Source of the DNA: Lacihabitans soyangensis
GTDB lineage: Bacteria > Bacteroidota > Bacteroidia > Cytophagales > Spirosomataceae
Reading direction: 5' to 3'
DNA length: 64,000 nt
Assembly: GCF_024343775.1 (NCBI RefSeq)
Contig: NZ_RJUF01000181.1
Span: 62,001-126,000, forward strand
Shown: piece by piece, positions 1-64,000 of the stretch
How the letters are laid out: every line of letters starts with the position of its first letter
Position numbering within the stretch: the first letter of the stretch is position 1
Position numbers and translations under genes: made by a program
Notes under the pieces: generated by a model
Database searches by the model: none
What the model saw: only the letters and a program-made list of their open reading frames with translations
What the model was told of the DNA's origin: nothing

Positions 1-14
1 TTAAATTAAGATAT

Positions 15-1445
15 ATGCTTTTTAATTCTTTCGAGTTTATACTTTTTTTCCCGTTAGTAACCTTCCTTTTCTTTGTATTTCCATACAAATATAGGTGGAT
101 GTTACTTCTGGCATCTAGTTGTGTATTTTATGCTTTTTTTAAATGGGAGTATATTTTTATTCTCTTATTTACGATCATAATCGACTACTATGCGGGCATA
201 TGGATTGACCAAACAAATGGAATCAAAAGAAAGTGGGCTTTAGCGATTAGTTTGATTGCTAACATTGGTGTTCTTGCTCTGTTTAAATATTATTACTTCA
301 TTATAGACAATTTTAATGCAGTTAGTTATAAAATAAACCAAACGCATTATAATCCTCTTTGGCATTTTATTCTTCCGATTGGCCTTTCTTTTCATACTTT
401 TCAGGCCATGTCGTACACCATAGAAGTTTATAGAGGCAATCAAAAGGTAGAACGCAATTTTGGCATATATGCCTTATATGTAATGTTTTACCCACAATTG
501 GTAGCCGGACCTATTGAACGCCCACAGAATGTTTTACACCAGTTTTATGAAAAGTTTGACTTTGATTATGAGCGAGTAAAATCTGGTTTAAGACTCATGT
601 TATGGGGAATGTTTAAAAAAGTAGTGATTGCTGATAACTTAAGTGTTTTTGTAGATCAAGTTTACGGTGATTTGGGGAAATATCAAGGTATGCCGCTTTT
701 GATTGCTACCTTGTTTTACTCTATTCAAATATTCTGTGATTTTTCTGGTTACTCAGACATAGCACTTGGTTCAGCCAGGGTGATGGGATTTAATCTTATG
801 AAAAATTTTGATAGGCCTTATTCAGCCAAAAGCATTTCTGAATTTTGGAAAAGATGGCACATTTCGCTATCCACTTGGTTTAGAGACTACTTGTATATTC
901 CCTTGGGGGGCAATAGAGTTAGCACACCTAGAAAGTACCTCAATCTCTTTCTTGTATTCATGGTTAGCGGATTGTGGCACGGGGCAAGTTGGAATTTCGT
1001 GATTTGGGGAGCTTTACATGGTTTTTACCAAATTATGGGGCAGTTGACCAAGAACATTCAAACTAAATTCTTCGGTCTTTTTGGAGAAAAACTAAGTGCG
1101 GCATTGCAGAATATTATAACCATTGCACTGGTAGTATTCGCTTGGATATTCTTTAGAGCTCCGAAGTTTGATGATGCCAAATATGTCATCAAGAACATGT
1201 TTGCTATCAGTAGCCATAGTTCTAAGGAAATCATTAACCTGATAGGCACACAAAATTTAATTGTGGTACTTTTGGGAATCTTGATTCTTGAAGTAGTGCA
1301 ATGGATGCAGAGCACCAAAGACATGGGCCGTTGGGTAGAAAATAGGCCATCTTGGCAGCGTTGGAGTATTTATTACTTCTTTTTGTTATTTATCCTCACT
1401 TACGGCTATTTCGGAGAAGTTCAATTTATATATTTTCAGTTTTAA
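15..1445 (+). CDS. MBOAT family O-acyltransferase (AlgI/DltB-like)
   Basis: This 476-residue polytopic membrane protein matches the MBOAT O-acyltransferases that move acyl groups across the membrane onto extracytoplasmic polysaccharides. Family hallmarks are visible: PQLVAGPIERP (about 160-170), DFSGYSDIALG (242-252), the block from EFWKRWHISLSTW to DYLYIPLGG (277-299) and SGLWHG (318-323), whose His322 is the expected catalytic residue. Hydrophobic segments run from the N-terminus to the end. The start is the first ATG, 14 nt into the window, so any upstream gene is out of view. The next gene begins 3 nt after the stop and encodes an SGNH-like protein, the usual partner in acylation of alginate, cellulose or other surface glycans. 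The acceptor polymer is not identifiable here. Confidence 0.93.
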   Translation: MLFNSFEFILFFPLVTFLFFVFPYKYRWMLLLASSCVFYAFFKWEYIFILLFTIIIDYYAGIWIDQTNGIKRKWALAISLIANIGVLALFKYYYFIIDNFNAVSYKINQTHYNPLWHFILPIGLSFHTFQAMSYTIEVYRGNQKVERNFGIYALYVMFYPQLVAGPIERPQNVLHQFYEKFDFDYERVKSGLRLMLWGMFKKVVIADNLSVFVDQVYGDLGKYQGMPLLIATLFYSIQIFCDFSGYSDIALGSARVMGFNLMKNFDRPYSAKSISEFWKRWHISLSTWFRDYLYIPLGGNRVSTPRKYLNLFLVFMVSGLWHGASWNFVIWGALHGFYQIMGQLTKNIQTKFFGLFGEKLSAALQNIITIALVVFAWIFFRAPKFDDAKYVIKNMFAISSHSSKEIINLIGTQNLIVVLLGILILEVVQWMQSTKDMGRWVENRPSWQRWSIYYFFLLFILTYGYFGEVQFIYFQF

Positions 1446-1448
1446 GGC

Positions 1449-2447
1449 ATGAAATTCACTTTTAAACAACTCATTATAAGATTATTAATTTTCGGGAGCC
1501 CAATTTGGTTTCTAATTATCTCTTATATTGTTTTTGATCCATTTCATGTAATATATAGTTACGATGCCTATGGAAGTAACTTTCTAAAGACCTACAATAG
1601 AAACAGAATCAGTACTGAAACGTTTCTAAGGAATAATCCAAAATATAAATTTTCTTCATTTATATTTGGTAGTTCAAGGTCAAGTGCCTTTCTCACAAAG
1701 GATTGGTCTACCTTTATTAAAGATCCCTCTCCCTATCATTTTGATGCTTTCAATGATAACATCTCGGGAATAGCTGGTAAAATAAAATTTATAGAAAAAC
1801 AGGGTAACAAGATCTCAAACGCCATATTAGTTGTTGATAATGATACTTTTAACGAGAGTTTTGAAAAGTCAGAGTCCATAGTTCACCTAAAAGATTACCG
1901 TTGGGAGGATTCGACGAATGTCTTCCAATATCATCTGACTTTCTTTAAGTCTTTTTTCAAAAAACAGTATTTTATTTCATTTTTTGATTTAAAAATATTC
2001 AAGACATTTCGTCCTTACATGGACGAGTTTTTCAAGTTTAAATACTATTACACTAGCCCGAGCAATGATTTTCTTTTTCCAGAAAACATAGAACTTTTAA
2101 AGAAAGATTCACTGGCCTATTATAAAAATGACTGGTTTCCTTACAAACCTGAAAACCCAAAAATGTACGAGGAAGCTATCAAGGAGCATCATTTAAAGGA
2201 TTTGAGACTTATTGCCGATACTTTTGAAAGCAACCAAACAAACTTCAAAATAATTATAGCACCACTCTACGATCAAAGGGTTTTTAATGTAAATGACAGG
2301 GCATTATTAGAGAAATATTTCGGGAAGGAAAATGTATTTGATTATTCAGGCAAAAACGAATTTACAAACTATCTAGGCAATTATTATGAAGGTTCCCACT
2401 TTAAGCCAGTGGTAGGTCGCAAAATTATGGAGCAAATTTATCAATAG
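1449..2447 (+). CDS. SGNH-hydrolase-like membrane-anchored partner of the MBOAT protein
   Basis: The 332-residue protein has one N-terminal transmembrane segment (about 10-29) and an extracytoplasmic remainder. A GSSRS stretch (74-78) sits where AlgJ/AlgX/DltD-type proteins carry the nucleophile Ser, and GSHF near the end (His317) fits the C-terminal catalytic His of the SGNH fold. Coupling to the MBOAT gene 3 nt upstream supports a role in finishing acyl transfer to an exported polysaccharide. Overall similarity to named families is weak by eye, so the label rests on the two motifs and the neighbour. Its stop codon overlaps the stop of the convergent gene by 7 bp, so no room is left for a terminator between them. 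Confidence 0.6.
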   Translation: MKFTFKQLIIRLLIFGSPIWFLIISYIVFDPFHVIYSYDAYGSNFLKTYNRNRISTETFLRNNPKYKFSSFIFGSSRSSAFLTKDWSTFIKDPSPYHFDAFNDNISGIAGKIKFIEKQGNKISNAILVVDNDTFNESFEKSESIVHLKDYRWEDSTNVFQYHLTFFKSFFKKQYFISFFDLKIFKTFRPYMDEFFKFKYYYTSPSNDFLFPENIELLKKDSLAYYKNDWFPYKPENPKMYEEAIKEHHLKDLRLIADTFESNQTNFKIIIAPLYDQRVFNVNDRALLEKYFGKENVFDYSGKNEFTNYLGNYYEGSHFKPVVGRKIMEQIYQ

Positions 2448-3103
2448 TTCGAAAAGGCAAACTGAACTAAGTTGGCTCCCATTTTTAGAGCTTCTTGTCT
2501 AACACTTTCGGAATCATTGTAAACAGAGGCATCTTCCCAACCGTTTCCAAGATCGCATTCATAGCTGAAAAAGCAAACAAGTTTTCCTTCATGAAATATG
2601 CCAAAACCTTGTGGCGGTTTATTGTCATGCTCGTGTATTTTTGGTAAACCCTTATTAAACTGATACTTCTGGTGATAAATAGGGTGAGAGAACGGAATTT
2701 CGATAAAATCGTGCTCAGGAAATACCTTTTTCATTTCTCTTCGGATAAACTGATTCAGTCCATAGTTGTCGTCGATATGAAGAAAACCTCCAGAAATCAA
2801 ATAGTTTCTTAAATTCTTGGCTTCACCTTCATTGAAAATCACGTTTCCATGACCGGTCATATGAATAAATGGGTATTGGAAAATCTTTTTGTCGCCTGGT
2901 TCAATAATATCTTCCTCTGGAAAAAGATTGGTTTTTAGATTTTTATTACAAAAATTAATCAGGTTGGGTACAGAAGTTTTATTTGCGTACCAGTCTCCCC
3001 CACCTCCGTATTTCAATTTGGCAATTTTAACTGTGTAAACTTGCGAAAATGAGCTGAACGAAATTAAAATCGCTACGGTCAACAAAACATTCTTTTTCAT
3101 CAT
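2441..3103 (-). CDS. DUF4159-type secreted protein
   Basis: The 220-residue protein starts with a Sec signal peptide ending near SSFSQ, followed by a DUF4159-like domain: KLKYGGGGDWYANKTS near the N-terminus, FIHMTGHG in the middle, then GGFLHIDDNYG and a late segment with FSYECDLGNGWED. The fold is glutaminase/flavodoxin-like in related proteins but no enzymatic role is established. Two adjacent ATG codons are possible starts (3103 and 3100). It is the last gene of a minus-strand operon and overlaps the rsmE stop by 4 nt, so translational coupling is likely. A periplasmic location is inferred from the signal peptide. Confidence 0.75.
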   Translation of the reverse strand: MMKKNVLLTVAILISFSSFSQVYTVKIAKLKYGGGGDWYANKTSVPNLINFCNKNLKTNLFPEEDIIEPGDKKIFQYPFIHMTGHGNVIFNEGEAKNLRNYLISGGFLHIDDNYGLNQFIRREMKKVFPEHDFIEIPFSHPIYHQKYQFNKGLPKIHEHDNKPPQGFGIFHEGKLVCFFSYECDLGNGWEDASVYNDSESVRQEALKMGANLVQFAFSNY

Positions 3104-3807
3104 AATAAATTTAATATACTTACTGCAACTACCCCAGCGGTTTCAGTTCTCAACCTATTTTCGCCTAAGGTTACGGTTTTAAACTTATTTTCGTGTGCAA
3201 GTTTTAGTTCTTCTTTAGAAAAATCACCTTCTGGCCCAATCAATATCAAAAGGTCAGATTCCAACGGTATTTTAGTAACATCAATGGCTTGTTCGTCTAA
3301 ATGTGCTATCAACTTTTGAGTAAAACGGGTACTTTGTTTAAGGAAAGAATTAAAACTTAGCAAATCGGTCATCTCCGGCAAATATGCCTTCAAGGACTGT
3401 TTCATTCCTGAAATGGCAATTTTCCTAAAACGCTCCAAGTTTATCTTCTTTGGATAAGTATGCTGCGTTTTAATAAAAAATATCCCACTAACACCTATTT
3501 CTACGCTTTTTTCAATAAAATATTCTATTCTGTCGGCATTTTTTGTTGGACAAATTCCTACAAATATTCGCCTCTTCGGAGAGTTGTAATCTTTCTCAAC
3601 CTCAAGAATATTTAAAACACAACTTTTAGGATTGGGGTCTGATATCGAACATCGATACCAACCCCCAAGCCCATCAGTTACCTGAATGATGTCGCCTTGC
3701 TTTTTCCTTAGAACCTTAACGGCATGCAATGAATCTACGGCATCAAGACAATTATTTTTTTCTATTTCCGGACTGTAGAACAAAAAATCAATCTTCGTCG
3801 AATCCAT
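3100..3807 (-). CDS. rsmE: 16S rRNA (uracil(1498)-N3)-methyltransferase RsmE
   Basis: RsmE uses S-adenosylmethionine to methylate U1498 of 16S rRNA. The C-terminal SPOUT knot is clear: LILIGPEGDFSKEEL followed by LGENRLRTETAGVVAVSIL at the extreme end. An N-terminal PUA-like part includes the HAVKVLRKKQGD segment. I start the gene at the ATG at 3807, giving 235 residues, the normal family length; the open frame extends 23 codons further but those residues do not fit the family. With this start it overlaps the upstream acidic-protein gene by 20 bp and the downstream DUF4159 gene by 4 bp, so it is translated as part of the glnN operon. Confidence 0.93.
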   Translation of the reverse strand: MDSTKIDFLFYSPEIEKNNCLDAVDSLHAVKVLRKKQGDIIQVTDGLGGWYRCSISDPNPKSCVLNILEVEKDYNSPKRRIFVGICPTKNADRIEYFIEKSVEIGVSGIFFIKTQHTYPKKINLERFRKIAISGMKQSLKAYLPEMTDLLSFNSFLKQSTRFTQKLIAHLDEQAIDVTKIPLESDLLILIGPEGDFSKEELKLAHENKFKTVTLGENRLRTETAGVVAVSILNLL

Positions 3808-4324
3808 GTTTGAAGCTATAGGCTGTCTTGTCCAACTTAAGGGTACCGTTGTTGAAATCATTGATAAATTTCTCAATTACCTCAACGGTAACTTCCTCAA
3901 CATTTAACGCTACATCCAAGCCAATTCCGTACTCAAAGTCCATATCAATTTCACAGAATTCGGCTACTTTTACAGTTTCCTCGTCTTCCATTTCTTCAAT
4001 AAGTTCTTCAATCATCTGCTCGGCTTCCTCATTTACTTTTGCACCTTCGGCTCTTTCCTCAAAAGGAACATAGTCTTTGTATAATTTAGCTACTTTCGCC
4101 TCTGCCTCTTCATACAATAAACTACTATGGTGAAGCGATAACGTACTCAAAAGTGCGTCATAAATCACTTCTTTGCCATTGTGTTTCCCCACAAACTGAA
4201 AATGAGCAAACTCATTTTCATCGGACATGTCTTCTTCATCTTCTACTAAGACAAAAATTTGATCCTCTTCTTCACATTCAGCTTTTAGCTGTTCAATTTC
4301 CTCTTCTTTGTATCCGTCGTTCAT
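3788..4324 (-). CDS. Highly acidic protein of unknown function
   Basis: A 178-residue soluble protein with an extreme excess of Glu and Asp, especially in the first 30 residues and around 95-120 (EEAEQMIEELIEEMEDEE). No signal peptide or membrane segment is visible. I do not recognise a named family. Its ATG overlaps the last base of the glnN stop (TAATG), and its 3' end overlaps rsmE by 20 bp, so it is locked between a nitrogen gene and an rRNA methyltransferase gene. The context says it is expressed with GSIII but does not prove a functional link. Confidence 0.75.
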   Translation of the reverse strand: MNDGYKEEEIEQLKAECEEEDQIFVLVEDEEDMSDENEFAHFQFVGKHNGKEVIYDALLSTLSLHHSSLLYEEAEAKVAKLYKDYVPFEERAEGAKVNEEAEQMIEELIEEMEDEETVKVAEFCEIDMDFEYGIGLDVALNVEEVTVEVIEKFINDFNNGTLKLDKTAYSFKHGFDED

Positions 4325-6516
4325 TATCTTATGTATAAAAGTTCCCTATATTTGGTTAATGGCCAGTCTTCATCGTCAATGATGAGTTCTAATTTATCTA
4401 CACTCTTTCTTATAACATCAAAGAAAAGCCTTACTTCGTTTGAGTAAATATTCGCTTTTTCGGTTATATCTTCACAATTATTGGCCTTTTTGCGGGCCTC
4501 AGTCATATCCTTCACGTTTTTCGAAATTACATTTACATGTTTAGATATTTCGCGAATGATATTCAGAATCGGCTCAGCTTCCTCCTTCATTTCCATGTCT
4601 ATCAATGACTTTGCCGTTTGTACGAGTCTTGTCTGATATTTTATGGCCGTAGAAACCACGTGGTTTTGAGCTAAATCACCAATAACCCTAGATTCTATCT
4701 GGATTTTCTTGATATAATTTTCTAGTCTGATTTCGTACCTCGCATGAAGTTCTCTTTTATTCAGAACTTTCATACTTTCAAAAAGCTCTACCGTTTGGTC
4801 CGAGATATAGGCTTCAAGGGCCTTGGGCACATCTTTGATGTTTGACAAACCTCTTTTTGCGGCTTCGTCTTCCCACTCCTTAGAGTATCCATTTCCTTCA
4901 AAAAGGATATTTTTCGACTCTTTGATATATCTTTTTAGAATTTTCAAGATGATCCCCTCCTTCTTAGATGGATCTTTCTCTCTTTCTAAATCATACTCTT
5001 TTCTAAATGATTCTAGCTGCTTAGCCACAATGGTATTCAAAACCATCATTGGCGTAGCAGAGTTAGCAGAAGAACCAACCGCCCTAAACTCAAACTTATT
5101 CCCGGTAAAGGCAAACGGCGATGTTCGATTTCTATCAGTATTGTCTAATAATACAGATGGAATTCTGTTCAAACCAAGTTTAATATAGGCATTTTCACCT
5201 TTTTCAATTTCTATAATCTCCTTATTTTCTATATCTTCCAAAACCTTGGTCATGGCCGTACCTAAAAACACCGAGATGATAGCAGGCGGAGCCTCATTAG
5301 CACCAAGTCTGTGCTCGTTGCCGGCAGTAGCAACCGTAGCTCGTAACATGTCGGCATGGTCATGAACCGCTTTAACGATGTTCACCAAGAAAGTAACGAA
5401 TCTCAGACTTTCTTTTGGTTTAGTACTTGGTCCCAATAGGTTAACCCCAGTATCTGTTTTTATCGACCAGTTGTTGTGCTTTCCACTACCATTAATTCCA
5501 GCAAAAGGTTTTTCATGAAACATCACCTCAAAATTGTGCTTTTGAGCTGTCTTTTTCATTACATCCATCAGAAGAATATTATGATCACATGCTAGATTTA
5601 TTTCCTCGAAAGTCGGAGCCACTTCAAATTGTCCAGGAGCCACTTCATTGTGACGGGTTCTTACTGGTATACCTATTTTCAGAGCCTCTATTTCAAAATC
5701 AACCATAAAGGCATTGATTCTTGGAGGAATTGAACCAAAATAGTGGTCTTCCAATTGTTGACCTTTAGCTGGCGAATGACCAAAAACTGACCTTCCGCAC
5801 ATAATAAGGTCTGGACGAGAATGATATAGAGCTTTGTCTACCAAAAAATATTCTTGTTCTATACCACAAGTGGCCGTAACTTTTTCTACGTTCCTGTCAA
5901 AAATATTGGCCACAGAGGTTGCAGCTTTATCTAAAACAATCGTTGAGTTCAACAGTGGTGTTTTTGCGTCCAGTAGCTCTCCCGTGTATGAGAAATAAAT
6001 AGAAGGAATACACAAAGTTCCAGTTCCGGAGCTGTTGTAACTAATAAAAGCTGGTGAGTTTGGATCCCAAACGGTATACCCACGGGCCTCAAAAGTTTCT
6101 CTAATTCCACCGTTTGGCAGGGATGACGCGTCAGATTCTTGCTGAACCAACGCACTTCCTTTGAATTTCTCTATGGCGTGGCCGTCAAACGATATATCGA
6201 AAAACGCATCGTGTTTTTCGGCAGTACCACCGGTGAGCGGCTGAAACCAGTGAGTGTAATGGGTTGCACCTTTCGAAATGGCCCAAGACTTCATTGCCGA
6301 AGCAACTTCATCTGCCACATTACCTTCTATATTGTCACCTGTTTTTATTGCGTTTGATACCTTTTTGTAAGCATCTGGCGAAAGAAGGGTTTTCATGGCT
6401 TCATCTGTAAAAGTGTGAATACCGTAGAAATCAGTTACTTTGCCTTCGGGAATTTGGATAATAGGAATAGTGCGGTTTTGTGCCACGTCTATCGCTTTCC
6501 ATCTAAGTTCTGACAT
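4324..6516 (-). CDS. glnN: Glutamine synthetase type III (GlnN)
   Basis: This ATP-dependent enzyme condenses glutamate and ammonium to glutamine. At 730 residues it has the length of the GSIII class, far above the roughly 470 of GSI. Class features include THYTHWFQPLTGGTAEKHDA (about 85-104), NEVAPGQFE, the GSGKHNNWS substrate loop and GNEHRLGANEAPPA. I place the start at the ATG at 6516 (MSELRWKAID); the frame is open for 45 more codons upstream but that stretch is low complexity and lies in the divergent promoter region. It heads an operon with the acidic protein, rsmE and a DUF4159 gene. A type II enzyme is encoded 2.3 kb away. Confidence 0.96.
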   Translation of the reverse strand: MSELRWKAIDVAQNRTIPIIQIPEGKVTDFYGIHTFTDEAMKTLLSPDAYKKVSNAIKTGDNIEGNVADEVASAMKSWAISKGATHYTHWFQPLTGGTAEKHDAFFDISFDGHAIEKFKGSALVQQESDASSLPNGGIRETFEARGYTVWDPNSPAFISYNSSGTGTLCIPSIYFSYTGELLDAKTPLLNSTIVLDKAATSVANIFDRNVEKVTATCGIEQEYFLVDKALYHSRPDLIMCGRSVFGHSPAKGQQLEDHYFGSIPPRINAFMVDFEIEALKIGIPVRTRHNEVAPGQFEVAPTFEEINLACDHNILLMDVMKKTAQKHNFEVMFHEKPFAGINGSGKHNNWSIKTDTGVNLLGPSTKPKESLRFVTFLVNIVKAVHDHADMLRATVATAGNEHRLGANEAPPAIISVFLGTAMTKVLEDIENKEIIEIEKGENAYIKLGLNRIPSVLLDNTDRNRTSPFAFTGNKFEFRAVGSSANSATPMMVLNTIVAKQLESFRKEYDLEREKDPSKKEGIILKILKRYIKESKNILFEGNGYSKEWEDEAAKRGLSNIKDVPKALEAYISDQTVELFESMKVLNKRELHARYEIRLENYIKKIQIESRVIGDLAQNHVVSTAIKYQTRLVQTAKSLIDMEMKEEAEPILNIIREISKHVNVISKNVKDMTEARKKANNCEDITEKANIYSNEVRLFFDVIRKSVDKLELIIDDEDWPLTKYRELLYIR

Positions 6517-6517
6517 A

Positions 6518-6551
6518 TTTGTTAATTTATGAGCTGTACCTTTTATATTTG
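6518..6551 (+). promoter_or_regulatory. Candidate Bacteroidota-type promoter for the LtaS-like gene
   Basis: TTTG at 6518-6521 and TATATTTG at 6544-6551 match the -33 and -7 boxes of Bacteroidota promoters with a 22-nt spacer, at the long end of the usual range. Transcription would begin near 6558, about 44 nt before the ATG at 6602. The 85-bp gap also has to hold the divergent glnN promoter, for which I saw no good match. Confidence 0.35.
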
Positions 6552-6601
6552 AAGCAAAATAAGCATTTGTTTTTTTCTTTTTAAATAAAAACCCAAAATA
6601 A

Positions 6602-8440
6602 ATGAGAGAAAGGTTGAGATTCATGTTGATATATTTTGCGTTCTGGTCCATATATTTTTTGGCAGCCAGAGTTATTTTTCTTTCGTATCACATTGAGGAT
6701 TCCAAAACCTTAACCTTAGAAACTGTTTTTGGCATTTTTTGGCATGGGTTCCGAATGGATTTATCGATGGCTGGCTACCTGTGTATATTCCCTTTTTTAT
6801 GGGTAACTATTTCAAATTTTCTTAATAAAAGCCTATTTCAGAATACCATATTTTCTTATACCTTCTTTCTGATATTCGTCATAACACTAATTATAGTAGT
6901 CGATTTGGAGGTTTATAATATTTGGTCATTTCGATTAGACGCTACACCCTTAGCATACTTAAAGTCGCCAAAGGAAGCTTGGGCTTCAGTCAAGAACTCA
7001 CCAGTAATTCCATTGATTATTAGCACGATACTTCTTGTAATAGTTGCTAGTTCTATAGTTTACCGTATAATGGCCAACAAAATTTATGATTGGAAACACA
7101 TCAAAAATTTCCCATTTATAATATATGGTTTACTGATGGTGGGGGTTTTGATTATTCCTATTCGTGGCGGTTTTGGAATTGCCCCGATGAATCACAGCAC
7201 TGTATATTTCTCAAAAGTAAACTTTGCTAATATCTCGGCCATAAATGCCCCGTGGAACTTTTTCAGCTCAATTATTCACAATTCTTCAAATAAGGTTAAT
7301 CCTTACACTTATTTGCCGAAAGAAAGCCTTGACACAACAATTGCCAATCTTTACAAAAATGATTTGCCAAGAAAACAAATTCTTAAACAGAGTGGCAGAA
7401 AACCCAATGTCCTGATTATTATTTGGGAGAGCTTTACTAAAAAAGTAGTAGACCAAAAACACAATGAGGTTGAGATTACTCCCAATTTTAATAAACTAAA
7501 ATCAGAGGGTATTTACTTTTCTGATTTTTATGCGATGGGTGACCGGACTGATAAAGCCATTACCAGTATTTTGAGCGGTTTTCCAACTCAGCCGACAGAA
7601 TCAATCATAAAATATCCTACAAAAACAGCAACATTACCAGTTTTGAGTAAGGAATTTGGCAAAAACGGATTCTCTACGCAATTTTACTATGGTGGTGATA
7701 CGGAGTTTGCAAACATAAAATCATACTTATTCAATGCTAACTTTGAGAAAATCGTGGATATGAATGATTTCCCGGCTGAACTCGCAACATCTAAATGGGG
7801 AGTTCATGACGAATACATTTTTGACAAGTTCTTAGAGGACCATAAAGTATCTGCAAACAAACCGTTCTTTTCAAGTTTGTTAACTTTAAGCAGCCACGAG
7901 CCATTCGAAACAACTCAAGAGCCTAAAATAAAAGGTGAAACTACCGTGGATTTGTTCATGAATTCTTTGAATTATTCAGATCAATGCTTGGGTAATTTTA
8001 TTGAAAAAGCTAAGAAAACCGACTGGTGGAATAACACATTGGTTATCATTGTGGGAGATCATGGGCACAAACTACCCGAAACAGCAAACCGAGTGGATGA
8101 TTTCAAGATTCCGATGCTATGGACTGGTGGAGCGGTGAACACCAACTGGAACTATAAAAACATTGCCTCACAAATAGATATTTCCGCCACTTTACTCGGT
8201 CAAATGAACTTTGACGCATCGGCCTTTTATTGGAGCAAAGATCTTTTCAAAACTAATACCAAGCCGTGGGCATTCTTTGTTTTCAACGATGGGTTTGGTT
8301 TTATAAAGCCAAGGAAGGAAGTGCTTTTCGATAATAAAGGCAAGTTACTTATTCAAAATCAAGAACTTCTGAAATCCAAAGAGCTCATGGAGGGTAAAGC
8401 TTTACAACAAAAAAGCTATCAAGACTTTCTTGCCAGGTAA
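6602..8440 (+). CDS. LtaS-family sulfatase-like phospho(glycerol/ethanolamine) transferase
   Basis: The 612-residue protein has about five N-terminal membrane helices (roughly residues 8-190) and an extracytoplasmic sulfatase-fold domain. Metal-site and nucleophile motifs are recognisable: NVLIIIWESFTKK (about 268-280), DRTDKAITSILSG (about 314-326, with the threonine nucleophile expected here) and GDHGHKLPE (about 485-493). In Firmicutes this family makes lipoteichoic acid; Bacteroidota lack that polymer, so transfer of a phospholipid head group to a surface glycan or lipid is more likely. The exact donor and acceptor cannot be read from sequence. It is monocistronic and divergent from glnN. 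Confidence 0.85.
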   Translation: MRERLRFMLIYFAFWSIYFLAARVIFLSYHIEDSKTLTLETVFGIFWHGFRMDLSMAGYLCIFPFLWVTISNFLNKSLFQNTIFSYTFFLIFVITLIIVVDLEVYNIWSFRLDATPLAYLKSPKEAWASVKNSPVIPLIISTILLVIVASSIVYRIMANKIYDWKHIKNFPFIIYGLLMVGVLIIPIRGGFGIAPMNHSTVYFSKVNFANISAINAPWNFFSSIIHNSSNKVNPYTYLPKESLDTTIANLYKNDLPRKQILKQSGRKPNVLIIIWESFTKKVVDQKHNEVEITPNFNKLKSEGIYFSDFYAMGDRTDKAITSILSGFPTQPTESIIKYPTKTATLPVLSKEFGKNGFSTQFYYGGDTEFANIKSYLFNANFEKIVDMNDFPAELATSKWGVHDEYIFDKFLEDHKVSANKPFFSSLLTLSSHEPFETTQEPKIKGETTVDLFMNSLNYSDQCLGNFIEKAKKTDWWNNTLVIIVGDHGHKLPETANRVDDFKIPMLWTGGAVNTNWNYKNIASQIDISATLLGQMNFDASAFYWSKDLFKTNTKPWAFFVFNDGFGFIKPRKEVLFDNKGKLLIQNQELLKSKELMEGKALQQKSYQDFLAR

Positions 8441-8517
8441 TTTTTTGTCTTTTTTTCTCCTTGTTTGACACTTGCCAACCAATAAAAGGATACTTTTTAA
8501 AAAGGTTTCTTATCATA

Positions 8518-8601
8518 TTTATTTTTGCCTAAATGAGAATAGTGCAATTTGACAAAAAATAGTAAAATCCAAATATTATGTTTTATTTTTGCCCAAATCA
8601 G
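8518..8601 (+). repeat. Pair of 20-bp direct repeats 64 bp apart upstream of GSII
   Basis: TTTATTTTTGCCTAAATGAG at 8518-8537 recurs as TTTATTTTTGCCCAAATCAG at 8582-8601, identical at 18 of 20 positions. The 64-bp offset is close to six helical turns. Each copy contains TATTTTTG, which fits the TAnnTTTG -7 consensus, so they could be tandem promoter boxes or operators on one face of the DNA. Confidence 0.6.
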
Positions 8602-8809
8602 TAGCAAAAATTAGAATTATTAAAAAAATAGATTCCATTTTAAGGAATTTATTACCGCAAAATCATTTTTTAGTCAAAATTTAGTTCATTTTACACCCTA
8701 GTTTCGAAACAAATCTCATTTTTTTTACAAATAGTTGTATTTTTCAAATAAAATAGAATAAAATCTATACTTTTTTTTGATTGAAGAAATAATATTTTGA
8801 TTTCGCCAA

Positions 8810-8817
8810 TATATTTG
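8810..8817 (+). promoter_or_regulatory. -7 box candidate for the type II glutamine synthetase gene
   Basis: TATATTTG fits TAnnTTTG and would place the transcript start near 8824, leaving a leader of about 43 nt before the ATG at 8867. No TTTG sits at the proper -33 distance, so the promoter may depend on an activator or lie elsewhere in the region. Confidence 0.35.
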
Positions 8818-8866
8818 TAACATAATTCTTTAAGAAAAACAGAATCAATATAAAATTATTACAAAA

Positions 8867-9892
8867 ATGGCAAAAGCGAAATTAGAGTACATTTGGCTAG
8901 ACGGTTACAAACCAACTCAAAGCCTAAGAAGCAAAACCAAAATAGAAAACGATTTCTCTGGAAAGTTAGAAGACTGTGATATGTGGTCTTTTGATGGATC
9001 TTCAACTGAGCAAGCTCCTGGCGGTTCATCTGATTGTCAACTTAAGCCAGTATTTATTTGTAAAGATCCTGAGCGTTCGTTGTTGGGAACTCCTGCATAC
9101 CTAGTAATGTGTGAAGTTTTGGACGCCAACGGTGATCCGCATGAGTCTAATGGCCGTGCTACAATTGAAGATGATGACAATGATTTCTGGTTTGGATTTG
9201 AGCAAGAATATTTCTTATATGACTGCGACACTAACCTTCCTTTAGGATTCCCGACTAACGGTTACCCGCGTCCTCAAGGACCTTACTATTGTTCGGTAGG
9301 TGCTAAAAATGCTTATGGTCGTCATATCATCGAAGAGCATTTAGAATATTGCTTGCAAGCTGGTTTGAACGTGGAAGGTATCAACGCCGAAGTTGCTGCT
9401 GGACAATGGGAATTCCAATGCTTTGCTAAAGGTGCAAAACAAGCTGGTGACGAAATATGGGTTGCAAGATATTTACTAGAAAGAACTTGTGAGAAATATA
9501 ACGTATGGGTTAACTACCACTGTAAGCCACTTGGCGATACAGACTGGAATGGTTCAGGTATGCATGCTAACTTCTCTAACACTGCCCTAAGAACTGCTGG
9601 AAGCAAAGATGTTTACGATATCATTTGTCAATCATTTGCTCCATTTGTAAAAGAACACATTGCTGTTTACGGTGCAGACAACCACTTGAGATTAACTGGT
9701 AAACACGAAACACAATCTATCGATCAATTCTCTTACGGAGTTTCTGACCGTGGTGCTTCAATTCGTATTCCAATAGCTGCTGTACAAAAAGGATGGAAAG
9801 GATGGTTAGAAGACAGACGTCCTAACTCGGCTGCAGATCCTTACAAGGTAGCAGCTAGAATTATCAAAACTGTAAAAACTGCTAAAATCTAA
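8867..9892 (+). CDS. Type II (eukaryote-like) glutamine synthetase
   Basis: The 341-residue protein is a short-form GSII: beta-grasp N-domain with WSFDGSSTEQAPGGSSDC (40-57), then FWFGFEQEYFLYD, NAEVAAGQWEFQ, the NGSGMHANFS substrate loop and RRPNSAADPY near the end, the glutamate-binding Arg region. It makes glutamine from glutamate, ammonium and ATP. GSII is the standard enzyme of eukaryotes and occurs in only some bacteria. Its presence 2.3 kb from a type III enzyme, with amtB nearby, suggests division of labour under different nitrogen supply. It is monocistronic and ends at a strong hairpin. Confidence 0.95.
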   Translation: MAKAKLEYIWLDGYKPTQSLRSKTKIENDFSGKLEDCDMWSFDGSSTEQAPGGSSDCQLKPVFICKDPERSLLGTPAYLVMCEVLDANGDPHESNGRATIEDDDNDFWFGFEQEYFLYDCDTNLPLGFPTNGYPRPQGPYYCSVGAKNAYGRHIIEEHLEYCLQAGLNVEGINAEVAAGQWEFQCFAKGAKQAGDEIWVARYLLERTCEKYNVWVNYHCKPLGDTDWNGSGMHANFSNTALRTAGSKDVYDIICQSFAPFVKEHIAVYGADNHLRLTGKHETQSIDQFSYGVSDRGASIRIPIAAVQKGWKGWLEDRRPNSAADPYKVAARIIKTVKTAKI

Positions 9893-9935
9893 TTCTAATT
9901 TTTAGATTAGAAATAGTTTATTTGTTGATATTGAA

Positions 9936-9965
9936 CCCTCAGAACTTTTGTTCTGGGGGTTTTTT
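9936..9965 (+). terminator. Rho-independent terminator of the type II GS gene
   Basis: CCCTCAGAAC pairs with GTTCTGGGGG around a TTTT loop (one T-G wobble), followed by six T residues. It lies 44 nt after the stop. The -33 box of the mtaB promoter falls in the loop of this hairpin. Confidence 0.85.
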
Positions 9966-9978
9966 GTTCGTAATTTTG
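9947..9978 (+). promoter_or_regulatory. Bacteroidota-type promoter of mtaB, overlapping a terminator
   Basis: TTTG (9947-9950), a 20-nt spacer and TAATTTTG (9971-9978) match the consensus fully. The start of transcription is expected near 9985, about 12 nt before the ATG at 9997. The -33 box lies within the terminator hairpin of the preceding gene. Confidence 0.5.
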
Positions 9979-9996
9979 TGACTTAATCGATTCGTA

Positions 9997-11328
9997 ATGA
10001 AGAAAGTTGCATTTTATACATTGGGTTGTAAACTCAATTTCTCCGAAACTTCTACTATTTCCAGGACTTTTGAAGACAAAGGATTCAAAAAGGTAGGTTT
10101 TCAGGACAAACCGGATGTCTTTATCATAAATACTTGCTCGGTTACGGAGAATGCGGACAAAAAATGCAAGAAAATCGTCAAAGAGGCTCAAAAAATAAAT
10201 CCTGAAGGCTATGTGGCCATCATTGGCTGTTATGCCCAACTAAAACCAAAGGAGATAGCTGAAATAGAAGGCGTTGACGCAGTTCTTGGTGCAGCTGAAA
10301 AGTTTAGACTTCATGAATTAATCGGCACTTTTGAGAAGTCACCGATGTCCGTAAAGCCTGCTGATAAGGTTTTTGCGACTGATATTAACGAAGCAGTGGA
10401 CTATCATACTTCTTTTTCATTAAACGATAGAACTCGGACTTTTCTAAAAGTACAAGACGGTTGCGACTACCCTTGCTCTTACTGTACCATTCCCTTGGCT
10501 CGTGGTTCTAGCAGGTCAGACACCATCGAAAATATCGTTAAAGCAGCTCAGGAAATAGCCAGAAACGAAGTAAAAGAGATTGTCCTCACGGGAGTGAATA
10601 TTGGAGATTTTGGAATAATTAAAGGCGAAAGAAAAGAGAATTTCTTTGATTTAATAAAAGCCCTGGACGAAGTTGAGGGAATTGAACGATTCAGAATTTC
10701 AAGTATTGAACCCAACCTACTCACTAACGAAATAATTGAATTTGTGGCTCAATCGAAGCGATTTGTGCCTCATTTTCACATCCCACTACAATCGGGCTCC
10801 AGTAAGGTTTTGGCATTAATGAAACGCCGTTACAAGCGTGAATTGTACCAGGAGCGGGTACAGAAGATAAAAGAGATTATGCCGAACTGCAGTATTGGTG
10901 TAGACGTAATTGTAGGCCACCCTGGTGAAACGGATGAAGAGTTCAAAGAAAGTTATAACTTCGTTAATGACCTTGACATAAGCTATTTGCACGTCTTTAC
11001 TTATTCTGAAAGAGAAAATACTTCAGCACTTCAAATCAAGCCTGTTGTTCCTCAAAATAAACGTGCGGAAAGATCTAGAATGCTCCATATTTTATCGGAA
11101 AAGAAGAGAAGATATTTTTATGAACAACATTTAGGCTCTGAGCAAGAAGTTTTGTTTGAAGCTGAAGAGAATAACGGATTTATGACCGGCTTCACCTCTA
11201 ACTACATTAAAGTTAATGCCAAGTACGATCCTTTACTGATAAATGACATCAAGAAAATAAAGCTCTGTTCAATAAACCTTGATATGTTAGTTGAGATAGA
11301 AGAGCTGGAGGAAGTTTTGACCCACTAA
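9997..11328 (+). CDS. mtaB: tRNA t6A37 methylthiotransferase MtaB
   Basis: This radical SAM enzyme adds a methylthio group to N6-threonylcarbamoyladenosine at position 37 of ANN-decoding tRNAs. The N-terminal UPF0004 domain has three cysteine motifs (LGCKLN, NTCSVTENAD, IIGCYAQ) for one [4Fe-4S] cluster; the radical SAM motif is GCDYPCSYC (Cys at about 156, 160, 163) and a TRAM-like RNA-binding end follows. At 443 residues it is the normal MtaB length, and the LGCKLN form distinguishes MtaB from MiaB and RimO. It stands alone between two terminators. Confidence 0.93.
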   Translation: MKKVAFYTLGCKLNFSETSTISRTFEDKGFKKVGFQDKPDVFIINTCSVTENADKKCKKIVKEAQKINPEGYVAIIGCYAQLKPKEIAEIEGVDAVLGAAEKFRLHELIGTFEKSPMSVKPADKVFATDINEAVDYHTSFSLNDRTRTFLKVQDGCDYPCSYCTIPLARGSSRSDTIENIVKAAQEIARNEVKEIVLTGVNIGDFGIIKGERKENFFDLIKALDEVEGIERFRISSIEPNLLTNEIIEFVAQSKRFVPHFHIPLQSGSSKVLALMKRRYKRELYQERVQKIKEIMPNCSIGVDVIVGHPGETDEEFKESYNFVNDLDISYLHVFTYSERENTSALQIKPVVPQNKRAERSRMLHILSEKKRRYFYEQHLGSEQEVLFEAEENNGFMTGFTSNYIKVNAKYDPLLINDIKKIKLCSINLDMLVEIEELEEVLTH

Positions 11329-11351
11329 TGATATTGAGCGTTTTATAAATT

Positions 11352-11387
11352 AAAATAGCAACGTAATTAAGTCGTTGCTATTTTTTT
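11352..11387 (+). terminator. Rho-independent terminator of mtaB
   Basis: AATAGCAACG and CGTTGCTATT form a perfect stem around a short AT-rich loop, followed by a run of T. It starts 24 nt after the mtaB stop. Confidence 0.85.
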
Positions 11388-11406
11388 ATCCAAATAGATA
11401 TAAAAG

Positions 11407-11434
11407 AAAATACCCATCAAAAGACGGGTATTTT
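11407..11434 (-). terminator. Terminator of the porin-amtB operon
   Basis: AAAATACCC and GGGTATTTT form a 9-bp stem with a 10-nt loop. Read on the minus strand it is followed by a T-rich tail and lies 60 nt past the amtB stop. Confidence 0.7.
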
Positions 11435-11494
11435 ACCAATTGGAGTACAACAAAACCACAATAAATTGTGATTTTTTTGTAAATATAATAAGTT

Positions 11495-12829
11495 TTAGGC
11501 TTCTAATAATGCTTCATCGTGCTGACTAACATCTAGTCCCATCAATTCGTCCTCTTCAGAAACCCTCATTGGAACCAAAATATCTGTTAATTTCAAGATG
11601 ATGAACGACATGATAAATGCAAACGCTGAAACCAACACTAAGGCAACTAAGTGCTTGATAAACAATGTAGTTTCACCAAAGAACAAACCTTGATTTGAAA
11701 CTGCTGGGTTGATTGCTGATGAAGCGAATATACCAGTAAATACCATACCAACCATACCACCTACTCCGTGACAAGGAAACACGTCCAATGTATCATCCAA
11801 AGCAGTTTTGGTTTTGTAGTGAGCTAAATAGTTTGAAATAATTGATGCAACCACACCAATTACCAAAGCGTGAGGTATAGAAACAAAACCCGCAGCAGGA
11901 GTGATAGCAACCAAACCAACAACAACTCCGATACAGAAACCAAGAGCAGATACTTTCTTACCACGAGCAGCATCGAACAATACCCAAGCAATACCAGCAG
12001 CACCAGCAGCTGTATTAGTTGTAGAGAAAGCAACCGCAGCTAATGAGTTAGCACCTAAGGCAGAACCTGCGTTAAATCCGAACCATCCAAACCACAATAG
12101 ACCAGTTCCCAACAATACATAAGGAATGTTTGCCGGAGGAAGGAAACTTCCTTCTACATGAGACCTACGTCTTTTAAGATAAATAGCACCTGCCAAAGCA
12201 GCCCAACCAGCAGACATGTGTACAACAGTACCACCTGCAAAGTCAAGAACGCCCATTTCGAACAAGAAACCACCAGATGCCCAGGTCATGTGAGCCAATG
12301 GAGCGTAGATGAACAAGCTGAATAGTATCATAAATACTACGTAAGACTTGAAGTTGATACGCTCTGCCATTGAACCAGTTACCAAAGCTGGAGTGATAAC
12401 CGCAAATTTCAATTGAAAAAATGCAAACATAATCGCTGGGATAGTTCCCCAAGGCTTAGCATCCAATACTCCTTTCATCATGAAGTGAGTAAGTGGATTA
12501 CCAACGAATCCTCCTACACTTTCACCGAAAGCTAGGCTGTAACCTACTACTACCCAAACAATTGAGATAACGCCCATTGCTATAAAGCTTTGTAGCATCG
12601 TAGAGATAACGTTTTTGGCGTTTACCATACCGCCATAGAAATAAGCCAATCCTGGTGTCATAATTAAAACTAGTGCAGACGCCACCAACATCCACGCAGT
12701 ATCTCCTGTGTCTACTCCTTCTGTAATGATTGCACCAGGTATAGAAGGAAATACCAAGGCCAAGACAACTACCGCCGCCAGTATGGCTATCGGCACATAA
12801 GATGGTTTAATTTTTGCTGTTTCGCTCAT
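11495..12829 (-). CDS. amtB: Ammonium transporter AmtB
   Basis: Trimeric inner-membrane channel that moves ammonium/ammonia into the cell. The 444-residue protein has eleven or more hydrophobic segments, the gate region FQLKFAVITPALVTGSMAER and both pore histidines in context: GGTVVHMSAGW and FPCHGVGGMVG. The C-terminal tail is short and acidic (VSEEDELMGLDVSQHDE), the part that contacts PII proteins in other bacteria, yet no glnB/glnK gene is beside it. It lies 39 nt downstream of an outer-membrane porin gene on the same strand, so the two are probably cotranscribed. Confidence 0.96.
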   Translation of the reverse strand: MSETAKIKPSYVPIAILAAVVVLALVFPSIPGAIITEGVDTGDTAWMLVASALVLIMTPGLAYFYGGMVNAKNVISTMLQSFIAMGVISIVWVVVGYSLAFGESVGGFVGNPLTHFMMKGVLDAKPWGTIPAIMFAFFQLKFAVITPALVTGSMAERINFKSYVVFMILFSLFIYAPLAHMTWASGGFLFEMGVLDFAGGTVVHMSAGWAALAGAIYLKRRRSHVEGSFLPPANIPYVLLGTGLLWFGWFGFNAGSALGANSLAAVAFSTTNTAAGAAGIAWVLFDAARGKKVSALGFCIGVVVGLVAITPAAGFVSIPHALVIGVVASIISNYLAHYKTKTALDDTLDVFPCHGVGGMVGMVFTGIFASSAINPAVSNQGLFFGETTLFIKHLVALVLVSAFAFIMSFIILKLTDILVPMRVSEEDELMGLDVSQHDEALLEA

Positions 12830-12868
12830 AATTGAAAATAATTAAGTGTTGTACAAAAAGGGTTATAA

Positions 12869-14044
12869 TTAGAAATAAAAGATTAGGGCTGCTCCCAATG
12901 TTGATTGAGATTTCTTTGTCAAACCACCGTCTTTATCATATAATTGAAAAGTACCAGCAGCATTCTTATATGAATCAAATCTATATTCTGGTTTGAATTT
13001 TAGATTTGGAGAAACATCATAATTTCCTGTCAAAGTTATTCCAGTTGTTGAAACACCAGCACCATCAGCATCTACCAAATATATCCCACCTTTGCTGTTA
13101 TCAAAATACTCAATACGAGTTCCTAAGCTAAATTTTTCTGATACTTTACCGTTTAAATAAAGAGCTGCACCACCCCACGATCCTGTCGCGTTCTTTCCAG
13201 TTACCGCATTTAAACCAATTAACATTTTTTCTGTAACTTGATACGAAGTAGTCAAATCATACCAAGATGTCATATTTTTCTCATCCACACCTTCGTCAGA
13301 ACCGAAATAGTTCAGATAAACACTCCATCCATCAACTGGCTTTAGCGTAATTTGTCCTTGAAAACCTTTGGCTTTGTTGTTATCGTCTTTACTATCCAAA
13401 CCATTAGTGATACCTAACATGAATGCAAATTTGTCAGTTGCGGCCACATCTAACTTCACCCCTGTATGGTAGAATGGTCCGTTACCAAACATATTAGATA
13501 AAGAGTAGTTGAAGTTTACAGGAGCATCAATCACCTCGTAACCTACGTTTGTACCATACTGACCACCTGTAAGTGATACCTTGTCTGACATTTTCCAAGT
13601 CATGTAGGCTTGTTTGATTGCTAGACCTGTACTTCCAAACTCAGCACCTAGTGGACTGATTGGGTTTCCGTAATTTCCTAAATCTCCGTGATTACCAAAA
13701 GTAAGGTCGATTACACCCGTTACCTTGTCAGTAGAATAAGTCGTTTTCAACTGAGCCAAACCTACTTGAAAGTTGTTAGCTTTTTGGTCAAATATTCTTT
13801 CGAAACCTGAAGCACCTAAATTAGACTGTACTCCGTTGAAGTTCGCAAAATAGTAAGTATCAACATACCCACTAAATGTAAGAGGGCTCTTGGCTTCCTC
13901 TACAACCGCCTTTGGAGCTTCTGTTGTTGCTTCAACTTTTTTTGTTTGTTTTTTTTCACTCTTACCTGGTTTTGTTGGATTTTCGGTTGCCGACACTGCA
14001 AGAGCTGAAACAAGGCCGAAAATTGTTAAATACACTTTCTTCAT
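12869..14044 (-). CDS. Outer-membrane beta-barrel porin (OmpL/bbp2-like)
   Basis: The 391-residue protein has a Sec signal peptide (cleavage near AVSAT), a Lys/Glu/Ala/Thr-rich linker (about 20-52), then alternating beta-strand sequence from SPLTFSGYVDTYYFAN to a terminal LGAALIFYF that ends in Phe, the usual outer-membrane barrel signature. Its composition resembles the putative beta-barrel porin-2 group. Being 39 nt upstream of amtB suggests that it carries a nitrogenous solute or ammonium across the outer membrane for AmtB. Substrate specificity is inference. Confidence 0.8.
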   Translation of the reverse strand: MKKVYLTIFGLVSALAVSATENPTKPGKSEKKQTKKVEATTEAPKAVVEEAKSPLTFSGYVDTYYFANFNGVQSNLGASGFERIFDQKANNFQVGLAQLKTTYSTDKVTGVIDLTFGNHGDLGNYGNPISPLGAEFGSTGLAIKQAYMTWKMSDKVSLTGGQYGTNVGYEVIDAPVNFNYSLSNMFGNGPFYHTGVKLDVAATDKFAFMLGITNGLDSKDDNNKAKGFQGQITLKPVDGWSVYLNYFGSDEGVDEKNMTSWYDLTTSYQVTEKMLIGLNAVTGKNATGSWGGAALYLNGKVSEKFSLGTRIEYFDNSKGGIYLVDADGAGVSTTGITLTGNYDVSPNLKFKPEYRFDSYKNAAGTFQLYDKDGGLTKKSQSTLGAALIFYF

Positions 14045-14614
14045 AATTTTCTTTGGTTTAATTAATAAATAAGTATGTTATATTTTTCAACAAACTTCTT
14101 TCAAAAAAATGCATAAATCAAATTTTTAAGTGTGATTTTTAGCATATTTCTATTAAAAAAATATAAATTCTTGAAAAAGTGCTATAAATATGAATCACAT
14201 TTTGGTTTTTTATTACTTTTTTGACAAAAACACATTTATTCTGCATTTTGCTTTAATTACAAAATATTATTTTGAAATGTAGTATTTCTTTAAAACTAAA
14301 TGAATGAATTCGAGAGTTTATTGAATACTCAAAATCGTAACAATCTGATTATTTGGCAATAATGATCAAGAGAATTATTGAAATAAGCCAATTCTTGAAT
14401 TTTAAAGTCAGTAGAGCATCAAGTCAGCTGCGTTTTAGGAGGATGTATGGAATTTTAGCTGAAAAAAGGTTTCGTAGAATTGCTAATAATTAACTGATTG
14501 GGGGCAATTATAAAATGAAGAACAAAGTGTGAGATTAAAAATTTTATTTTTCCAAGAATAACCAAACTGAGATTCATAAAAAAAGCCGCAAATTAACTTG
14601 CGGCTCTCAATATC
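14045..14614. other. 570-bp intergenic region between porin and ferredoxin genes
   Basis: The part next to the porin gene (14045-14280) is very AT-rich and must hold the porin-amtB promoter; no full TTTG/TAnnTTTG pair is seen. The part at 14577-14605 is the terminator of the ferredoxin gene. A 43-codon open frame at 14362-14493 (+) is lysine/arginine-rich but has no visible support. Nothing else is recognisable. Confidence 0.5.
14577..14605 (-). terminator. Terminator of the ferredoxin gene
   Basis: AGCCGCAA and TTGCGGCT form a perfect 8-bp stem with a 6-nt loop. On the minus strand a run of seven T follows, 10 nt past the stop codon. Confidence 0.85.
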
Positions 14615-14962
14615 TTATTCTCCGTGTAACCAAGCTTTCTTAGCCTGTAATGTTTCGAGATCTTCCACATTGTCGGGATCTGGCACACAACAATCAACTG
14701 GACAAACAGCGGCACATTGTGGTTCCTCATGAAAACCAGTGCATTCGGTACATTTATCACTAACTATATAATAAAATTCGTCAGAAACAGGCTTCATAGT
14801 AGCAGTTCCTTTAATAATAGTACCATCTCCAAAATCAACTTCTGAGAGTTTTGTGCCACCTCCGTAAGTCCACTCTATACCACCTTCATAAATAGCGGTG
14901 TTAGGGCATTCAGGTTCACAAGCTCCACAGTTTATACATTCGTCCGTTATAATAATTGCCAT
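14615..14962 (-). CDS. YfhL-like dicluster [4Fe-4S] ferredoxin
   Basis: A 115-residue low-potential electron carrier. Cluster one is ligated by Cys9, 12, 15 and the following Cys19-Pro; cluster two by Cys71, 74, 83 and 87, with the C-x2-C-x8-C-x3-C spacing typical of the YfhL type. A roughly 40-residue insert lies between the two motifs. I use the ATG at 14962; the frame continues upstream for 127 codons but that is the reverse strand of the acyl-CoA reductase gene. It is divergent from the LuxC-like reductase, 115 bp apart, a pairing that suggests shared regulation. Confidence 0.92.
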
Positions 14963-15077
14963 CGCGATTGAATTTCTTTTTGTTTTCAAACTAAATAACA
15001 AATATAATTCTTCAAAGTTTACCATCCTTTGTATTTTTACATTGATTTTCAGAAAGGGGTATTTTTTTATAAAAAAA

Positions 15078-16109
15078 ATGAAATTAGAAGAAAGAATAAT
15101 ACTATTTAGTGACTTAGGAAAGTCTTTAAACCAAAAGATTGAAACTGAAGACTTCCAAGGGATTTTAGCCTTTGCAAAATCAAAAAATGGCTGGTTTACA
15201 ATTGACAACTTAAAAAAATCTATACAAACCATTATAGATAAATATTTAAATGAAAGTGAGTTAAGAAATTTTGTAGCTCTATATCCAAATGAGTACTTCG
15301 AGCAATTAGAACCAAAGAAAGTGGGTGTTATTGCGGCAGGCAATATTCCTTTAGTGGGTTTTCAAGATATAATTCATGTTATATTATTTGGTCACCTGGC
15401 CGTTTATAAGGCCAGTTCGCAGGACGAAATTCTGATTCAATATATCCTGAAGGAGCTAAAATCTATCAATCCTGCAGTGGAGCAATGTTTGGTCCTAGCC
15501 GATAGATTAAATAATATGGATGCCTACATAGCAACCGGAAGCGGTAACACTTCAAGGTACTTTGATTACTACTTCGGGGGTAAGCCTAATATCATTCGTA
15601 AAAACAGAACCTCTGTTGCTGTTTTGACGGGTGAAGAAACCAAAATTGAGTTGGCTGACCTCGGAAATGACATATTCTCGTATTTTGGATTGGGTTGTAG
15701 AAACATAGCCAAGCTTTATGTCCCAGTTGGCTACGACTTCACTTCCTTTTTTGAAGCCATTGAGTATTGGAACACGATCTCAATGCACTCCAAATACAAT
15801 AATAACTACGACTACATGAAATCCATATATTTGGTAAATGGAGTACAACATTTAGACAATGGATTTGTGTTACTTAAAAATGATGAAAATCTTGCTTCTC
15901 CCATTTCTACTCTTTTCTATGAAAATTATACCGACTTGGAAAACTTAAAGGAAAGATTGGAATCTCAGAAGGATGAAATTCAGGTTGTGGTAAGTAAGCT
16001 GCCCATTACACCAAATAGCTATCGTTTCGGCGAAAGTCAGTCGCCAGGACTAGCAGATTATGCTGACAATGTAGACACTATGGAGTTTTTAGCCTCAATT
16101 GCCCACTAG
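15078..16109 (+). CDS. LuxC-like acyl-CoA/acyl-protein reductase
   Basis: The 343-residue protein resembles the LuxC branch of the aldehyde dehydrogenase superfamily, which reduces activated fatty acids to aldehydes with NADPH. A nucleotide-site region [16 protein letters not shown] (about 82-97) and the thioester Cys in YFGLGCRNI (Cys207) are visible. It is shorter than the 480-residue LuxC of luminous bacteria, and no luciferase genes are nearby, so the role is lipid metabolism of unknown kind. The ATG at 15078 is used, since the longer open frame overlaps the divergent ferredoxin gene. A block of intergenic repeats follows the stop directly. Confidence 0.82.
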
Positions 16110-16183
16110 CCCTATTGGGGGAATTTAGCTCCCTAACCCCCGGTGGGGGAATTTTAGCCCCCTAACCCCCGATGGGGGAATTA
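16110..16183. repeat. Intergenic C/G-run repeat element (2.5 copies)
   Basis: Two and a half tandem copies of a unit of about 30 bp with the core CCCCCTAACCCCCGATGGGG then GAATT follow the acyl-CoA reductase stop codon. Each unit pairs a C-run with a G-run and could fold into a small hairpin. Elements of this style are scattered through many Bacteroidota genomes; their function is not known. Confidence 0.7.
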
Positions 16184-16198
16184 TTTCCTTATTATTAA

Positions 16199-17002
16199 TT
16201 ATTTAGAATCAAAAACCCATTCTAAAAACTGTGGGAAGGCGTGTTTCCATGTGTTGAAATTGTGTTCTCCGCCATCAATTTCTACATATTTTATATCAGA
16301 TTGATTATAGCCCTTATTTTTTAGTTCAGTTATAATATCCAAAGTATCTTCGATGGAATCGATAATGCCATTGTTATTTCGGTCGGCGGTTTCGTCGGCT
16401 GTACCACATTCAAGCCAAAACTTTAATCCCGACTTGTAATTCGATTTTCGGATTTTATTATGCATAATTCGGTCTTGGTCATCGGTGTAACCTTCTTCAT
16501 AACTTTTATCTCTCCACCAAAATGACCCGCTAAAAACTCCTACCTTCGAAAAAAGGTGAGGATTTTCCCAAACAATGTCCATAGCAGACAAGCCACCTAG
16601 CGAAAAACCACAAAAAGTATTGTCATTGGCAATCGAAGAACTTGCTGTCTCTTTTCTTATTAAAGGCAACAATTCAGAAACCACGAAATTCATATAATCT
16701 GTAGCCTTGTCTCCCCGGTTTTTATAATCAGCCTGAAAAGATGTACCATATTCTGACAATCGCCTTTCATTGGTATGAATTGCTACGAAAATAAAGGCTT
16801 GTCCTCCTTTCTTATAGTAATGACGTATCGAATTAAGTGTCTCCAATTGGTCAAAATCTTGTCCATCGTTCATGTATATGGTTGGATATGGAGTATCATT
16901 AACCATATTCTTGGGTAAAACCAAGTCATAAATTACGTTTCGATTAAGAAAAGCCGAAGGAATGATTTTCTTTCTAAATACTTCAAATAGTTCCTCTTTC
17001 AA
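16199..17002 (-). CDS. Alpha/beta-hydrolase esterase (enterochelin-esterase-like)
   Basis: The 267-residue cytosolic protein has an esterase-D-type fold: YMNDGQDF (43-50), nucleophile elbow GFSLGG with Ser134, and catalytic His in GGEHNFNTW (His247). A DxNxNGxIDxxE loop at 207-218 looks like an EF-hand calcium site inserted before the acid residue. No ATG is available at the 5' end: an in-frame stop lies two codons upstream, so the start appears to be TTG at 17002; the first internal Met is residue 33, which would cut into the fold. It is divergent from the operon at 17109, whose first gene is also an esterase. Confidence 0.8.
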   Translation of the reverse strand: MKEELFEVFRKKIIPSAFLNRNVIYDLVLPKNMVNDTPYPTIYMNDGQDFDQLETLNSIRHYYKKGGQAFIFVAIHTNERRLSEYGTSFQADYKNRGDKATDYMNFVVSELLPLIRKETASSSIANDNTFCGFSLGGLSAMDIVWENPHLFSKVGVFSGSFWWRDKSYEEGYTDDQDRIMHNKIRKSNYKSGLKFWLECGTADETADRNNNGIIDSIEDTLDIITELKNKGYNQSDIKYVEIDGGEHNFNTWKHAFPQFLEWVFDSK

Positions 17003-17108
17003 ATTTTATCATTTTGCTCATTTCTAAAAAAAAATGAATGTTTGTTTTGATTAGTAGAAAATTATTAAGATTTTAATTTTTCAAACTAAAATACAAATTT
17101 AAGAAACA

Positions 17109-17822
17109 ATGCAAGAACGACATATACATTTTTATTCGCACATAATTGGTAGGTCGCTCGATTTGTATGTAACGGGCCATTGGGGTCAACCAATTTTGAT
17201 GTTTCCGACTTCGATGGGAAGTGCCCATCAAAACCGCGACATGGGCCTTTTGGGCAGTATTCACAATTACATAAATGAGGGAAAAGTAAAAACTTACAAT
17301 ATTGCCAGCATTGATTTTGAAACGTTTTATGGCAAAAACATTTCGCCGCATGATAGAGCCTATAATTATGAGCTCTACACTCGTTTTCTGGCGTATGAAC
17401 TTATTCCTGAAATACAAAAAGAGAACAGCGTACATCGGATTGGCCTGGCCGGATGTAGTTTTGGAGCCTATCATGCCATGAATCTGGCCTTTAAAAAGCC
17501 AGATTTGATAGATTTCGTAATAGGAATGAGTGGTTCATATGATATTCGAACATTTATGGAGGGGTATTTTGACGACAACGTTTACTTTAATAATCCTGTA
17601 GATTTTGTTCCGAATGCCGAATCATGGACTTTTGACCACATGAAGGTAATTCTTGGAACCTCCGATTGGGATATTTGCCGAAATGAAACTTTCAGATTTT
17701 CACAAATCTTAAACAATAAGAATGTAAACCATTGGTATGATGAAAAAAAATGGGCCAGTCACGATTGGCCGCTTTGGAATCAAGCCTTTCCAGAATATTT
17801 ATCAGCAATAATTAATCATTAA
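17109..17822 (+). CDS. Alpha/beta-hydrolase-fold esterase, first gene of the amidoligase operon
   Basis: A 237-residue protein of the esterase family with nucleophile elbow GCSFGA (Ser117), a late Asp region (LGTSDWDIC) and a catalytic His in WASHDWPLW (His218). No signal peptide is seen, so it acts in the cytosol. It lies 4 nt ahead of an ATP-grasp gene and opens a six-gene operon whose other members are ligases, an amidotransferase and an aminotransferase. A hydrolase in such a set could release, trim or activate the product; the substrate cannot be predicted. Confidence 0.8.
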   Translation: MQERHIHFYSHIIGRSLDLYVTGHWGQPILMFPTSMGSAHQNRDMGLLGSIHNYINEGKVKTYNIASIDFETFYGKNISPHDRAYNYELYTRFLAYELIPEIQKENSVHRIGLAGCSFGAYHAMNLAFKKPDLIDFVIGMSGSYDIRTFMEGYFDDNVYFNNPVDFVPNAESWTFDHMKVILGTSDWDICRNETFRFSQILNNKNVNHWYDEKKWASHDWPLWNQAFPEYLSAIINH

Positions 17823-17826
17823 CAAT

Positions 17827-18837
17827 ATGAAAAAAATAGGAATTCTTTTTGGAATGGAAAACACATTTCCTTGGGCATTTATAGATAGGGTAAATCAGAA
17901 AACTGGTGGAAGAGGAATAATTGCAGAACCAGTCTTAATTGATAAAGCCGAACAAGGTGTTGCTTCTGAATATGCGGTTATTATAGACAGAATAAGTCAG
18001 GATGTTCCTTTTTACAGAGCTTTTCTGAAAAACGCAGCCCTGTGTGGTACTGCTGTTATCAACAACCCATTTTGGTTTAGTGCTGACGAAAAATACTTTA
18101 ACAATTGTCTAGCTGTAAAACTTGGTGTTCCAGTTCCAAACACAGTACTATTGCCATCAAAAGAACGACCAGATGACACCGGAGATCAGTCGTTTAGAAA
18201 CCTGAAAATGCCACTAGATTGGCAATATATGTTTGACAAAGTGAAGTTTCCAGCATACATGAAACCGCATTCTGGCGGTGGCTGGAAAAGTGTCTACAGA
18301 GTGGAAAACCCTGACGATCTCTGGCATAAACATGGCGAAACGGGACAATTGGTCATGATGCTTCAAGAAGAAATTATCTTCACGGATTATTATAGATGCT
18401 ATTGTATTGGCGGTAAATATGTACATGTGATGCCTTATGAACCACGAAATCCGCATCATTTAAGATATGCTACTCAACCTAAAACGCAGGGAGAGGCACA
18501 CAAAAAATTGATGGCCACCATAACAGACTATGTTTTAAAACTAAACCAAGCCCTTGGCTACGATTTTAATACTGTTGAGTTTGCGATTAGAGACGGCATA
18601 CCTTATGCCATAGATTTTTGCAATCCAGCACCCGATGCAGATGTAAATTCTGTGGGTCAAGAGAATTTCGAATGGGTGGTTGAAAATGCTGCGAATTTTG
18701 CGATAGAAAAAGCTACAAGCCAGGTATTTGGACAAAATAACTGCACGTGGGGCACATTTGTAAGGGATTCAGCTGTTCAGCCGTTAGTTGATTTAAAACC
18801 AAAGAAAACCGAAACCATAAAAAAACCTAAGAAATAA
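17827..18837 (+). CDS. ATP-grasp carboxylate ligase
   Basis: A 336-residue ATP-grasp protein expected to activate a carboxylate as acyl phosphate and join it to an amine or thiol. The ATP lid and glycine loop are at PAYMKPHSGGGW (142-153), the adenine-contact region at LQEEI (179-183), and the metal ligands at NTVEFAI (248-254) and AIDFCNPAPD (261-270). The C-terminus is a Lys/Pro-rich tail. The gene is 4 nt from the esterase, and its TAA overlaps the ATG of the next gene by one base, so translation is coupled to the YbdK-type ligase. The product is unknown. Confidence 0.85.
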   Translation: MKKIGILFGMENTFPWAFIDRVNQKTGGRGIIAEPVLIDKAEQGVASEYAVIIDRISQDVPFYRAFLKNAALCGTAVINNPFWFSADEKYFNNCLAVKLGVPVPNTVLLPSKERPDDTGDQSFRNLKMPLDWQYMFDKVKFPAYMKPHSGGGWKSVYRVENPDDLWHKHGETGQLVMMLQEEIIFTDYYRCYCIGGKYVHVMPYEPRNPHHLRYATQPKTQGEAHKKLMATITDYVLKLNQALGYDFNTVEFAIRDGIPYAIDFCNPAPDADVNSVGQENFEWVVENAANFAIEKATSQVFGQNNCTWGTFVRDSAVQPLVDLKPKKTETIKKPKK

Positions 18838-19934
18838 TGGGATTATTTACGTTGGGAATCGAGGAAGAATTCCAAACTATTGACCCTGAAACAAGAGAGC
18901 TGAAATCGCACATGTCAAAAATAGTTGAAGGAGGAAAGACTATTTTACAGGAGCGAATAAAGCAAGAAATGCATCAGGCAGTTGTAGAAGTAGGAACCAA
19001 TATTTGTGAGAACATTCAAGAGGCACGTGAAGAAGTTACATATTTGCGAAGAATGCTTTTGGATTTAGCCCAAAAACAGAATCTACACATCGCTGCTGCG
19101 GGAACACACCCATTCTCTGATTGGCAGCATCAACTAATTACTGAAGATGATAGATACAACAAGCTCATAGACGAAATGCGAGATGTGGCCAGAGGAAACC
19201 TAATTTTCGGTTTGCATGTCCATGTGGGCATAGAAGATCGTGACGACGCCATAAATATCATGAACCAAGCTCGATATTTTTTGCCTCACATATTTGCCTT
19301 GTCTGTAAATTCGCCTTTTTGGTGTGGTAGAAATACAGGATTTCATTCTTATAGGGCCAAAGTATTTGACAAATTTCCTCGTACGGGTATTCCTGAGCAT
19401 TTTAAGTCTGCGGCTGAGTACGACTCATACTTAAACTTGCTTATAAAAACGGGCTGCATAGACAACGGGAAGAAAATCTGGTGGGATTTAAGACTTCATC
19501 CTTTTTTCCCAACCATAGAATTCAGGATTTGTGACGTACCGATGAGAGTGGACGAGACAATTTGTTTAGCTGCCATTATGCAGGCTTTGATTGCCAAACT
19601 TTATAAACTAAGACAACAAAATCTAAGTTTTAGAACCTATCCGCGACATTTGATAAACGAAAACAAATGGCGTGCAGGTAGATACGGTATTAACTCCAAA
19701 TTGATAGACTTCGGAAAAGAATCAGAAGTGCCTTATAATGAATTGGTTGATGAGCTCTTAGATTTCATTAAAGATTCAGCAGAAGAATTGGGTTCTACAC
19801 ATGAGGTAAATTATGTGCACGAAATATTAAAAAATGGTACAGGTGCAGATAGACAGTTGAAGGTATTTGAAGAAACAAACGACTTCAATGCTGTGGTAGA
19901 TTATATAGTAAATGAAACAAAATTCGGACTTTAA
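18837..19934 (+). CDS. YbdK/GCS2-type carboxylate-amine ligase
   Basis: The 365-residue protein belongs to the glutamate-cysteine ligase family 2 fold, ATP-dependent enzymes that make an amide bond between a carboxylate (often glutamate) and an amine. Signature positions are LGIEEEF (6-12), FGLHVHVGI (124-132), SPFW with GRNTGFHSYR (159-173), FPRTGIP (180-186) and TIEFRICD (226-233). In isolation YbdK has weak gamma-glutamylcysteine activity. Its placement between an ATP-grasp ligase and a glutamine amidotransferase suggests a dedicated pathway, not plain glutathione synthesis. Confidence 0.9.
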   Translation: MGLFTLGIEEEFQTIDPETRELKSHMSKIVEGGKTILQERIKQEMHQAVVEVGTNICENIQEAREEVTYLRRMLLDLAQKQNLHIAAAGTHPFSDWQHQLITEDDRYNKLIDEMRDVARGNLIFGLHVHVGIEDRDDAINIMNQARYFLPHIFALSVNSPFWCGRNTGFHSYRAKVFDKFPRTGIPEHFKSAAEYDSYLNLLIKTGCIDNGKKIWWDLRLHPFFPTIEFRICDVPMRVDETICLAAIMQALIAKLYKLRQQNLSFRTYPRHLINENKWRAGRYGINSKLIDFGKESEVPYNELVDELLDFIKDSAEELGSTHEVNYVHEILKNGTGADRQLKVFEETNDFNAVVDYIVNETKFGL

Positions 19935-19975
19935 GAGTAATTTGACGAAATTTGCGGTCATCTTCAAACAAACGA

Positions 19976-20806
19976 ATGTCAGATTTTAAAATAGCCATAT
20001 TGGATATGTATGACGACGCACCCAATGAAGGAATGCGTTGTATTAAAACTTTGGTGGAAGATTTTCTTCAATCCAAAGGTGTAAATATGACCAACTATTC
20101 AATATTTAATGTTCGAAAAGGTGTTTTGTTACCTTCAATCGCCGATTTTGATGCGTTTATTTCTACCGGCGGCCCAGGAAGTCCAATTCTTGAAAATACC
20201 GAATGGGAAGCGAATTATTTTCAACTTATCAGTAAACTTTTAGAACACAATAAAAAAGTAGAAATTAAGAAGCAATTATTTGCCATTTGCCATTCTTTTC
20301 AGTTATTGTATCAATATTTTGACTTAGGTATTATTACCAAAAGAAAATCAACTTCCTTTGGTGTTATGCCTATTCATAAACTTGAGCCTGCACTACACGA
20401 AAGTATATTTTTCGGTTTGGAAGAGCCATTCTGGGCGGTGGATTCTCGTGATTTTCAAGCTATTATGCCCAACAAAAAGAGATTTAAAGAAATTGGTGCG
20501 AAAATCCTATGTCTCGAAAAAAATAGGCCACATGTGCCGCTAGAAAGGGCAATAATGGCCATAAGGTTTACCCCAGAAATAGTTGGAACACAGTTTCACC
20601 CAGAAGCTGACGCAGAAGGTATGCATCGCTACTTTAAAACAGAGGAGAAAAAACAAGCTGTTATTACCAATTTTGGAGAAAAGAAATACCACAGCATGAT
20701 TGAACATTTGGAAGATCCAGACAAAATTATGTTAACGGAATCTGTCATACTTCCGAATTTTTTAGAGCATGCTTTTCAACAAAAATTTGAGATTATTCTA
20801 GACTAA
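19976..20806 (+). CDS. Class I glutamine amidotransferase-like protein
   Basis: A 276-residue protein with a class I GATase fold: oxyanion-side GGPGSP (65-70), nucleophile Cys105 in AICHSFQLL and the His208/Glu210 pair in FHPEAD. The elbow reads C-x-S-x-Q where most family members have C-x-G-x-Q, a departure worth noting. A tail of about 60 residues follows the GATase core. It would hydrolyse glutamine to supply ammonia, or hydrolyse a gamma-glutamyl bond, for the ligases around it. The ATG at 19976 is preferred over an upstream TTG; the gap to the preceding gene is 41 nt and the next gene follows 4 nt later. Confidence 0.82.
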   Translation: MSDFKIAILDMYDDAPNEGMRCIKTLVEDFLQSKGVNMTNYSIFNVRKGVLLPSIADFDAFISTGGPGSPILENTEWEANYFQLISKLLEHNKKVEIKKQLFAICHSFQLLYQYFDLGIITKRKSTSFGVMPIHKLEPALHESIFFGLEEPFWAVDSRDFQAIMPNKKRFKEIGAKILCLEKNRPHVPLERAIMAIRFTPEIVGTQFHPEADAEGMHRYFKTEEKKQAVITNFGEKKYHSMIEHLEDPDKIMLTESVILPNFLEHAFQQKFEIILD

Positions 20807-20810
20807 AACT

Positions 20811-22010
20811 ATGGTAAACGAGCCAAGACAATATTTTAATGATTCATTTTCAGTAGAAAAATACCAGGCCATGTTGGCTGAAATAAAAAATGAATTTCCC
20901 GATACACTAGATTTTCGAGTGGCAGAATCTCCGATATTTGTAAGTAAAGACCTGAAAATAAAGATACTAAGTGCCTGCGGCTCCATCATTGATGAAATTA
21001 AAAAAGAAGGATTCAAAGAAAAAACCGAAAGAGCAATACCGACAGACCATTTTGTGCCAAATGAAAACCACAGACCGGATTGTTTAGCAATAGATTTTGC
21101 CATTACAAAGAACGCTGAGGGTGAGTTTGAACCACAATTAATTGAGCTGCAAGGATTCCCATCTTTATTTGCTTATCAGAGCTATCTTTCAAGTAAATAC
21201 AAAAAGCATTTTAACGTACAGAAAGGTTACAGCGAGTTTTTTAATAGGCTCAACACCATGACCTATATGCAAGAAATGCAGCAGTTTTTACTGAATGGTA
21301 GCCACCCCAAGAATACAATTCTGCTGGAGGTATTTCCAGAAAAACAAAAAACACGATTAGATTTTTCTTTAACCAAGAAGTTTTGGGGAATAGAACCCGT
21401 TTGCGTGACCAAACTTCGTAAATCTGGAGAGGATTTGTATTATGAACAGGATGGAAAGAAAATAACTATTGAACGTATTTACAACAGGTTAATATTTGAT
21501 GACTTGGACAGAAACTATCCTGATTTAAAACTCAATGTTGATTTGAAAGAACCACACTCTGCCAAATGGATTTCTCACCCAAATTGGTTCTATCGAGTTT
21601 CCAAATTCAGTTTGCCATTTTTTAAGTCCAAATATATTCCTGAATCAAACTATCTTTCTGAATTCGATAAAGTTCCAGATGATTTAGAAAATTATGTATT
21701 AAAACCTTTGTTTTCTTTTGCTGGAGCAGGAGTTAAGATTGATGTATCAAAAGACGACCTAGACAGCATCAAAGACCCAGAAAATTATCTTCTTCAAAGA
21801 AAAATTGTGTATGAACCCTGCATTAAAGACTTGAATGGGGAGGGCATAAAATGTGAAATAAGGATGCTTTATATCTGGCCAGAAAATGCAAGTAATCCTA
21901 AGTTGATGACCAATTTGGCCCGTTTAAGTAGGGGTAAAATGATAGGTGTGGATTACAACAAAAATTTTGACTGGGTAGGTGGAAGTAGTGCATTTTTCGA
22001 AACCAATTGA
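20811..22010 (+). CDS. Probable circularly permuted ATP-grasp-like protein
   Basis: The 399-residue protein lacks a textbook signature, but several segments look like a permuted ATP-grasp: an acidic substrate-side block PQLIELQGFPSLFAYQ (about 107-122), LKPLFSFAGAGVKI (a lysine plus glycine loop) about 100 residues from the end, and a terminal part with KCEIRMLY and ARLSRGKMIGVDYNKN. No signal peptide or membrane helix is visible. Its place between an amidotransferase (4 nt) and an aminotransferase (6 nt) supports a ligase role. The fold call is tentative. Confidence 0.55.
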   Translation: MVNEPRQYFNDSFSVEKYQAMLAEIKNEFPDTLDFRVAESPIFVSKDLKIKILSACGSIIDEIKKEGFKEKTERAIPTDHFVPNENHRPDCLAIDFAITKNAEGEFEPQLIELQGFPSLFAYQSYLSSKYKKHFNVQKGYSEFFNRLNTMTYMQEMQQFLLNGSHPKNTILLEVFPEKQKTRLDFSLTKKFWGIEPVCVTKLRKSGEDLYYEQDGKKITIERIYNRLIFDDLDRNYPDLKLNVDLKEPHSAKWISHPNWFYRVSKFSLPFFKSKYIPESNYLSEFDKVPDDLENYVLKPLFSFAGAGVKIDVSKDDLDSIKDPENYLLQRKIVYEPCIKDLNGEGIKCEIRMLYIWPENASNPKLMTNLARLSRGKMIGVDYNKNFDWVGGSSAFFETN

Positions 22011-22016
22011 TAATCA

Positions 22017-23204
22017 GTGGACAACAGACAGCTATTTCTAAATAATCTTGCTCAAACTTCAGATTTTCCTTTGGCTTTGGAATTTACATATGCCGAAGGA
22101 AGTTTTCTATTTGATAATAATCACAAAGCCTATCTAGACCTCATATCTGGCATTTCGGTGAGTAATGTTGGTCATCGTCACCCGAAAGTTATTAAAGCAA
22201 TCAAAAAACAGGTAGATTCCTACTTGCACCAAATGGTTTATGGCGAATATATCCAAAGTCCTCAAGTTCAGCTTGCTCATGCTTTGGTAATGACACTTGC
22301 TGGATTTGATACTTTGGCCGGAGATAAAATTGACAATGTTTACTTTACAAACTCAGGTACAGAGGCTGTTGAAGGTGCCTTGAAATTGGCCAAAAGATAC
22401 ACTAAAAAGCGTGAAATAATAGCTATTAAAAACTCCTACCATGGCTCTACACACGGAGCCTTATCTTTGGGAGAAGAGCATTTCAAAAGAGGTTTCAGAC
22501 CTCTCCTACCCGGCATAAAAAAAATCGAGAGGAATAATTTTGCTGATTTAGACCATATAACAGAAAATACAGCCTGCGTCATCATAGAGCCCATTGGAGC
22601 TGAAAGTGGAATCTTCGAAACGGACCATGATTTCATGCAAAAATTAGCCAAAAGATGCCATGAGATGGGCTGTCTTTTGATTTTTGATGAAATACAAACG
22701 GGATTTGGACGGACAGGAACATTTTGGGGACTAGAACAATACGGTTTTGCACCTGATATTTTGCTTTCCGCCAAAGGAATGGGTGGTGGCATGCCAATTG
22801 GAGCTTTTATGGCTCCGCAAAGTATTATGTCGGTTCTGAAAGATAATCCAATCCTTGGACATATCACTACCTTTGGAGGACATCCTGTAAGTTGTGCGGC
22901 TTCTTTGGCTACATTGAAAGTGATTCAGGATGAAATAAATTACGAAGATTTGAATCAGAAATCTGATAGAATCAAATCGATTTTCTTGAAACATCCTCTC
23001 GTTAAATCGGTTAGAGGGAAAGGATTTATGCTAGCCGCTGAATTTGAAAATTTTGAGATTCTAAAAGGAACCATCGACGGATTCATTGAAAATGGACTTA
23101 TAACCGATTGGTTTTTATATTGTGACAATGCCATGAGAATTTCTCCACCTTTGAATATCTCTGACAAGGAGCTGGATTTGGTTGAGCAAATCGTCTTAAA
23201 CTAA
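22017..23204 (+). CDS. Class III PLP-dependent aminotransferase
   Basis: The 395-residue enzyme carries the class III (acetylornithine/GABA aminotransferase) pattern: NSGTEAVEGALKLAK (112-126), YHG (141-143), DEIQTGFGRTG (224-234) with Asp224 for the pyridine nitrogen, and Lys253 in SAKGMGGGMPIG as the Schiff-base lysine. It begins with GTG at 22017; in-frame stops lie just upstream, and the previous stop is only 6 nt away. As last gene of the operon it may supply an omega- or beta-amino acid building block, or aminate a product. A hairpin follows at once. Confidence 0.88.
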   Translation: MDNRQLFLNNLAQTSDFPLALEFTYAEGSFLFDNNHKAYLDLISGISVSNVGHRHPKVIKAIKKQVDSYLHQMVYGEYIQSPQVQLAHALVMTLAGFDTLAGDKIDNVYFTNSGTEAVEGALKLAKRYTKKREIIAIKNSYHGSTHGALSLGEEHFKRGFRPLLPGIKKIERNNFADLDHITENTACVIIEPIGAESGIFETDHDFMQKLAKRCHEMGCLLIFDEIQTGFGRTGTFWGLEQYGFAPDILLSAKGMGGGMPIGAFMAPQSIMSVLKDNPILGHITTFGGHPVSCAASLATLKVIQDEINYEDLNQKSDRIKSIFLKHPLVKSVRGKGFMLAAEFENFEILKGTIDGFIENGLITDWFLYCDNAMRISPPLNISDKELDLVEQIVLN

Positions 23205-23238
23205 AAAAGACTTTAAGATATCAACCTTAAAGTCTTTT
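23205..23238. terminator. Bidirectional terminator between the amidoligase operon and trxA
   Basis: AAAAGACTTTAAG and CTTAAAGTCTTTT form a perfect 13-bp stem around an 8-nt loop, beginning at the aminotransferase stop. The T-run is longer on the minus strand, so it serves the convergent trxA gene as well. Confidence 0.85.
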
Positions 23239-23258
23239 GTCAACGATTTATCTTTGGA

Positions 23259-23582
23259 TTAAAGTGCTGCCTCTAATTTTTGAGCCAAAACGTGTTTTGG
23301 AACTGCACCTACGATTTTATCTACCATTTCACCATTTTTAAATATCATCAAGGTTGGAATTGAGCGAATGCCCAAACTAGAAGGTGTCACGCTATTTGCA
23401 TCTACGTCCATTTTACCTACGATGGCTTTTTCTAAATATTCACCTGCCAATTCTTCTACAGTTGGCCCAATCATTTTACACGGTCCACACCATTCAGCCC
23501 AGAAATCAACCAAAACTGGCTTATCAGATTTTATTAATTCTTGAAAATTGGCATCATTTACTTCTATTGCGTTCGCTCCCAT
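23259..23582 (-). CDS. trxA: Thioredoxin
   Basis: A 107-residue cytosolic thioredoxin that reduces protein disulfides. The redox motif WCGPC (Cys32, Cys35) and the cis-proline segment SIPTLMIF are intact. It is monocistronic, with a hairpin after the stop that it shares with the convergent operon and the terminator of the OmpA-family gene upstream. Confidence 0.97.
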   Translation of the reverse strand: MGANAIEVNDANFQELIKSDKPVLVDFWAEWCGPCKMIGPTVEELAGEYLEKAIVGKMDVDANSVTPSSLGIRSIPTLMIFKNGEMVDKIVGAVPKHVLAQKLEAAL

Positions 23583-23700
23583 TTACTTATTTTTTAGATT
23601 ATAAATTACAAACATTCCTTTCGTTTTAAATAGTTCCTAATCAGGGTTCATTTTTTCTAAAACTTACCTTCGAAATCATGAGCAAAAAGAATTTAAAACA

Positions 23701-23736
23701 AAAAAGCCGCCTTGAATGCATCAAGAACGGCTTTTT
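23701..23736 (-). terminator. Terminator of the OmpA-family lipoprotein gene
   Basis: AAAAAGCCG and CGGCTTTTT form the outer stem, with an inner TTGA/TCAA pairing; on the minus strand a T-run follows. It lies between the OmpA-family gene and trxA. Confidence 0.8.
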
Positions 23737-23757
23737 CTCGAAATAATATGATACCGA

Positions 23758-24669
23758 TTATTTTACGTTATCTGGGTTCAATAAATCGTAAAACTGATCT
23801 AACTTCGGCATTAAAATGATTCTTGTTCTTCTATTGATTGAACGTCCTTCTTGGGTATCGTTAGTGGTAAGAGCATTGTTTTCTCCTCTACCAGCCGCTA
23901 TCAGTTTATTTGGATCAACTCCGAACTTGGTTTGAAGCGTTCTTACCACAGAGGTAGCTCTTTTCACACTCAAATCCCAGTTGTCATCGATACAATCTGT
24001 GCTGATTTTGACATTGTCGGTGTAGCCCTCAACCATCATTTCAAGATCTGGTCTGGCCAGCAACATTTTCGCTACTTTCTCTAAAACAGTGTAGGCTTTA
24101 GGAGAGATTTTATAACTTCCTGAAGTAAACAACATTTTGTCCGAAAGATTGACCATCACAACAGTTTTGTCAACTTTAACTTCAATGTCGGTATCATCCA
24201 AACCTTCATTAAGTGACGACTTTAGATTTACTGCCAAGGCTAGGTTCATTGAGTCTGCCTTAGATTTAGCTGCCTGCAATAGACCAATGTACTTGTCTTT
24301 TTTCTCAAGCTGAGCTAATGTACGGTTGATGTTTTCGCTAGCAGTTTGGTTTAAAACAGTCAAACCTCCAACCTGTTGCATTTGTGTATCTCTTACTTTT
24401 TGCAAGTCGGTGATTTGAGCACGCAAATCTCTCATTTGCTCTTCTTTAGCGGCTTGTGCTGCTTTGGCGGCATCTTCAGCTCTTTGTTTGTCTTGCTCAC
24501 ATGTAACAAGCTTGTTTTTGAAATCGTTAACCATTTCGCCACGACGCTCAAGGTCGGCTTTGGTACTGGCTAACTCGGTTTGTAATCCAGCGAACTTTTT
24601 CTTCGATACACACGAAGAAAACGCTACAGCTACCGCAACAGAAAAAATTATCCCTTTGGTACTTATCAT
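23758..24669 (-). CDS. OmpA-family peptidoglycan-binding lipoprotein with coiled coil
   Basis: The 303-residue protein has a lipoprotein signal ending at AFSSC (Cys20), a long charged helical stretch (about 25-140) predicted to form a coiled coil, and a C-terminal OmpA domain from FTSGSYKISP to RSINRRTRI with the peptidoglycan-contact pattern GYTDN and NRRTRI. It should anchor the outer membrane to the cell wall or bridge a complex to peptidoglycan. It sits alone between trxA and the ispG operon and has its own terminator. Confidence 0.88.
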   Translation of the reverse strand: MISTKGIIFSVAVAVAFSSCVSKKKFAGLQTELASTKADLERRGEMVNDFKNKLVTCEQDKQRAEDAAKAAQAAKEEQMRDLRAQITDLQKVRDTQMQQVGGLTVLNQTASENINRTLAQLEKKDKYIGLLQAAKSKADSMNLALAVNLKSSLNEGLDDTDIEVKVDKTVVMVNLSDKMLFTSGSYKISPKAYTVLEKVAKMLLARPDLEMMVEGYTDNVKISTDCIDDNWDLSVKRATSVVRTLQTKFGVDPNKLIAAGRGENNALTTNDTQEGRSINRRTRIILMPKLDQFYDLLNPDNVK

Positions 24670-24752
24670 AATAATTAGAATTTGATGTTTAAGGTTCTAA
24701 ATGAATTTACAAAGGTACAGTTTTTAGAAAAAAAATTAAAGTACTTATTAAT

Positions 24753-25154
24753 TTAACTTAAAAAAAAACGGCCTTTGTTTAAAAATTTTAAATTATTGAC
24801 TTTCTGGTTATAAATATAGGTATGGCAAATGAACGACGAATTATCAACAAGAAGAAAACACTCTTTCAATTCTCTAATGTACAAGGAGTTAATAATGTTT
24901 TCTGGATCATAATCTTCGTATTCGTCAAGGCTTTTAAGGAAATCCGTTTCACTCTCAAAACTAACGATTTCGCCATAAACTTTATGATTTTCTGAAGGTA
25001 AATCGTGTATCAGGCCAGGGTAATAATCGACCAAAAATAGTTTTCCGTAGGTAAAAGCCTCGCCGATAAAGTTTGTATTTTTTTCTAACAGCAACCTGAA
25101 TGGATTATTGGTGTAGTTTCGCATCAAAGTTCCGTAAACAAACAAATATTCCAT
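24753..25154 (-). CDS. Gamma-glutamylcyclotransferase-like (AIG2) protein
   Basis: A 133-residue protein of the GGCT/AIG2 fold, recognised from YLFVYGTLMRN at the N-terminus, the GEAFTYGKLFLVDYYPG segment and VYGEIVSF followed by LDEYEDYDP. Enzymes of this family turn gamma-glutamyl amines into 5-oxoproline and free amine. The glutamate after the VYGE segment and the LDEYE pattern fit the family, but no substrate can be named. It is the last gene of the ispG operon, 17 nt after the MmcQ-like gene. Confidence 0.78.
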   Translation of the reverse strand: MEYLFVYGTLMRNYTNNPFRLLLEKNTNFIGEAFTYGKLFLVDYYPGLIHDLPSENHKVYGEIVSFESETDFLKSLDEYEDYDPENIINSLYIRELKECFLLVDNSSFICHTYIYNQKVNNLKFLNKGRFFLS

Positions 25155-25171
25155 AAGTCTTTTACTTCCTT

Positions 25172-25528
25172 TTACATTGAAGAAAGCTCAATTTGAAGTT
25201 TCTTGGTTAATCCCTTTACCACCAAATCATAGGACTCAGTGATTAACAATTTTACAAAATCTCGTTTTGTACTGAAGTCGATAATTACATTGTTCCAATG
25301 CGTTTTGTTCATGTGAAACGCACCCATTATATTAGGGTGTTCCCCTCTTAATTCTATATTTCTTTCGGGTGAATTTTTAATGCTTATTCGCACATCTTCA
25401 ACGTCCAAAGGTAGAAGTAGAAACATTTTACCCATTACCTTGAATACGACAGTTTCAGGCCCAAAAGGCATTTCCTCTGTGACACCCTTGAAGCTTAGGC
25501 TAAAATCTCTGATTTCCTCAATGTTCAT
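25172..25528 (-). CDS. MmcQ/YjbR-family protein
   Basis: A 118-residue protein with the MmcQ/YjbR pattern: early FKGVTEEMPFGPETVVFKVMGKMFLL and a later FHMNKTHWNNVIID with the LITESYDLVVKGL end. The fold resembles a double-wing DNA-binding domain, though no target is known. Its start overlaps the stop of the upstream 64-residue gene by 4 nt, so it is translated within the ispG operon. Confidence 0.88.
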   Translation of the reverse strand: MNIEEIRDFSLSFKGVTEEMPFGPETVVFKVMGKMFLLLPLDVEDVRISIKNSPERNIELRGEHPNIMGAFHMNKTHWNNVIIDFSTKRDFVKLLITESYDLVVKGLTKKLQIELSSM

Positions 25529-25719
25529 TCTCTTGTAAAAGCACGAATAACCATTACCACAACCGCTATTAAAAACAATACGATAGAAATTTTATTGATT
25601 CCGTGCATCATTTTCAAATTGGTGCTTACTGGATATTTACCCTCTTTGTCTTTTTTAAAAACTCTACCGAAATAGTTAAAAACCGGCCCAACTTTGAGCA
25701 TTTCTTGTAATCTTCCCAT
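25525..25719 (-). CDS. Small single-pass membrane protein (DUF6728-like)
   Basis: A 64-residue protein with a charged N-terminal half (VFNYFGRVFKKDKEGKYP) and one C-terminal transmembrane helix (about 43-60). By memory its pattern resembles small Bacteroidota proteins of the DUF6728 type; I cannot verify this. It is 1 nt past the ispG stop and overlaps the next gene by 4 nt, which argues strongly that it is a real gene. Confidence 0.75.
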   Translation of the reverse strand: MGRLQEMLKVGPVFNYFGRVFKKDKEGKYPVSTNLKMMHGINKISIVLFLIAVVVMVIRAFTRE

Positions 25720-25720
25720 T

Positions 25721-27664
25721 TTATTCTTCTATTGTTTCTGGTTCGTTCCAGTTACCGTCTTCTTTTATTAAGTTAATCAACTCATCTACAGCATTTTGCG
25801 AAGCCACAGATCGCTTTACTACCTCCTGACCACGATAAAGCGAAATTTTATCTTTACCAATGCCCACATAACCATAGTCGGCATCCGCCATTTCTCCGGG
25901 TCCGTTTACGATACAGCCCATTATACCAATCTTCACTCCCTTAAGGTGATCTGTTCTTTTACGGATCATGGCCGTGGTTTCCTGAAGGTCAAATAATGTA
26001 CGACCGCAAGATGGACATGAGATGTATTCTGTCTTGGAAATCCTCGTTCTGGCCGCTTGCAAAATACCAAAAGCCAAACTATTTATCTCCTTGGGATTTT
26101 CTTTGACTGATAGCATTATTCCGTCACCAAATCCATCTAAAAATGCTCCACCTATATCAGTTGAAGCATGTAGTTGAATCTCTTCCAGGCTCAGTGCGTC
26201 ATACTGTCTTTTAAATATAACTGGATTTTTAATCCCTTGGTTAGCAAATTCTAATAAAACTTTTCTAAAATCAGGATAGGCATTTGGTCTTTCTGAACTT
26301 AGAATAATCGTTACTTTTTCGTCCGTTTTTATCTTTTCTAAAAGACTTTCATCCAGAGCTTCTGTTGAAATATTCAAAAAGTTTATGCTTTCAGATAAAT
26401 CAACATTCGTCAGAAATTCGGCTTTGCTAATTAATGGAAAATTGTGTATTTTGTCCTCTAAAGTTTTCCAAACTTCATAGTCTAAAATCTGTTTCAATCC
26501 GTTTGGAAGCATGAAAGCGATTGGCTTTTTACCCGAATAGATAAAATCCACACCCAAGTCATTCATTTTCCATTTGTCTGGTAGAGGCAAATAGAAATGT
26601 CCAATGCTTTTCATATCCTCAATTTCAACTTTCTCTCTATCTGAAAAGTCGGCGATCACACGAGGAACGTTTTGAGAACCAATATTTGTGACCTCAATTG
26701 ATTTTCTTTTTTTGTAAGAAAAAGGCTCAAAATTCGAAGATTCCAAAGGTTTTAAGTCAAAATTGCTCGAATTCGGAAGATATCTGTCTATAAGTTTACG
26801 AGCAACTGGCGATTCAAATTCAGGATCTTCTGTAAGACTCACTCTAACTGTATCTCCCAATCCATCTTCCAAAAGTGTCCCAATGCCCATGGAAGATTTG
26901 ATGCGGCCGTCCTCTCCTTCACCTGCCTCTGTAACGCCCAAATGTAGCGGATAAGGCTTCATTTGCTCGTCATTTAATCTTTTAGCCAAGAGTCTGTAGG
27001 CATGAACCATTACTTGTGGGTTGGACGATTTCATGGAAATTACCACATTGAAGTAGTTTTCGTCTTCACATATTTTAAGGAACTCCAAGGCAGATTCTAC
27101 CATTCCCGCAGGCGTATCGCCATATCTACTTAATATTCTATCAGAAAGTGAGCCGTGGTTGGTACCGATACGCATGGCTGTGCCGTATTCTTTACATATT
27201 TTCACCAATGGCAGAAATCGCTCTCTAATTCTTTCTAATTCAAGTGCATAAGAAGCATCGGAATAATCAATGACTTCAAAACGCTTTTTGTCGGCATAGT
27301 TACCTGGGTTAACCCTCACTTTTTCAACAATTCTCGCAGCAAGTTCTGCTGCATTGGGTGTGAAATGTATATCGGCCACCAAAGGTGTACTATAACCTGC
27401 CAACCTCAGTCCCTTTTTTATATTCTCCAGATTTTGAGCCTCTTTGACGCTCGGGGCCGTGATTCTCACTATTTCACAGCCGCTCTCAATCATTCTAATA
27501 CATTGGTCTATTGAGCCTTGCGTATCCATCGTATCCACAGTGGTCATAGATTGGACTCTTATTGGAAAATCTGAGCCAAGGCCTAAGCCACCAATATTAA
27601 TTTGGTTGGTAAGGCGTCGTTTATACGAGGTCAATGAAGGACAATAAAGCGGAATATAGGCCAT
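25721..27664 (-). CDS. ispG: 4-hydroxy-3-methylbut-2-en-1-yl diphosphate synthase IspG (long form)
   Basis: IspG performs the penultimate step of the MEP isoprenoid pathway with a [4Fe-4S] cluster. At 647 residues it is the long form with a large central insert, as in other Bacteroidota and in plants, against about 370 in E. coli. The N-terminal TIM barrel includes PIRVQSMTTVDT and ADIHFTPNAA; the C-terminal cluster ligands are in CPSCGRTLFDLQ (about 545) and GCIVNGPGE (about 582). The ATG at 27664 is chosen because the 20 extra upstream codons lie in the promoter region. It leads an operon with three small genes; ispF is elsewhere in this window. Confidence 0.95.
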   Translation of the reverse strand: MAYIPLYCPSLTSYKRRLTNQINIGGLGLGSDFPIRVQSMTTVDTMDTQGSIDQCIRMIESGCEIVRITAPSVKEAQNLENIKKGLRLAGYSTPLVADIHFTPNAAELAARIVEKVRVNPGNYADKKRFEVIDYSDASYALELERIRERFLPLVKICKEYGTAMRIGTNHGSLSDRILSRYGDTPAGMVESALEFLKICEDENYFNVVISMKSSNPQVMVHAYRLLAKRLNDEQMKPYPLHLGVTEAGEGEDGRIKSSMGIGTLLEDGLGDTVRVSLTEDPEFESPVARKLIDRYLPNSSNFDLKPLESSNFEPFSYKKRKSIEVTNIGSQNVPRVIADFSDREKVEIEDMKSIGHFYLPLPDKWKMNDLGVDFIYSGKKPIAFMLPNGLKQILDYEVWKTLEDKIHNFPLISKAEFLTNVDLSESINFLNISTEALDESLLEKIKTDEKVTIILSSERPNAYPDFRKVLLEFANQGIKNPVIFKRQYDALSLEEIQLHASTDIGGAFLDGFGDGIMLSVKENPKEINSLAFGILQAARTRISKTEYISCPSCGRTLFDLQETTAMIRKRTDHLKGVKIGIMGCIVNGPGEMADADYGYVGIGKDKISLYRGQEVVKRSVASQNAVDELINLIKEDGNWNEPETIEE

Positions 27665-27682
27665 GAAAATGCTTTTTTTATG

Positions 27683-27690
27683 CAAAAGTA
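27683..27690 (-). promoter_or_regulatory. -7 box candidate for ispG
   Basis: On the minus strand TACTTTTG fits TAnnTTTG, 18 nt upstream of the ispG ATG. The matching -33 TTTG is not at the usual distance. Confidence 0.35.
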
Positions 27691-27765
27691 ATTCGAAAAA
27701 TCGTTTTGTGAGTGTGAAAAACAAAATTGCTTACAGTTGATAACACTAAACACTAATTTTCTGTT

Positions 27766-27773
27766 TAATTTTG
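27766..27773 (+). promoter_or_regulatory. -7 box candidate for queE, almost at the start codon
   Basis: TAATTTTG fits TAnnTTTG and ends 7 nt before the queE ATG at 27781. If used, transcription would start at or within a few bases of the ATG, giving a leaderless or nearly leaderless mRNA. Confidence 0.35.
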
Positions 27774-27780
27774 TATTGAA

Positions 27781-28404
27781 ATGCAAGAAATTAAAATAGA
27801 TTTATCAGAAAAGCTGCCCATTATGGAGGCTTTTTATACCTTACAAGGGGAGGGTTTTCACAGTGGAAAGGCCGCTTACTTTATTAGGTTGGGAGGTTGT
27901 GATGTGGGCTGTGTGTGGTGTGATGTTAAAGACTCATGGGATGCAAACGCTCACCCAAAAGTGGCTGTTGAGGAGCTTTTGCTCAATGCAAAGGCCAATC
28001 CTGGAAAACTAGTAGTGATAACTGGCGGTGAACCTTTGATGTATAATCTGGATAATTTAACGGCTGTTCTACAAAGCGAAAATTTCAAAACAAATATAGA
28101 AACCTCTGGAGCCCATCCTTTGTCGGGTAGTTGGGATTGGATATGTTTTTCGCCAAAAAAATTTAAGGAGCCATTGCCCGAATTTTACGAGGCCGCTCAT
28201 GAATTGAAGATTATTGTTTTCAATAAATCAGATTTTGAATTTGCAGAAAAACATGCTGAAAAGGTCAATCAAAATTGTATCCTATTCCTACAACCCGAGT
28301 GGGACAAAAGGGAGCAAATGATGCCTTTAATAGTGGATTACATCAAAGAAAACCCTAAATGGAGAATGAGTATTCAGACGCACAAATATTTGGACATTCC
28401 TTAA
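27781..28404 (+). CDS. queE: 7-carboxy-7-deazaguanine synthase QueE
   Basis: QueE is a radical SAM enzyme that converts carboxytetrahydropterin to 7-carboxy-7-deazaguanine in queuosine synthesis. The 207-residue protein starts with the QueE pattern EAFYTLQGEGFHSGKAAYF and has the cluster motif GCDVGCVWCD (Cys40, 44, 47), then TGGEPLMY for SAM binding. It lies divergent from ispG with 116 bp between; the GNAT gene follows 19 nt downstream and may be cotranscribed. No other queuosine genes are in view. Confidence 0.93.
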   Translation: MQEIKIDLSEKLPIMEAFYTLQGEGFHSGKAAYFIRLGGCDVGCVWCDVKDSWDANAHPKVAVEELLLNAKANPGKLVVITGGEPLMYNLDNLTAVLQSENFKTNIETSGAHPLSGSWDWICFSPKKFKEPLPEFYEAAHELKIIVFNKSDFEFAEKHAEKVNQNCILFLQPEWDKREQMMPLIVDYIKENPKWRMSIQTHKYLDIP

Positions 28405-28423
28405 AAGACATATTTTCAGAACC

Positions 28424-28933
28424 ATGGAAATCAGAAAAGCTCAAGTAAAGGACATTCCGAGCATTCAAAAGATCGCTTTTGATACTTGGCCGAGTGCATA
28501 TGGTGATATATTGGAGCAGTCGCAAATAGATTACATGTTGGATATGATGTACAACAAAGAGGTTTTGGAGCGACAAATGAAGGAGTCCCAAACATTTTTA
28601 ATCATCCAAGATGGCGACATGGATATGGCCTTTGTGTCTTTCGAGACTGACTACGAAGGGCAAGCACAAACCAAGATCCATAAAATATACATCACACCAG
28701 CTGCACAAGGTAAAGGCCTCGGCAAAATACTGATAGAAGAAACTGAAAGCCAAGCTATTAAAAAGAGAAACAGTAAACTCTTACTCAACGTAAACCGCCA
28801 AAACAAAGCGAGATTTTTCTACGAAAAGCTGGGCTTCAAAATTGCCTATTCGGAAGATATAGAAATAGGAAATGGATATCTGATGAATGATTATGTGATG
28901 GTTAAGGAGATTGAGTTAGGTGGTGGAAGGTGA
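28424..28933 (+). CDS. GNAT-family N-acetyltransferase
   Basis: A 169-residue acetyl-CoA-dependent transferase. The pyrophosphate loop is in ITPAAQGKGLGKILIEETE (Q/R-x-x-G-x-G type) and the C-terminal LGFKIAYSEDIEIGNGYLMNDYVM closes the fold. The acceptor is unknown. It follows queE by 19 nt. Confidence 0.9.
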   Translation: MEIRKAQVKDIPSIQKIAFDTWPSAYGDILEQSQIDYMLDMMYNKEVLERQMKESQTFLIIQDGDMDMAFVSFETDYEGQAQTKIHKIYITPAAQGKGLGKILIEETESQAIKKRNSKLLLNVNRQNKARFFYEKLGFKIAYSEDIEIGNGYLMNDYVMVKEIELGGGR

Positions 28934-28997
28934 GTCATAAGGTTGTTATTAATATAAAAAGTTATAAAAAGCAATCTAGATTCAATCAATCAAAAAA

Positions 28998-29522
28998 ATG
29001 ACTGAAATTAAGTTGTATAAAACGAATTGGAAAGGTTTGAAATTAATTGGATTAGCAATTCCTTTTGTCGCGGTTGGAATATTTGCCATAAGAACTGAGC
29101 AATTTGGTACATTTGATAATTTTATGGGTTGGGTTGCTACTTTTTTCTTTGGACTTGGAATTCCGATTGGGATATTTCAAGTCTTTGATAAGCGACCCCA
29201 AATAATAATTAATGAAAATGGCATCTGGGACAGAACAAGCAAGCAAGAAGAAATAAAATGGGAGCAGATAAAGAAAGCATATCAAATAAATATTTCAGGT
29301 CAGAAATTTATTTCAATATCGACTGACGACAGTTTTGTCTTCAAAACAAAACAATATAAATGGGCTATTTCGTTAAGTAAGGCCGTTGGTGCTCAAAAAC
29401 TAAATCTACATTTGAATCAAATAAATATTGACGAAAAAAAATTAACAGAATTTATCAATGAAATATGTAAGATAGATAAACCTTATAGAGCAAACTTAAT
29501 TAGACTGTACTTTGAAAAGTAG
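28998..29522 (+). CDS. Membrane protein of unknown function with two N-terminal helices
   Basis: A 174-residue protein with two hydrophobic segments (about 13-31 and 43-62) and a C-terminal soluble part containing IIINENGIWDRTSKQEEIKWEQI and a W-A-I-S-L-S-K block, reminiscent of PH-like domains in STM3941-type proteins. I see no catalytic motif. It stands alone, 64 nt after the GNAT gene. Confidence 0.65.
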   Translation: MTEIKLYKTNWKGLKLIGLAIPFVAVGIFAIRTEQFGTFDNFMGWVATFFFGLGIPIGIFQVFDKRPQIIINENGIWDRTSKQEEIKWEQIKKAYQINISGQKFISISTDDSFVFKTKQYKWAISLSKAVGAQKLNLHLNQINIDEKKLTEFINEICKIDKPYRANLIRLYFEK

Positions 29523-29698
29523 CGAACTTATTTAACCAATAACAATAAATCTTGGACCAGAAAATAGTCAAAATAGAATACATTAAATTATTGACTATAA
29601 ATTATTTATAAACAATTCTATTTAGAAACCAAATCTTATACATTTCAATAGTCTACAATTTCAGTTTTTTGTTTACTTAATAATTACTTCAAAATTGC

Positions 29699-30631
29699 CT
29701 ACAACCCCAAAAACCTAGCAATTTTATCTTTCAAAACCGTATTGATCCTATTGTAAGATTCAAAAGTCCAGCCGGCAATGTGTGGCGTAATAATGACATT
29801 TGGGTGATTTTTTAGATAGTCGAAACTTTCTTGTTGTGATTCTGAAAGTTTATTAATTTTCTCATTTTCTAAAACATCCAAACATGCTCCTTTTACTTTT
29901 CCAGTCTTTAATGCATCTACCAAATCCTCTTGAACTACCAACTCTCCACGGGCCACATTACAGAAATAAATGTTTTTCGAAAACTTTTCAAAAAACGCTT
30001 TATCCACCATTTTGTTGGTTTCGGTTGTGAGTGGAATGTGCAAACTTAGTATGTCTACCTCTCGAAATATTTCATCAAGCGTTGATTCGGTAACAAATTG
30101 ATTACCAAATCCATACCTGTATTTATCATAGGCCAGAATTTTACAACCAAACGCTACCAAACGAGAAGCGGTTGCTTCGCCATTATTTCCAAAGCCAATG
30201 ATACCAACTGTCTTTCCAAATAGCTCTTCTCCCCTATTTTCTTCTCGCTTCCATTGGCCTTGTTTAATTTCTAAGTGCGATTTTTCTATTTTATTGAAAA
30301 GACCGAGAATCATACCAATCAAATGCTCGGCTACCGCAATTCTATTGCCTTCATTGGCCGCAAAAATCTCAATATTTCGTCTTTTACAAGCATCGATATC
30401 AATCAAATCTAAACCGGCTCCTGCCCTACCAATGAACCTGAGCTTAGGTGCGTTTTGCAGGAAATTCTCGTCTATAAAAAACTTACTTCTGATAATAAGC
30501 CCTTCATAATCAGCTACTTTTTCCAAAACCTCTGACAAAGCAATATTCGGAAAATAGTCTACCTCCAAGCCCAATTCCTCAGGCATGTGGACTATAGACT
30601 CGTGCATTTCGTCAACTATTAGTATTTTCAT
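29699..30631 (-). CDS. D-2-hydroxyacid dehydrogenase (NAD-dependent, SerA-like)
   Basis: The 310-residue enzyme has the D-isomer 2-hydroxyacid dehydrogenase fold. The NAD loop is VGIIGFGNNGEA, with the aspartate that selects NAD in KILAYDKY; the active-site Arg is in CNVARGELV, Glu in CLDVLENEKI and His in TPHIAGWTFES. It could be 3-phosphoglycerate dehydrogenase of the short type or a hydroxypyruvate/2-ketoacid reductase; absence of a C-terminal ACT domain leaves this open. It is monocistronic. Confidence 0.88.
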   Translation of the reverse strand: MKILIVDEMHESIVHMPEELGLEVDYFPNIALSEVLEKVADYEGLIIRSKFFIDENFLQNAPKLRFIGRAGAGLDLIDIDACKRRNIEIFAANEGNRIAVAEHLIGMILGLFNKIEKSHLEIKQGQWKREENRGEELFGKTVGIIGFGNNGEATASRLVAFGCKILAYDKYRYGFGNQFVTESTLDEIFREVDILSLHIPLTTETNKMVDKAFFEKFSKNIYFCNVARGELVVQEDLVDALKTGKVKGACLDVLENEKINKLSESQQESFDYLKNHPNVIITPHIAGWTFESYNRINTVLKDKIARFLGL

Positions 30632-30680
30632 GAATGTCCTCTAATACTTTTTACTCAACTATTTAAAAATATTTCTTGTA

Positions 30681-30894
30681 CTCTGACTTCGGCTTCGCTC
30701 AGTCATCGATTACATTTCAGTGCTCTCTGACTTCGGCTTCGCTCAGTCTTCGGTTTGGAATTTCAGTGTTCTCTGACTTCGGCTCCGCTCAGTCTTCGGT
30801 TTGGCATTTCGGTTAACTCCGGCTCGGCTCAGTCATCGGTTTGGCATTTCAGTGTTCTCTGACTTCGGCTCCGCTCAGTCATCGAAATTCAGAG
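30681..30894. repeat. Five-unit tandem repeat, 38-48 bp per unit
   Basis: The unit begins CTCTGACTTCGGCT, continues with YCGCTCAGTCWTCGG and a GTTTGG-ATTTCAGTGTT part; units start at about 30681, 30723, 30771, 30813 and 30857. Each has an imperfect dyad (TGACT-CGG-CCG-AGTCA). Similar 'CTGAGCGAAGCCGAAGTC' elements are scattered in Bacteroidota genomes. Variable unit length and no unique spacers exclude a CRISPR array. Confidence 0.85.
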
Positions 30895-30909
30895 TCATAC
30901 TAATTACCT

Positions 30910-30925
30910 CCCGATAGCTATCGGG
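30910..30925. repeat. Perfect 16-bp palindrome
   Basis: CCCGATAGCTATCGGG is fully self-complementary. It lies just before the stop of the RsmB-type gene and beside the tandem repeats. There is no T-run on either side, so termination is unlikely; a dispersed palindromic element fits better. Confidence 0.65.
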
Positions 30926-30965
30926 ACACCAATAACCAATATACCAGTAACTACCAACCAGTCAA

Positions 30966-32183
30966 CTAAACCCTCCCAATCAATGCCATGTAAAATCCAT
31001 CAAAACCGCTTTTGGCAGGAGAAACTTTGTTTTCTTTTATCAGAAAATAATCTGGATTGTTCGCTAAAAACTTCTCCACCTGTTTTTCGTTTTCAGATGG
31101 GAGAATAGAACAAGTGGCGTACACCATTTTACCTCCAGATTTCAAAATTTTAGAATAATCTTGAAGGATGGTCGCCTGAACCTGCTTGATTTCTTCCAAA
31201 AACTCTGGTTTCAATTTCCATTTTGCATCTGGATTTCTTTTCAAAACACCTAAACCAGAACATGGAACATCTAACAAAAGTCTGTCCGCAGTATCTCTCA
31301 AACGTTTGATCGTTTTTGACTCAATTAACTTGGGCTCAATGTTGCTCAATCCATTTCTTTTGGATCTGGTTTTGAGTTCAACCAGTTTATGTTCTTCTAC
31401 GTCAAGAGCAATAATTCTTCCCTTATTTTTCATGATGTTGGCCATGTGAAGGGTTTTTCCACCGGCTCCAGCACAAGCATCAATGACTCTTTGCTCTGGC
31501 TGAATATCCAGTAGTTCAGAAATCATCTGACTACCAGCATCTTGCACCTCAAAGAAACCTTTTCTGAACTCTTCCAAAGAGAAAACATTCATACGTTTTT
31601 GCAATAGAAGAGCCGACTCAACGCCTTCAACCTCAGAGACTTCAACGTCTTTTTCTTTCAGAAGTTTTATTAAATCTTCCTTAGATATTTTGGTGGTATT
31701 TACTCTTAAAAATACCTCAGCCTGGTTGCTCAGTGCCTCCAATTCTCTTGGCCAAGTAACTCCTATTTCTTCCGAAATTTTCTCGTCCATCCAGTCGGCT
31801 ACCGAATATTTTATTCTTCTATCTTTTTCAGCTTCAAGCCTTCTTTCGTTGATTTTTTCTATATCGATTTTACCAAAAAGCGAACTATTTGACAAGTCAT
31901 ATCCTTTGAAAACTAACCAAATACCTATTAAATCTCTGTAAGTTCCGGCCAGTTTATTATTGACATCATCTTTGCCGTAACAAAAATTTATCAGACGCCA
32001 ATTTCTCACCATATCGTAGGTATTTTCAGCAATAAATCCCCTATCGCGTGATCCCCATTTCGGATTAGACTTTAAAATTCCCGAAATAGCTTTGTCCGCT
32101 TTTCTATTTTCAACAAAAATCTCCACCAAAGCCTTCTCGATGGCCTCTATTAAAGGTGGAAATAATTTTATAACTTTACTCAT
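30966..32183 (-). CDS. RsmB/NOP2-family RNA (cytosine-5) methyltransferase
   Basis: This enzyme transfers methyl from SAM to cytosine C5 of RNA using two cysteines. Both are present: motif IV DVPCSGLGVLKRNP and motif VI YATCSILPSENE. Motif I is IDACAGAGGKTLH. An N-terminal NusB-like or RNA-binding portion fills about 150 residues. I take the ATG at 32183, giving 405 residues. The target (16S rRNA C967 or another site) is not fixed by sequence. It is divergent from the Rrf2 gene. Confidence 0.9.
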   Translation of the reverse strand: MSKVIKLFPPLIEAIEKALVEIFVENRKADKAISGILKSNPKWGSRDRGFIAENTYDMVRNWRLINFCYGKDDVNNKLAGTYRDLIGIWLVFKGYDLSNSSLFGKIDIEKINERRLEAEKDRRIKYSVADWMDEKISEEIGVTWPRELEALSNQAEVFLRVNTTKISKEDLIKLLKEKDVEVSEVEGVESALLLQKRMNVFSLEEFRKGFFEVQDAGSQMISELLDIQPEQRVIDACAGAGGKTLHMANIMKNKGRIIALDVEEHKLVELKTRSKRNGLSNIEPKLIESKTIKRLRDTADRLLLDVPCSGLGVLKRNPDAKWKLKPEFLEEIKQVQATILQDYSKILKSGGKMVYATCSILPSENEKQVEKFLANNPDYFLIKENKVSPAKSGFDGFYMALIGRV

Positions 32184-32198
32184 TATCTTAATTTTGTG

Positions 32199-32206
32199 CA
32201 AATTTA
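32199..32206 (-). promoter_or_regulatory. -7 box candidate for the RsmB-type gene
   Basis: On the minus strand TAAATTTG fits TAnnTTTG and ends 15 nt before the ATG at 32183. No TTTG was found at -33. Confidence 0.35.
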
Positions 32207-32248
32207 CCAATAATAAGCTGTTTTATTCCTCTCAAAACTCAAAATGAT

Positions 32249-32279
32249 TTTGTTTGGTATAGAATCGAAACTAAATTTG
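32249..32279 (+). promoter_or_regulatory. Bacteroidota-type promoter of the Rrf2-aldehyde dehydrogenase operon
   Basis: TTTG (32249-32252), a 19-nt spacer and TAAATTTG (32272-32279) match the consensus. The transcript should start near 32286, 11 nt before the Rrf2 ATG. No clear palindrome for an autoregulatory site was seen. Confidence 0.5.
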
Positions 32280-32296
32280 CTAAAACATCAACCCCT

Positions 32297-32716
32297 ATGA
32301 TTTCTAAAAAAGCCAAATACGCACTTAAAGCCCTCACCAGACTAGCTGATGGGTATGAAGCTCATAAACCGTTGTTAATAAGCGAAATATCGGAAAAAGA
32401 GAATATTCCGAAGAAATTCCTAGAGGCCATACTTCTTGAGCTGCGAAACAACGGAATTCTGCAAAGCCAGAAGGGAAAAGGTGGCGGTTATTTGTTAAGA
32501 ATTCCGCCTGAAGAAGTTACACTTTCTAAAGTCATTAGAATAATTGATGGCCCCATAGCCCCAGTGCTTTGTGTTTCATTGAATTTTTATGGTAAATGTG
32601 ATGATTGTAGCAACGAAGAAAAATGTAGAATAAGGCCAATAATGGCACGCATTAGAGACGCCAATTTATCAGTGTATGACAATGTGACTTTAAAAGATAT
32701 GATGAATGACATTTAA
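32297..32716 (+). CDS. Rrf2-family transcriptional regulator
   Basis: A 139-residue winged-helix regulator. The N-terminal pattern is MISKKAKYALKALTRLAD, followed by the recognition-helix region IPKKFLEAILLELRNNGIL and the wing KGGGYLL. Four cysteines (92, 101, 104, 110) lie in the C-terminal loop where Rrf2 proteins such as IscR and NsrR bind an Fe-S cluster, so sensing of oxygen, NO or Fe-S status is plausible. It overlaps the aldehyde dehydrogenase gene by 11 nt, so that enzyme is probably part of its regulon. Confidence 0.92.
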   Translation: MISKKAKYALKALTRLADGYEAHKPLLISEISEKENIPKKFLEAILLELRNNGILQSQKGKGGGYLLRIPPEEVTLSKVIRIIDGPIAPVLCVSLNFYGKCDDCSNEEKCRIRPIMARIRDANLSVYDNVTLKDMMNDI

Positions 32717-34058
32717 GAGTGTAAATCCAGCAAATGGAGAGATTTTAGCGAGTTTTGAGGAGGATGTCGACTATTTTTCAAAGATCAGGGAAGCTGAACG
32801 AACTTACAACCGTTGGAAAACGGCTGATATTATCGAGAGGATTAGGTTAACCCTCAATTTGGCCAATATTTTAGAGGCTAGAAAGACTGAGCTAGCGAAA
32901 GAAATAAGCCTAGAAATGGGCAAAACATTAAAATCTGCTACGGCCGAAATTGAGAAATGTGCAGTTACTGCAAAATATTATTGTCATGTAGCCGAGGAAC
33001 AAACCAGAAGCGTTGAAATCAATAATTATGCTCACAAAGCCTATTATAGATATGAATCACAAGGTGGGATACTGGCTGTTATGCCTTGGAATTTCCCTTA
33101 TTGGCAGGCATTGAGGTTTGCTATACCTACTATTTTGACGGGAAATGTGGTTTTGCTAAAACATGCCCCAAACGTATTTATGTCGGCAACGACACTAGAG
33201 AAACTCTTCATGGAGGCTGGATTTGAGCAAGGTGTTTTTCAAAATCTTTTCGTGGATATTGATAAAATTGAATCTATCGTAGCCGATCCATTCATAAAAG
33301 GTGTGACTTTGACCGGAAGCAATCTGGCCGGTTCGTCTTTGGCGAGTTTGGCCGGAAAATATCTAAAAAAATCTGTTCTAGAACTTGGTGGTTCTGATCC
33401 TTTCGTGGTTTTGGCTGACGCCAATATTGAAAACGCCGCCACTTTTGCGGTAAAATCGCGATTTCAGAATGCTGGACAAACCTGCATTGCGGCTAAAAGG
33501 TGGATTGTTGTTGAGGAGGTTTATGAAGAATTTCTTGATAATGTTTCTGATAAAATAAAGAAACTAAAAGCTGGCGATCCATTTGAAGCCGATACCGATT
33601 TTGGACCAGTTGCCCGATTAGATTTAGCCGAAAAAATTGAGGGACAAATTGATTATTTAGTAAATAAGGGTGCAATTAAACTTATTTCAGGAGTAAGAAA
33701 GGGTTGTTTACTTACGCCAACGCTTTTAGAATTAAACAGGGAATTGAGTCATTCATTTACTGAGGAATTGTTCGGACCTGTAGCTTGTATAATCAAGGCC
33801 AAAGATACTGAGGAAGCTATAGAAATAGCCAATGAAACCAGTTTTGGCCTTGGAGCGAGTCTTTGGACACAAGATTTAGAAAACGGAGAAAAACTTCTAA
33901 AAAAACTCAATGCTGGCAATGTTTACCTAAACTCTATGGTAAAATCTGACGCCTCCATGCCATTCGGAGGAATAAACCAATCGGGATATGGCAGAGAATT
34001 AGGCGTTTATGGATTATACGAGTTCTGCAATGTAAAATCCTATATTATTGAAAAATGA
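32706..34058 (+). CDS. NAD(P)-dependent aldehyde dehydrogenase (succinate-semialdehyde type)
   Basis: The 450-residue enzyme oxidises an aldehyde to the acid. The catalytic Cys lies in NAGQTCIAAKRW (about 260) and the general base Glu in LELGGSDPF (about 226). MPWNFPYWQALRFAIP and the short N-terminus fit the Sad/YneI branch of succinate-semialdehyde dehydrogenases. It overlaps the Rrf2 gene by 11 nt, which implies redox- or cluster-dependent control. The physiological aldehyde is not certain. Confidence 0.88.
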   Translation: MTFKSVNPANGEILASFEEDVDYFSKIREAERTYNRWKTADIIERIRLTLNLANILEARKTELAKEISLEMGKTLKSATAEIEKCAVTAKYYCHVAEEQTRSVEINNYAHKAYYRYESQGGILAVMPWNFPYWQALRFAIPTILTGNVVLLKHAPNVFMSATTLEKLFMEAGFEQGVFQNLFVDIDKIESIVADPFIKGVTLTGSNLAGSSLASLAGKYLKKSVLELGGSDPFVVLADANIENAATFAVKSRFQNAGQTCIAAKRWIVVEEVYEEFLDNVSDKIKKLKAGDPFEADTDFGPVARLDLAEKIEGQIDYLVNKGAIKLISGVRKGCLLTPTLLELNRELSHSFTEELFGPVACIIKAKDTEEAIEIANETSFGLGASLWTQDLENGEKLLKKLNAGNVYLNSMVKSDASMPFGGINQSGYGRELGVYGLYEFCNVKSYIIEK

Positions 34059-34123
34059 ATTCGTTTGGTGGTTACTAAACTTATACTTAAATTTAAATTT
34101 CAAAACTAAACCCTTATCTAAAT

Positions 34124-34603
34124 ATGGAAAACATTAGACCTACATTCCTTACCGTTTTGTGTGTTCTGACCTTCTTAGGTAGTGCATTTGGTATTTACAA
34201 TGCCATCACTACTTATTCTGCTGCTGGTATGACCACAGGGCTAACCCAAGAGGCTATGGAGAATGCCAAGGACCAAATTGACGAGCAAGCTCAAGATGAG
34301 AAATCGGCTGAAATGGTAAATAAAATTATGGACTCGGTGAGCAACGACCTTTCTGAAGAAAAAGTAAGAAATGGTGCTATGGCAAGTGGTGTAGCCAATA
34401 TATTGACCTTAATTGGTGCAGTTTTAATGTGGGGATTGAACAAAAAGGGCTTCTTCATTTATGTAGCTGGCACACTGGTAGCTATAATTGCACCCTTGGT
34501 TATTTATGATGGATTTTTAGGATTTATTGGAAGCGGTATGATTGCATTTGTGGGTATCATATTCTGTGTCCTTTACTTCCTCAATATCAAGCACATGGCT
34601 TAG
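34124..34603 (+). CDS. Membrane protein of unknown function
   Basis: A 159-residue protein with an N-terminal helix (about 8-28), a soluble acidic stretch (about 35-85) and three further helices to the C-terminus. I do not recognise the family. It is 65 nt past the aldehyde dehydrogenase stop and ends at a clear terminator, so it may be the last gene of that transcript. Confidence 0.7.
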   Translation: MENIRPTFLTVLCVLTFLGSAFGIYNAITTYSAAGMTTGLTQEAMENAKDQIDEQAQDEKSAEMVNKIMDSVSNDLSEEKVRNGAMASGVANILTLIGAVLMWGLNKKGFFIYVAGTLVAIIAPLVIYDGFLGFIGSGMIAFVGIIFCVLYFLNIKHMA

Positions 34604-34625
34604 ATCATTATTAAACTTTTCTTTC

Positions 34626-34651
34626 AAAAGCCTACTAGTTAGGCTTTTTTT
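34626..34651 (+). terminator. Rho-independent terminator
   Basis: AAAAGCCTA and TAGGCTTTT form a 9-bp stem with a 5-nt loop, with T residues continuing after it. It lies between the small membrane protein gene and the helicase gene. Confidence 0.8.
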
Positions 34652-34662
34652 ATTTTCTCAAA

Positions 34663-36084
34663 ATGGCCAAAATTCTTTCTTTCTCTGAACTACTTGCTGA
34701 AAACTTTAAGCATACACCTACGCCTGGACAGGCGAAGCTTTTTGGTTTGCTTGAAAAATTCATTGCAGATGAGGACGAAAGAACAGCCTTTGTCTTGAAG
34801 GGTTTTGCTGGTACTGGTAAAACAACCATTCTGGGTTCGTTTATAAAAAGTCTCCCCAGCCATGGCTGGAAATATGCACTTTTGGCACCGACTGGACGTG
34901 CGGCAAAGGTTATGGCGAACTACACAGGTGGTAAAGCTCAAACCATACACCGAAAAATTTACAAACAAAAAGAAGACAGCAACTCGGGGAATTTGGTTTT
35001 TGAACTACAACCAAACAAAGACGAAGGAACGATTTACATTGTCGATGAGGCTTCTATGATTGCTGATACGAGAGAGTTTGGCAGCAATGGTCTCTTGCAT
35101 GATTTGATAAACTTTGTCTTTAGTGGTACCGAAAACAAAATTATGCTTATCGGTGATGAAGCTCAGCTGCCTCCTGTTTCAATGCCGCTCAGTCCAGCCT
35201 TGGATGTGGCCCATATTCAGGACTTTTATTATACCAAAGTTTACACCATCACGCTTAAAGATGTTATGCGGCAGGAAGCCAACTCCGGAATTTTGACCAA
35301 TGCCACTTTACTTCGGGATCAATTGGGTTCAGAAAAACCTGAAATTCAACTCATAACAAGAGGTTTTAAGGATATTTTTAAAATGACCGGTGAAAAACTT
35401 GAGGATGGTATCAGATACGCTTATGACAAATATGGCCCTGAAAATACCATTGTATTGACTCGGTCAAATAGAAATGCCGTACAATATAACCGACTGATTA
35501 GAAACCAAATAAACTACTCAGACACCGAGCTTGACAATGGTGATATACTGATGGTAGTAAAAAACAACTATACTGTTTTGGGAGACGATTCTGAGGCGGG
35601 ATTTGTGGCCAATGGTGAGTTTGCCATAGTCAGGCGAATTGGACGAGAAGAAGAAATGCACGGTTTTCGGTTTCAAAATGTCACACTTCAGTTGTTAGAT
35701 TACCCCGAAGAACCTACTTTTGAATCCTTGATAATTCTGGATACTTTGTATTCAAATTCGCCAAGTTTGACACAGGAAGAGAACAAAAAACTGTACGAAA
35801 GTGTTGCCAAGGATTATTTTTGGGTGAAATCGAGAAGAGAGAAAAGCAAAATGATAAAGGAAGATAAGTACATGAGTGCCTTACAGGTGAAGTTTGCCTA
35901 CGCTCTGACTTGTCATAAGGCACAGGGTGGTCAATGGAATGCTGTTTTTATAGATCAAATATATTTGCCAAACGAAGAAATAGATATAGAAATAGTGAGG
36001 TGGCTCTACACCGCCATCACGAGAGGAATAAGTGAGGTATTTTTTGTAAATTTCCAGTCGGCTTTCTTCTTGGAAAACAAATGA
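34663..36084 (+). CDS. RecD/Pif1-like superfamily 1 DNA helicase
   Basis: The 473-residue ATPase has Walker A GFAGTGKTT (about 47-55), Walker B in IYIVDEASMI, motif III LIGDEAQLPPV and the C-terminal UvrD-like segment YALTCHKAQGGQWNAVF with YTAITRG. It resembles the ATP-dependent RecD-like helicases that lack RecB/C partners. DNA repair or replication restart is likely. The corA gene follows 10 nt after its stop and is probably cotranscribed. Confidence 0.9.
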   Translation: MAKILSFSELLAENFKHTPTPGQAKLFGLLEKFIADEDERTAFVLKGFAGTGKTTILGSFIKSLPSHGWKYALLAPTGRAAKVMANYTGGKAQTIHRKIYKQKEDSNSGNLVFELQPNKDEGTIYIVDEASMIADTREFGSNGLLHDLINFVFSGTENKIMLIGDEAQLPPVSMPLSPALDVAHIQDFYYTKVYTITLKDVMRQEANSGILTNATLLRDQLGSEKPEIQLITRGFKDIFKMTGEKLEDGIRYAYDKYGPENTIVLTRSNRNAVQYNRLIRNQINYSDTELDNGDILMVVKNNYTVLGDDSEAGFVANGEFAIVRRIGREEEMHGFRFQNVTLQLLDYPEEPTFESLIILDTLYSNSPSLTQEENKKLYESVAKDYFWVKSRREKSKMIKEDKYMSALQVKFAYALTCHKAQGGQWNAVFIDQIYLPNEEIDIEIVRWLYTAITRGISEVFFVNFQSAFFLENK

Positions 36085-36094
36085 TGACAATTTT

Positions 36095-37183
36095 ATGGGA
36101 AAAATAAAACAAAAAAACAGACCCAAAACACCGAAACACGAGGTTTTTTCTTCAGCTGGAACGGCCAAATACATTGGGAAAACCATTGAGGGTGAGTCTT
36201 CGATTACCATCGTAGACTATAACGTGGAGGGTGTTTTGATAACCCAAAATCCAGCCATTGAGGAAATAAAGGGAGTTTTGGATGCCAAGATGAACCACTG
36301 GATAGACATTGAGGGTATTCATAACAAAGAAAATATAGAGAAAGTTAGCAAGATTTTTGGGCTACATCCTTTGATGATGGAGGATATTCTGAATACTACC
36401 CAAAAGGCCAAACTTGATCATTACGAAAAAAACAATCAGTTGTTTTTGGTCCTGAAAATTCCGTTTCGAAATCTTGAAACATCCGAGATTGAGACCGAAC
36501 ATGTTTCTATAGTTTTGGATGAGGATTTTGCCATTAGTTTTCAGGAATTGGATCATCACAATATTTTCAAGCCAATTCTGCTCAGAATGGACAGAGAAAA
36601 CAGCAAAACAAAAAGGAGCAAATTGGACTATCTGTTTTATTCTTTCATCGATATCGCGGTTGACAACTATTTTGTGGTTTTGAACGAAACGGAAGAGAAA
36701 CTTGAGGAGCTAAGCGAACAAATTCTGTCTAACGCACAATCGGCACATCAGAATCAATTGTTCTATATTAAAAGAGAAATAAATGCCCTCAAGAAGGCTC
36801 TTTTTCCATTGAAAGAAATTATAAATCAGTTGATTAGAGACGAAAACAGCCTCATCCATACAGAAACAAAAGTGTATTTGAAAGATGTCTTGGACCACGT
36901 CATCGAAAACCTAGAGGCCATAGAAACCTTTAAAGACGAAATAGAGAATCTTTTGGTCAATTATCATTCACAGCTGAGCAATCGCATGAACTCCGTCATG
37001 AAAACCTTGACTGTTTTTACAGCCATTTTTATGCCACTGACCTTCATTGTGGGTATTTATGGTATGAACTTCGAGCAAATGCCCGAGCTCAAAGAACCAA
37101 ACGGGTACTTCTATACTTTAATAGGCATGTTTGTTTTGGCCGTGGGTTTGTGGGTTTATTTTAGGTGGAAAAAGTATATATGA
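36095..37183 (+). CDS. corA: CorA-family magnesium/cobalt transporter
   Basis: The 362-residue protein has a large N-terminal cytosolic domain (about 1-300), a long helical stalk and two C-terminal transmembrane helices with the signature YGMNF between them (about 325). It should form the pentameric channel for Mg2+ or Co2+ uptake. It follows the helicase gene by 10 nt and is closed by a bidirectional hairpin. Confidence 0.95.
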   Translation: MGKIKQKNRPKTPKHEVFSSAGTAKYIGKTIEGESSITIVDYNVEGVLITQNPAIEEIKGVLDAKMNHWIDIEGIHNKENIEKVSKIFGLHPLMMEDILNTTQKAKLDHYEKNNQLFLVLKIPFRNLETSEIETEHVSIVLDEDFAISFQELDHHNIFKPILLRMDRENSKTKRSKLDYLFYSFIDIAVDNYFVVLNETEEKLEELSEQILSNAQSAHQNQLFYIKREINALKKALFPLKEIINQLIRDENSLIHTETKVYLKDVLDHVIENLEAIETFKDEIENLLVNYHSQLSNRMNSVMKTLTVFTAIFMPLTFIVGIYGMNFEQMPELKEPNGYFYTLIGMFVLAVGLWVYFRWKKYI

Positions 37184-37240
37184 ACTATACTTTAAAATCC
37201 TAGGGCCTACTTTATTAAATTCTTAAATTGTATTTGACAG

Positions 37241-37282
37241 AAAAAAAACGCAAAGGCAGTTCTTCCACCCTTGCGTTTTTTT
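37241..37282. terminator. Bidirectional terminator between corA and the lipoprotein gene
   Basis: AAACGCAA and TTGCGTTT stem with A-runs on the left and T-runs on the right serves both convergent transcripts. Confidence 0.8.
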
Positions 37283-37295
37283 GATTTATTAAAAC

Positions 37296-38657
37296 CTAGT
37301 AATTCTTTAAGGCCAGCGTATTTTCTAAAAAAGGAATATTTGCTGCAGGACATTTGGAGCCAGGAGTTTTGTATTCTTGACTTTTTTCAAAAAGTTTCAA
37401 AGAGCCTGAGGTCGTAAGTCCCAAGAAACTGAAATTATAGCCAGTTTCAGCTTTTAAGGTTATTCTGGTGCTATTGCACGGCCCAGGCATAAAAGGCAAG
37501 CCACTTTCAAAATAACTAACTACACTGGTATTTGTCAGGAAATACGGAACTACTACAGTGTCAAAAATCCCGATTTCGAATCTTGGAAATTCTAAGCCAA
37601 CACCCACGCCAACAATTCCAGTAGATGCAGAACCCGTTTCACCAATTATCGAAGGATTAAAATTGGCCATAGTGGCCCTTGGAGTCAGACTGTTGTTTTC
37701 ATAAGAGAAACCATTTGTACCTGAATAAGCCAGTTTAAGGTTTGCCTGACATGTGCTATTGGCCGAAATTTCAGGATAGACCTTGAGCACACACTTGATG
37801 CGGTAAGTCACCGGAATAACTCCGTGAACCACCATCACTCGCATAAAATTTATAGGGATTTCGAAAGCCGCATCGGCATTTGACATGGACAAGAAAGCAT
37901 ATTTCGCCTCAATTTCGCCATTGATATCATTATGAGATTCAGAATAGGTGTTCAAGCGGCTATTTTCAACATTTATTTGGCTTTCTATATTGAAGTTTGA
38001 AATAAAACCTTTGAATTCTATGGCTCCCAAATTTCCTTTTTTGGCTTTCAGATTCAGTCCAAGTTTTCGGTTATCACCCGAAGATTCTGGTGCAAGGGCT
38101 AATTCTACTTCCCAGCCTCTTATTTCGCCTTTATAAGTCCACTCTTGTTTACCTTCAATGTGTTTAACTCTGGCTCCTTTTTCGTTGTTGATATCTATAA
38201 TTGAGGAATTTAGCACCGAACTATTCCACTGAAATGCTGTTTTGTAGTCTATCTTGGCCGATTTGTAATAATCCACAAACTTGGCGGCTGTAGTCTTTAC
38301 TATTATTTTACCACCTGACTCAGTTACACTGCTAATTTTTTTGAGTGAATGTCCTGTAAACAAAACCACAGAGCCGTTCTTTAGCAATTTCAGTTCGTTG
38401 GCATCACTTTTAAAGGTCATTTGCCCCGTGGCTTTGTCGAAACTTTCAAAGCTTTTCGTCATGGTTTCCAAAGGCACTTCGGCGGTATTGGCTTGTTTAA
38501 CCACATTAGAAACCGTTCCTTGGTCGGGTTCAAAAAGGCGGTTTTGGCCGATTGTGATACTTTTTTCCTCGGGAATTATGTCGCTTCCTGATTTTTTGCA
38601 TCTTATGCCAAAGACCGAGAGAAATAGGATCAGCGTGAGTGTTGTTAGTTTTTTCAT
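37296..38657 (-). CDS. Secreted protein of unknown function, probable lipoprotein
   Basis: A 453-residue protein with an N-terminal hydrophobic signal ending at FGIRC (Cys20) followed by KKSGSD. C-K-K after the signal is common in Bacteroidota lipoproteins, but Arg before the Cys departs from the normal lipobox, so lipidation is uncertain. The remainder is beta-rich; several cysteines in the last third (KCVLK, STCQAN, GPCNSTR, SKCPAAN) could form disulfides. I do not recognise a family. It lies 28 nt downstream of the repeat-protein gene and probably shares its mRNA. Confidence 0.7.
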   Translation of the reverse strand: MKKLTTLTLILFLSVFGIRCKKSGSDIIPEEKSITIGQNRLFEPDQGTVSNVVKQANTAEVPLETMTKSFESFDKATGQMTFKSDANELKLLKNGSVVLFTGHSLKKISSVTESGGKIIVKTTAAKFVDYYKSAKIDYKTAFQWNSSVLNSSIIDINNEKGARVKHIEGKQEWTYKGEIRGWEVELALAPESSGDNRKLGLNLKAKKGNLGAIEFKGFISNFNIESQINVENSRLNTYSESHNDINGEIEAKYAFLSMSNADAAFEIPINFMRVMVVHGVIPVTYRIKCVLKVYPEISANSTCQANLKLAYSGTNGFSYENNSLTPRATMANFNPSIIGETGSASTGIVGVGVGLEFPRFEIGIFDTVVVPYFLTNTSVVSYFESGLPFMPGPCNSTRITLKAETGYNFSFLGLTTSGSLKLFEKSQEYKTPGSKCPAANIPFLENTLALKNY

Positions 38658-38685
38658 GGGTGATTATTGTTTAATGGCGTATGAG

Positions 38686-40200
38686 TTACTGCTTGATAAC
38701 TAAAATATTGAAAGTGATGCCTACAGGCATGGCTGAATTGTCAGTGAGATGAATTTCCCAGTTACTTCCATTCCAATAAGTTGCGAATTGTTTGTTAAGA
38801 TAAGAACCACCAGTATATTCATAAGTTACTATTAAGATATCAGTAGAACGATTAGCCATGGTAGTATTTACGATACCGAATGAATTACCTGAAATGTAAG
38901 TAGATATGGTTACAATCTTAAAAGCTGCTCTGTTTGTACCGGCTACCTTTATGCCGCCCGTGACTTCCAGGGCAGTTCCTAAATTTGTTAGATTGACGGC
39001 AAGTAACGCTGAAGATGAAATTGAGTTATTCACTATGGTTAAACCTCTACCTGTGCCGTTGGTTTGAACACCAACTGCGTCCGAACTGCTAGATGGATTG
39101 TTGATAACAAAGCTGGCAGCAGTTCCAACACCCGTATTTTGACCTAAAATAGCCGCACCCTGATTATTTGAATAAGACCTCAAACTGGGGGTAGTATTTG
39201 TAGATTTGGTAGTTTGAAAATAGCCCGCCGAACCAACTCCATTGGTCGTTGAATGAATGGTGCTACTATTGCTATTAGCATTATAGACTCCAAATACACC
39301 ACCAAAGCCCGTTCCAAAGTTATTAACTACCAATGCGGCACTGCTATTTCCAATAATGGGAATAGTGAATTCACCTGCTGCACCTGTACCTACGTTTTCA
39401 CTTTTTAAACTCACTCCCGATCCGTTTGATCTTGCGAAAACAGCATTGCTTGTATTTGAACTATTAAGAATCGAAAAATTCCCAGCCCTTCCCAAACCGT
39501 TGGTTGTTGCATTCAATGCTTCTGCTCCACTCGAATTATTTGATATTGTAAAAAGACCAGCACTACCATCACCATAAGTTGTGGACTTTAAAGCGACTCC
39601 CGCACCATAAGTCTCACTCTCCAGGGAGGTTTGTCCGTTTGAACTTACGGGAATACTAAAAAATCCTGCTTTCCCTTTTCCACCATTTATTGATTCAATG
39701 GCATCACCGTTTCCGTTGGTTTGGGCTGATAATGCTGCTGCATTATTGCTTGTGTTCTGAATATAAAAAAGCCCTGAACTACCCAAACCACTGCTCTGTG
39801 AGGAGATGGTTGGACCACTTCCCCAATTGTTGCCTCTTATTACTGGGTCTTGGTTTGAGGCTATGCCAGATTCAAAGGCAGCTACACTGCCTGAGGCTCC
39901 TGTATTTCCGATATAAAAAATATCAGAGGAGCCGTTAAAGTTTTGAGAAAACGGTAGTGTTAGACTACCGGCATAATTGGTCCAGCTGGATCCATTATAA
40001 AACCAATTAGAAGCAGTCTCAATATTATAAACCATCATGCCTTGTGTCGGTGTGGCTATGCCGGTGGTAATATTTGTTATTGCAGCCAAATTTGCATACC
40101 TAGGCAGTTTCAAACTTTTGGAGTCAATCTCAGTAGCTTGTTGTGCGTAGGTAGTGATAGCGAAAAGGCTGAAAAATAGAATTTTGACGAAATTTTTCAT
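38686..40200 (-). CDS. Secreted beta-repeat protein, phage-tail-fibre-like
   Basis: The 504-residue protein has a Sec signal (cleavage near TTYAQ, 20), an N-terminal block LPRYANLAAITNITTG with MMVYNIETASNWFYNGSSW (about 32-74) as seen in tail-fibre-like surface proteins of Bacteroidota, then seven repeats from residue 143 to 361 and a C-terminal domain (about 430-504). Repeats start with G-x-F and end with GxGxA; their lengths are 36, 36, 25, 36, 25, 25 and 36, that is, two sizes differing by 11 residues. A trimeric beta-solenoid is likely. No S74 peptidase is present. The role may be adhesion or display; no phage genes lie nearby. Confidence 0.75.
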   Translation of the reverse strand: MKNFVKILFFSLFAITTYAQQATEIDSKSLKLPRYANLAAITNITTGIATPTQGMMVYNIETASNWFYNGSSWTNYAGSLTLPFSQNFNGSSDIFYIGNTGASGSVAAFESGIASNQDPVIRGNNWGSGPTISSQSSGLGSSGLFYIQNTSNNAAALSAQTNGNGDAIESINGGKGKAGFFSIPVSSNGQTSLESETYGAGVALKSTTYGDGSAGLFTISNNSSGAEALNATTNGLGRAGNFSILNSSNTSNAVFARSNGSGVSLKSENVGTGAAGEFTIPIIGNSSAALVVNNFGTGFGGVFGVYNANSNSSTIHSTTNGVGSAGYFQTTKSTNTTPSLRSYSNNQGAAILGQNTGVGTAASFVINNPSSSSDAVGVQTNGTGRGLTIVNNSISSSALLAVNLTNLGTALEVTGGIKVAGTNRAAFKIVTISTYISGNSFGIVNTTMANRSTDILIVTYEYTGGSYLNKQFATYWNGSNWEIHLTDNSAMPVGITFNILVIKQ

Positions 40201-40362
40201 GATTTTTTGGAAGATAGAAAATTAAACACAAAGTTTTTATTTAATTGAATGGTTAGAAATCCTACAATTTGGGTATTACTTATCTTTAAATTTGAGGATA
40301 TTTAATGGCTAGAGGTTTACATTCAATCAATCACCAAAGTTCGTATTTATGCTTCAGCTTGG

Positions 40363-40397
40363 AAATGACAGATATCTGTCATTTTTTCCTATATTTG
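40363..40397 (+). promoter_or_regulatory. 22-bp palindrome abutting a -7 box upstream of the LuxR-type regulator
   Basis: A perfect 22-bp palindrome (40363-40384, half-site AAATGACAGAT) lies 5 bp before TATATTTG (40390-40397), which fits the -7 consensus. The palindrome therefore covers the -33 region of a promoter for the gene at 40479, whose leader would be about 75 nt. This is the layout of an operator. It could fold into a hairpin, but no upstream plus-strand gene needs a terminator. Confidence 0.5.
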
Positions 40398-40478
40398 GTG
40401 GTTTTATAACTTTAACCTTTAAAATGAGTTCAATTGGGTGCGTAAAATGGTTGTTTAAATCTTGCTAATAATTTCAGT

Positions 40479-41270
40479 ATGAATGTACTCAGTCCATTGT
40501 CTGTTCATGAGTTTATAGAAATTGCCAAAAATGAAAATGAAATAATGATTGGCGATTTTGTGTCTTATTTCCAAAACCAAATTGAAGAAGCATCTAATTA
40601 CGCAATTGGACCCTATTTTTGGTTCATTGGTGATAACTCTACACTTATGATTACGGCAGCTAGTCAAAATATAAACGAGCTTACACCCTATCAACATGAA
40701 GCTTGGACGAAGGGAAATACATTCTTTTTTGCTGAAAATATTCACCCCGATGACCGTTTTTTTGTTCTGTCGGCATTTAAACTAGCTGTTGAAAAAATAG
40801 AACTATTACCCTTGGAGCGTCAATCCTCGGTGAGACTAAATATATATGCCAGAATGTTGAACGCCAAGGCTGAATATCGGTGGGTGTTAATTCAAATGCC
40901 CCGCCTGTATATCAACGAAAAAGACCGCACCACTGTTGGTTTTATACTCGTCACTGACCTCTCACACCTTGAGTTTCTGAAAAGACCGACTTTGATGACC
41001 CTTACGGATAAGGTGAACAATCAAAATCAGTACTTTCATATTGCTGAAGATCTAAAAGAGCTCGTAGTGGCGGATTTACCAAATATCACAAAAAGAGAGC
41101 AGGAAATAGTAAACTTAATGGCCAAAGGTCTTAATTCACCGGCTATTTCAGAAAAACTCTATTTGTCGTATCATACCGTTGAAAACCACAAGCGAAATCT
41201 CAGAAAAAAGACCAACACTAAGACTTCTGCCGAACTCATCGATTATGTTTGGAGAAACAACCTCATTTGA
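40479..41270 (+). CDS. LuxR-type transcriptional regulator with PAS-like sensor part
   Basis: The 263-residue protein ends with a clear LuxR/GerE helix-turn-helix (about 200-260), ITKREQEIVNLMAKGLNSPA followed by ISEKLYLSYHTVENH. Residues 60-180 look like a PAS-type fold (EAWTKGNTFFFAENIHPDD and YRWVLIQMPRLYI), as in Bacteroidota regulators with a PAS module in place of a phosphoreceiver. It is the only plus-strand gene in a run of minus-strand surface-protein genes and has a palindrome at its promoter. Ligand unknown. Confidence 0.85.
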   Translation: MNVLSPLSVHEFIEIAKNENEIMIGDFVSYFQNQIEEASNYAIGPYFWFIGDNSTLMITAASQNINELTPYQHEAWTKGNTFFFAENIHPDDRFFVLSAFKLAVEKIELLPLERQSSVRLNIYARMLNAKAEYRWVLIQMPRLYINEKDRTTVGFILVTDLSHLEFLKRPTLMTLTDKVNNQNQYFHIAEDLKELVVADLPNITKREQEIVNLMAKGLNSPAISEKLYLSYHTVENHKRNLRKKTNTKTSAELIDYVWRNNLI

Positions 41271-41318
41271 TCTACTATATTTACCCAAATTGTCAAAGAA
41301 CTAGATTTCAATAAAACT

Positions 41319-41654
41319 TCAATTCATTCCACTATTCCTCCAAGCTTTCTCCATTCTTCTTGAGAAAACGACTTTCTTATCTCCTGGCAAAAAAAGCGTT
41401 TGATCTTCTATCTTTTCCACCAAATCTATATTCACCACACTTTGGCGATTGATTCTCACAAAATTCTTAAAAGGCAAAAGGCGATTTTCAATGATTTTGA
41501 GCGTAGTAGAACTTAGTATTTTTTTGCCATCTGACAAAAGAATATTGGTATAGTTCAAGTCTGCCTCCAGATGTAAAATGTCACTTGGTGCGAGGTATTT
41601 GCGACTGCCCACATGTACCTGTGGACAGTTTTCGATGTATTTTATGGTTTCCAT
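41319..41654 (-). CDS. Stand-alone LytTR DNA-binding regulator
   Basis: A 111-residue protein made of little more than a LytTR domain: SRKYLAPSDILHLEADLNYT, LKIIENRLLPFKNFVRINRQ and VVNIDLVEKIE. There is no receiver domain, so it is controlled by its own expression level or by a partner. It lies 10 nt after the secreted-protein gene at 41665 and is thus probably made from the same mRNA as two surface proteins, under the dyad-containing promoter at 43721-43768. Confidence 0.88.
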   Translation of the reverse strand: METIKYIENCPQVHVGSRKYLAPSDILHLEADLNYTNILLSDGKKILSSTTLKIIENRLLPFKNFVRINRQSVVNIDLVEKIEDQTLFLPGDKKVVFSRRMEKAWRNSGMN

Positions 41655-41664
41655 GACATTTGAT

Positions 41665-42921
41665 TTATTCAGTATAAGTAACTACTACTTTTATTGGTCT
41701 ACTTAGTATATTGCCACTATTGGTTGGATTATTATAAACTCTGATGTTGACTGTGTTAATTTCTGTGTCAAATTGTCGCTCTGTAAAATGGGTATGACCA
41801 CTTTTAACCCAAACGCCCCCACCTGCAACTTCCACCAAAACAGAGTAATCGATAATTTTAGAGGCAGTTAAACCATGAGGAAAGCTCGAATCGCTACCTT
41901 CGGTAGCTCCCGTGGTACTCGTTATGGTTTTCATTTTAATTTTTGGTGCTGATGGCTCACTACCCATTTTAGTAAAACCTGCTATTTCAACATTTCCGTT
42001 ACCTTTCAGATCAAGAATGGGTGTGGATCCGTTATAATCAAAAGAAAGAAAGTTATTGGCGGCAGTGCCGCTGTTCAAATTAAAGTATTGTCCAAAATAT
42101 CTACTTCCCGCTATGTTGGTCATTTTTATCATTCCATTGTTGGCATCCACGGCAGTTATTAGATTAATATGAGGTTTTACAAAACCGCCTTCTGTATCAT
42201 GGAATATCTGAAACCTGGCGGTTGGAGCACCTCCAAATAAGCTATTAATGCCAACATTTCCGGTTGGTGTGATATTCATTGTAGGGACGTTGTTTGCTCC
42301 CAGAAAAAGTTGAGTATTTTCTTTGTTGATTATTCTGGCAGCATTCGGATGAAGCAAATCATTATTTCCTAATATTTGTAATTCCAAGCCGTCGGTATCC
42401 AAATCACCAGTAGACGCTGTTGTTAATTTTACACTGGCTATCGTGGCGGTATTATTTTCATGCACATGAAGATTTTTTGTTTCAGTTGAAATACCTATTC
42501 CTACTTTCGCATTGGGGTTTAAAGACATTGATGGATAAGTCACATTTCCATAATTAAATTGCATGAAGTCATCAGTAGTTGAACCGCCAAATACATCGCC
42601 TCTAATATCCCAAAATCTGTCATTAGAAGGAGTGGAAGTTTGACTTATCATTCTAATTCTTGGATAATTACCACCGGTTTCCTTTAATAGTAAATGTACT
42701 TTTGAAATATAATTTTCAGGACCTGCAATTTCATGAAAAGCAGAAAAATTTGTAACAGCTACACTTTTTGCTCCTAATCCCCTTTGTGTAGAAATTTTAG
42801 ATTCAGATAGAGATTCTACGTTTGTATTTGGGGATACGGTATATGTTGCTTCATTACCTTGTTGGGCAAAAACAGATGCAGAAAATGAAAGAAAAATGAT
42901 AGAATAAATAATTTTTTTCAT
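41665..42921 (-). CDS. Secreted tail-fibre-like protein of unknown function
   Basis: A 418-residue protein with a Sec signal (cleavage near SVFAQ, 20), a beta-rich middle with typical tail-fibre-like phrases (NPNAKVGIGISTETKNLHVH, TPTGNVGINSL, GNGNVEIAG) and a C-terminal domain of about 90 residues (from KIKMKTITSTTG). It lacks an S74 autoproteolytic domain and a type IX secretion tag that I can recognise. It lies 18 nt downstream of the secreted protein at 42940 and 10 nt upstream of the LytTR gene. Confidence 0.72.
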   Translation of the reverse strand: MKKIIYSIIFLSFSASVFAQQGNEATYTVSPNTNVESLSESKISTQRGLGAKSVAVTNFSAFHEIAGPENYISKVHLLLKETGGNYPRIRMISQTSTPSNDRFWDIRGDVFGGSTTDDFMQFNYGNVTYPSMSLNPNAKVGIGISTETKNLHVHENNTATIASVKLTTASTGDLDTDGLELQILGNNDLLHPNAARIINKENTQLFLGANNVPTMNITPTGNVGINSLFGGAPTARFQIFHDTEGGFVKPHINLITAVDANNGMIKMTNIAGSRYFGQYFNLNSGTAANNFLSFDYNGSTPILDLKGNGNVEIAGFTKMGSEPSAPKIKMKTITSTTGATEGSDSSFPHGLTASKIIDYSVLVEVAGGGVWVKSGHTHFTERQFDTEINTVNIRVYNNPTNSGNILSRPIKVVVTYTE

Positions 42922-42939
42922 GATACTTAATATTTAATA

Positions 42940-43686
42940 TTATTTGATTTGATATGTTACTGTTACCGGAAAAAACTCAATTTTCACAATTCGGGTGTCG
43001 TCGTTACAATTATCATCATTACTGATATCATCGCCACCAGTGTCGCCTACTACATGGAAAAATTTCACAAGTGTTCCTTCCGTAGCAGGAACTTTTATAA
43101 CGGTATTTCCATGATTAATGGCTGTATTTATTAAGGTCTTCAAAGCTGCTCTGTCTTCTCTTTTGATGCCGTGCATCTCAAATATCTTTTTTTCGATATC
43201 TACGCCGTCCAGAAAAGTATGGAATGCATTGGCAACGTCTTGACCTGGTAACAAAAACTGAAATCCTGCAGCTGGACTAATAAATTGGGTTCTTGAGGCC
43301 ATATCAGAATTTATGGCTGTGATTTTTTTGCCATATGGCACATCAAACACTTTTTTTGACCATTTCCCTGAAGTTGTGCTGAAGTCTTGGACAGTTTCCA
43401 CTGCCGAAAAAGTAATTTCTGCCCATATTTCGGTTCCATTGTTGGCCAATCTTAACTTAACTTCGGACTTCACTTTTGGTCCGTTGCCACCAAATTCTTT
43501 GTCGCCACGTTCCAATCTGCTCGGGCAAAGCCATTCATCGATGTCTTCTAGTTTGATAGTTTCCTGACCGATTGCTTTAGTAGCTACTCCTGCCTTCAGA
43601 ACAGATTTATTTGTTGGACTCAAAACTTGTGCATTAGCCCAGCTAAAAATAAATATACCTAGAAACAGTATTAATGTTGTTTTCAT
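42940..43686 (-). CDS. Secreted protein of unknown function, first gene of the LytTR operon
   Basis: The protein has a Sec signal (MKTTLILFLGIFIFSWANAQ) and about 228 mature residues with no recognised domain. A run with GDTGGDDISNDDNCNDD near the end is Asp-rich and might bind calcium. I prefer the ATG at 43686; another ATG four codons upstream (43698) is possible. It is preceded by the first of three dyad promoters and followed closely by a tail-fibre-like gene and the LytTR regulator gene. Confidence 0.72.
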   Translation of the reverse strand: MKTTLILFLGIFIFSWANAQVLSPTNKSVLKAGVATKAIGQETIKLEDIDEWLCPSRLERGDKEFGGNGPKVKSEVKLRLANNGTEIWAEITFSAVETVQDFSTTSGKWSKKVFDVPYGKKITAINSDMASRTQFISPAAGFQFLLPGQDVANAFHTFLDGVDIEKKIFEMHGIKREDRAALKTLINTAINHGNTVIKVPATEGTLVKFFHVVGDTGGDDISNDDNCNDDTRIVKIEFFPVTVTYQIK

Positions 43687-43720
43687 GTTTGACAGCATTT
43701 TTTGATAAATAATTATGTCT

Positions 43721-43768
43721 CAAATTTCCGCCAAAAAAACACGCCCGTCAATTACATGATGATGTAAT
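43721..43768 (-). promoter_or_regulatory. Dyad-controlled promoter 1 (secreted protein-LytTR operon)
   Basis: On the minus strand the dyad ATTACATCATCATGTAAT (43751-43768) is followed after 22 nt by GAAATTTG (43721-43728), one mismatch from TAnnTTTG. The start codon of the operon is 34 nt further on. The same layout recurs at 44513-44560 and 47169-47216. Confidence 0.6.
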
Positions 43769-43796
43769 AGCCTATAAATAAACAACTTGCAGAAAC

Positions 43797-43835
43797 AAAA
43801 AAAAACTCACATTTCCTTTGAAAGAAAAATGAGTT
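43797..43835 (-). terminator. Terminator of the response regulator gene
   Basis: On the minus strand AACTCA pairs with TGAGTT, with partial inner pairing, and a run of T follows. It separates the response regulator gene from dyad promoter 1. Confidence 0.65.
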
Positions 43836-43863
43836 CTTGAATAAAATGCGAGAATATTTTGAA

Positions 43864-44496
43864 TCAAATAATTTTTTCCAAGATAGCTTTGGCAACAGCC
43901 TCGGTTTGAGAATGTACATGGAGTTTTTCGTAAATATGCTTTATATGTGCCCTTACGGTATCGATACCAGTGCCAATCTGACTTGCTATCATTTTGTAAC
44001 TGAGGCCTTTTACCAAATTCTCCAAAACCTCTTTTTCTCTTTTAGTGAGTTGATAATCATGAGTTTGAGTATTTTTTACAGACATAAACTCCAATACTTT
44101 TCGGGCAATTGAAGCCGTCATGGGCACACCGCCCTGATGTACGTTCAGTATGGCATCAACTATTTGGCCTGGAGGGGTTGATTTTAAAAGATAGCCATTA
44201 GCACCTAATTGCAAGGCCTCAAAAATATGCTCTTTGCTGTCAAATACGGTTAGCATCACAATCTGAATGTCTTTGGAAAGCTTACGTACGGCTTGAATAC
44301 CCATAAATCCATTGGCAATGGGCATGTCAATATCCATCAGAATAACATCAGGTTGGAGAGTTTTTACATGAAAATCAACGTCTTGGCAGTTTTCATAGGC
44401 ACCTAAAAGCACTATTTCAGGAGTACTTTCAAGCAGAAACGACAAGCCCGAGCGTAATTTCTCGTTGTCTTCGAATAACATTACTTTGATGGGCAT
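43864..44496 (-). CDS. NarL/FixJ-type response regulator
   Basis: A 210-residue regulator: receiver domain with phosphorylatable Asp55 in DVILMDIDMP, conserved Thr in VMLTVFDSKEH and Lys in GYLLKSTPP, then a LuxR/GerE helix-turn-helix (about 148-210) with LTKREKEVLENLVKGLSYKM. It is 60 nt downstream of the histidine kinase gene and is the evident partner. Dyad promoter 2 overlaps the kinase stop, so the regulator can also be made from its own transcript. NarL-type regulators bind inverted repeats, which fits the three dyads here. Confidence 0.94.
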   Translation of the reverse strand: MPIKVMLFEDNEKLRSGLSFLLESTPEIVLLGAYENCQDVDFHVKTLQPDVILMDIDMPIANGFMGIQAVRKLSKDIQIVMLTVFDSKEHIFEALQLGANGYLLKSTPPGQIVDAILNVHQGGVPMTASIARKVLEFMSVKNTQTHDYQLTKREKEVLENLVKGLSYKMIASQIGTGIDTVRAHIKHIYEKLHVHSQTEAVAKAILEKII

Positions 44497-44512
44497 GGCG
44501 TTGTTTTTTTTG

Positions 44513-44560
44513 CAATTTTACAGATTATTTTTCAATTGATATATTACACGATGATGTTAC
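44513..44560 (-). promoter_or_regulatory. Dyad-controlled promoter 2 (response regulator gene)
   Basis: On the minus strand the dyad GTAACATCATCGTGTAAT (44543-44560) is followed after 22 nt by TAAAATTG (44513-44520), one mismatch from TAnnTTTG; the ATG is 16 nt further on. The dyad overlaps the stop codon of the histidine kinase gene. Its distal half is less conserved than in the other two copies. Confidence 0.5.
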
Positions 44561-45627
44561 AATGGAATAACCAACACAACGGATGTTCCTTGATTTTTGA
44601 CGGAAATGATATCTATTTTCGCATTTATAAGAGTAGCTCTTTTAGTCATGTTCAAAATTCCGTTACCATTTCCTTTTAATGAGGTATCAAAACCAACACC
44701 ATCGTCAATAATTTCTAATACTAGATTACGCTCTTCGTTAGTTATTCTGACTGTTACGTAGCGAGCTTTTGAATATTTAGCTGCATTATTGATGGCTTCC
44801 TTAAAAATCATGTAAAAATCGTAGTATTTCTGAGAAGTCCACTCCAAATTTCCCAGTTTCTGGCTTGTTGTGAGTTGATAATCAATATCTTTTGGCTCTA
44901 AAACTTTACCAAGAAACTCATTCATTCTCACCGTTAACTGCTCAAAATTGTCATTCAACGTTTTATTGGTCCAAACAATATCACTCATATTGTCTAATGT
45001 TTCTTGTGCATTTTCAGAAATTTGCACCAAAAGCTTTTTCGTCTTTTCAGGAGCTTTTTCAAGGTTGTTTTTGGCAGCCTGTGTTAAGATTGCTATGCTG
45101 CTAAGTGTAGATCCAACATCATCGTGCAAGTCTCTGGCTATTTTGTCTTGTACTTTTAAAGTTTTCATTTTTTGTCGAAAACGATACAGAAAAAACAAAT
45201 AAAATACCAAACCAATTACCGTGAAAATATAGAGCATGATGGATGGAATAAACCACCATTTTTGCCAAAAGGCGGCCTTTATAGTAAACTCAAGAGACTT
45301 TTCAGCATTATTATTTTTATTCTTTACTGTAAAAACATACTTCCCTCCGTATAAGTTGGAGTAACTCATAAAACCTTGTGAGCCAATCGGAATCCAAGCG
45401 ATATTGTCAGAACCTTCCAGTTTTATTTCGAAATTAGGCAAAGTCTTTTCTGAAGAATCCAAAAAGCTAATACCAATATGTTGGGGTTTGTAATCTAAAA
45501 CAATAGGCTTATTGCAATCAAAAAACGAGCTATCATCAAATATCTGAAATTTGGTAAAATGGATAGTTGATTGTCCGTAACAACTCGTAATGGACATGAA
45601 GACACAAATAAGAATTCGGGATTTCAT
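44557..45627 (-). CDS. DesK/NarX-type sensor histidine kinase
   Basis: A 356-residue kinase: Sec signal (1-19), a Y_Y_Y-like extracytoplasmic module (about 45-117) as found at the end of two-component propeller sensors, one transmembrane helix (about 125-148), a HisKA_3 dimerisation domain with phospho-acceptor His168 in ARDLHDDVGST and a HATPase domain with KEAINNAAKYSKA, IIDDGVGFD and GNGNGILNM. The beta-propeller repeats normally before Y_Y_Y are missing. The ATG at 45627 gives a proper signal peptide; the longer frame overlaps the upstream membrane-protein gene. Partner is the downstream response regulator. Confidence 0.9.
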   Translation of the reverse strand: MKSRILICVFMSITSCYGQSTIHFTKFQIFDDSSFFDCNKPIVLDYKPQHIGISFLDSSEKTLPNFEIKLEGSDNIAWIPIGSQGFMSYSNLYGGKYVFTVKNKNNNAEKSLEFTIKAAFWQKWWFIPSIMLYIFTVIGLVFYLFFLYRFRQKMKTLKVQDKIARDLHDDVGSTLSSIAILTQAAKNNLEKAPEKTKKLLVQISENAQETLDNMSDIVWTNKTLNDNFEQLTVRMNEFLGKVLEPKDIDYQLTTSQKLGNLEWTSQKYYDFYMIFKEAINNAAKYSKARYVTVRITNEERNLVLEIIDDGVGFDTSLKGNGNGILNMTKRATLINAKIDIISVKNQGTSVVLVIPL

Positions 45628-45667
45628 CAAGTTTTGACTAAGTGTAAAGTAAATTATACAAATAGGT

Positions 45668-46318
45668 CTAAACCACCAAACTTGTATGGTATTTTTTGGT
45701 TTTCCAAAACCCGACACACAGTAAAGCAATTTTAATGAATCCAAAAACTGGCGTGATGTAATCCCAAAGTATAAAGAAAAATTGGCGGTTGACGGCATAA
45801 AGCCAACCATTCGCTACAGCCAACAAAAAGTCAAATATTACATAAATGAGCGTACCTAAAACAATCCAAAAAAGCGGATAATTTCGCAAGGATTCTACCT
45901 TTTCATCTTTAAGAATTTGGCTCAAAGCAAGTATCAGAAAAACCGTCATCAACAAATCAGAAACTCCAAAAAGGTATTGGTTCATGTAAATTCCGTGAAC
46001 AGCAATGTCTACACAAATGCCTGACAAATATATAATTAGAGCATATACAACCAATCTTTTATTCCAAACAGAAGTAAAAATACAGGTAAAAAAGAAGGCT
46101 CTGAAAATAAAATTGGTAGCGGCATTGATATAAATCATGAAATGATTATTTATACCTTTTTCTCCCAATTTAATGGAAATTAGGCCATATATGCTGGCCA
46201 TAATCATTCCACCCAAGTACCATTTTAAGCCTTTTTCAAGGAATTTCAAATGAAAAAGTGCAATCAAAATTGGCAAAAACTCGGCATACGAAGATATTTG
46301 ATATAGCCAGTCGCTCAT
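45668..46318 (-). CDS. Polytopic membrane protein of unknown function, cotranscribed with the two-component system
   Basis: A 216-residue protein with six or seven hydrophobic helices and few charged residues between them. No family is recognised by eye. It begins 2 nt after the upstream secreted-protein gene and ends 40 nt before the histidine kinase gene, so it may act as a sensory accessory for a kinase whose own extracytoplasmic part is short. Confidence 0.7.
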   Translation of the reverse strand: MSDWLYQISSYAEFLPILIALFHLKFLEKGLKWYLGGMIMASIYGLISIKLGEKGINNHFMIYINAATNFIFRAFFFTCIFTSVWNKRLVVYALIIYLSGICVDIAVHGIYMNQYLFGVSDLLMTVFLILALSQILKDEKVESLRNYPLFWIVLGTLIYVIFDFLLAVANGWLYAVNRQFFFILWDYITPVFGFIKIALLCVGFWKTKKYHTSLVV

Positions 46319-46320
46319 TA

Positions 46321-47148
46321 TTATTGTCTACAGTAAGTTGGACACGGACGAGAACCACCCATTTTGGTTAGTGGTCTATTTACAGGCTGAAAAACTGCTT
46401 CATGCAAGGCCATTCCGAGAAGTTCAACCGATTTGTTGCTTTTTATTGCTTTCAATATCAGTACTTTGTTCATGTCCCTTGTAAACCGAACTTCAATTTC
46501 CAAAGAAGCTATGTCATTTTTGACAAATCCTGATTCTGAAACCAATTTACGATATAAAACATTTCGGCCAATGAAATAACCCCTAACACCTGTTGACTTG
46601 GCAAATGGTACAATATCTTTTAAATTTTTCGAAGCAAATGGACTAATCCTTCCAAATTGTGCTTTGTCAGTACTTTTTAGAACCATGAAAGTTTTTTCAA
46701 TGCTCTTGTATCCAACCGTTGGAACCAATTCTCCTACTCTAAATATATTCAAATCCGTTTTTTCAGATCCAAATTCTATCATCAGACCCGATATTGCTTT
46801 TTCTCCAGTAAAACTAGGATCGTACAGAAATTTGGTGAGTTTATCTTTTGAAATTCTAAAGGTAGCTTCATAGGTTGTTCTATCCAAAACACTTCTTTCT
46901 ATATCTTCTCCATTATCCAAACCATTATTTATACTAGAATTCAAATCGATCACCTCTGAATCCGCCTTGATTTGTTTCGCTACGTAATCGTCATAAACCG
47001 AAAGTGCAACATTATTTTTTACAGGGCTGGCCACCTCCCTCTGAGGCTTAACTTTTTGTGCTAACGCTTCAAAATTTGCTACGAGTGTAATTAAAAATAC
47101 TGAGATGGCAATTCTACCACAGACATTTTTGTTAATTTTTATGGTCAT
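46321..47148 (-). CDS. Secreted protein of unknown function, first gene of the two-component operon
   Basis: A 275-residue protein with a signal peptide (cleavage near EALAQ, about 30) and no recognised domain. The C-terminus GGSRPCPTYCRQ holds two closely spaced cysteines, perhaps a disulfide or metal site. It is 2 nt upstream of the membrane-protein gene and directly downstream of dyad promoter 3, so it belongs to the autoregulated kinase operon. A signal-binding or target protein role is possible but unproven. Confidence 0.7.
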   Translation of the reverse strand: MTIKINKNVCGRIAISVFLITLVANFEALAQKVKPQREVASPVKNNVALSVYDDYVAKQIKADSEVIDLNSSINNGLDNGEDIERSVLDRTTYEATFRISKDKLTKFLYDPSFTGEKAISGLMIEFGSEKTDLNIFRVGELVPTVGYKSIEKTFMVLKSTDKAQFGRISPFASKNLKDIVPFAKSTGVRGYFIGRNVLYRKLVSESGFVKNDIASLEIEVRFTRDMNKVLILKAIKSNKSVELLGMALHEAVFQPVNRPLTKMGGSRPCPTYCRQ

Positions 47149-47168
47149 TTTTGGTTTTATTTATGGGT

Positions 47169-47216
47169 CAAAATTCGAGTTTTAAAAGTTAATTGTCAAT
47201 TACATGATTATGTAGT
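47169..47216 (-). promoter_or_regulatory. Dyad-controlled promoter 3 (secreted protein-membrane protein-kinase operon)
   Basis: On the minus strand the dyad ACTACATAATCATGTAAT (47199-47216) is followed after 22 nt by GAATTTTG (47169-47176), one mismatch from TAnnTTTG; the ATG is 20 nt further on. It shares TGTAATTGAC with promoter 1 beyond the dyad itself. Confidence 0.6.
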
Positions 47217-47325
47217 TCGCACAGTTTTGCAAAATCTAATTTCAATATAATTTTCCGAAATTCCTATTTATTGCGTTTTGATGGATGCTGTTTCAGATTC
47301 TTCCCCTTCGTTTTAAAAAAATACT

Positions 47326-47333
47326 TACTTTTG
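47326..47333 (+). promoter_or_regulatory. -7 box candidate for dapA
   Basis: TACTTTTG fits TAnnTTTG and ends 16 nt before the dapA ATG. A -33 TTTG is not seen at the usual distance. Confidence 0.35.
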
Positions 47334-47349
47334 CAAAAAAATATAATAG

Positions 47350-48237
47350 ATGGAACATCGCCTGAAAGGAGTTGGGGTGGCTTTGATAACCCCATTTAAC
47401 GAAGACAATACTATAGATTTCGCTGGATTAAAAAAACTTATTGATTTCAATGCAGAAAATGGCACGGATTATTTGGTAGTAAATGGCACCACTGGGGAGT
47501 CAGCTACCACGACCAATGAGGAAAAACATGCCATTCTTGATTTTGTAAAAAAGAACAACTCTAAGCATTTGCCAATAGTTTATGGTATAGGCTCTAACAA
47601 TACTGCTGAGGTTATCAATAAGCTAAAAACCACAGATTTGTCTGGTGTAGATGCCATTCTTTCAGTTTGTCCTTACTATGTAAAACCTTCTCAAGCAGGC
47701 ATTATTGCCCATTTTACTGCTATTGCCGACGCTTCACCACTACCAATAATACTATATAACGTTCCTGGAAGAACAGTGACTTCTATGCAAGTAAGCACCG
47801 TCATGGAGCTTTCGCAGCATCCTAACATTATTGGCTTGAAAGATGCATCATGTAGCATGGAAATAGCCCTTGAGTTATCCAAAAAACTTCCTGCTGACTT
47901 TTTGTTGGTTTCTGGCGATGACAATCTAGTTACTCCACAAATAAGTTTGGGATATAGAGGTGTTATTTCAGTAATAGCCAACGGTTTTCCGAAAGAATTT
48001 GCTGAAATGGTGCATTCTGCCTTGGACGGTGATTTCAAAAAAGCTTCTAAAATTCAAGAGCGTTTTCTGGATTTTGATACACTGCTTTATGTAGAATCTA
48101 ATCCCGTGGGTATAAAAATGGTTTGTGAAATTAGAGGAATTTGTGATGGTAGAGTGCGATTACCCTTAGTTAAAGCTACTGATGGGCTAAAGGCTCAACT
48201 CATAGATTCTATGAAAAAAGAAGGATTCCTAAATTGA
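47350..48237 (+). CDS. dapA: 4-hydroxy-tetrahydrodipicolinate synthase DapA
   Basis: DapA condenses pyruvate and aspartate semialdehyde in lysine and diaminopimelate synthesis. The 295-residue TIM barrel has NGTTGES (45-51), YNVPGRT (136-142, with Tyr136 and Arg141) and Schiff-base Lys164 in IIGLKDASC. Its TGA overlaps the ATG of the PAP2 gene by one base, so the two are coupled. Confidence 0.96.
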   Translation: MEHRLKGVGVALITPFNEDNTIDFAGLKKLIDFNAENGTDYLVVNGTTGESATTTNEEKHAILDFVKKNNSKHLPIVYGIGSNNTAEVINKLKTTDLSGVDAILSVCPYYVKPSQAGIIAHFTAIADASPLPIILYNVPGRTVTSMQVSTVMELSQHPNIIGLKDASCSMEIALELSKKLPADFLLVSGDDNLVTPQISLGYRGVISVIANGFPKEFAEMVHSALDGDFKKASKIQERFLDFDTLLYVESNPVGIKMVCEIRGICDGRVRLPLVKATDGLKAQLIDSMKKEGFLN

Positions 48238-48851
48238 TGAGGTTAAATCTAACATTCATATGCATTCTTTTTTGTTCCCAAGTTTTTGGACAAAATGTCG
48301 ATATAAACATTTTGAAACAAATCAATTTAAACAGGTACAAAAGTGCAGATGCTGGAATGAATTTCTTAACCAATACCTCCGATTTTGTTGCAATCGGTAC
48401 ACCTGCTGCTTTGTTGGCGGTAGGTTTTATACAAGATGATGCCTCCCTCAAAAAGGAAGGTTTAAATGCAGCAGTGGCAGTGGTTGGTGCTTATGGCGTT
48501 GGTTATGTTCTCAAAAAAACTATTGATAGAAATCGTCCTTACGTCAAATACCCTCTTTTACAAAACTACAAAATAGAAAACGACAGTTCATTTCCATCTG
48601 GAAGTACTTCGGTGGCTTTTTCAGCAGCAACTTCGCTGTCTTTAAGCTACCCCAAATGGTACGTAATCGCCCCTGCGGCACTTTATGCTACCGGAGTGGG
48701 TTATTCTCGTTTACATTTGGGCGTGCATTATCCTTCTGATGTATTGGCTGGAGCGATTTTGGGGGCTGGCTCGGCCATTGTTTCAAGACAACTGAACAAA
48801 ATGTTGGTGAACGAGTTTAGAAAAAGAAAAGTGAAAAAGTCAACTTTCTGA
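48237..48851 (+). CDS. PAP2-superfamily phosphatase-like membrane protein with altered active site
   Basis: The 204-residue protein has an N-terminal signal or helix and three PAP2 motifs: KKTIDRNRP (93-101) for K-x6-RP, PSGS (120-123) for PSGH, and SRLHLGVHYPSD (157-168) for SR-x5-H-x3-D. The His of the second motif, the general acid in type 2 phosphatidic acid phosphatases, is replaced by Ser; the nucleophile His in the third motif remains. Activity may be altered or adapted to a different leaving group. The ATG at 48237 overlaps the dapA stop by one base. Likely substrates would be lipid phosphates such as undecaprenyl pyrophosphate. Confidence 0.8.
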   Translation: MRLNLTFICILFCSQVFGQNVDINILKQINLNRYKSADAGMNFLTNTSDFVAIGTPAALLAVGFIQDDASLKKEGLNAAVAVVGAYGVGYVLKKTIDRNRPYVKYPLLQNYKIENDSSFPSGSTSVAFSAATSLSLSYPKWYVIAPAALYATGVGYSRLHLGVHYPSDVLAGAILGAGSAIVSRQLNKMLVNEFRKRKVKKSTF

Positions 48852-48876
48852 CGGACAATTTTGTTGAAACTATATA

Positions 48877-49014
48877 ATGGTAAAAAGAGAGAAAATAGTA
48901 GCATATTTAAAAAAGCTCGGATGGGCTGGTTTTATCTTTTTTTTGATAAAAGGATTGACCTTGTATGTTCTACTTCCTTATCTTATAACCAAGGGTTTAA
49001 TCAACTGTGAATAA
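48877..49014 (+). CDS. Small single-pass membrane protein (45 residues)
   Basis: A short open frame starting at ATG 48877 encodes a basic N-terminus (MVKREKIVAYLKKLGWAG) and one strongly hydrophobic helix (FIFFLIKGLTLYVLLPYLI), the plan of a small inner-membrane protein. Similar tiny K-K-L-G-x-A-G-F-x-F-F-x-I-K-G-L proteins are common in Bacteroidota as far as I recall. It lies 25 nt after the PAP2 gene and 21 nt before the copper ATPase gene, consistent with an operon. Function unknown. Confidence 0.6.
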   Translation: MVKREKIVAYLKKLGWAGFIFFLIKGLTLYVLLPYLITKGLINCE

Positions 49015-49035
49015 AGTCCTTACGGGCTTTGAAAT

Positions 49036-51372
49036 ATGACAAAGCACGAAATATTCTTTTCGACAGACATCAAAGAAAATCTTCTCGAAACTTTAGATAG
49101 GCAAATACCTTTTCCTCATCAACTCCAGCGAAAATCATTAATCATTGAGACCGACGAGCTGAGCGATTATTTACCCGAGGCCGTTAAAGTTCTAAAAATC
49201 AACGAAGTAGATTTAGAAACTAAAAAAAAGAGTTTTAAAGTGCTGGGTTATAGTTGTGCCTCCTGTGCAAACAGTGCCGAAACAGTCCTTAAATACGTTG
49301 ATGGGGTTTACGGTTCATCTGCAAACTACGCCAACCACTCTGTAACCGTCGAATATCTACCTCAACTTACCAATCCAGAAGTTTTCAAAAGTAGCCTAAA
49401 AGAAATTGGTTTTGATTTGGTATTGGATGACAATTTTGAAAGTGCCAATCAACAAAGATTCAGAACTCAGAAAAGGGATTTGATCCTTGCGGGATTTTTT
49501 GCAGTTCCATTGTTTATAATTGGTATGTTTCTGATGGATTGGTCTTTAGGCCAATATGTTATGTGGGCCTTATGTACACCTCTAGTATTTTATTTTGGGA
49601 GACATTTTTTTATAAATGCTTGGAACAAAGCCAAAAGGTTGGAAACCAACATGGATACTTTGGTGGCTCTCAGCACGGGAGTGGCGTATGTTTTTAGTGT
49701 AGTAAATTTAGTCTTTCCACATCTTCTTCATCAACATCACCACGCTCAAATCTACTTCGAATCGGCTGGAATTGTTATATTTTTTGTGCTTTTAGGTAAA
49801 TATCTTGAGGATTCAGCAAAAAACCGAGCTTCCGACTCCATAAAGAAACTGATGAAATTGGATGAGAAAAATGTAAAAGTTTTGGTCGGTCAGCAAATTG
49901 TGGAAAAGCTGATAGATGAAGTAAATCACGGTGACTTGGTAAGGGTTTTGCCCGGTCAAAAAATACCTTTGGATGGAAAAGTAGTGGTCGGAACTTCAAG
50001 TGTCAACGAAAGCATGATAACTGGAGAACCAATTCCGAAAAGCAAAAGCTTGGGAGATATGGTTTTTGCTGGCACCATAAACGTTGAAGGAGTTCTTGAT
50101 TTTGAAGTGACGAAAGTGCATTCCGAAACCTATTTGGCATCCATTATTACTAAAGTCGAGGACGCTCTTTCGTCAAAAGCACCTATTCAAAAAAAGGTGG
50201 ACAAAATTTCTAGCATTTTTGTACCTGTTGTCATATCTGCTGCTGCACTAAGCTTTTTGGTTTGGTATTTTGTGTTTAATAACGCCAACATGGCTCTATT
50301 GAGCTTCATAACCGTATTGGTTGTGGCCTGTCCATGTGCCATGGGTTTGGCTACACCTACGGCTCTGATGGTAGGCATTGGCAAAGGTGCCCAGAATGGA
50401 ATCTTGATTAAAAACGCCGAATCTCTCGAAAAAACCGGTAGAATAACGGACTTGGTTCTCGATAAAACGGGAACAATTACCACGGGTAAACCCAAAGTGA
50501 TAAAAGCATTTTGGAAAGACGAATCAAAAAAATCTATTTTAGCTGCATTAGAAGCTAATTCGAGCCACCCTTTGGCTCATGCTATTGTTGATTTTTTGCC
50601 TCAAAAAGAATTTATAAATATTCAGAATTTTGAAAATATTCCTGGAAAGGGAATAAAGGGAATATTCGAAGGGCAACATTATTTAGCTGGTAATAAGCAG
50701 TTTATTTTGCAAAATGAGATTGAGATTCCGAAAAACGATTTTGAAGATTCTGAAAATTCATTGGTATATTTTGCGACAGAAAAAGAACTTTTGGGAATTA
50801 TAGAAATTGGAGATGAACTTAAACCTGAAATCGAAAAGCATTTAAGTGAAATCACGAATCAAGGAATTAAAGTTCATTTACTTTCTGGTGATAATGCTTT
50901 AGCGGTAAAAAATATGGCCCAAAAGCTAGGCATTTCTGATTACAAAGGGGAAGTTTTACCAGAACACAAAGCAGATTATATCAACTCTCTAAAGACTCAA
51001 AAAAGGGTAATTGCTATGGTAGGCGATGGTATAAACGATACACTTGCTTTTACGCAAGCAGATGTGTCAATAGCCATGAGCGACGGTGCAGATGTGGCGA
51101 AAGAAGTTGCTGATATCACAATTCTAGGCAATGATTTGTCGAGAGTCAAAAAGGCCATAACTTTGTCGAAGAATACAACAGCCACCATCAATCAAAACTT
51201 GTTTTGGGCGTTTTTCTATAATATTCTTGCCATTCCAGTGGCCGCTGGATTGTTATTTCCAAGTACAGGATTTCTGATGCAACCCATGTACGCCAGTGCC
51301 GCCATGGCCATGAGCTCGATTAGTGTGGTGGCCAATAGTTTAAGATTAAAAATTAAGAAAATAAACACATAG
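49036..51372 (+). CDS. Copper-translocating P1B-type ATPase
   Basis: The 778-residue pump exports Cu(I). After an unusual N-terminal stretch of about 65 residues comes one heavy-metal-associated domain with GYSCASCANS (Cys74, Cys77), then membrane helices, CPCAMGLATP (about 431), the phosphorylation site DKTGTITTGKP (about 475), SSHPLAHA and MVGDGIND (about 660). The CPC motif and HP pair put it in the P1B-1 Cu(I) class. A His-rich loop (HQHHHAQ) lies between early helices. A free metal-binding-domain protein gene follows 124 bp downstream. Confidence 0.93.
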   Translation: MTKHEIFFSTDIKENLLETLDRQIPFPHQLQRKSLIIETDELSDYLPEAVKVLKINEVDLETKKKSFKVLGYSCASCANSAETVLKYVDGVYGSSANYANHSVTVEYLPQLTNPEVFKSSLKEIGFDLVLDDNFESANQQRFRTQKRDLILAGFFAVPLFIIGMFLMDWSLGQYVMWALCTPLVFYFGRHFFINAWNKAKRLETNMDTLVALSTGVAYVFSVVNLVFPHLLHQHHHAQIYFESAGIVIFFVLLGKYLEDSAKNRASDSIKKLMKLDEKNVKVLVGQQIVEKLIDEVNHGDLVRVLPGQKIPLDGKVVVGTSSVNESMITGEPIPKSKSLGDMVFAGTINVEGVLDFEVTKVHSETYLASIITKVEDALSSKAPIQKKVDKISSIFVPVVISAAALSFLVWYFVFNNANMALLSFITVLVVACPCAMGLATPTALMVGIGKGAQNGILIKNAESLEKTGRITDLVLDKTGTITTGKPKVIKAFWKDESKKSILAALEANSSHPLAHAIVDFLPQKEFINIQNFENIPGKGIKGIFEGQHYLAGNKQFILQNEIEIPKNDFEDSENSLVYFATEKELLGIIEIGDELKPEIEKHLSEITNQGIKVHLLSGDNALAVKNMAQKLGISDYKGEVLPEHKADYINSLKTQKRVIAMVGDGINDTLAFTQADVSIAMSDGADVAKEVADITILGNDLSRVKKAITLSKNTTATINQNLFWAFFYNILAIPVAAGLLFPSTGFLMQPMYASAAMAMSSISVVANSLRLKIKKINT

Positions 51373-51476
51373 GCACATAAAACACATAGAAAAACTTTAA
51401 TCTTTTGGTGTAATATTTTATGAATACCTACACCCGCTTTAAATATGAACCTATGCTCCCTAAGTGCCTATGTGTT
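51364..51476. repeat. 113-bp inverted-repeat element containing the end of the copper ATPase gene
   Basis: AACACATAGGCAC at 51364-51376 is repeated as its exact complement GTGCCTATGTGTT at 51464-51476. The left arm contains the ATPase stop codon. An inner CACATAG/CTATG pairing extends the symmetry. The arms resemble 'cctatgtgtt' dispersed elements seen in other Bacteroidota; no transposase is present, so it is best described as a MITE- or REP-like repeat. Confidence 0.75.
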
Positions 51477-51496
51477 AAAAAAAACAGACAAACAAA

Positions 51497-51700
51497 ATGA
51501 AATTCAAATCAAATATCAATTGCCAAAACTGCGTAGCTAAGGTAAAAAACACACTTGATACGCTTGTAGGTGCAGAAGCATGGAAAGTTGACACCGAAAA
51601 TCCTTCAAAGATTTTGGACATTTCCAATCCTGATACTTCAGCGGCTGAAGTGGTGAATAAGCTCAAAAGAATTGGTTTTACTGCTGAATTAATAGACTGA
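51497..51700 (+). CDS. Heavy-metal-associated domain protein (copper chaperone, CopZ-like)
   Basis: A 67-residue single-domain protein with the metal site NCQNC (Cys9, Cys12) and the beta-alpha-beta-beta-alpha-beta length of CopZ/Atx1 chaperones. It would carry Cu(I) to the ATPase encoded upstream. The repeat element lies between the two genes. The usual M-x-C-x-x-C reads I-N-C-Q-N-C here. Confidence 0.85.
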   Translation: MKFKSNINCQNCVAKVKNTLDTLVGAEAWKVDTENPSKILDISNPDTSAAEVVNKLKRIGFTAELID

Positions 51701-51711
51701 TATTTCTAAAA

Positions 51712-52191
51712 TCAGTCTTTAAAAAGCAAACAAACGGCGTGGGCTTCGAGGCCTTCTTTTTTACCAACAAAACCCATGGTTTCGGAAGTGGTGGCTTTTA
51801 TAGAAACATCATCTGGCTCGATATTGCAGCACTTTGCAATGGCGACTTTCATTTCAGGTATGTATTTTCCTATTTTGGGTTCTTCCAAAATCAAGGTACT
51901 GTCTATATTTCCAACTTTATAGCCCTTTTCCCCAATCATTTCGGTGACTTTGGAAAGAAAAACTTTGCTATCCATTCCTCTCCATTGCGGATCAGTATTT
52001 TTAAAATGCTTTCCGATATCTCCTAGAGACAAAGCACCCAACAAAGCATCACAAATGGCGTGAAGCAATACGTCAGCATCCGAATGCCCCATTGAACCCA
52101 CCGTATGAGGTATTTTGATACCTCCCAAACTCAATTCATATCCTTCCGCCAACTGATGCACATCGTAGCCGTGCCCTATTCTGAATTTCAT
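51712..52191 (-). CDS. ispF: 2-C-methyl-D-erythritol 2,4-cyclodiphosphate synthase IspF
   Basis: IspF closes the cyclic diphosphate in the MEP pathway, two steps before IspG. The 159-residue trimeric enzyme has the zinc site GYDVHQL (8-14), SDADVLLHA with the second zinc His, and ATTSETMGF near the end. It ends 11 nt from the convergent copper chaperone gene and is monocistronic. Confidence 0.96.
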   Translation of the reverse strand: MKFRIGHGYDVHQLAEGYELSLGGIKIPHTVGSMGHSDADVLLHAICDALLGALSLGDIGKHFKNTDPQWRGMDSKVFLSKVTEMIGEKGYKVGNIDSTLILEEPKIGKYIPEMKVAIAKCCNIEPDDVSIKATTSETMGFVGKKEGLEAHAVCLLFKD

Positions 52192-52327
52192 ATATTCTTT
52201 GATTAAACCGCTAAGACGCTATGTCGCAAAGTTCCTTTTTGACCCTTAACGAAATGCCCCGAAGTAGATTCTTTTTATTTTTTTATCGTAAAATTAGCCA
52301 TAAATTTACACCAAATTAAAGTATTTG

Positions 52328-53563
52328 ATGATTCAATTCCAACATTTCGAACTCAACAACGGCCTAAAAGTTTACGTTCACGAAGACCCTACCAGTCCAA
52401 TTGCCGCTTTTAATATTTGTTACAATGTAGGTTCGAGAGACGAAAACCCTAACAAAACTGGCTTTGCACACCTGTTTGAGCATTTAATGTTTGGCGGTTC
52501 TAAAAATATACCTTCTTACGACGAACCACTCCAGAGAGTGGGTGGCGAAAACAACGCTTTCACTTCGCCCGATATTACCAATTATTATATCACTTTACCG
52601 GTTGAAAATTTGGAAACGGCATTTTGGTTGGAATCCGACCGGATGTTGAGCTTATCATTTGACCCTAAAGTACTCGAAGTTCAGCGAAGTGTGGTAATTG
52701 AAGAATTCAAACAACGCTACTTAAATCAGCCTTATGGTGATGTTTGGCTAAAACTAAGGCCTTTGGCTTATCAAGTTCATCCTTATAAATGGGCAACGAT
52801 TGGCAAGGAAATCAGTCACATTGAAAACGCCACCATGGACGATGTTAAATCGTTTTTTTACTCGCACTATTTACCAAACAATGCTACTTTAGTTGTTGGT
52901 GGAAAGGTGACAGTTGGTCAAATAGAAAAATTGGCTAAGAAATGGTTTGGAGACATTCCAGCGGCTGCATTATATCCAAGAAATTTATCGAAGGAACCAG
53001 TTCAAACTGAACCAAGAAGACTTGAAACTACGGCTAAAGTACCTTTGAATGCCATTTACAAGACCTTCCATGTACCAGGTAGATACCACGATGATTATCA
53101 TGCGGTAGATCTGTTGAGCGATGTACTTGGAAGAGGAAAATCCGCTCGATTGCATCAAAAACTGGTAAAAGAAGCCAAACTTTTTAACAATATCTCAGCT
53201 TACAGTACAGGTTCTCTAGACCCCGGTATGTTTGTGGTCAGCGGTAATCTAAACCAAGGAATAGACTTAAAAACGGCAGAGGATGCTCTCAATGAAGAAC
53301 TTGAGAACATTAAAAACGCTAACATTACTGATATTGAGCTCGATAAAGTAAAGCACCAAGCACTCGCCACTGCGGCATTTGGAGAGGTGGAGCTGCTAAA
53401 CAGAGTCATGAATATAGCAATTGCAGCCAATGCGGGTAATGTAAATTATTGTAATCAAGACAAAGACAAAATTGAAGCTGTCACTGCCGAAATGATGCAC
53501 AAACAGGCCACTGAAGTTTTAAGAAACGATAATTGCAGTACATTGATTTATGGGGCGGAATAG
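52328..53563 (+). CDS. M16-family zinc metallopeptidase
   Basis: The 411-residue protein has the inverted zinc motif HLFEH (His48, Glu51, His52) and the distal Glu region VVIEEFKQRYLNQPYGD (about 118-134). The second half is the inactive-type M16 C domain. No signal peptide is present, since family-conserved sequence starts at residue 5, so it is likely cytosolic or a peripheral processing peptidase. I use ATG 52328; a TTG directly before it is in frame. Confidence 0.92.
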   Translation: MIQFQHFELNNGLKVYVHEDPTSPIAAFNICYNVGSRDENPNKTGFAHLFEHLMFGGSKNIPSYDEPLQRVGGENNAFTSPDITNYYITLPVENLETAFWLESDRMLSLSFDPKVLEVQRSVVIEEFKQRYLNQPYGDVWLKLRPLAYQVHPYKWATIGKEISHIENATMDDVKSFFYSHYLPNNATLVVGGKVTVGQIEKLAKKWFGDIPAAALYPRNLSKEPVQTEPRRLETTAKVPLNAIYKTFHVPGRYHDDYHAVDLLSDVLGRGKSARLHQKLVKEAKLFNNISAYSTGSLDPGMFVVSGNLNQGIDLKTAEDALNEELENIKNANITDIELDKVKHQALATAAFGEVELLNRVMNIAIAANAGNVNYCNQDKDKIEAVTAEMMHKQATEVLRNDNCSTLIYGAE

Positions 53564-53757
53564 AAAAGTGTAAATCATTAGAAGTGAGTCATTTACTTCT
53601 GAAAATTTCAAAACGAAACTAAAACAACTTGCCACTTCAAAACCAAACTGAATCACCAAATGTGAGAATTTTGTAATTCTTAAACTTAATTCTGAAACAA
53701 TTTTAACCAACCAAGTACGACCTTTGATTTGATACAAAACTTAAACAAAGCAACTGT

Positions 53758-54294
53758 ATGTTTAAATATCAATCAATTAGTGTCTATGGATTTCTGATTA
53801 TTTTGGCGGGTGTTTCTTTGTTAATAAAATCAGATTCGAACATCACAACCCACGCTCTTATTGTTTCGTTAATAATAATTTCAAGTGCAATAATTGCAGG
53901 AATTGTTGCTTTAAAAACTTCAGGCAATAAAGTCCAAAGCCGTTACCATACACTTCATGGGGTCGGTTTACTTTTTTATGGAATTTTTCTGTTTTTCTAC
54001 CCAAAAACTGTTTCTGAATTCTCAGACGTTACCGCTTTATTCTTCATCTTTTATGGTTTTTCGGAGATTATATTTTGTTTTTGGTTATTTAACTTAGAAG
54101 CTAAAATCAGCGTATTTCAATTGGTACTAAGACTCGCCATGGGCTTTGTTTTTTTTCTCAGTTCAATACTTATGATTGGTTTAAGGCATCCTTACCAGGC
54201 CGCAGAATTAGTTAGTGCCGGAGTAATTTTTATCATAATTGGTACACAAGTGATTTTCACAGTTCCGATTGTTACAAAATTAAATACGGTATGA
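53758..54294 (+). CDS. Membrane protein, HdeD/DUF308-like
   Basis: A 178-residue protein of about six hydrophobic helices with a pattern like the HdeD/DUF308 family: repeated helical hairpins and RYHTLHGVGLLFYGIFLFFYP in the middle. Such proteins are linked to acid resistance in enterobacteria, but the role here is unknown. The gene is alone; 193 bp precede it with no clear promoter match. Confidence 0.65.
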   Translation: MFKYQSISVYGFLIILAGVSLLIKSDSNITTHALIVSLIIISSAIIAGIVALKTSGNKVQSRYHTLHGVGLLFYGIFLFFYPKTVSEFSDVTALFFIFYGFSEIIFCFWLFNLEAKISVFQLVLRLAMGFVFFLSSILMIGLRHPYQAAELVSAGVIFIIIGTQVIFTVPIVTKLNTV

Positions 54295-54467
54295 ATTTAA
54301 CATGATGTATTCACCACTAAAACAACGAAGTTAGATTTTAAGGATTATTACCACAATTGCCTTAAAATCAGGAGTCTTTTGAAAAAAAATATGCCAATTA
54401 ATAAAAAGACTGAAGTAAATATTCCAATAATTGATTAATTTGGATTCATAAACAAACCCTAAAATTT

Positions 54468-54860
54468 ATGAATACTAAAAACTTCTTTACACTCGAGGTA
54501 ATCAATTGTCTTGTGTTTGGCATCGCTCTTTTCTTTTTTCCAGATTTCCTTGGGAAAGAATACCTAACAAATCCTGAATGGATAAATGAAGGATCAAAAA
54601 TTGTAGCCAAAGGATACGGCTCACTACTTTTAGCCTTGGGAATTGCTTTTTGGCTCGCTAGAAATTCAGGGCCGTCCGTCGCAAGGCACGCTTTGGTGGT
54701 TCTGGGTACATTCTCCAATATTTTCTTGATTATTATTCATTCCATGGCAATTCTGGGCGGTGTAGAGACTGCTATTGCTTGGGGAACTGTGGTAATGGCT
54801 TTAATATTAGCCATTTGGGGATTAATGTTAATTCCTAAAGAAAGAGATATAGCTGTCTAA
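54468..54860 (+). CDS. Small integral membrane protein of unknown function
   Basis: A 130-residue protein with four predicted helices (about 8-24, 44-62, 74-92 and 99-118) and short loops. I do not recognise the family. It is 173 bp after the DUF308-like gene and ends at a strong terminator. Confidence 0.68.
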   Translation: MNTKNFFTLEVINCLVFGIALFFFPDFLGKEYLTNPEWINEGSKIVAKGYGSLLLALGIAFWLARNSGPSVARHALVVLGTFSNIFLIIIHSMAILGGVETAIAWGTVVMALILAIWGLMLIPKERDIAV

Positions 54861-54880
54861 GAGAAAACCAGAACAATATT

Positions 54881-54918
54881 AAATCCCTCATTTTCAAATA
54901 ATTGAAAATGAGGGATTT
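54881..54918 (+). terminator. Rho-independent terminator with 17-bp stem
   Basis: AAATCCCTCATTTTCAA and its exact complement form a 17-bp stem around ATAA; a T-run follows on the plus strand. It separates convergent genes at 54860 and 54925. Confidence 0.88.
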
Positions 54919-54924
54919 GTTTTT

Positions 54925-55965
54925 TTAAGAAAAATGGCTTTTTGCCTTTATTATTTTTCCATTTCCAGGAGCGGTGGTTACCGTAAACACAAAACCGGGA
55001 TTTACAGCATAAGCTCCATATTCTCCATTTTTGTTTAGTGCTATCAGCCCAACTTGAAAGTCCTTGGCTTTTTTCGGATTAATCTTTACCAATCTTTCAA
55101 CAGCCATTTTGCATGCCGCCTCTGGTGATTTGCCTTGACGCATAAATTCTACTACCATGGCAGCACCCGCAATTCGGATCACCTCTTCACCTTGACCAGA
55201 ACCCGTACAAGCACCCACTTCGTTGTCTACATAAAGCCCAGCCCCAATAATCGGCGAGTCTCCTACCCTGCCACGCATTTTAAAGCCCATTCCTGAAGTT
55301 GTACAAGCACCCGAAAGGTTTCCAGAATGGTCCAAAGCCAACAAAGCCATGGTGTCATGGTTAAATTCACCGTTTTCTAACATTTGCGGAGCAAAAGGGC
55401 CTTTGCCTTTTTGCATGGCCTTGTTTTGCTCTAATTCAATATTTTTTACCGGCTTATATTCAGACTTTTGAAGCCAATTTTTATAGGCATTCTCAGCATC
55501 TGTTGAAAGTTTGTCCTCTTCCACTTTAAAGCCTTTTTCTATCGCAAATTGTCTGGCACCATCACCAACCAAAAGCACATGTGGGGTATCTTCCATCACT
55601 TTTCTGGCTACAGAGATTGGATGTTTGATGTTTTCCATAAATGCTACACCGCCGCAATTCATTTTTTCATCCATTATGCAAGCATCAAGGGTTACTTTAC
55701 CCTCACGGTCGGGATTTCCCCCCAAACCAACGCAGCAATTGATGGCATCTTCAATGTTGTTTGCTCCTTTTTCAACCGCATCCAAGGCTCTTCCCGTTGG
55801 GTTTTTCAGGATTTCCATGGCGGCTTCATTTACTGGAATTCCACTATCCCAAGTCGAAATCACGATGGGCTTTTTCACAGCTTTGGTTTGCCCAAAAGCA
55901 TTCGTTAATGATAAAAAAGGCAAAGAAAACAAGCCTTTTGCTAAAAATCCTCTTCTGTTTGTCAT
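54925..55965 (-). CDS. N4-(beta-N-acetylglucosaminyl)-L-asparaginase (glycosylasparaginase)
   Basis: This N-terminal-nucleophile hydrolase cleaves the bond between asparagine and N-acetylglucosamine in glycoproteins. The 346-residue precursor should autocleave before Thr205 in NGEFNHDTMALLALD; GRVGDSPIIGAG and GACTGSGQGEE are the substrate-contact segments. A twin-arginine-like signal (MTNRRGFLAKGLFSLPFLS) suggests export. It lies 4 nt past the sulfatase gene, so both may take part in degrading sulfated glycoprotein glycans. Confidence 0.92.
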   Translation of the reverse strand: MTNRRGFLAKGLFSLPFLSLTNAFGQTKAVKKPIVISTWDSGIPVNEAAMEILKNPTGRALDAVEKGANNIEDAINCCVGLGGNPDREGKVTLDACIMDEKMNCGGVAFMENIKHPISVARKVMEDTPHVLLVGDGARQFAIEKGFKVEEDKLSTDAENAYKNWLQKSEYKPVKNIELEQNKAMQKGKGPFAPQMLENGEFNHDTMALLALDHSGNLSGACTTSGMGFKMRGRVGDSPIIGAGLYVDNEVGACTGSGQGEEVIRIAGAAMVVEFMRQGKSPEAACKMAVERLVKINPKKAKDFQVGLIALNKNGEYGAYAVNPGFVFTVTTAPGNGKIIKAKSHFS

Positions 55966-55969
55966 GAAA

Positions 55970-57385
55970 TTATTCTTTTATTTTTCCGATAGTTCTTCTA
56001 TTTTTTCCTTCTGATTTTGTCAAATCATCACCTATATCTTGCCGAGCTTCATCGGCTATTTGCATCAATCTTTGTACAACCTCTGGATGGTCATTCATCA
56101 CATTATAACGTTCGCCTGGGTCTCGTCTTAAATCATATAAGCCACCCTCAAAAGTAAAGTTCTCGTTTACACCGCCGGGCATTCCATCTTTTCCAGCTGA
56201 AAAACCTTCATATGTTCTTCCAGGATGAGGAAACACCAACTTCCAGTTTTCATCTCTTACGGCCTCTAAATTATTTTTTCTATAATAATATAAAAATGAA
56301 GTCCTTGGATTGGCTCCAGTATTTCCTTTTAAAACATCTAATACACTAACTCCATCAATTCGTCTTTTGGGCATTTTAGCACCTGTGGCTTCTACAATCG
56401 TCGGTAAAATATCCAATGCCGCAGACAAATTATTTGCCACCAAACCAGTTGGAATTTTGCCCTTCCAAGCCATCATGCAGGGCACTCGTTGCCCTCCATC
56501 AAAACTCGTCCCTTTGCCTTCTCTAAGCCCTCCAGCACTGCCTGCATGATTGCCATAGTTCAGCCAAGGGCCGTTGTCACTGGTTACAATGAGCAAGGTA
56601 TTTTCATCTAACTTGAGTTTTTTCAATGTTTCCCGAATTTGGCCGATGCTCCAATCCAATTCCATCATTACGTCCCCATAAAGACCTTGCTTAGATTTCC
56701 CCTTGAATTTATCGGAAACCGCCAAGGGTACATGCGGCATAGGATGAGCCAAATAAACAAAGAAAGGTTTGTCTTTTTTTCTTTTTATGAAATCAATTGT
56801 TTTTTCTGTAAAATTAGTTGTGAATTGGGTTTGGTCCGGGTTGGTTTGAATAGTCTTTTCTCCTTCAATCAGAGGCAGTTCTGGGTAATAATTCTTTGTC
56901 ACTGGATGATTGGGCCACATATCATGAGAATAAGGAATGCCATAAAACTCGTCAAAGCCATGTTTGGTAGGCAAAAAATCAGGCAAATGTCCTAGATGCC
57001 ACTTCCCAAAGGCTGCGGTCGAATAACCTTCGGCTTTTAGCAATTCGGCAATAGTTTCCTCTTCGGTATTTAAGCCAATTTTGGCAGTATGGTCCAAAGC
57101 ACCACTGAAACCAAGTCTATTGGGATAACAACCTGTCAATAAACCTGCTCTTGAGGCTGTACAAACTGCCTGAGGGGAGTAAAATTGAGAAAAATAGATT
57201 CCATCATGAGCCAGCTTATCAAAATTTGGCGTTTGATAACCTTGAGCTCCGTTCCTTGCAATATCACCAAATCCCATATCGTCCATGTAAACCAAAATTA
57301 CATTTGGTTTTACGATAGATTTATCTTTCAGTACAAACGAAAAGAAAAGAATGGGTAAAGAAAATACGATGATTTTTTTCAGCAT
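55970..57385 (-). CDS. Secreted sulfatase
   Basis: The 471-residue enzyme hydrolyses a sulfate ester. It has a signal peptide (about 1-19), metal ligands VYMDDMG (Asp35, Asp36), and the formylglycine site VCTASRAGLLTG (Cys75, C-x-A-x-R), which requires a sulfatase-maturing enzyme encoded elsewhere. AFGKWHLGHLPDF and TSDNGPW complete the site. The C-terminal part has the usual RDPGERYN motif. Paired with the glycosylasparaginase gene 4 nt downstream, it fits glycan degradation. Confidence 0.94.
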   Translation of the reverse strand: MLKKIIVFSLPILFFSFVLKDKSIVKPNVILVYMDDMGFGDIARNGAQGYQTPNFDKLAHDGIYFSQFYSPQAVCTASRAGLLTGCYPNRLGFSGALDHTAKIGLNTEEETIAELLKAEGYSTAAFGKWHLGHLPDFLPTKHGFDEFYGIPYSHDMWPNHPVTKNYYPELPLIEGEKTIQTNPDQTQFTTNFTEKTIDFIKRKKDKPFFVYLAHPMPHVPLAVSDKFKGKSKQGLYGDVMMELDWSIGQIRETLKKLKLDENTLLIVTSDNGPWLNYGNHAGSAGGLREGKGTSFDGGQRVPCMMAWKGKIPTGLVANNLSAALDILPTIVEATGAKMPKRRIDGVSVLDVLKGNTGANPRTSFLYYYRKNNLEAVRDENWKLVFPHPGRTYEGFSAGKDGMPGGVNENFTFEGGLYDLRRDPGERYNVMNDHPEVVQRLMQIADEARQDIGDDLTKSEGKNRRTIGKIKE

Positions 57386-57559
57386 TTAAGGTCAGTATTG
57401 GGTTAATTATTGCCAGAACCTCCTTTAACTCCACGAAAATAATAAAATATTTTATTAAATATGCTTTTAGAAAATGTAATTGGCAATAGTTCTGAGTAAA
57501 AAGGTAATTTGAAAAAATATAATAAGGTCAATACTTCCTCCATTCATCCAAAAAATCCT

Positions 57560-57567
57560 TAATTTTG
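57560..57567 (+). promoter_or_regulatory. -7 box candidate for gpmI
   Basis: TAATTTTG fits TAnnTTTG and would give a leader of about 24 nt before the TTG start at 57598. A matching -33 box is not seen. Confidence 0.35.
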
Positions 57568-57597
57568 CGATTGATTTTAACCAAAAACATTAATATT

Positions 57598-59133
57598 TTG
57601 AACAAGAAAGTAATTTTAGCGATACTAGATGGTTGGGGCTTACCAAAACCAGGAGAAGAGTGGCGTTCGGCCATAGAAGCAGCCAATGTGCCGTTTTTTA
57701 GACATTTAATGGCTACTTATCCTAATAGCACCCTTGAGGCATGCGGTAGAGCAGTAGGTTTGCCAAATGGACAAATGGGCAACTCTGAAGTGGGTCATAC
57801 CAATTTAGGAGCAGGTAGAGTGGTGTATCAAGAACTTGAAAAAATCAACGTAGCAGTAGAGGAAGGAAAAATCGCCAAAGAACCTGTAATGGTAGATGCT
57901 TTGGCTTATGCCAAAACCAATAATAAAAAAGTACACTTTATAGGACTATGCTCAGATGGTGGTGTGCACTCGCACATTGAGCACGTAAAAGGCCTATGCA
58001 AAATAGCCGCTGAAGCTGGAGTTAAGGATGTATTTGTACATGCTTTCATGGATGGTCGCGATTGTGATCCGAAATCTGGGAAAGCATTTATAGCAGATTT
58101 GCAAAATACTTTAGACCAAACAGGTGGCAAAATAGCCTCATTGACTGGTAGGTATTTTGCGATGGACCGTGACAAACGTTGGGACAGGGTAAAACTTGCC
58201 TATGATGCCATGGTGAATGGAATAGGCGAACTAAAGGTTAGTAAAGAGGAAATATCAGAAAGTATCCAAAAATCTTATGATGCAGACATAACGGATGAGT
58301 TTTTGAAACCAATTGTGGTGGTTGAAAATGGCCAACCCGTTGGAAACATCGAAGCTGGAGACGTGGTAATGTGCTTTAACTTCAGAACAGACCGAGGTCG
58401 TGAAATTACGGAGGCATTAACCCAGAAGGACTTTCATGAGCAAAACATGCACGCTTTGGATTTGTACTATATCACCATGACCAATTACGACGAGACTTAC
58501 AAAAACGTAAAGGTGATATATGACAAAGACAATTTGAACAATACGCTTGGAGAAGTTTTGGAAAAAGCCGGAAAGAAACAGATACGTTCTGCCGAAACTG
58601 AAAAATACCCACACGTAACCTTCTTTTTCTCTGGCGGAAGGGAGGAGCCATTTGTAGGTGAAACTCGACTTTTGTCGCCATCACCTAAAGATGTGGCTAC
58701 GTATGATTTAAAACCTGAGATGTCTGCAAAAGATTTGGCGGCTAATTTGGTTCCTGAATTAGAAAAAGGTGAAGTAGATTTTGTATGTTTGAATTTTGCA
58801 AATCCCGACATGGTGGGTCACACGGGTGTATTTTCGGCCGTAGTAAAAGCAGTGGAAACCGTAGACGCCTGCTTAAAACAAGTGGTGGAAGCTGGAACAG
58901 CCAATGGATACACCACCTTGGTGATAGCAGACCATGGCAATGCAGATTATATGCTAAATGATGACAAATCTGTGAACACGGCCCATTCATTGAATCTCGT
59001 GCCATTTATTGTAGTAGATGATGCTTATAAAGGCCAACCTAAAAGCGGAAAACTTGGAGACGTAGCACCTACCATTTTGAGTATTATGGGCATTGATATC
59101 CCTAAAGAAATGGATGGAAATGTATTGATATAA
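57598..59133 (+). CDS. gpmI: 2,3-bisphosphoglycerate-independent phosphoglycerate mutase GpmI
   Basis: This glycolytic enzyme interconverts 3- and 2-phosphoglycerate with two Mn2+ ions. Landmarks are ILDGWG (9-14, metal Asp11), GNSEVGHTNLG with Ser63 as phosphoserine, then DGRDCDPKSG and late LVIADHGNAD and AHSLNLVPF. I start it at TTG 57598, which gives MNKKVILAILDGWG and 511 residues, the usual length; no ATG is available in frame. A hairpin closes the gene. Confidence 0.95.
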   Translation: MNKKVILAILDGWGLPKPGEEWRSAIEAANVPFFRHLMATYPNSTLEACGRAVGLPNGQMGNSEVGHTNLGAGRVVYQELEKINVAVEEGKIAKEPVMVDALAYAKTNNKKVHFIGLCSDGGVHSHIEHVKGLCKIAAEAGVKDVFVHAFMDGRDCDPKSGKAFIADLQNTLDQTGGKIASLTGRYFAMDRDKRWDRVKLAYDAMVNGIGELKVSKEEISESIQKSYDADITDEFLKPIVVVENGQPVGNIEAGDVVMCFNFRTDRGREITEALTQKDFHEQNMHALDLYYITMTNYDETYKNVKVIYDKDNLNNTLGEVLEKAGKKQIRSAETEKYPHVTFFFSGGREEPFVGETRLLSPSPKDVATYDLKPEMSAKDLAANLVPELEKGEVDFVCLNFANPDMVGHTGVFSAVVKAVETVDACLKQVVEAGTANGYTTLVIADHGNADYMLNDDKSVNTAHSLNLVPFIVVDDAYKGQPKSGKLGDVAPTILSIMGIDIPKEMDGNVLI

Positions 59134-59154
59134 AATCACTTAGGCAATGTATTC

Positions 59155-59187
59155 AAAAAAACTCCTGACTACTCAGGAGTTTTTTTT
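59155..59187. terminator. Bidirectional terminator between gpmI and the secreted-protein gene
   Basis: ACTCCTGA and TCAGGAGT form the stem with a 4-nt loop; A- and T-runs flank it so it works on both strands. Confidence 0.88.
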
Positions 59188-59214
59188 GTCTTTCACCTTT
59201 GCTTAGGAGCGATA

Positions 59215-59964
59215 TTACAAGTTAGAATCTAATCCATTGATATGTTTAACAATTCTTATTAAATCTGATGGATTTTGTAAACTTAAATCATATTTATCGG
59301 CAAATGCTTTAGCCTTTTTTTCGTTTTCATCAAAAATCTTGAATTTCTTGCCCACACGTTGCATTTTGTCGTGATAGTTGATGTAATAAGTCGTTTCTTT
59401 TACAAAATATCCTTCAAAACCATCACCTGTTTGCTCATAGCCATTTTTTTCACCCTCAACAGCTGGAATATATTTGCATTTGATATTTTTAAAAAGTTCA
59501 GTTTCTCCATCCAACAGCTTTTGGTAGTATAAATCTCCTGCCGCCACATATTGGTTTCTGTATTTTCTAAAAGTATTACCATTGATTGTAAATTGAAGTG
59601 GTTTTATTTCAATAGCCTCTTTGTCCGCACCAACAGAAAAAAATAATGAATTATTTATTAAATTAAATGCCATGTAGCCTTTCGAAACTCCGCCACCCTC
59701 CATCATAATTGTGCCATTAAACCATGAATTATTGAAAAATGGTGTTCCTTTATATACTTTACCAATATCATTTCTGGTCTGAAGTTTTACATTGGGGTTA
59801 GTGTATTCTGAAACCAACACGGTATCCAAGCCCCTAATTTCAATTTTACTATTTGAAGCTTGAATAGAAAATTTATCCATGAAATAGGCCATGTATTCGT
59901 TTTGACAAAGAGATTGAAAACTCACGAAAACAATCAAAAACACGGTAATAGAAAAATTCTTCAT
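59215..59964 (-). CDS. Secreted protein of unknown function
   Basis: The 249-residue protein has a Sec signal (cleavage near SLCQN, about 20) and a beta-rich mature part with no named domain that I recognise. The closing helix is charged (ENEKKAKAFADKYDLSLQ). It is monocistronic with its own terminator shared with gpmI. Confidence 0.7.
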   Translation of the reverse strand: MKNFSITVFLIVFVSFQSLCQNEYMAYFMDKFSIQASNSKIEIRGLDTVLVSEYTNPNVKLQTRNDIGKVYKGTPFFNNSWFNGTIMMEGGGVSKGYMAFNLINNSLFFSVGADKEAIEIKPLQFTINGNTFRKYRNQYVAAGDLYYQKLLDGETELFKNIKCKYIPAVEGEKNGYEQTGDGFEGYFVKETTYYINYHDKMQRVGKKFKIFDENEKKAKAFADKYDLSLQNPSDLIRIVKHINGLDSNL

Positions 59965-60044
59965 TTGATTCCGATTTTAAATTAAACCTATTTCGATTGA
60001 TGAAATTAGTAAAATTATTGAATTCATAATCAGATTATTATAAA

Positions 60045-60077
60045 AAAATCTCCAAGTAATCATTTCATGGAGATTTT
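60045..60077 (-). terminator. Terminator of the prohibitin-like gene
   Basis: AAAATCTCCA and TGGAGATTTT form a 10-bp stem with a 13-nt loop, 28 nt past the gene's stop on the minus strand; T residues follow. Confidence 0.7.
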
Positions 60078-60105
60078 GTTGTATCAATTGAGAAATTGGG
60101 GCTTT

Positions 60106-61011
60106 TTAATTTGCATTTAATAAAACCTGTGAACCCTTACTATTTCCCATGATTACAATTTTAGTGTTTGGCGATGCAGCAAGATCTTTTTGGGCTTTTA
60201 TTTGCTCATATTGCAATTGTTTGTCAGTCAAAGTTGAGGTAATAATCCTTTGGTAATCAGCTATACCCTGGGCTTCAACCCTCTTTCTTTCAGCTTCTTG
60301 CTTTTCTTTTTGTAGGACAAACTGCATCTTTTGGGCATCTTGCTCCGCATTGATTTTCGATTCAATGGTTTTCTTCACCGATTCTGGCAAGGCTATATTT
60401 CTTACCAAAAGTTGTTCTAAAACCAAACCTCTGTCTTTAAAATCCTTTTCGATAGAATTAAAAATGCGGGTTTGAAACTCGTCTCTTTTAGTCGAATACA
60501 ATGCAATGGCGTCATAATTAGCAGAGATATCTCTGATTCGGGTTCGAGATAATGGCCGTACGATGACATCTACATAGTTCAATCCGATTTGTTTGTAAAT
60601 ATCTGGAGCTTTAGCCGATACAATTCTAAACAAAACCGTGAGGTCAATAGTCACTTCCAGTCCATCGGCCGACAAAACTTTAATGGCATCGTCCCCAGCT
60701 TTAGAACCTTCATCATGAACCCCTGACATGGTATAGTTTTGGGTTTTCAAATCCAATTCTTTTATATCGGCCAATGGATTCACAAAGTTCAAACCGCTAT
60801 TAAGCGTCTCTTTTTTTACATTTCCAAAAATAGACTGAACCCCAACTTTACCCGCATCGACTTGCACTACACATTTCGAGAGAATACCAAAAATAATCAC
60901 CACAATACCAATAACCCGAATCATACCGGCTCGCTCTGAAAGTGGGCTATTCACTTTTTTCAGATTATAGGCCGTCAATAACAATACAATACCTACAATA
61001 ATAATAATCAT
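60106..61011 (-). CDS. SPFH/prohibitin-family membrane protein
   Basis: The 301-residue protein has two hydrophobic segments near the N-terminus (about 1-15 and 30-50), the SPFH domain (about 50-215, with VDAGKVGVQSIFG at its start) and a charged C-terminal coiled-coil region (INAEQDAQKMQFVLQKEKQE). Proteins of this type form large ring assemblies in the inner membrane and modulate FtsH-type proteases. It has no operon partner. Confidence 0.9.
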   Translation of the reverse strand: MIIIIVGIVLLLTAYNLKKVNSPLSERAGMIRVIGIVVIIFGILSKCVVQVDAGKVGVQSIFGNVKKETLNSGLNFVNPLADIKELDLKTQNYTMSGVHDEGSKAGDDAIKVLSADGLEVTIDLTVLFRIVSAKAPDIYKQIGLNYVDVIVRPLSRTRIRDISANYDAIALYSTKRDEFQTRIFNSIEKDFKDRGLVLEQLLVRNIALPESVKKTIESKINAEQDAQKMQFVLQKEKQEAERKRVEAQGIADYQRIITSTLTDKQLQYEQIKAQKDLAASPNTKIVIMGNSKGSQVLLNAN

Positions 61012-61138
61012 TTGTTTATAAGTTTAGTGGCTCAAAAGTATACTTGGTTTCTCGCATTTCTAACAAATATTTATGAATGGAATTTTGGCCTAGAAATTCT
61101 GCTTAAAATTTATTTGGTATGAAAGTATGAAAACAAAA

Positions 61139-61165
61139 AAAGCCCGAACAAAATATTCGGGCTTT
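61139..61165 (-). terminator. Terminator of the susCD operon
   Basis: AAAGCCCGAA and TTCGGGCTTT pair in a 10-bp stem with a 7-nt loop; on the minus strand T residues follow. It lies 20 nt after the SusD-like gene's stop. Confidence 0.88.
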
Positions 61166-61184
61166 CCATTTACGTTATAAAATA

Positions 61185-62951
61185 TTAATAACCAGTATTT
61201 TGAACCAATGTTGGTTTTCCATCTTTTTGACTGTTCAATATCTCATCTTGGGGAAGCGGGAAGTAATTATTTTTACTAGTAAAAGTTTTACCTGCCATAT
61301 AACCTCTTTTGTTAAATACTCTTCCTGAAGGCTCTTTTCCAGGTGCAGCTTCTTCGGCGGCGTATTTGTTCAATACTTTTTCGGCAATACCCCAACGAAC
61401 CAAGTCAAAGAATCTGTGACCTTCCATTGCAAACTCCAATCTTTGCTCCATACGCGTGGCGTTTCTTGCAAAATCAGCACCTTTTGTAGCGAAAGTTCCG
61501 GCTGGATAAGGTTTAACAACATAATTTACAGTCGGGTCTTGAACTGAACCTTTTTGAGCTCTTTCTCTAATCATGTTAACATAACCTTCGGCGGCTGCTA
61601 AGTTTCCTAATTCAATTTCACACTCAGCCAACCAAAGAATTACATGCGACATTTTCAATAGTCTATAGTTATTGTTCACATTTCTTTTGCTCGTTGAGTG
61701 CGTGGTGCTATTCTCTTCTGCCAAGTAGTACATCCATTTTTTACCTGTAAATGGTCCTGCATATACTTGATCTCTGATCCATGTAGAACCAGGCATTGGG
61801 CCCCAATCAAGGAAATTTACACCTCGTCTACCTACTGTCCAGTCTAGTCTTGGATCTACTGGAACACTCTTATCTAATGTAAAGGCCGTTCCGGCACTGA
61901 TACCTTGGTCATTTGGCAAATCTACTTTGTTATAGGTATCTTCTGTACCGTCTGCCGCATTTCCAATCAATGGAAGCCCATCCTCAGAAGTTTTAAAAGC
62001 ATTCACCAAGTTATGAGAAGGTTGGTAAAAACCACAACATCCACGACCTGGAGCAGTAGAAGAGTAAGGCCAGTTAAGGTTATCTCCAGCGTTACCGTTA
62101 TTGCCCGTAGTACCATCATTTACAGAAAACTGCACTTCAAAAATAGACTCCGAGTTATTGTTGGTAACGGTTCTGTAATTGTCATGATAGTTGGCTACCA
62201 ATTTCTTTCCCGAGTTCTTGTAAACATCTTCCAATAGAGCTTTTGCATCGCCCCATTTTTTCTGGAATATTTTGGCTTTTGCTAAATAAGCCTTTGCTGC
62301 CCATTTGGTTGCTCTTCCTTTTTGTGACTGAACCGCAGGGAGCGTATTTGCCGCAAACTCAAAATCAGCCTCTATTTTTGACCAAATATCCTCTGTATTA
62401 GGAATTTTTGTAGAATTAGGGTCTGACGCTTTGTAAATCTTGTCATCAATATAAGGCACTTTGCCCCACATTTTTTTAGCCTCAAAATGGTAATGGCCTC
62501 TTAAGAAACGTGCCTCAGCTACCACTTGGGCTTTTTCAGCCTCGGTCATATCTTTAACATCTGGGCTTCCAACGATTTGTATCACCTCGTTTGCACGAGC
62601 AACTCCATCGTATGAATGCCACCATTTTCCTAGGAAATAGGTATTATCTGCCAACCAGTTGTATTGCTCAATAAAAGACAGCTCAGGTTGGTCACCCGCA
62701 TCGGTACCTTTTACGGCATCGTCAGAGCTTATTCCACCAAATACATAGTTCGAAATGGTTGATTGACGACCAGTATTACCCGCACCTACGCCATCCAGAA
62801 GCGAGTACGCTCCTATTAACAAGGCATTTACGCCATTTTTTGTAGAAAGTTGAGCCAAAGATGCTCTACCCTGCGGCTTTAAGTCGAAAAAGCTATCAGA
62901 GCATGAAAAGCTGATAAAAACAGCGACTAATAGTATGATTATTTTCTTCAT
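61185..62951 (-). CDS. RagB/SusD-family nutrient-binding lipoprotein
   Basis: Outer-membrane lipoprotein that closes over a TonB-dependent transporter and captures its ligand. The lipobox ends at SFSC (about residue 17), the N-terminal LKPQG motif of the family follows (DSFFDLKPQGR), TPR-like helices fill the middle (EARFLRGHYHFEAKKMWG) and ERRLEFAMEGHRFFDLVRW-like sequence (EQRLEFAMEGHRFFDLVRWG) is near the end. I use ATG 62951, giving 588 residues. The SusC partner is immediately upstream. No sugar-active enzyme is seen in the window beside it, so the substrate is unknown. Confidence 0.95.
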   Translation of the reverse strand: MKKIIILLVAVFISFSCSDSFFDLKPQGRASLAQLSTKNGVNALLIGAYSLLDGVGAGNTGRQSTISNYVFGGISSDDAVKGTDAGDQPELSFIEQYNWLADNTYFLGKWWHSYDGVARANEVIQIVGSPDVKDMTEAEKAQVVAEARFLRGHYHFEAKKMWGKVPYIDDKIYKASDPNSTKIPNTEDIWSKIEADFEFAANTLPAVQSQKGRATKWAAKAYLAKAKIFQKKWGDAKALLEDVYKNSGKKLVANYHDNYRTVTNNNSESIFEVQFSVNDGTTGNNGNAGDNLNWPYSSTAPGRGCCGFYQPSHNLVNAFKTSEDGLPLIGNAADGTEDTYNKVDLPNDQGISAGTAFTLDKSVPVDPRLDWTVGRRGVNFLDWGPMPGSTWIRDQVYAGPFTGKKWMYYLAEENSTTHSTSKRNVNNNYRLLKMSHVILWLAECEIELGNLAAAEGYVNMIRERAQKGSVQDPTVNYVVKPYPAGTFATKGADFARNATRMEQRLEFAMEGHRFFDLVRWGIAEKVLNKYAAEEAAPGKEPSGRVFNKRGYMAGKTFTSKNNYFPLPQDEILNSQKDGKPTLVQNTGY

Positions 62952-62977
62952 TTTATTTAATATTTTTATCATTGTAA

Positions 62978-64000
62978 TTAAAAACCAAGTCTTACACCCA
63001 CCAAATATGACTTAGCCACTGGATAAGCACCCTCGTCAATTCCCATGTGAATATCTTGGTTGTCGTTGCCTGAAGTTCTCAAGTTAATGTCCGGATCAAG
63101 TCCAGTATATTTGGTCAAAGTCAAGATATTTTGTCCTTGAACATATATTTGAGCTGATCCCATTTTGGCCTTTTTCATGATGTTTGCAGGAATCGAATAG
63201 GTCAACTGTACATTTTTCAATCTCAAATATGAACCATCCTCTAAGAAATAAGATGATATCTGCTGACTAGTAGCATCACCGGAGTTTAATCTTGGAAGTT
63301 TGGCTACATCACCTTGTTTTTTCCAAGAATCATACAACATTTCTTTCGATCTGTTTCCTTGGAAAGTATTAAAGTCTGTCCAATATCTAACATAGTTAAA
63401 TATCTCATTTCCTTGAACTCCTTGTCCAAACATGGTCAAATCGAAGTTTTTGTAGCCCAAATTAATGTTAATACCGTAGGTAAAATCAGGATGCGGATTA
63501 CCAATAATCGTTCTATCTGCAGCAGTAATAACTCCGTCTCCGTTTACGTCTCGGAATTTAAACGTTCCAGCCCTGGTATATGAACCGAACTTTGGAGCTG
63601 CGGCAGCCTCAGCATCGTCTTTGATGACACCGTCAACAAAATATCCGTAGTAACTCGCAATTGGCAGGCCAGCTTTGGTTGCAGAAATTGCAGGAAGACG
63701 AGTAGTAAATCCAAATATAGTAGCATTAGGATCATTATTCAATTTGATCACTTTGTTTTTGTAATGTCCAAGGCTTAGACCCACTTGATATCTAAATTCT
63801 CCAACTTTATCCCTAAAGTTTATGCCAAGGTCAATTCCCTTATTTTGTACTTCTCCAATGTTGGTAAAAGGTATAGAACCTGTACCAGCTGTTCTTGGAA
63901 TTGCTATTTGGGTTAACATGTCGGAGGTTACTCTATTATAAACGTCCAAAACCAACTCCATTTTATTGTTCAGTAAAACGGCATCTAAACCAACATTGGT
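62978..64000 (-). CDS. SusC/RagA-family TonB-dependent outer-membrane transporter (partial, C-terminal part)
   Basis: The reading frame is open through the window edge, so only the last 340 residues are visible. They match the C-terminal barrel of SusC proteins: the segment read from the edge begins TNVGLDAVLLNNKMELVLDV, followed by barrel strands, the FKFRDVNGDGVITAADRTII calcium-like loop, IGNPHPDFTYG and a terminal VGVRLGF ending in Phe. The N-terminal plug and TonB box are outside the window. It is 26 nt upstream of the SusD-like gene. Confidence 0.95.
   Translation of the reverse strand, partial: TNVGLDAVLLNNKMELVLDVYNRVTSDMLTQIAIPRTAGTGSIPFTNIGEVQNKGIDLGINFRDKVGEFRYQVGLSLGHYKNKVIKLNNDPNATIFGFTTRLPAISATKAGLPIASYYGYFVDGVIKDDAEAAAAPKFGSYTRAGTFKFRDVNGDGVITAADRTIIGNPHPDFTYGININLGYKNFDLTMFGQGVQGNEIFNYVRYWTDFNTFQGNRSKEMLYDSWKKQGDVAKLPRLNSGDATSQQISSYFLEDGSYLRLKNVQLTYSIPANIMKKAKMGSAQIYVQGQNILTLTKYTGLDPDINLRTSGNDNQDIHMGIDEGAYPVAKSYLVGVRLGF

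Follow-up and report, generated by a model that had tools for sequence, protein, structure and literature searches.

The locus described here lies in a 64,000-nt stretch of the Lacihabitans soyangensis genome (contig NZ_RJUF01000181.1, positions 62,001 to 126,000; hereafter the window) and encodes, among other genes, a NarL-type response regulator and a histidine kinase:

40365..40382, minus strand: second-regulator dyad, ATGACAGATATCTGTCAT, with box GAACTTTG at 40335-40342; geometry as at the three sites below
40479..41270, plus strand: PAS-LuxR protein (GerE; PAS_3 below cut-off), recognition helix SYHTVENHKRNLRKKT
41319..41654, minus strand: LytTR-only DNA-binding protein (PF04397), last gene in the promoter 1 unit
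41665..42921, minus strand: 418-aa protein, second gene past promoter 1
42940..43698, minus strand: 252-aa protein, first gene past promoter 1, signal-peptide-like start by inspection
43864..44496, minus strand: NarL-type response regulator (PF00072, PF00196), proposed binder, recognition helix GIDTVRAHIKHIYEKL
44557..45810, minus strand: histidine kinase ORF (HisKA_3, HATPase_c; Y_Y_Y slightly below cut-off)
45668..46318, minus strand: 216-aa protein, hydrophobic by inspection; 93% in the sister genome, 56% in Emticicia aquatilis
46321..47148, minus strand: 275-aa protein, first gene past promoter 3, signal-peptide-like start by inspection, C-terminus RPCPTYCRQ

The regulator, one of 17 GerE genes in the Lacihabitans genome, combines a receiver domain (PF00072, 1.2e-19) with a C-terminal GerE helix-turn-helix (PF00196, 5.6e-16), the architecture of the NarL/FixJ family. 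Its best PDB sequence matches are NarL and VraR; NarL (1a04) is the top match at 5.6e-29, aligns over nearly the full length and carries the recognition helix VKVHVKH where the window regulator has VRAHIKH. The HisKA_3 kinase (PF07730, 2.6e-13) shares the locus with this regulator and probably starts at the Met at 45627, in agreement with the start of the sister ORF. The 216-aa protein, which has no Pfam match, is a possible sensor partner.

Three 18-bp dyads lie in this locus, each 22 nt ahead of a -7 box and upstream of one of three transcription units:

43751..43768, minus strand: dyad 1, ATTACATCATCATGTAAT, a perfect 7-4-7 palindrome; 18/18 letters in the sister genome, 16/18 in Emticicia
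43721..43728, minus strand: -7 box of promoter 1, GAAATTTG, 22 nt past dyad 1; 8/8 in the sister genome, 7/8 in Emticicia
44543..44560, minus strand: dyad 2, GTAACATCATCGTGTAAT, which overlaps the stop codon of the kinase gene; 17/18 in the sister genome, 13/18 in Emticicia
44513..44520, minus strand: -7 box of promoter 2, TAAAATTG; 8/8 in the sister genome, 7/8 in Emticicia (TAACATTG)
47199..47216, minus strand: dyad 3, ACTACATAATCATGTAAT; 15/18 in the sister genome, 14/18 in Emticicia
47169..47176, minus strand: -7 box of promoter 3, GAATTTTG; 8/8 in the sister genome, 5/8 in Emticicia (GACATTCG)

The initial annotation had located and spelled the dyads correctly, and its 22-nt spacing to one-mismatch -7 boxes was confirmed at all three sites, each of which reads dyad-N22-box in minus orientation (43768-43721, 44560-44513 and 47216-47169). 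Within the window, the 18-mer at up to 3 mismatches matches at these three places alone (5 strand matches against 0.15 expected), and 0 of 100 shuffled windows reached 5 strand matches. Two studies give the Bacteroidota sigma-A promoter as TAnnTTTG at -7 and TTTG at -33 (PMC7366714; PMC9723704). Each of the three boxes is one mismatch from this -7 consensus, the starts being predicted from sequence. As the initial annotation had said, no TTTG is present at -33 at any of the three window sites, but sites 1 and 3 carry ATTG(AC), one mismatch from TTTG, across the dyad edge and ending 20 nt ahead of the -7 box; site 2 has no -33-like element at that place. The dyads, described earlier as standing in place of a -33 box, are better said to abut or overlap it, given the ATTG at sites 1 and 3.

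Conservation and genome-wide occurrence of the dyads

Neither the dyads nor their 22-nt spacing have been lost in the two orthologous loci that we found, in the sister genome and in Emticicia aquatilis, which belongs to another genus: in both, each of the three dyads stands exactly 22 nt from its box, and the earlier proposal stands on this point. The core TTACA-N6-TGTAA of dyad 3 is perfect in both, and the Emticicia site 3 box has two mismatches. Promoter 1 is retained in the sister genome even though the 252-aa gene behind it is missing at the corresponding place. A scan of 222 family genomes that used the pattern and no gene information returned 13 matches, against 1 in the control. Six are sites 1 and 3 in three orthologous loci, 3 fall in genus g8 and 4 in genus g12, where they lie between a regulator of 53-54% identity and a LytTR gene. 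The g12 loci, in four genomes, have a variant dyad; in these four, the kinase and the 216-aa protein have no match, and nAnnTTTG at 22 nt is absent from the dyads upstream of the regulator gene.

Within the window genome, the combination of dyad, spacing and box proposed earlier for scanning (TTACATN4ATGTAA-N24-ANNTTTG) matches sites 1 and 3 alone at 0 or 1 mismatch, whereas looser totals lie near those of a reversed-pattern control. Site 2 is recovered only at 3 mismatches, where the totals are 69 against 58 in the window genome (G000) and 57 against 54 in the sister (G009); site 2 is therefore supported by where it lies and by its conservation rather than by rarity in the genome. With up to 2 mismatches allowed, the dyad by itself shows a slight excess over control (52 against 38 in G000, 36 against 35 in G009 and 59 against 47 in genome G111), and the plain TTACA-N6-TGTAA core is uninformative (344 against 291). 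The term 'regulon' in the initial annotation thus holds for three units; a wide regulon was rejected, since strict-pattern totals are near control in both Lacihabitans. Three further places in the window genome, outside the locus, match the dyad with a single mismatch; each is in an AT-rich part of contig C53 or C60.

Spacing and half-sites beside other regulators

The same layout recurs beside other members of the regulator family. Among 79 NarL/LuxR-type regulators, none of them used for discovery and with palindromes that differ in sequence, we counted 18 palindrome-to-nAnnTTTG matches at 22 nt; the average over 40 other spacings was 0.85, and the highest count among them was 4. Taken by themselves, the 60 loci of the fresh set, scored with the same box, gave 11 matches against 0.57. 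The 18 matches fall into some nine dyad types, which include the g12 type used in discovery, and come from related loci, so Poisson values are only nominal. No match at 22 nt was seen for at least 61 of the 79 regulators, which means either that the search criteria are strict or that the layout is less than universal. Regulators whose helix departs from the search pattern were left out (88 genes were found in 101 loci), and the dyads of L063, L198, L335 and L338 stand outside the 18, lying beyond the drawn zones or beside regulators that the helix pattern missed.

Over whole loci, nAnnTTTG gave a modest peak at 22 nt in the first set (9 against 2.40, with a maximum elsewhere of 5) and 16 against 2.92 in the second. 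The narrower nAAnTTTG gave 9 against 0.78 in the first set, a count that is partly post hoc because this box was chosen after inspection of the loci, and 9 against 0.85 in the second. A 400-kb control from the same genome gave 4 at 22 nt for nAAnTTTG (mean 1.18, maximum 5) and 5 against 4.42 for nAnnTTTG. Among other arm gaps, a gap of 2 peaks at 23 nt and a gap of 6 at 21 nt, and both fit the same palindromes with the same centre. A class-wide layout was rejected, with no clear support in 29 longer and 29 shorter loci from partly overlapping places; in other families of this class, the loci gave little or nothing (1 against 0.25, 0 against 0.12). The one class-level match is L224.

The half-sites follow the recognition helix. 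Helix core DTVR goes with ACAT, ETVR with CCAT, TVN mostly with CTA and TVENH with CAG; L147 (TVNAH) is an exception, its half-site being ATAGCAA rather than CTA. Across 26 matches, which include the discovery loci, the mean best-half distance is 0 in 36 same-core pairs and 2.67 in 289 different-core pairs, and a Mantel test of helix core against half-site gives r 0.49 (p 2.5e-4, n=13 unique cores, a set that contains close relatives). This tracking across paralogues supports the earlier assignment of the NarL-type regulator as the binder of the dyads. The PAS-LuxR protein is proposed to bind the dyad at 40365-40382, which, with its box, is identical in the sister locus L051.

The proposed mechanism and its alternatives

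We propose, with a probability of about 0.77, that the dyads are operators of the regulator at 43864-44496, whose dimer would abut the -33 region and activate three weak promoters, including that of its own gene. The proposal draws on a geometry that is conserved in two genera and recurs, with equal spacing, beside related regulators, and on the agreement between half-site and helix. The regulator, presumably phosphorylated by the neighbouring kinase, would bind the 7-4-7 palindrome as a dimer. The -7 box of Flavobacterium psychrophilum is mapped at -12 to -5; with this placement, each dyad is estimated to span -52 to -35, with its centre at about -43.5, abutting the -33 region. A bound dimer could then contact sigma-A RNA polymerase and offset the degenerate -7 box and the poor or absent -33 box, turning on the kinase operon, the regulator's own gene and the operon of the secreted and LytTR proteins. 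The outcome would be a local, self-amplifying cassette.

The evidence that pairs regulator and dyads fits equally well with repression, in which the same dimer, abutting the -33 region, would block polymerase in negative autoregulation, and the ATTG that touches the dyad at sites 1 and 3 has been retained. We nevertheless regard repression as unlikely: -7 boxes that are all one mismatch off, and a site 2 that lacks a -33-like element at that place, suit dependence on an activator, and a single upstream spacing across paralogues suits polymerase contact, whereas repressor sites are not known to require a single spacing. That another protein binds the dyads, such as the co-encoded LytTR or PAS-LuxR protein, is quite improbable. 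LytTR genes often adjoin such dyads, and the PAS-LuxR gene is close by in both Lacihabitans; however, the half-sites track the NarL-type helix, the PAS-LuxR gene has its own, different dyad, the 14.6 kb of the Emticicia locus keep all three dyads with no PAS-LuxR match, and L055, L058 and L059 have a dyad with no LytTR match within 10-11 kb.

The positions of two dyads might suggest hairpins or terminators formed in the RNA where genes end: the 3' end of the kinase gene extends into site 2, and site 1 follows the regulator gene, with a T run further along. This reading was rejected on ordinary predicted folding (z -0.99, 0.51 and -0.87) and is scarcely credible, as site 3 lies upstream of the first gene in its own unit and hairpins would have no need of 22 nt to a -7 box. 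Palindromes arising by chance and chosen by eye have a negligible probability; site 2 alone does fall in genome-wide noise at 3 mismatches, but conservation in two genera already contradicts this explanation, as do the spacing peak and the recovery of related loci by a scan that used no gene information.

Relation to known systems

The activation model resembles class II promoters, at which the activator overlaps or abuts the -35/-33 region; the estimated dyad centre likewise adjoins the -33 region, and the distance to the box is fixed, at 22 nt at the three window sites and 18 others, with position relative to the start being an estimate. It differs in involving Bacteroidota sigma-A with nAnnTTTG, often with G first; the contact with polymerase is putative. 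NarL recognizes inverted repeats as a dimer, a binding mode that the agreement of helix and half-site indirectly supports for the window regulator. The NarL heptamers are arranged 7-2-7 rather than 7-4-7 as here, and the present system differs from NarL/FixJ systems in that its paralogues share a single spacing between site and -7 box. Although the window -7 boxes fall within one mismatch of the Bacteroidota sigma-A element, these promoters differ from the standard form in having a palindrome at fixed distance and no TTTG at -33. In the portions of the literature covered by our search, we found no operator for any NarL-type regulator of Bacteroidota, nor this layout.

We put at even odds the broader view that these sites belong to a Cytophagales-family promoter class common to many NarL/LuxR-type regulators. 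Each regulator would have its own 7-4-7 palindrome 22 nt ahead of a weak nAnnTTTG, helix residues before and after TV would set half-site bases 4 and 6-7, and cassettes would duplicate and gain new specificities under an unchanging geometry. If so, operators of unstudied regulators would be predictable from the protein. Bacteroidota genomes carry many NarL-type regulators, and the fixed geometry and helix/half-site correspondence offer a direct, sequence-based way of pairing regulators with targets. The loci also supply natural variants ready for probing how a GerE recognition helix reads DNA, and their layout suggests how activators may work together with a sigma-A that has a weak -33 element.

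The locus and its orthologues

In the 5.65-Mb window genome the window lies in contig C181, and the minus-strand gene order of the locus is 275-aa protein, 216-aa protein, HisKA_3 kinase, NarL-type response regulator, 252-aa protein, 418-aa protein and LytTR protein. The regulator (43864-44496) is an ordinary NarL-type protein. Three 18-bp dyads accompany these genes:

47199-47216, minus: site 3, upstream of the 275-aa gene, first of the locus
44543-44560, minus: site 2, upstream of the regulator gene
43751-43768, minus: site 1, upstream of the 252-aa gene

Re-reading of the sequence confirmed the dyad letters, coordinates, one-mismatch -7 boxes and 22-nt dyad-to-box spacing of the initial annotation, and the dyads lie ahead of three putative transcription units, the 275-aa, regulator and 252-aa genes each lying behind one. 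Sites 1-3 are the only window matches to the 18-mer at up to three mismatches. Across the whole window genome, the dyad with its spaced -7 box occurs with zero or one mismatch only at sites 1 and 3; matches below two mismatches in the sister Lacihabitans genome are likewise only the counterparts of these two, both perfect. The site 2 pattern has three mismatches in both genomes, and totals at three mismatches are near control. Contigs C53 and C60 of the window genome hold common AT-rich stretches with several dyad near-matches, repeat-like in appearance.

The three dyads and their 22-nt spacing are present in both the sister and Emticicia aquatilis. The sister keeps the spacing at 3/3 sites, with -7 boxes identical to those of the window and dyad identities of 18/18, 17/18 and 15/18 (sites 1, 2 and 3); its locus is missing the 252-aa gene, so the site 1 promoter stands directly ahead of the 418-aa gene. 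The E. aquatilis locus (L072) conserves the gene order minus the 252-aa gene, and has 3/3 dyads at 22 nt (identities 16/18, 13/18 and 14/18), two -7 boxes being GAATTTTG and TAACATTG and the third, GACATTCG, carrying two mismatches. Of the 222 family genomes, three match the 275-aa protein with an E-value of 0.001 or lower: the window genome, the sister and G111. The G111 sequence agrees with that of L072.

A blind scan of the 222 family genomes for dyad, TTGAC and -7 box (up to two mismatches) yielded 13 matches against one control match. Sites 1 and 3 of the window genome, the sister and G111 account for six. Another four belong to genus g12 and lie in the interval separating a related regulator from a LytTR gene, with TCACATCATGATGTGA ahead of GAATTTTG in three cases and of CAAATTTG in one; the remaining three, in genus g8 (G069, G078 and G094; loci L130-L132), are mutually similar, with TTACATTAAAATGTT(A/G)TTGAC. 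The g12 loci L142 to L144 have a second dyad ahead of the regulator gene, with no -7 box 22 nt after it. Kinase and 216-aa matches are absent from all four g12 loci.

Estimated promoter position

PMC9723704 places the Flavobacterium psychrophilum sigma-A box at -12 to -5; with this numbering carried over, the dyad would span -52 to -35 (centre -43.5), adjoining the -33 region. ATTGAC is kept at the dyad edge at sites 1 and 3, with none at site 2, and sites 1 and 3 thus abut and partly overlap a weak -33 element. The proposal that the dyad acts in place of a -33 box is more aptly read as a dyad beside, or partly over, such an element, given the ATTGAC at two sites. Degenerate -7 boxes and a weak or missing -33 element are consistent with an activator; regulator phosphorylation, dyad binding and the sign of control are steps that we infer.

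CPxYC-like proteins and further dyads

Proteins with a C-terminal CPxYC-like motif lie directly before a 216-aa-like protein in seven places (L-numbers denote loci; the L070 case was judged by eye):

window 46321-47148
L072 6156-6980
L147 5195-6097
L084 516-1472
L086 2133-3125
L092 2401-2841
L070 2817-3089

The motif reads RPCPTYC, RPCPNYC, RPCPSYC, RTCPSYC or CPPYC, and CSTCPIYRPCE in L070; kinase and regulator come next in the window, L072, L147 and L070. The protein is possibly a secreted ligand precursor. In the same scan, L189, L223, L236, L239 and L254 appear unrelated.

Further dyads with this layout were observed:

window 40335-40382: ATGACAGATATCTGTCAT-N22-GAACTTTG, own dyad of the PAS-LuxR protein (40479-41270, plus), facing divergent 504-aa and 453-aa genes; dyad and box identical in the sister
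L198 5828, minus: ATAGGGCAAATGCCTTAT-N22-CAATTTTG, upstream of a LytTR gene that diverges from one of LuxR type in the same genome
L063 4069 and 4721, minus: the dyad ATGGCATGTTTATGCCAT in two identical copies, both with TAATTTTG after 22 nt; the first-named gene behind them is a LytTR gene for one copy and a 194-aa gene for the other
L250 2054 and L246 18091, minus: palindromes 22 nt ahead of nAAnTTTG in control stretches of the window genome, that of L246 inside an ORF

The L250 and L246 palindromes may be chance occurrences or sites of other regulators.

The 22-nt layout beside other regulators

A first set of 23 loci, gathered by protein homology (19 via the regulator, 4 via the 216-aa protein), contained palindromes of other sequences exactly 22 nt from the box. 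A second set comprised 60 regulator loci from other genera, picked mostly by score; it left out places already sampled and some others, and was fixed before any dyad inspection. Regulators were identified by recognition-helix pattern, and the zones scanned (box nAnnTTTG) extended 450 nt before, 700 nt after and 450 nt on the divergent side. The 79 regulators in 94 non-discovery loci gave 18 matches at 22 nt, against a mean of 0.85 and a maximum of 4 at the other 40 spacings. Because the 18 fall into some nine dyad types, Poisson values can be taken as nominal only. By set, 22-nt matches versus the other-spacing mean were 6 versus 0.20, 1 versus 0.07 and 11 versus 0.57. Nine regulators in the discovery loci gave eight matches at 22 nt. 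For other families of the class the corresponding figures were 1 versus 0.25 and 0 versus 0.12.

Recognition helices and dyad half-sites
DTVR(A/S/T)H: ATTACAT or ATCACAT, several with one degenerate half
ETVRTH: GTCCCAT/ATCCCAT
TVN: ACTACTA, ATCCCTA, ACCCCTA; exception L147, ATAGCAA
TVENHKRN (PAS-LuxR): ATGACAG in both Lacihabitans; ATGGCAG/ATAGCAG in L340, another genus
TVETHRRN: ATACTGT

Over 26 matches, best-half distance averaged 0 in 36 same-core pairs and 2.67 in 289 different-core pairs; the Mantel correlation (r 0.49, permutation p 2.5e-4, 13 unique cores) is inflated by shared descent. Binding by a NarL/LuxR-type protein would predict what is seen in L340 and in the D/E and R/N contrasts. 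No description of the layout was evident in literature searches that covered a minority of subscription journals. The unusual part of the layout is the frozen distance common to paralogues with diverged operators, together with a legible link from helix to half-site.
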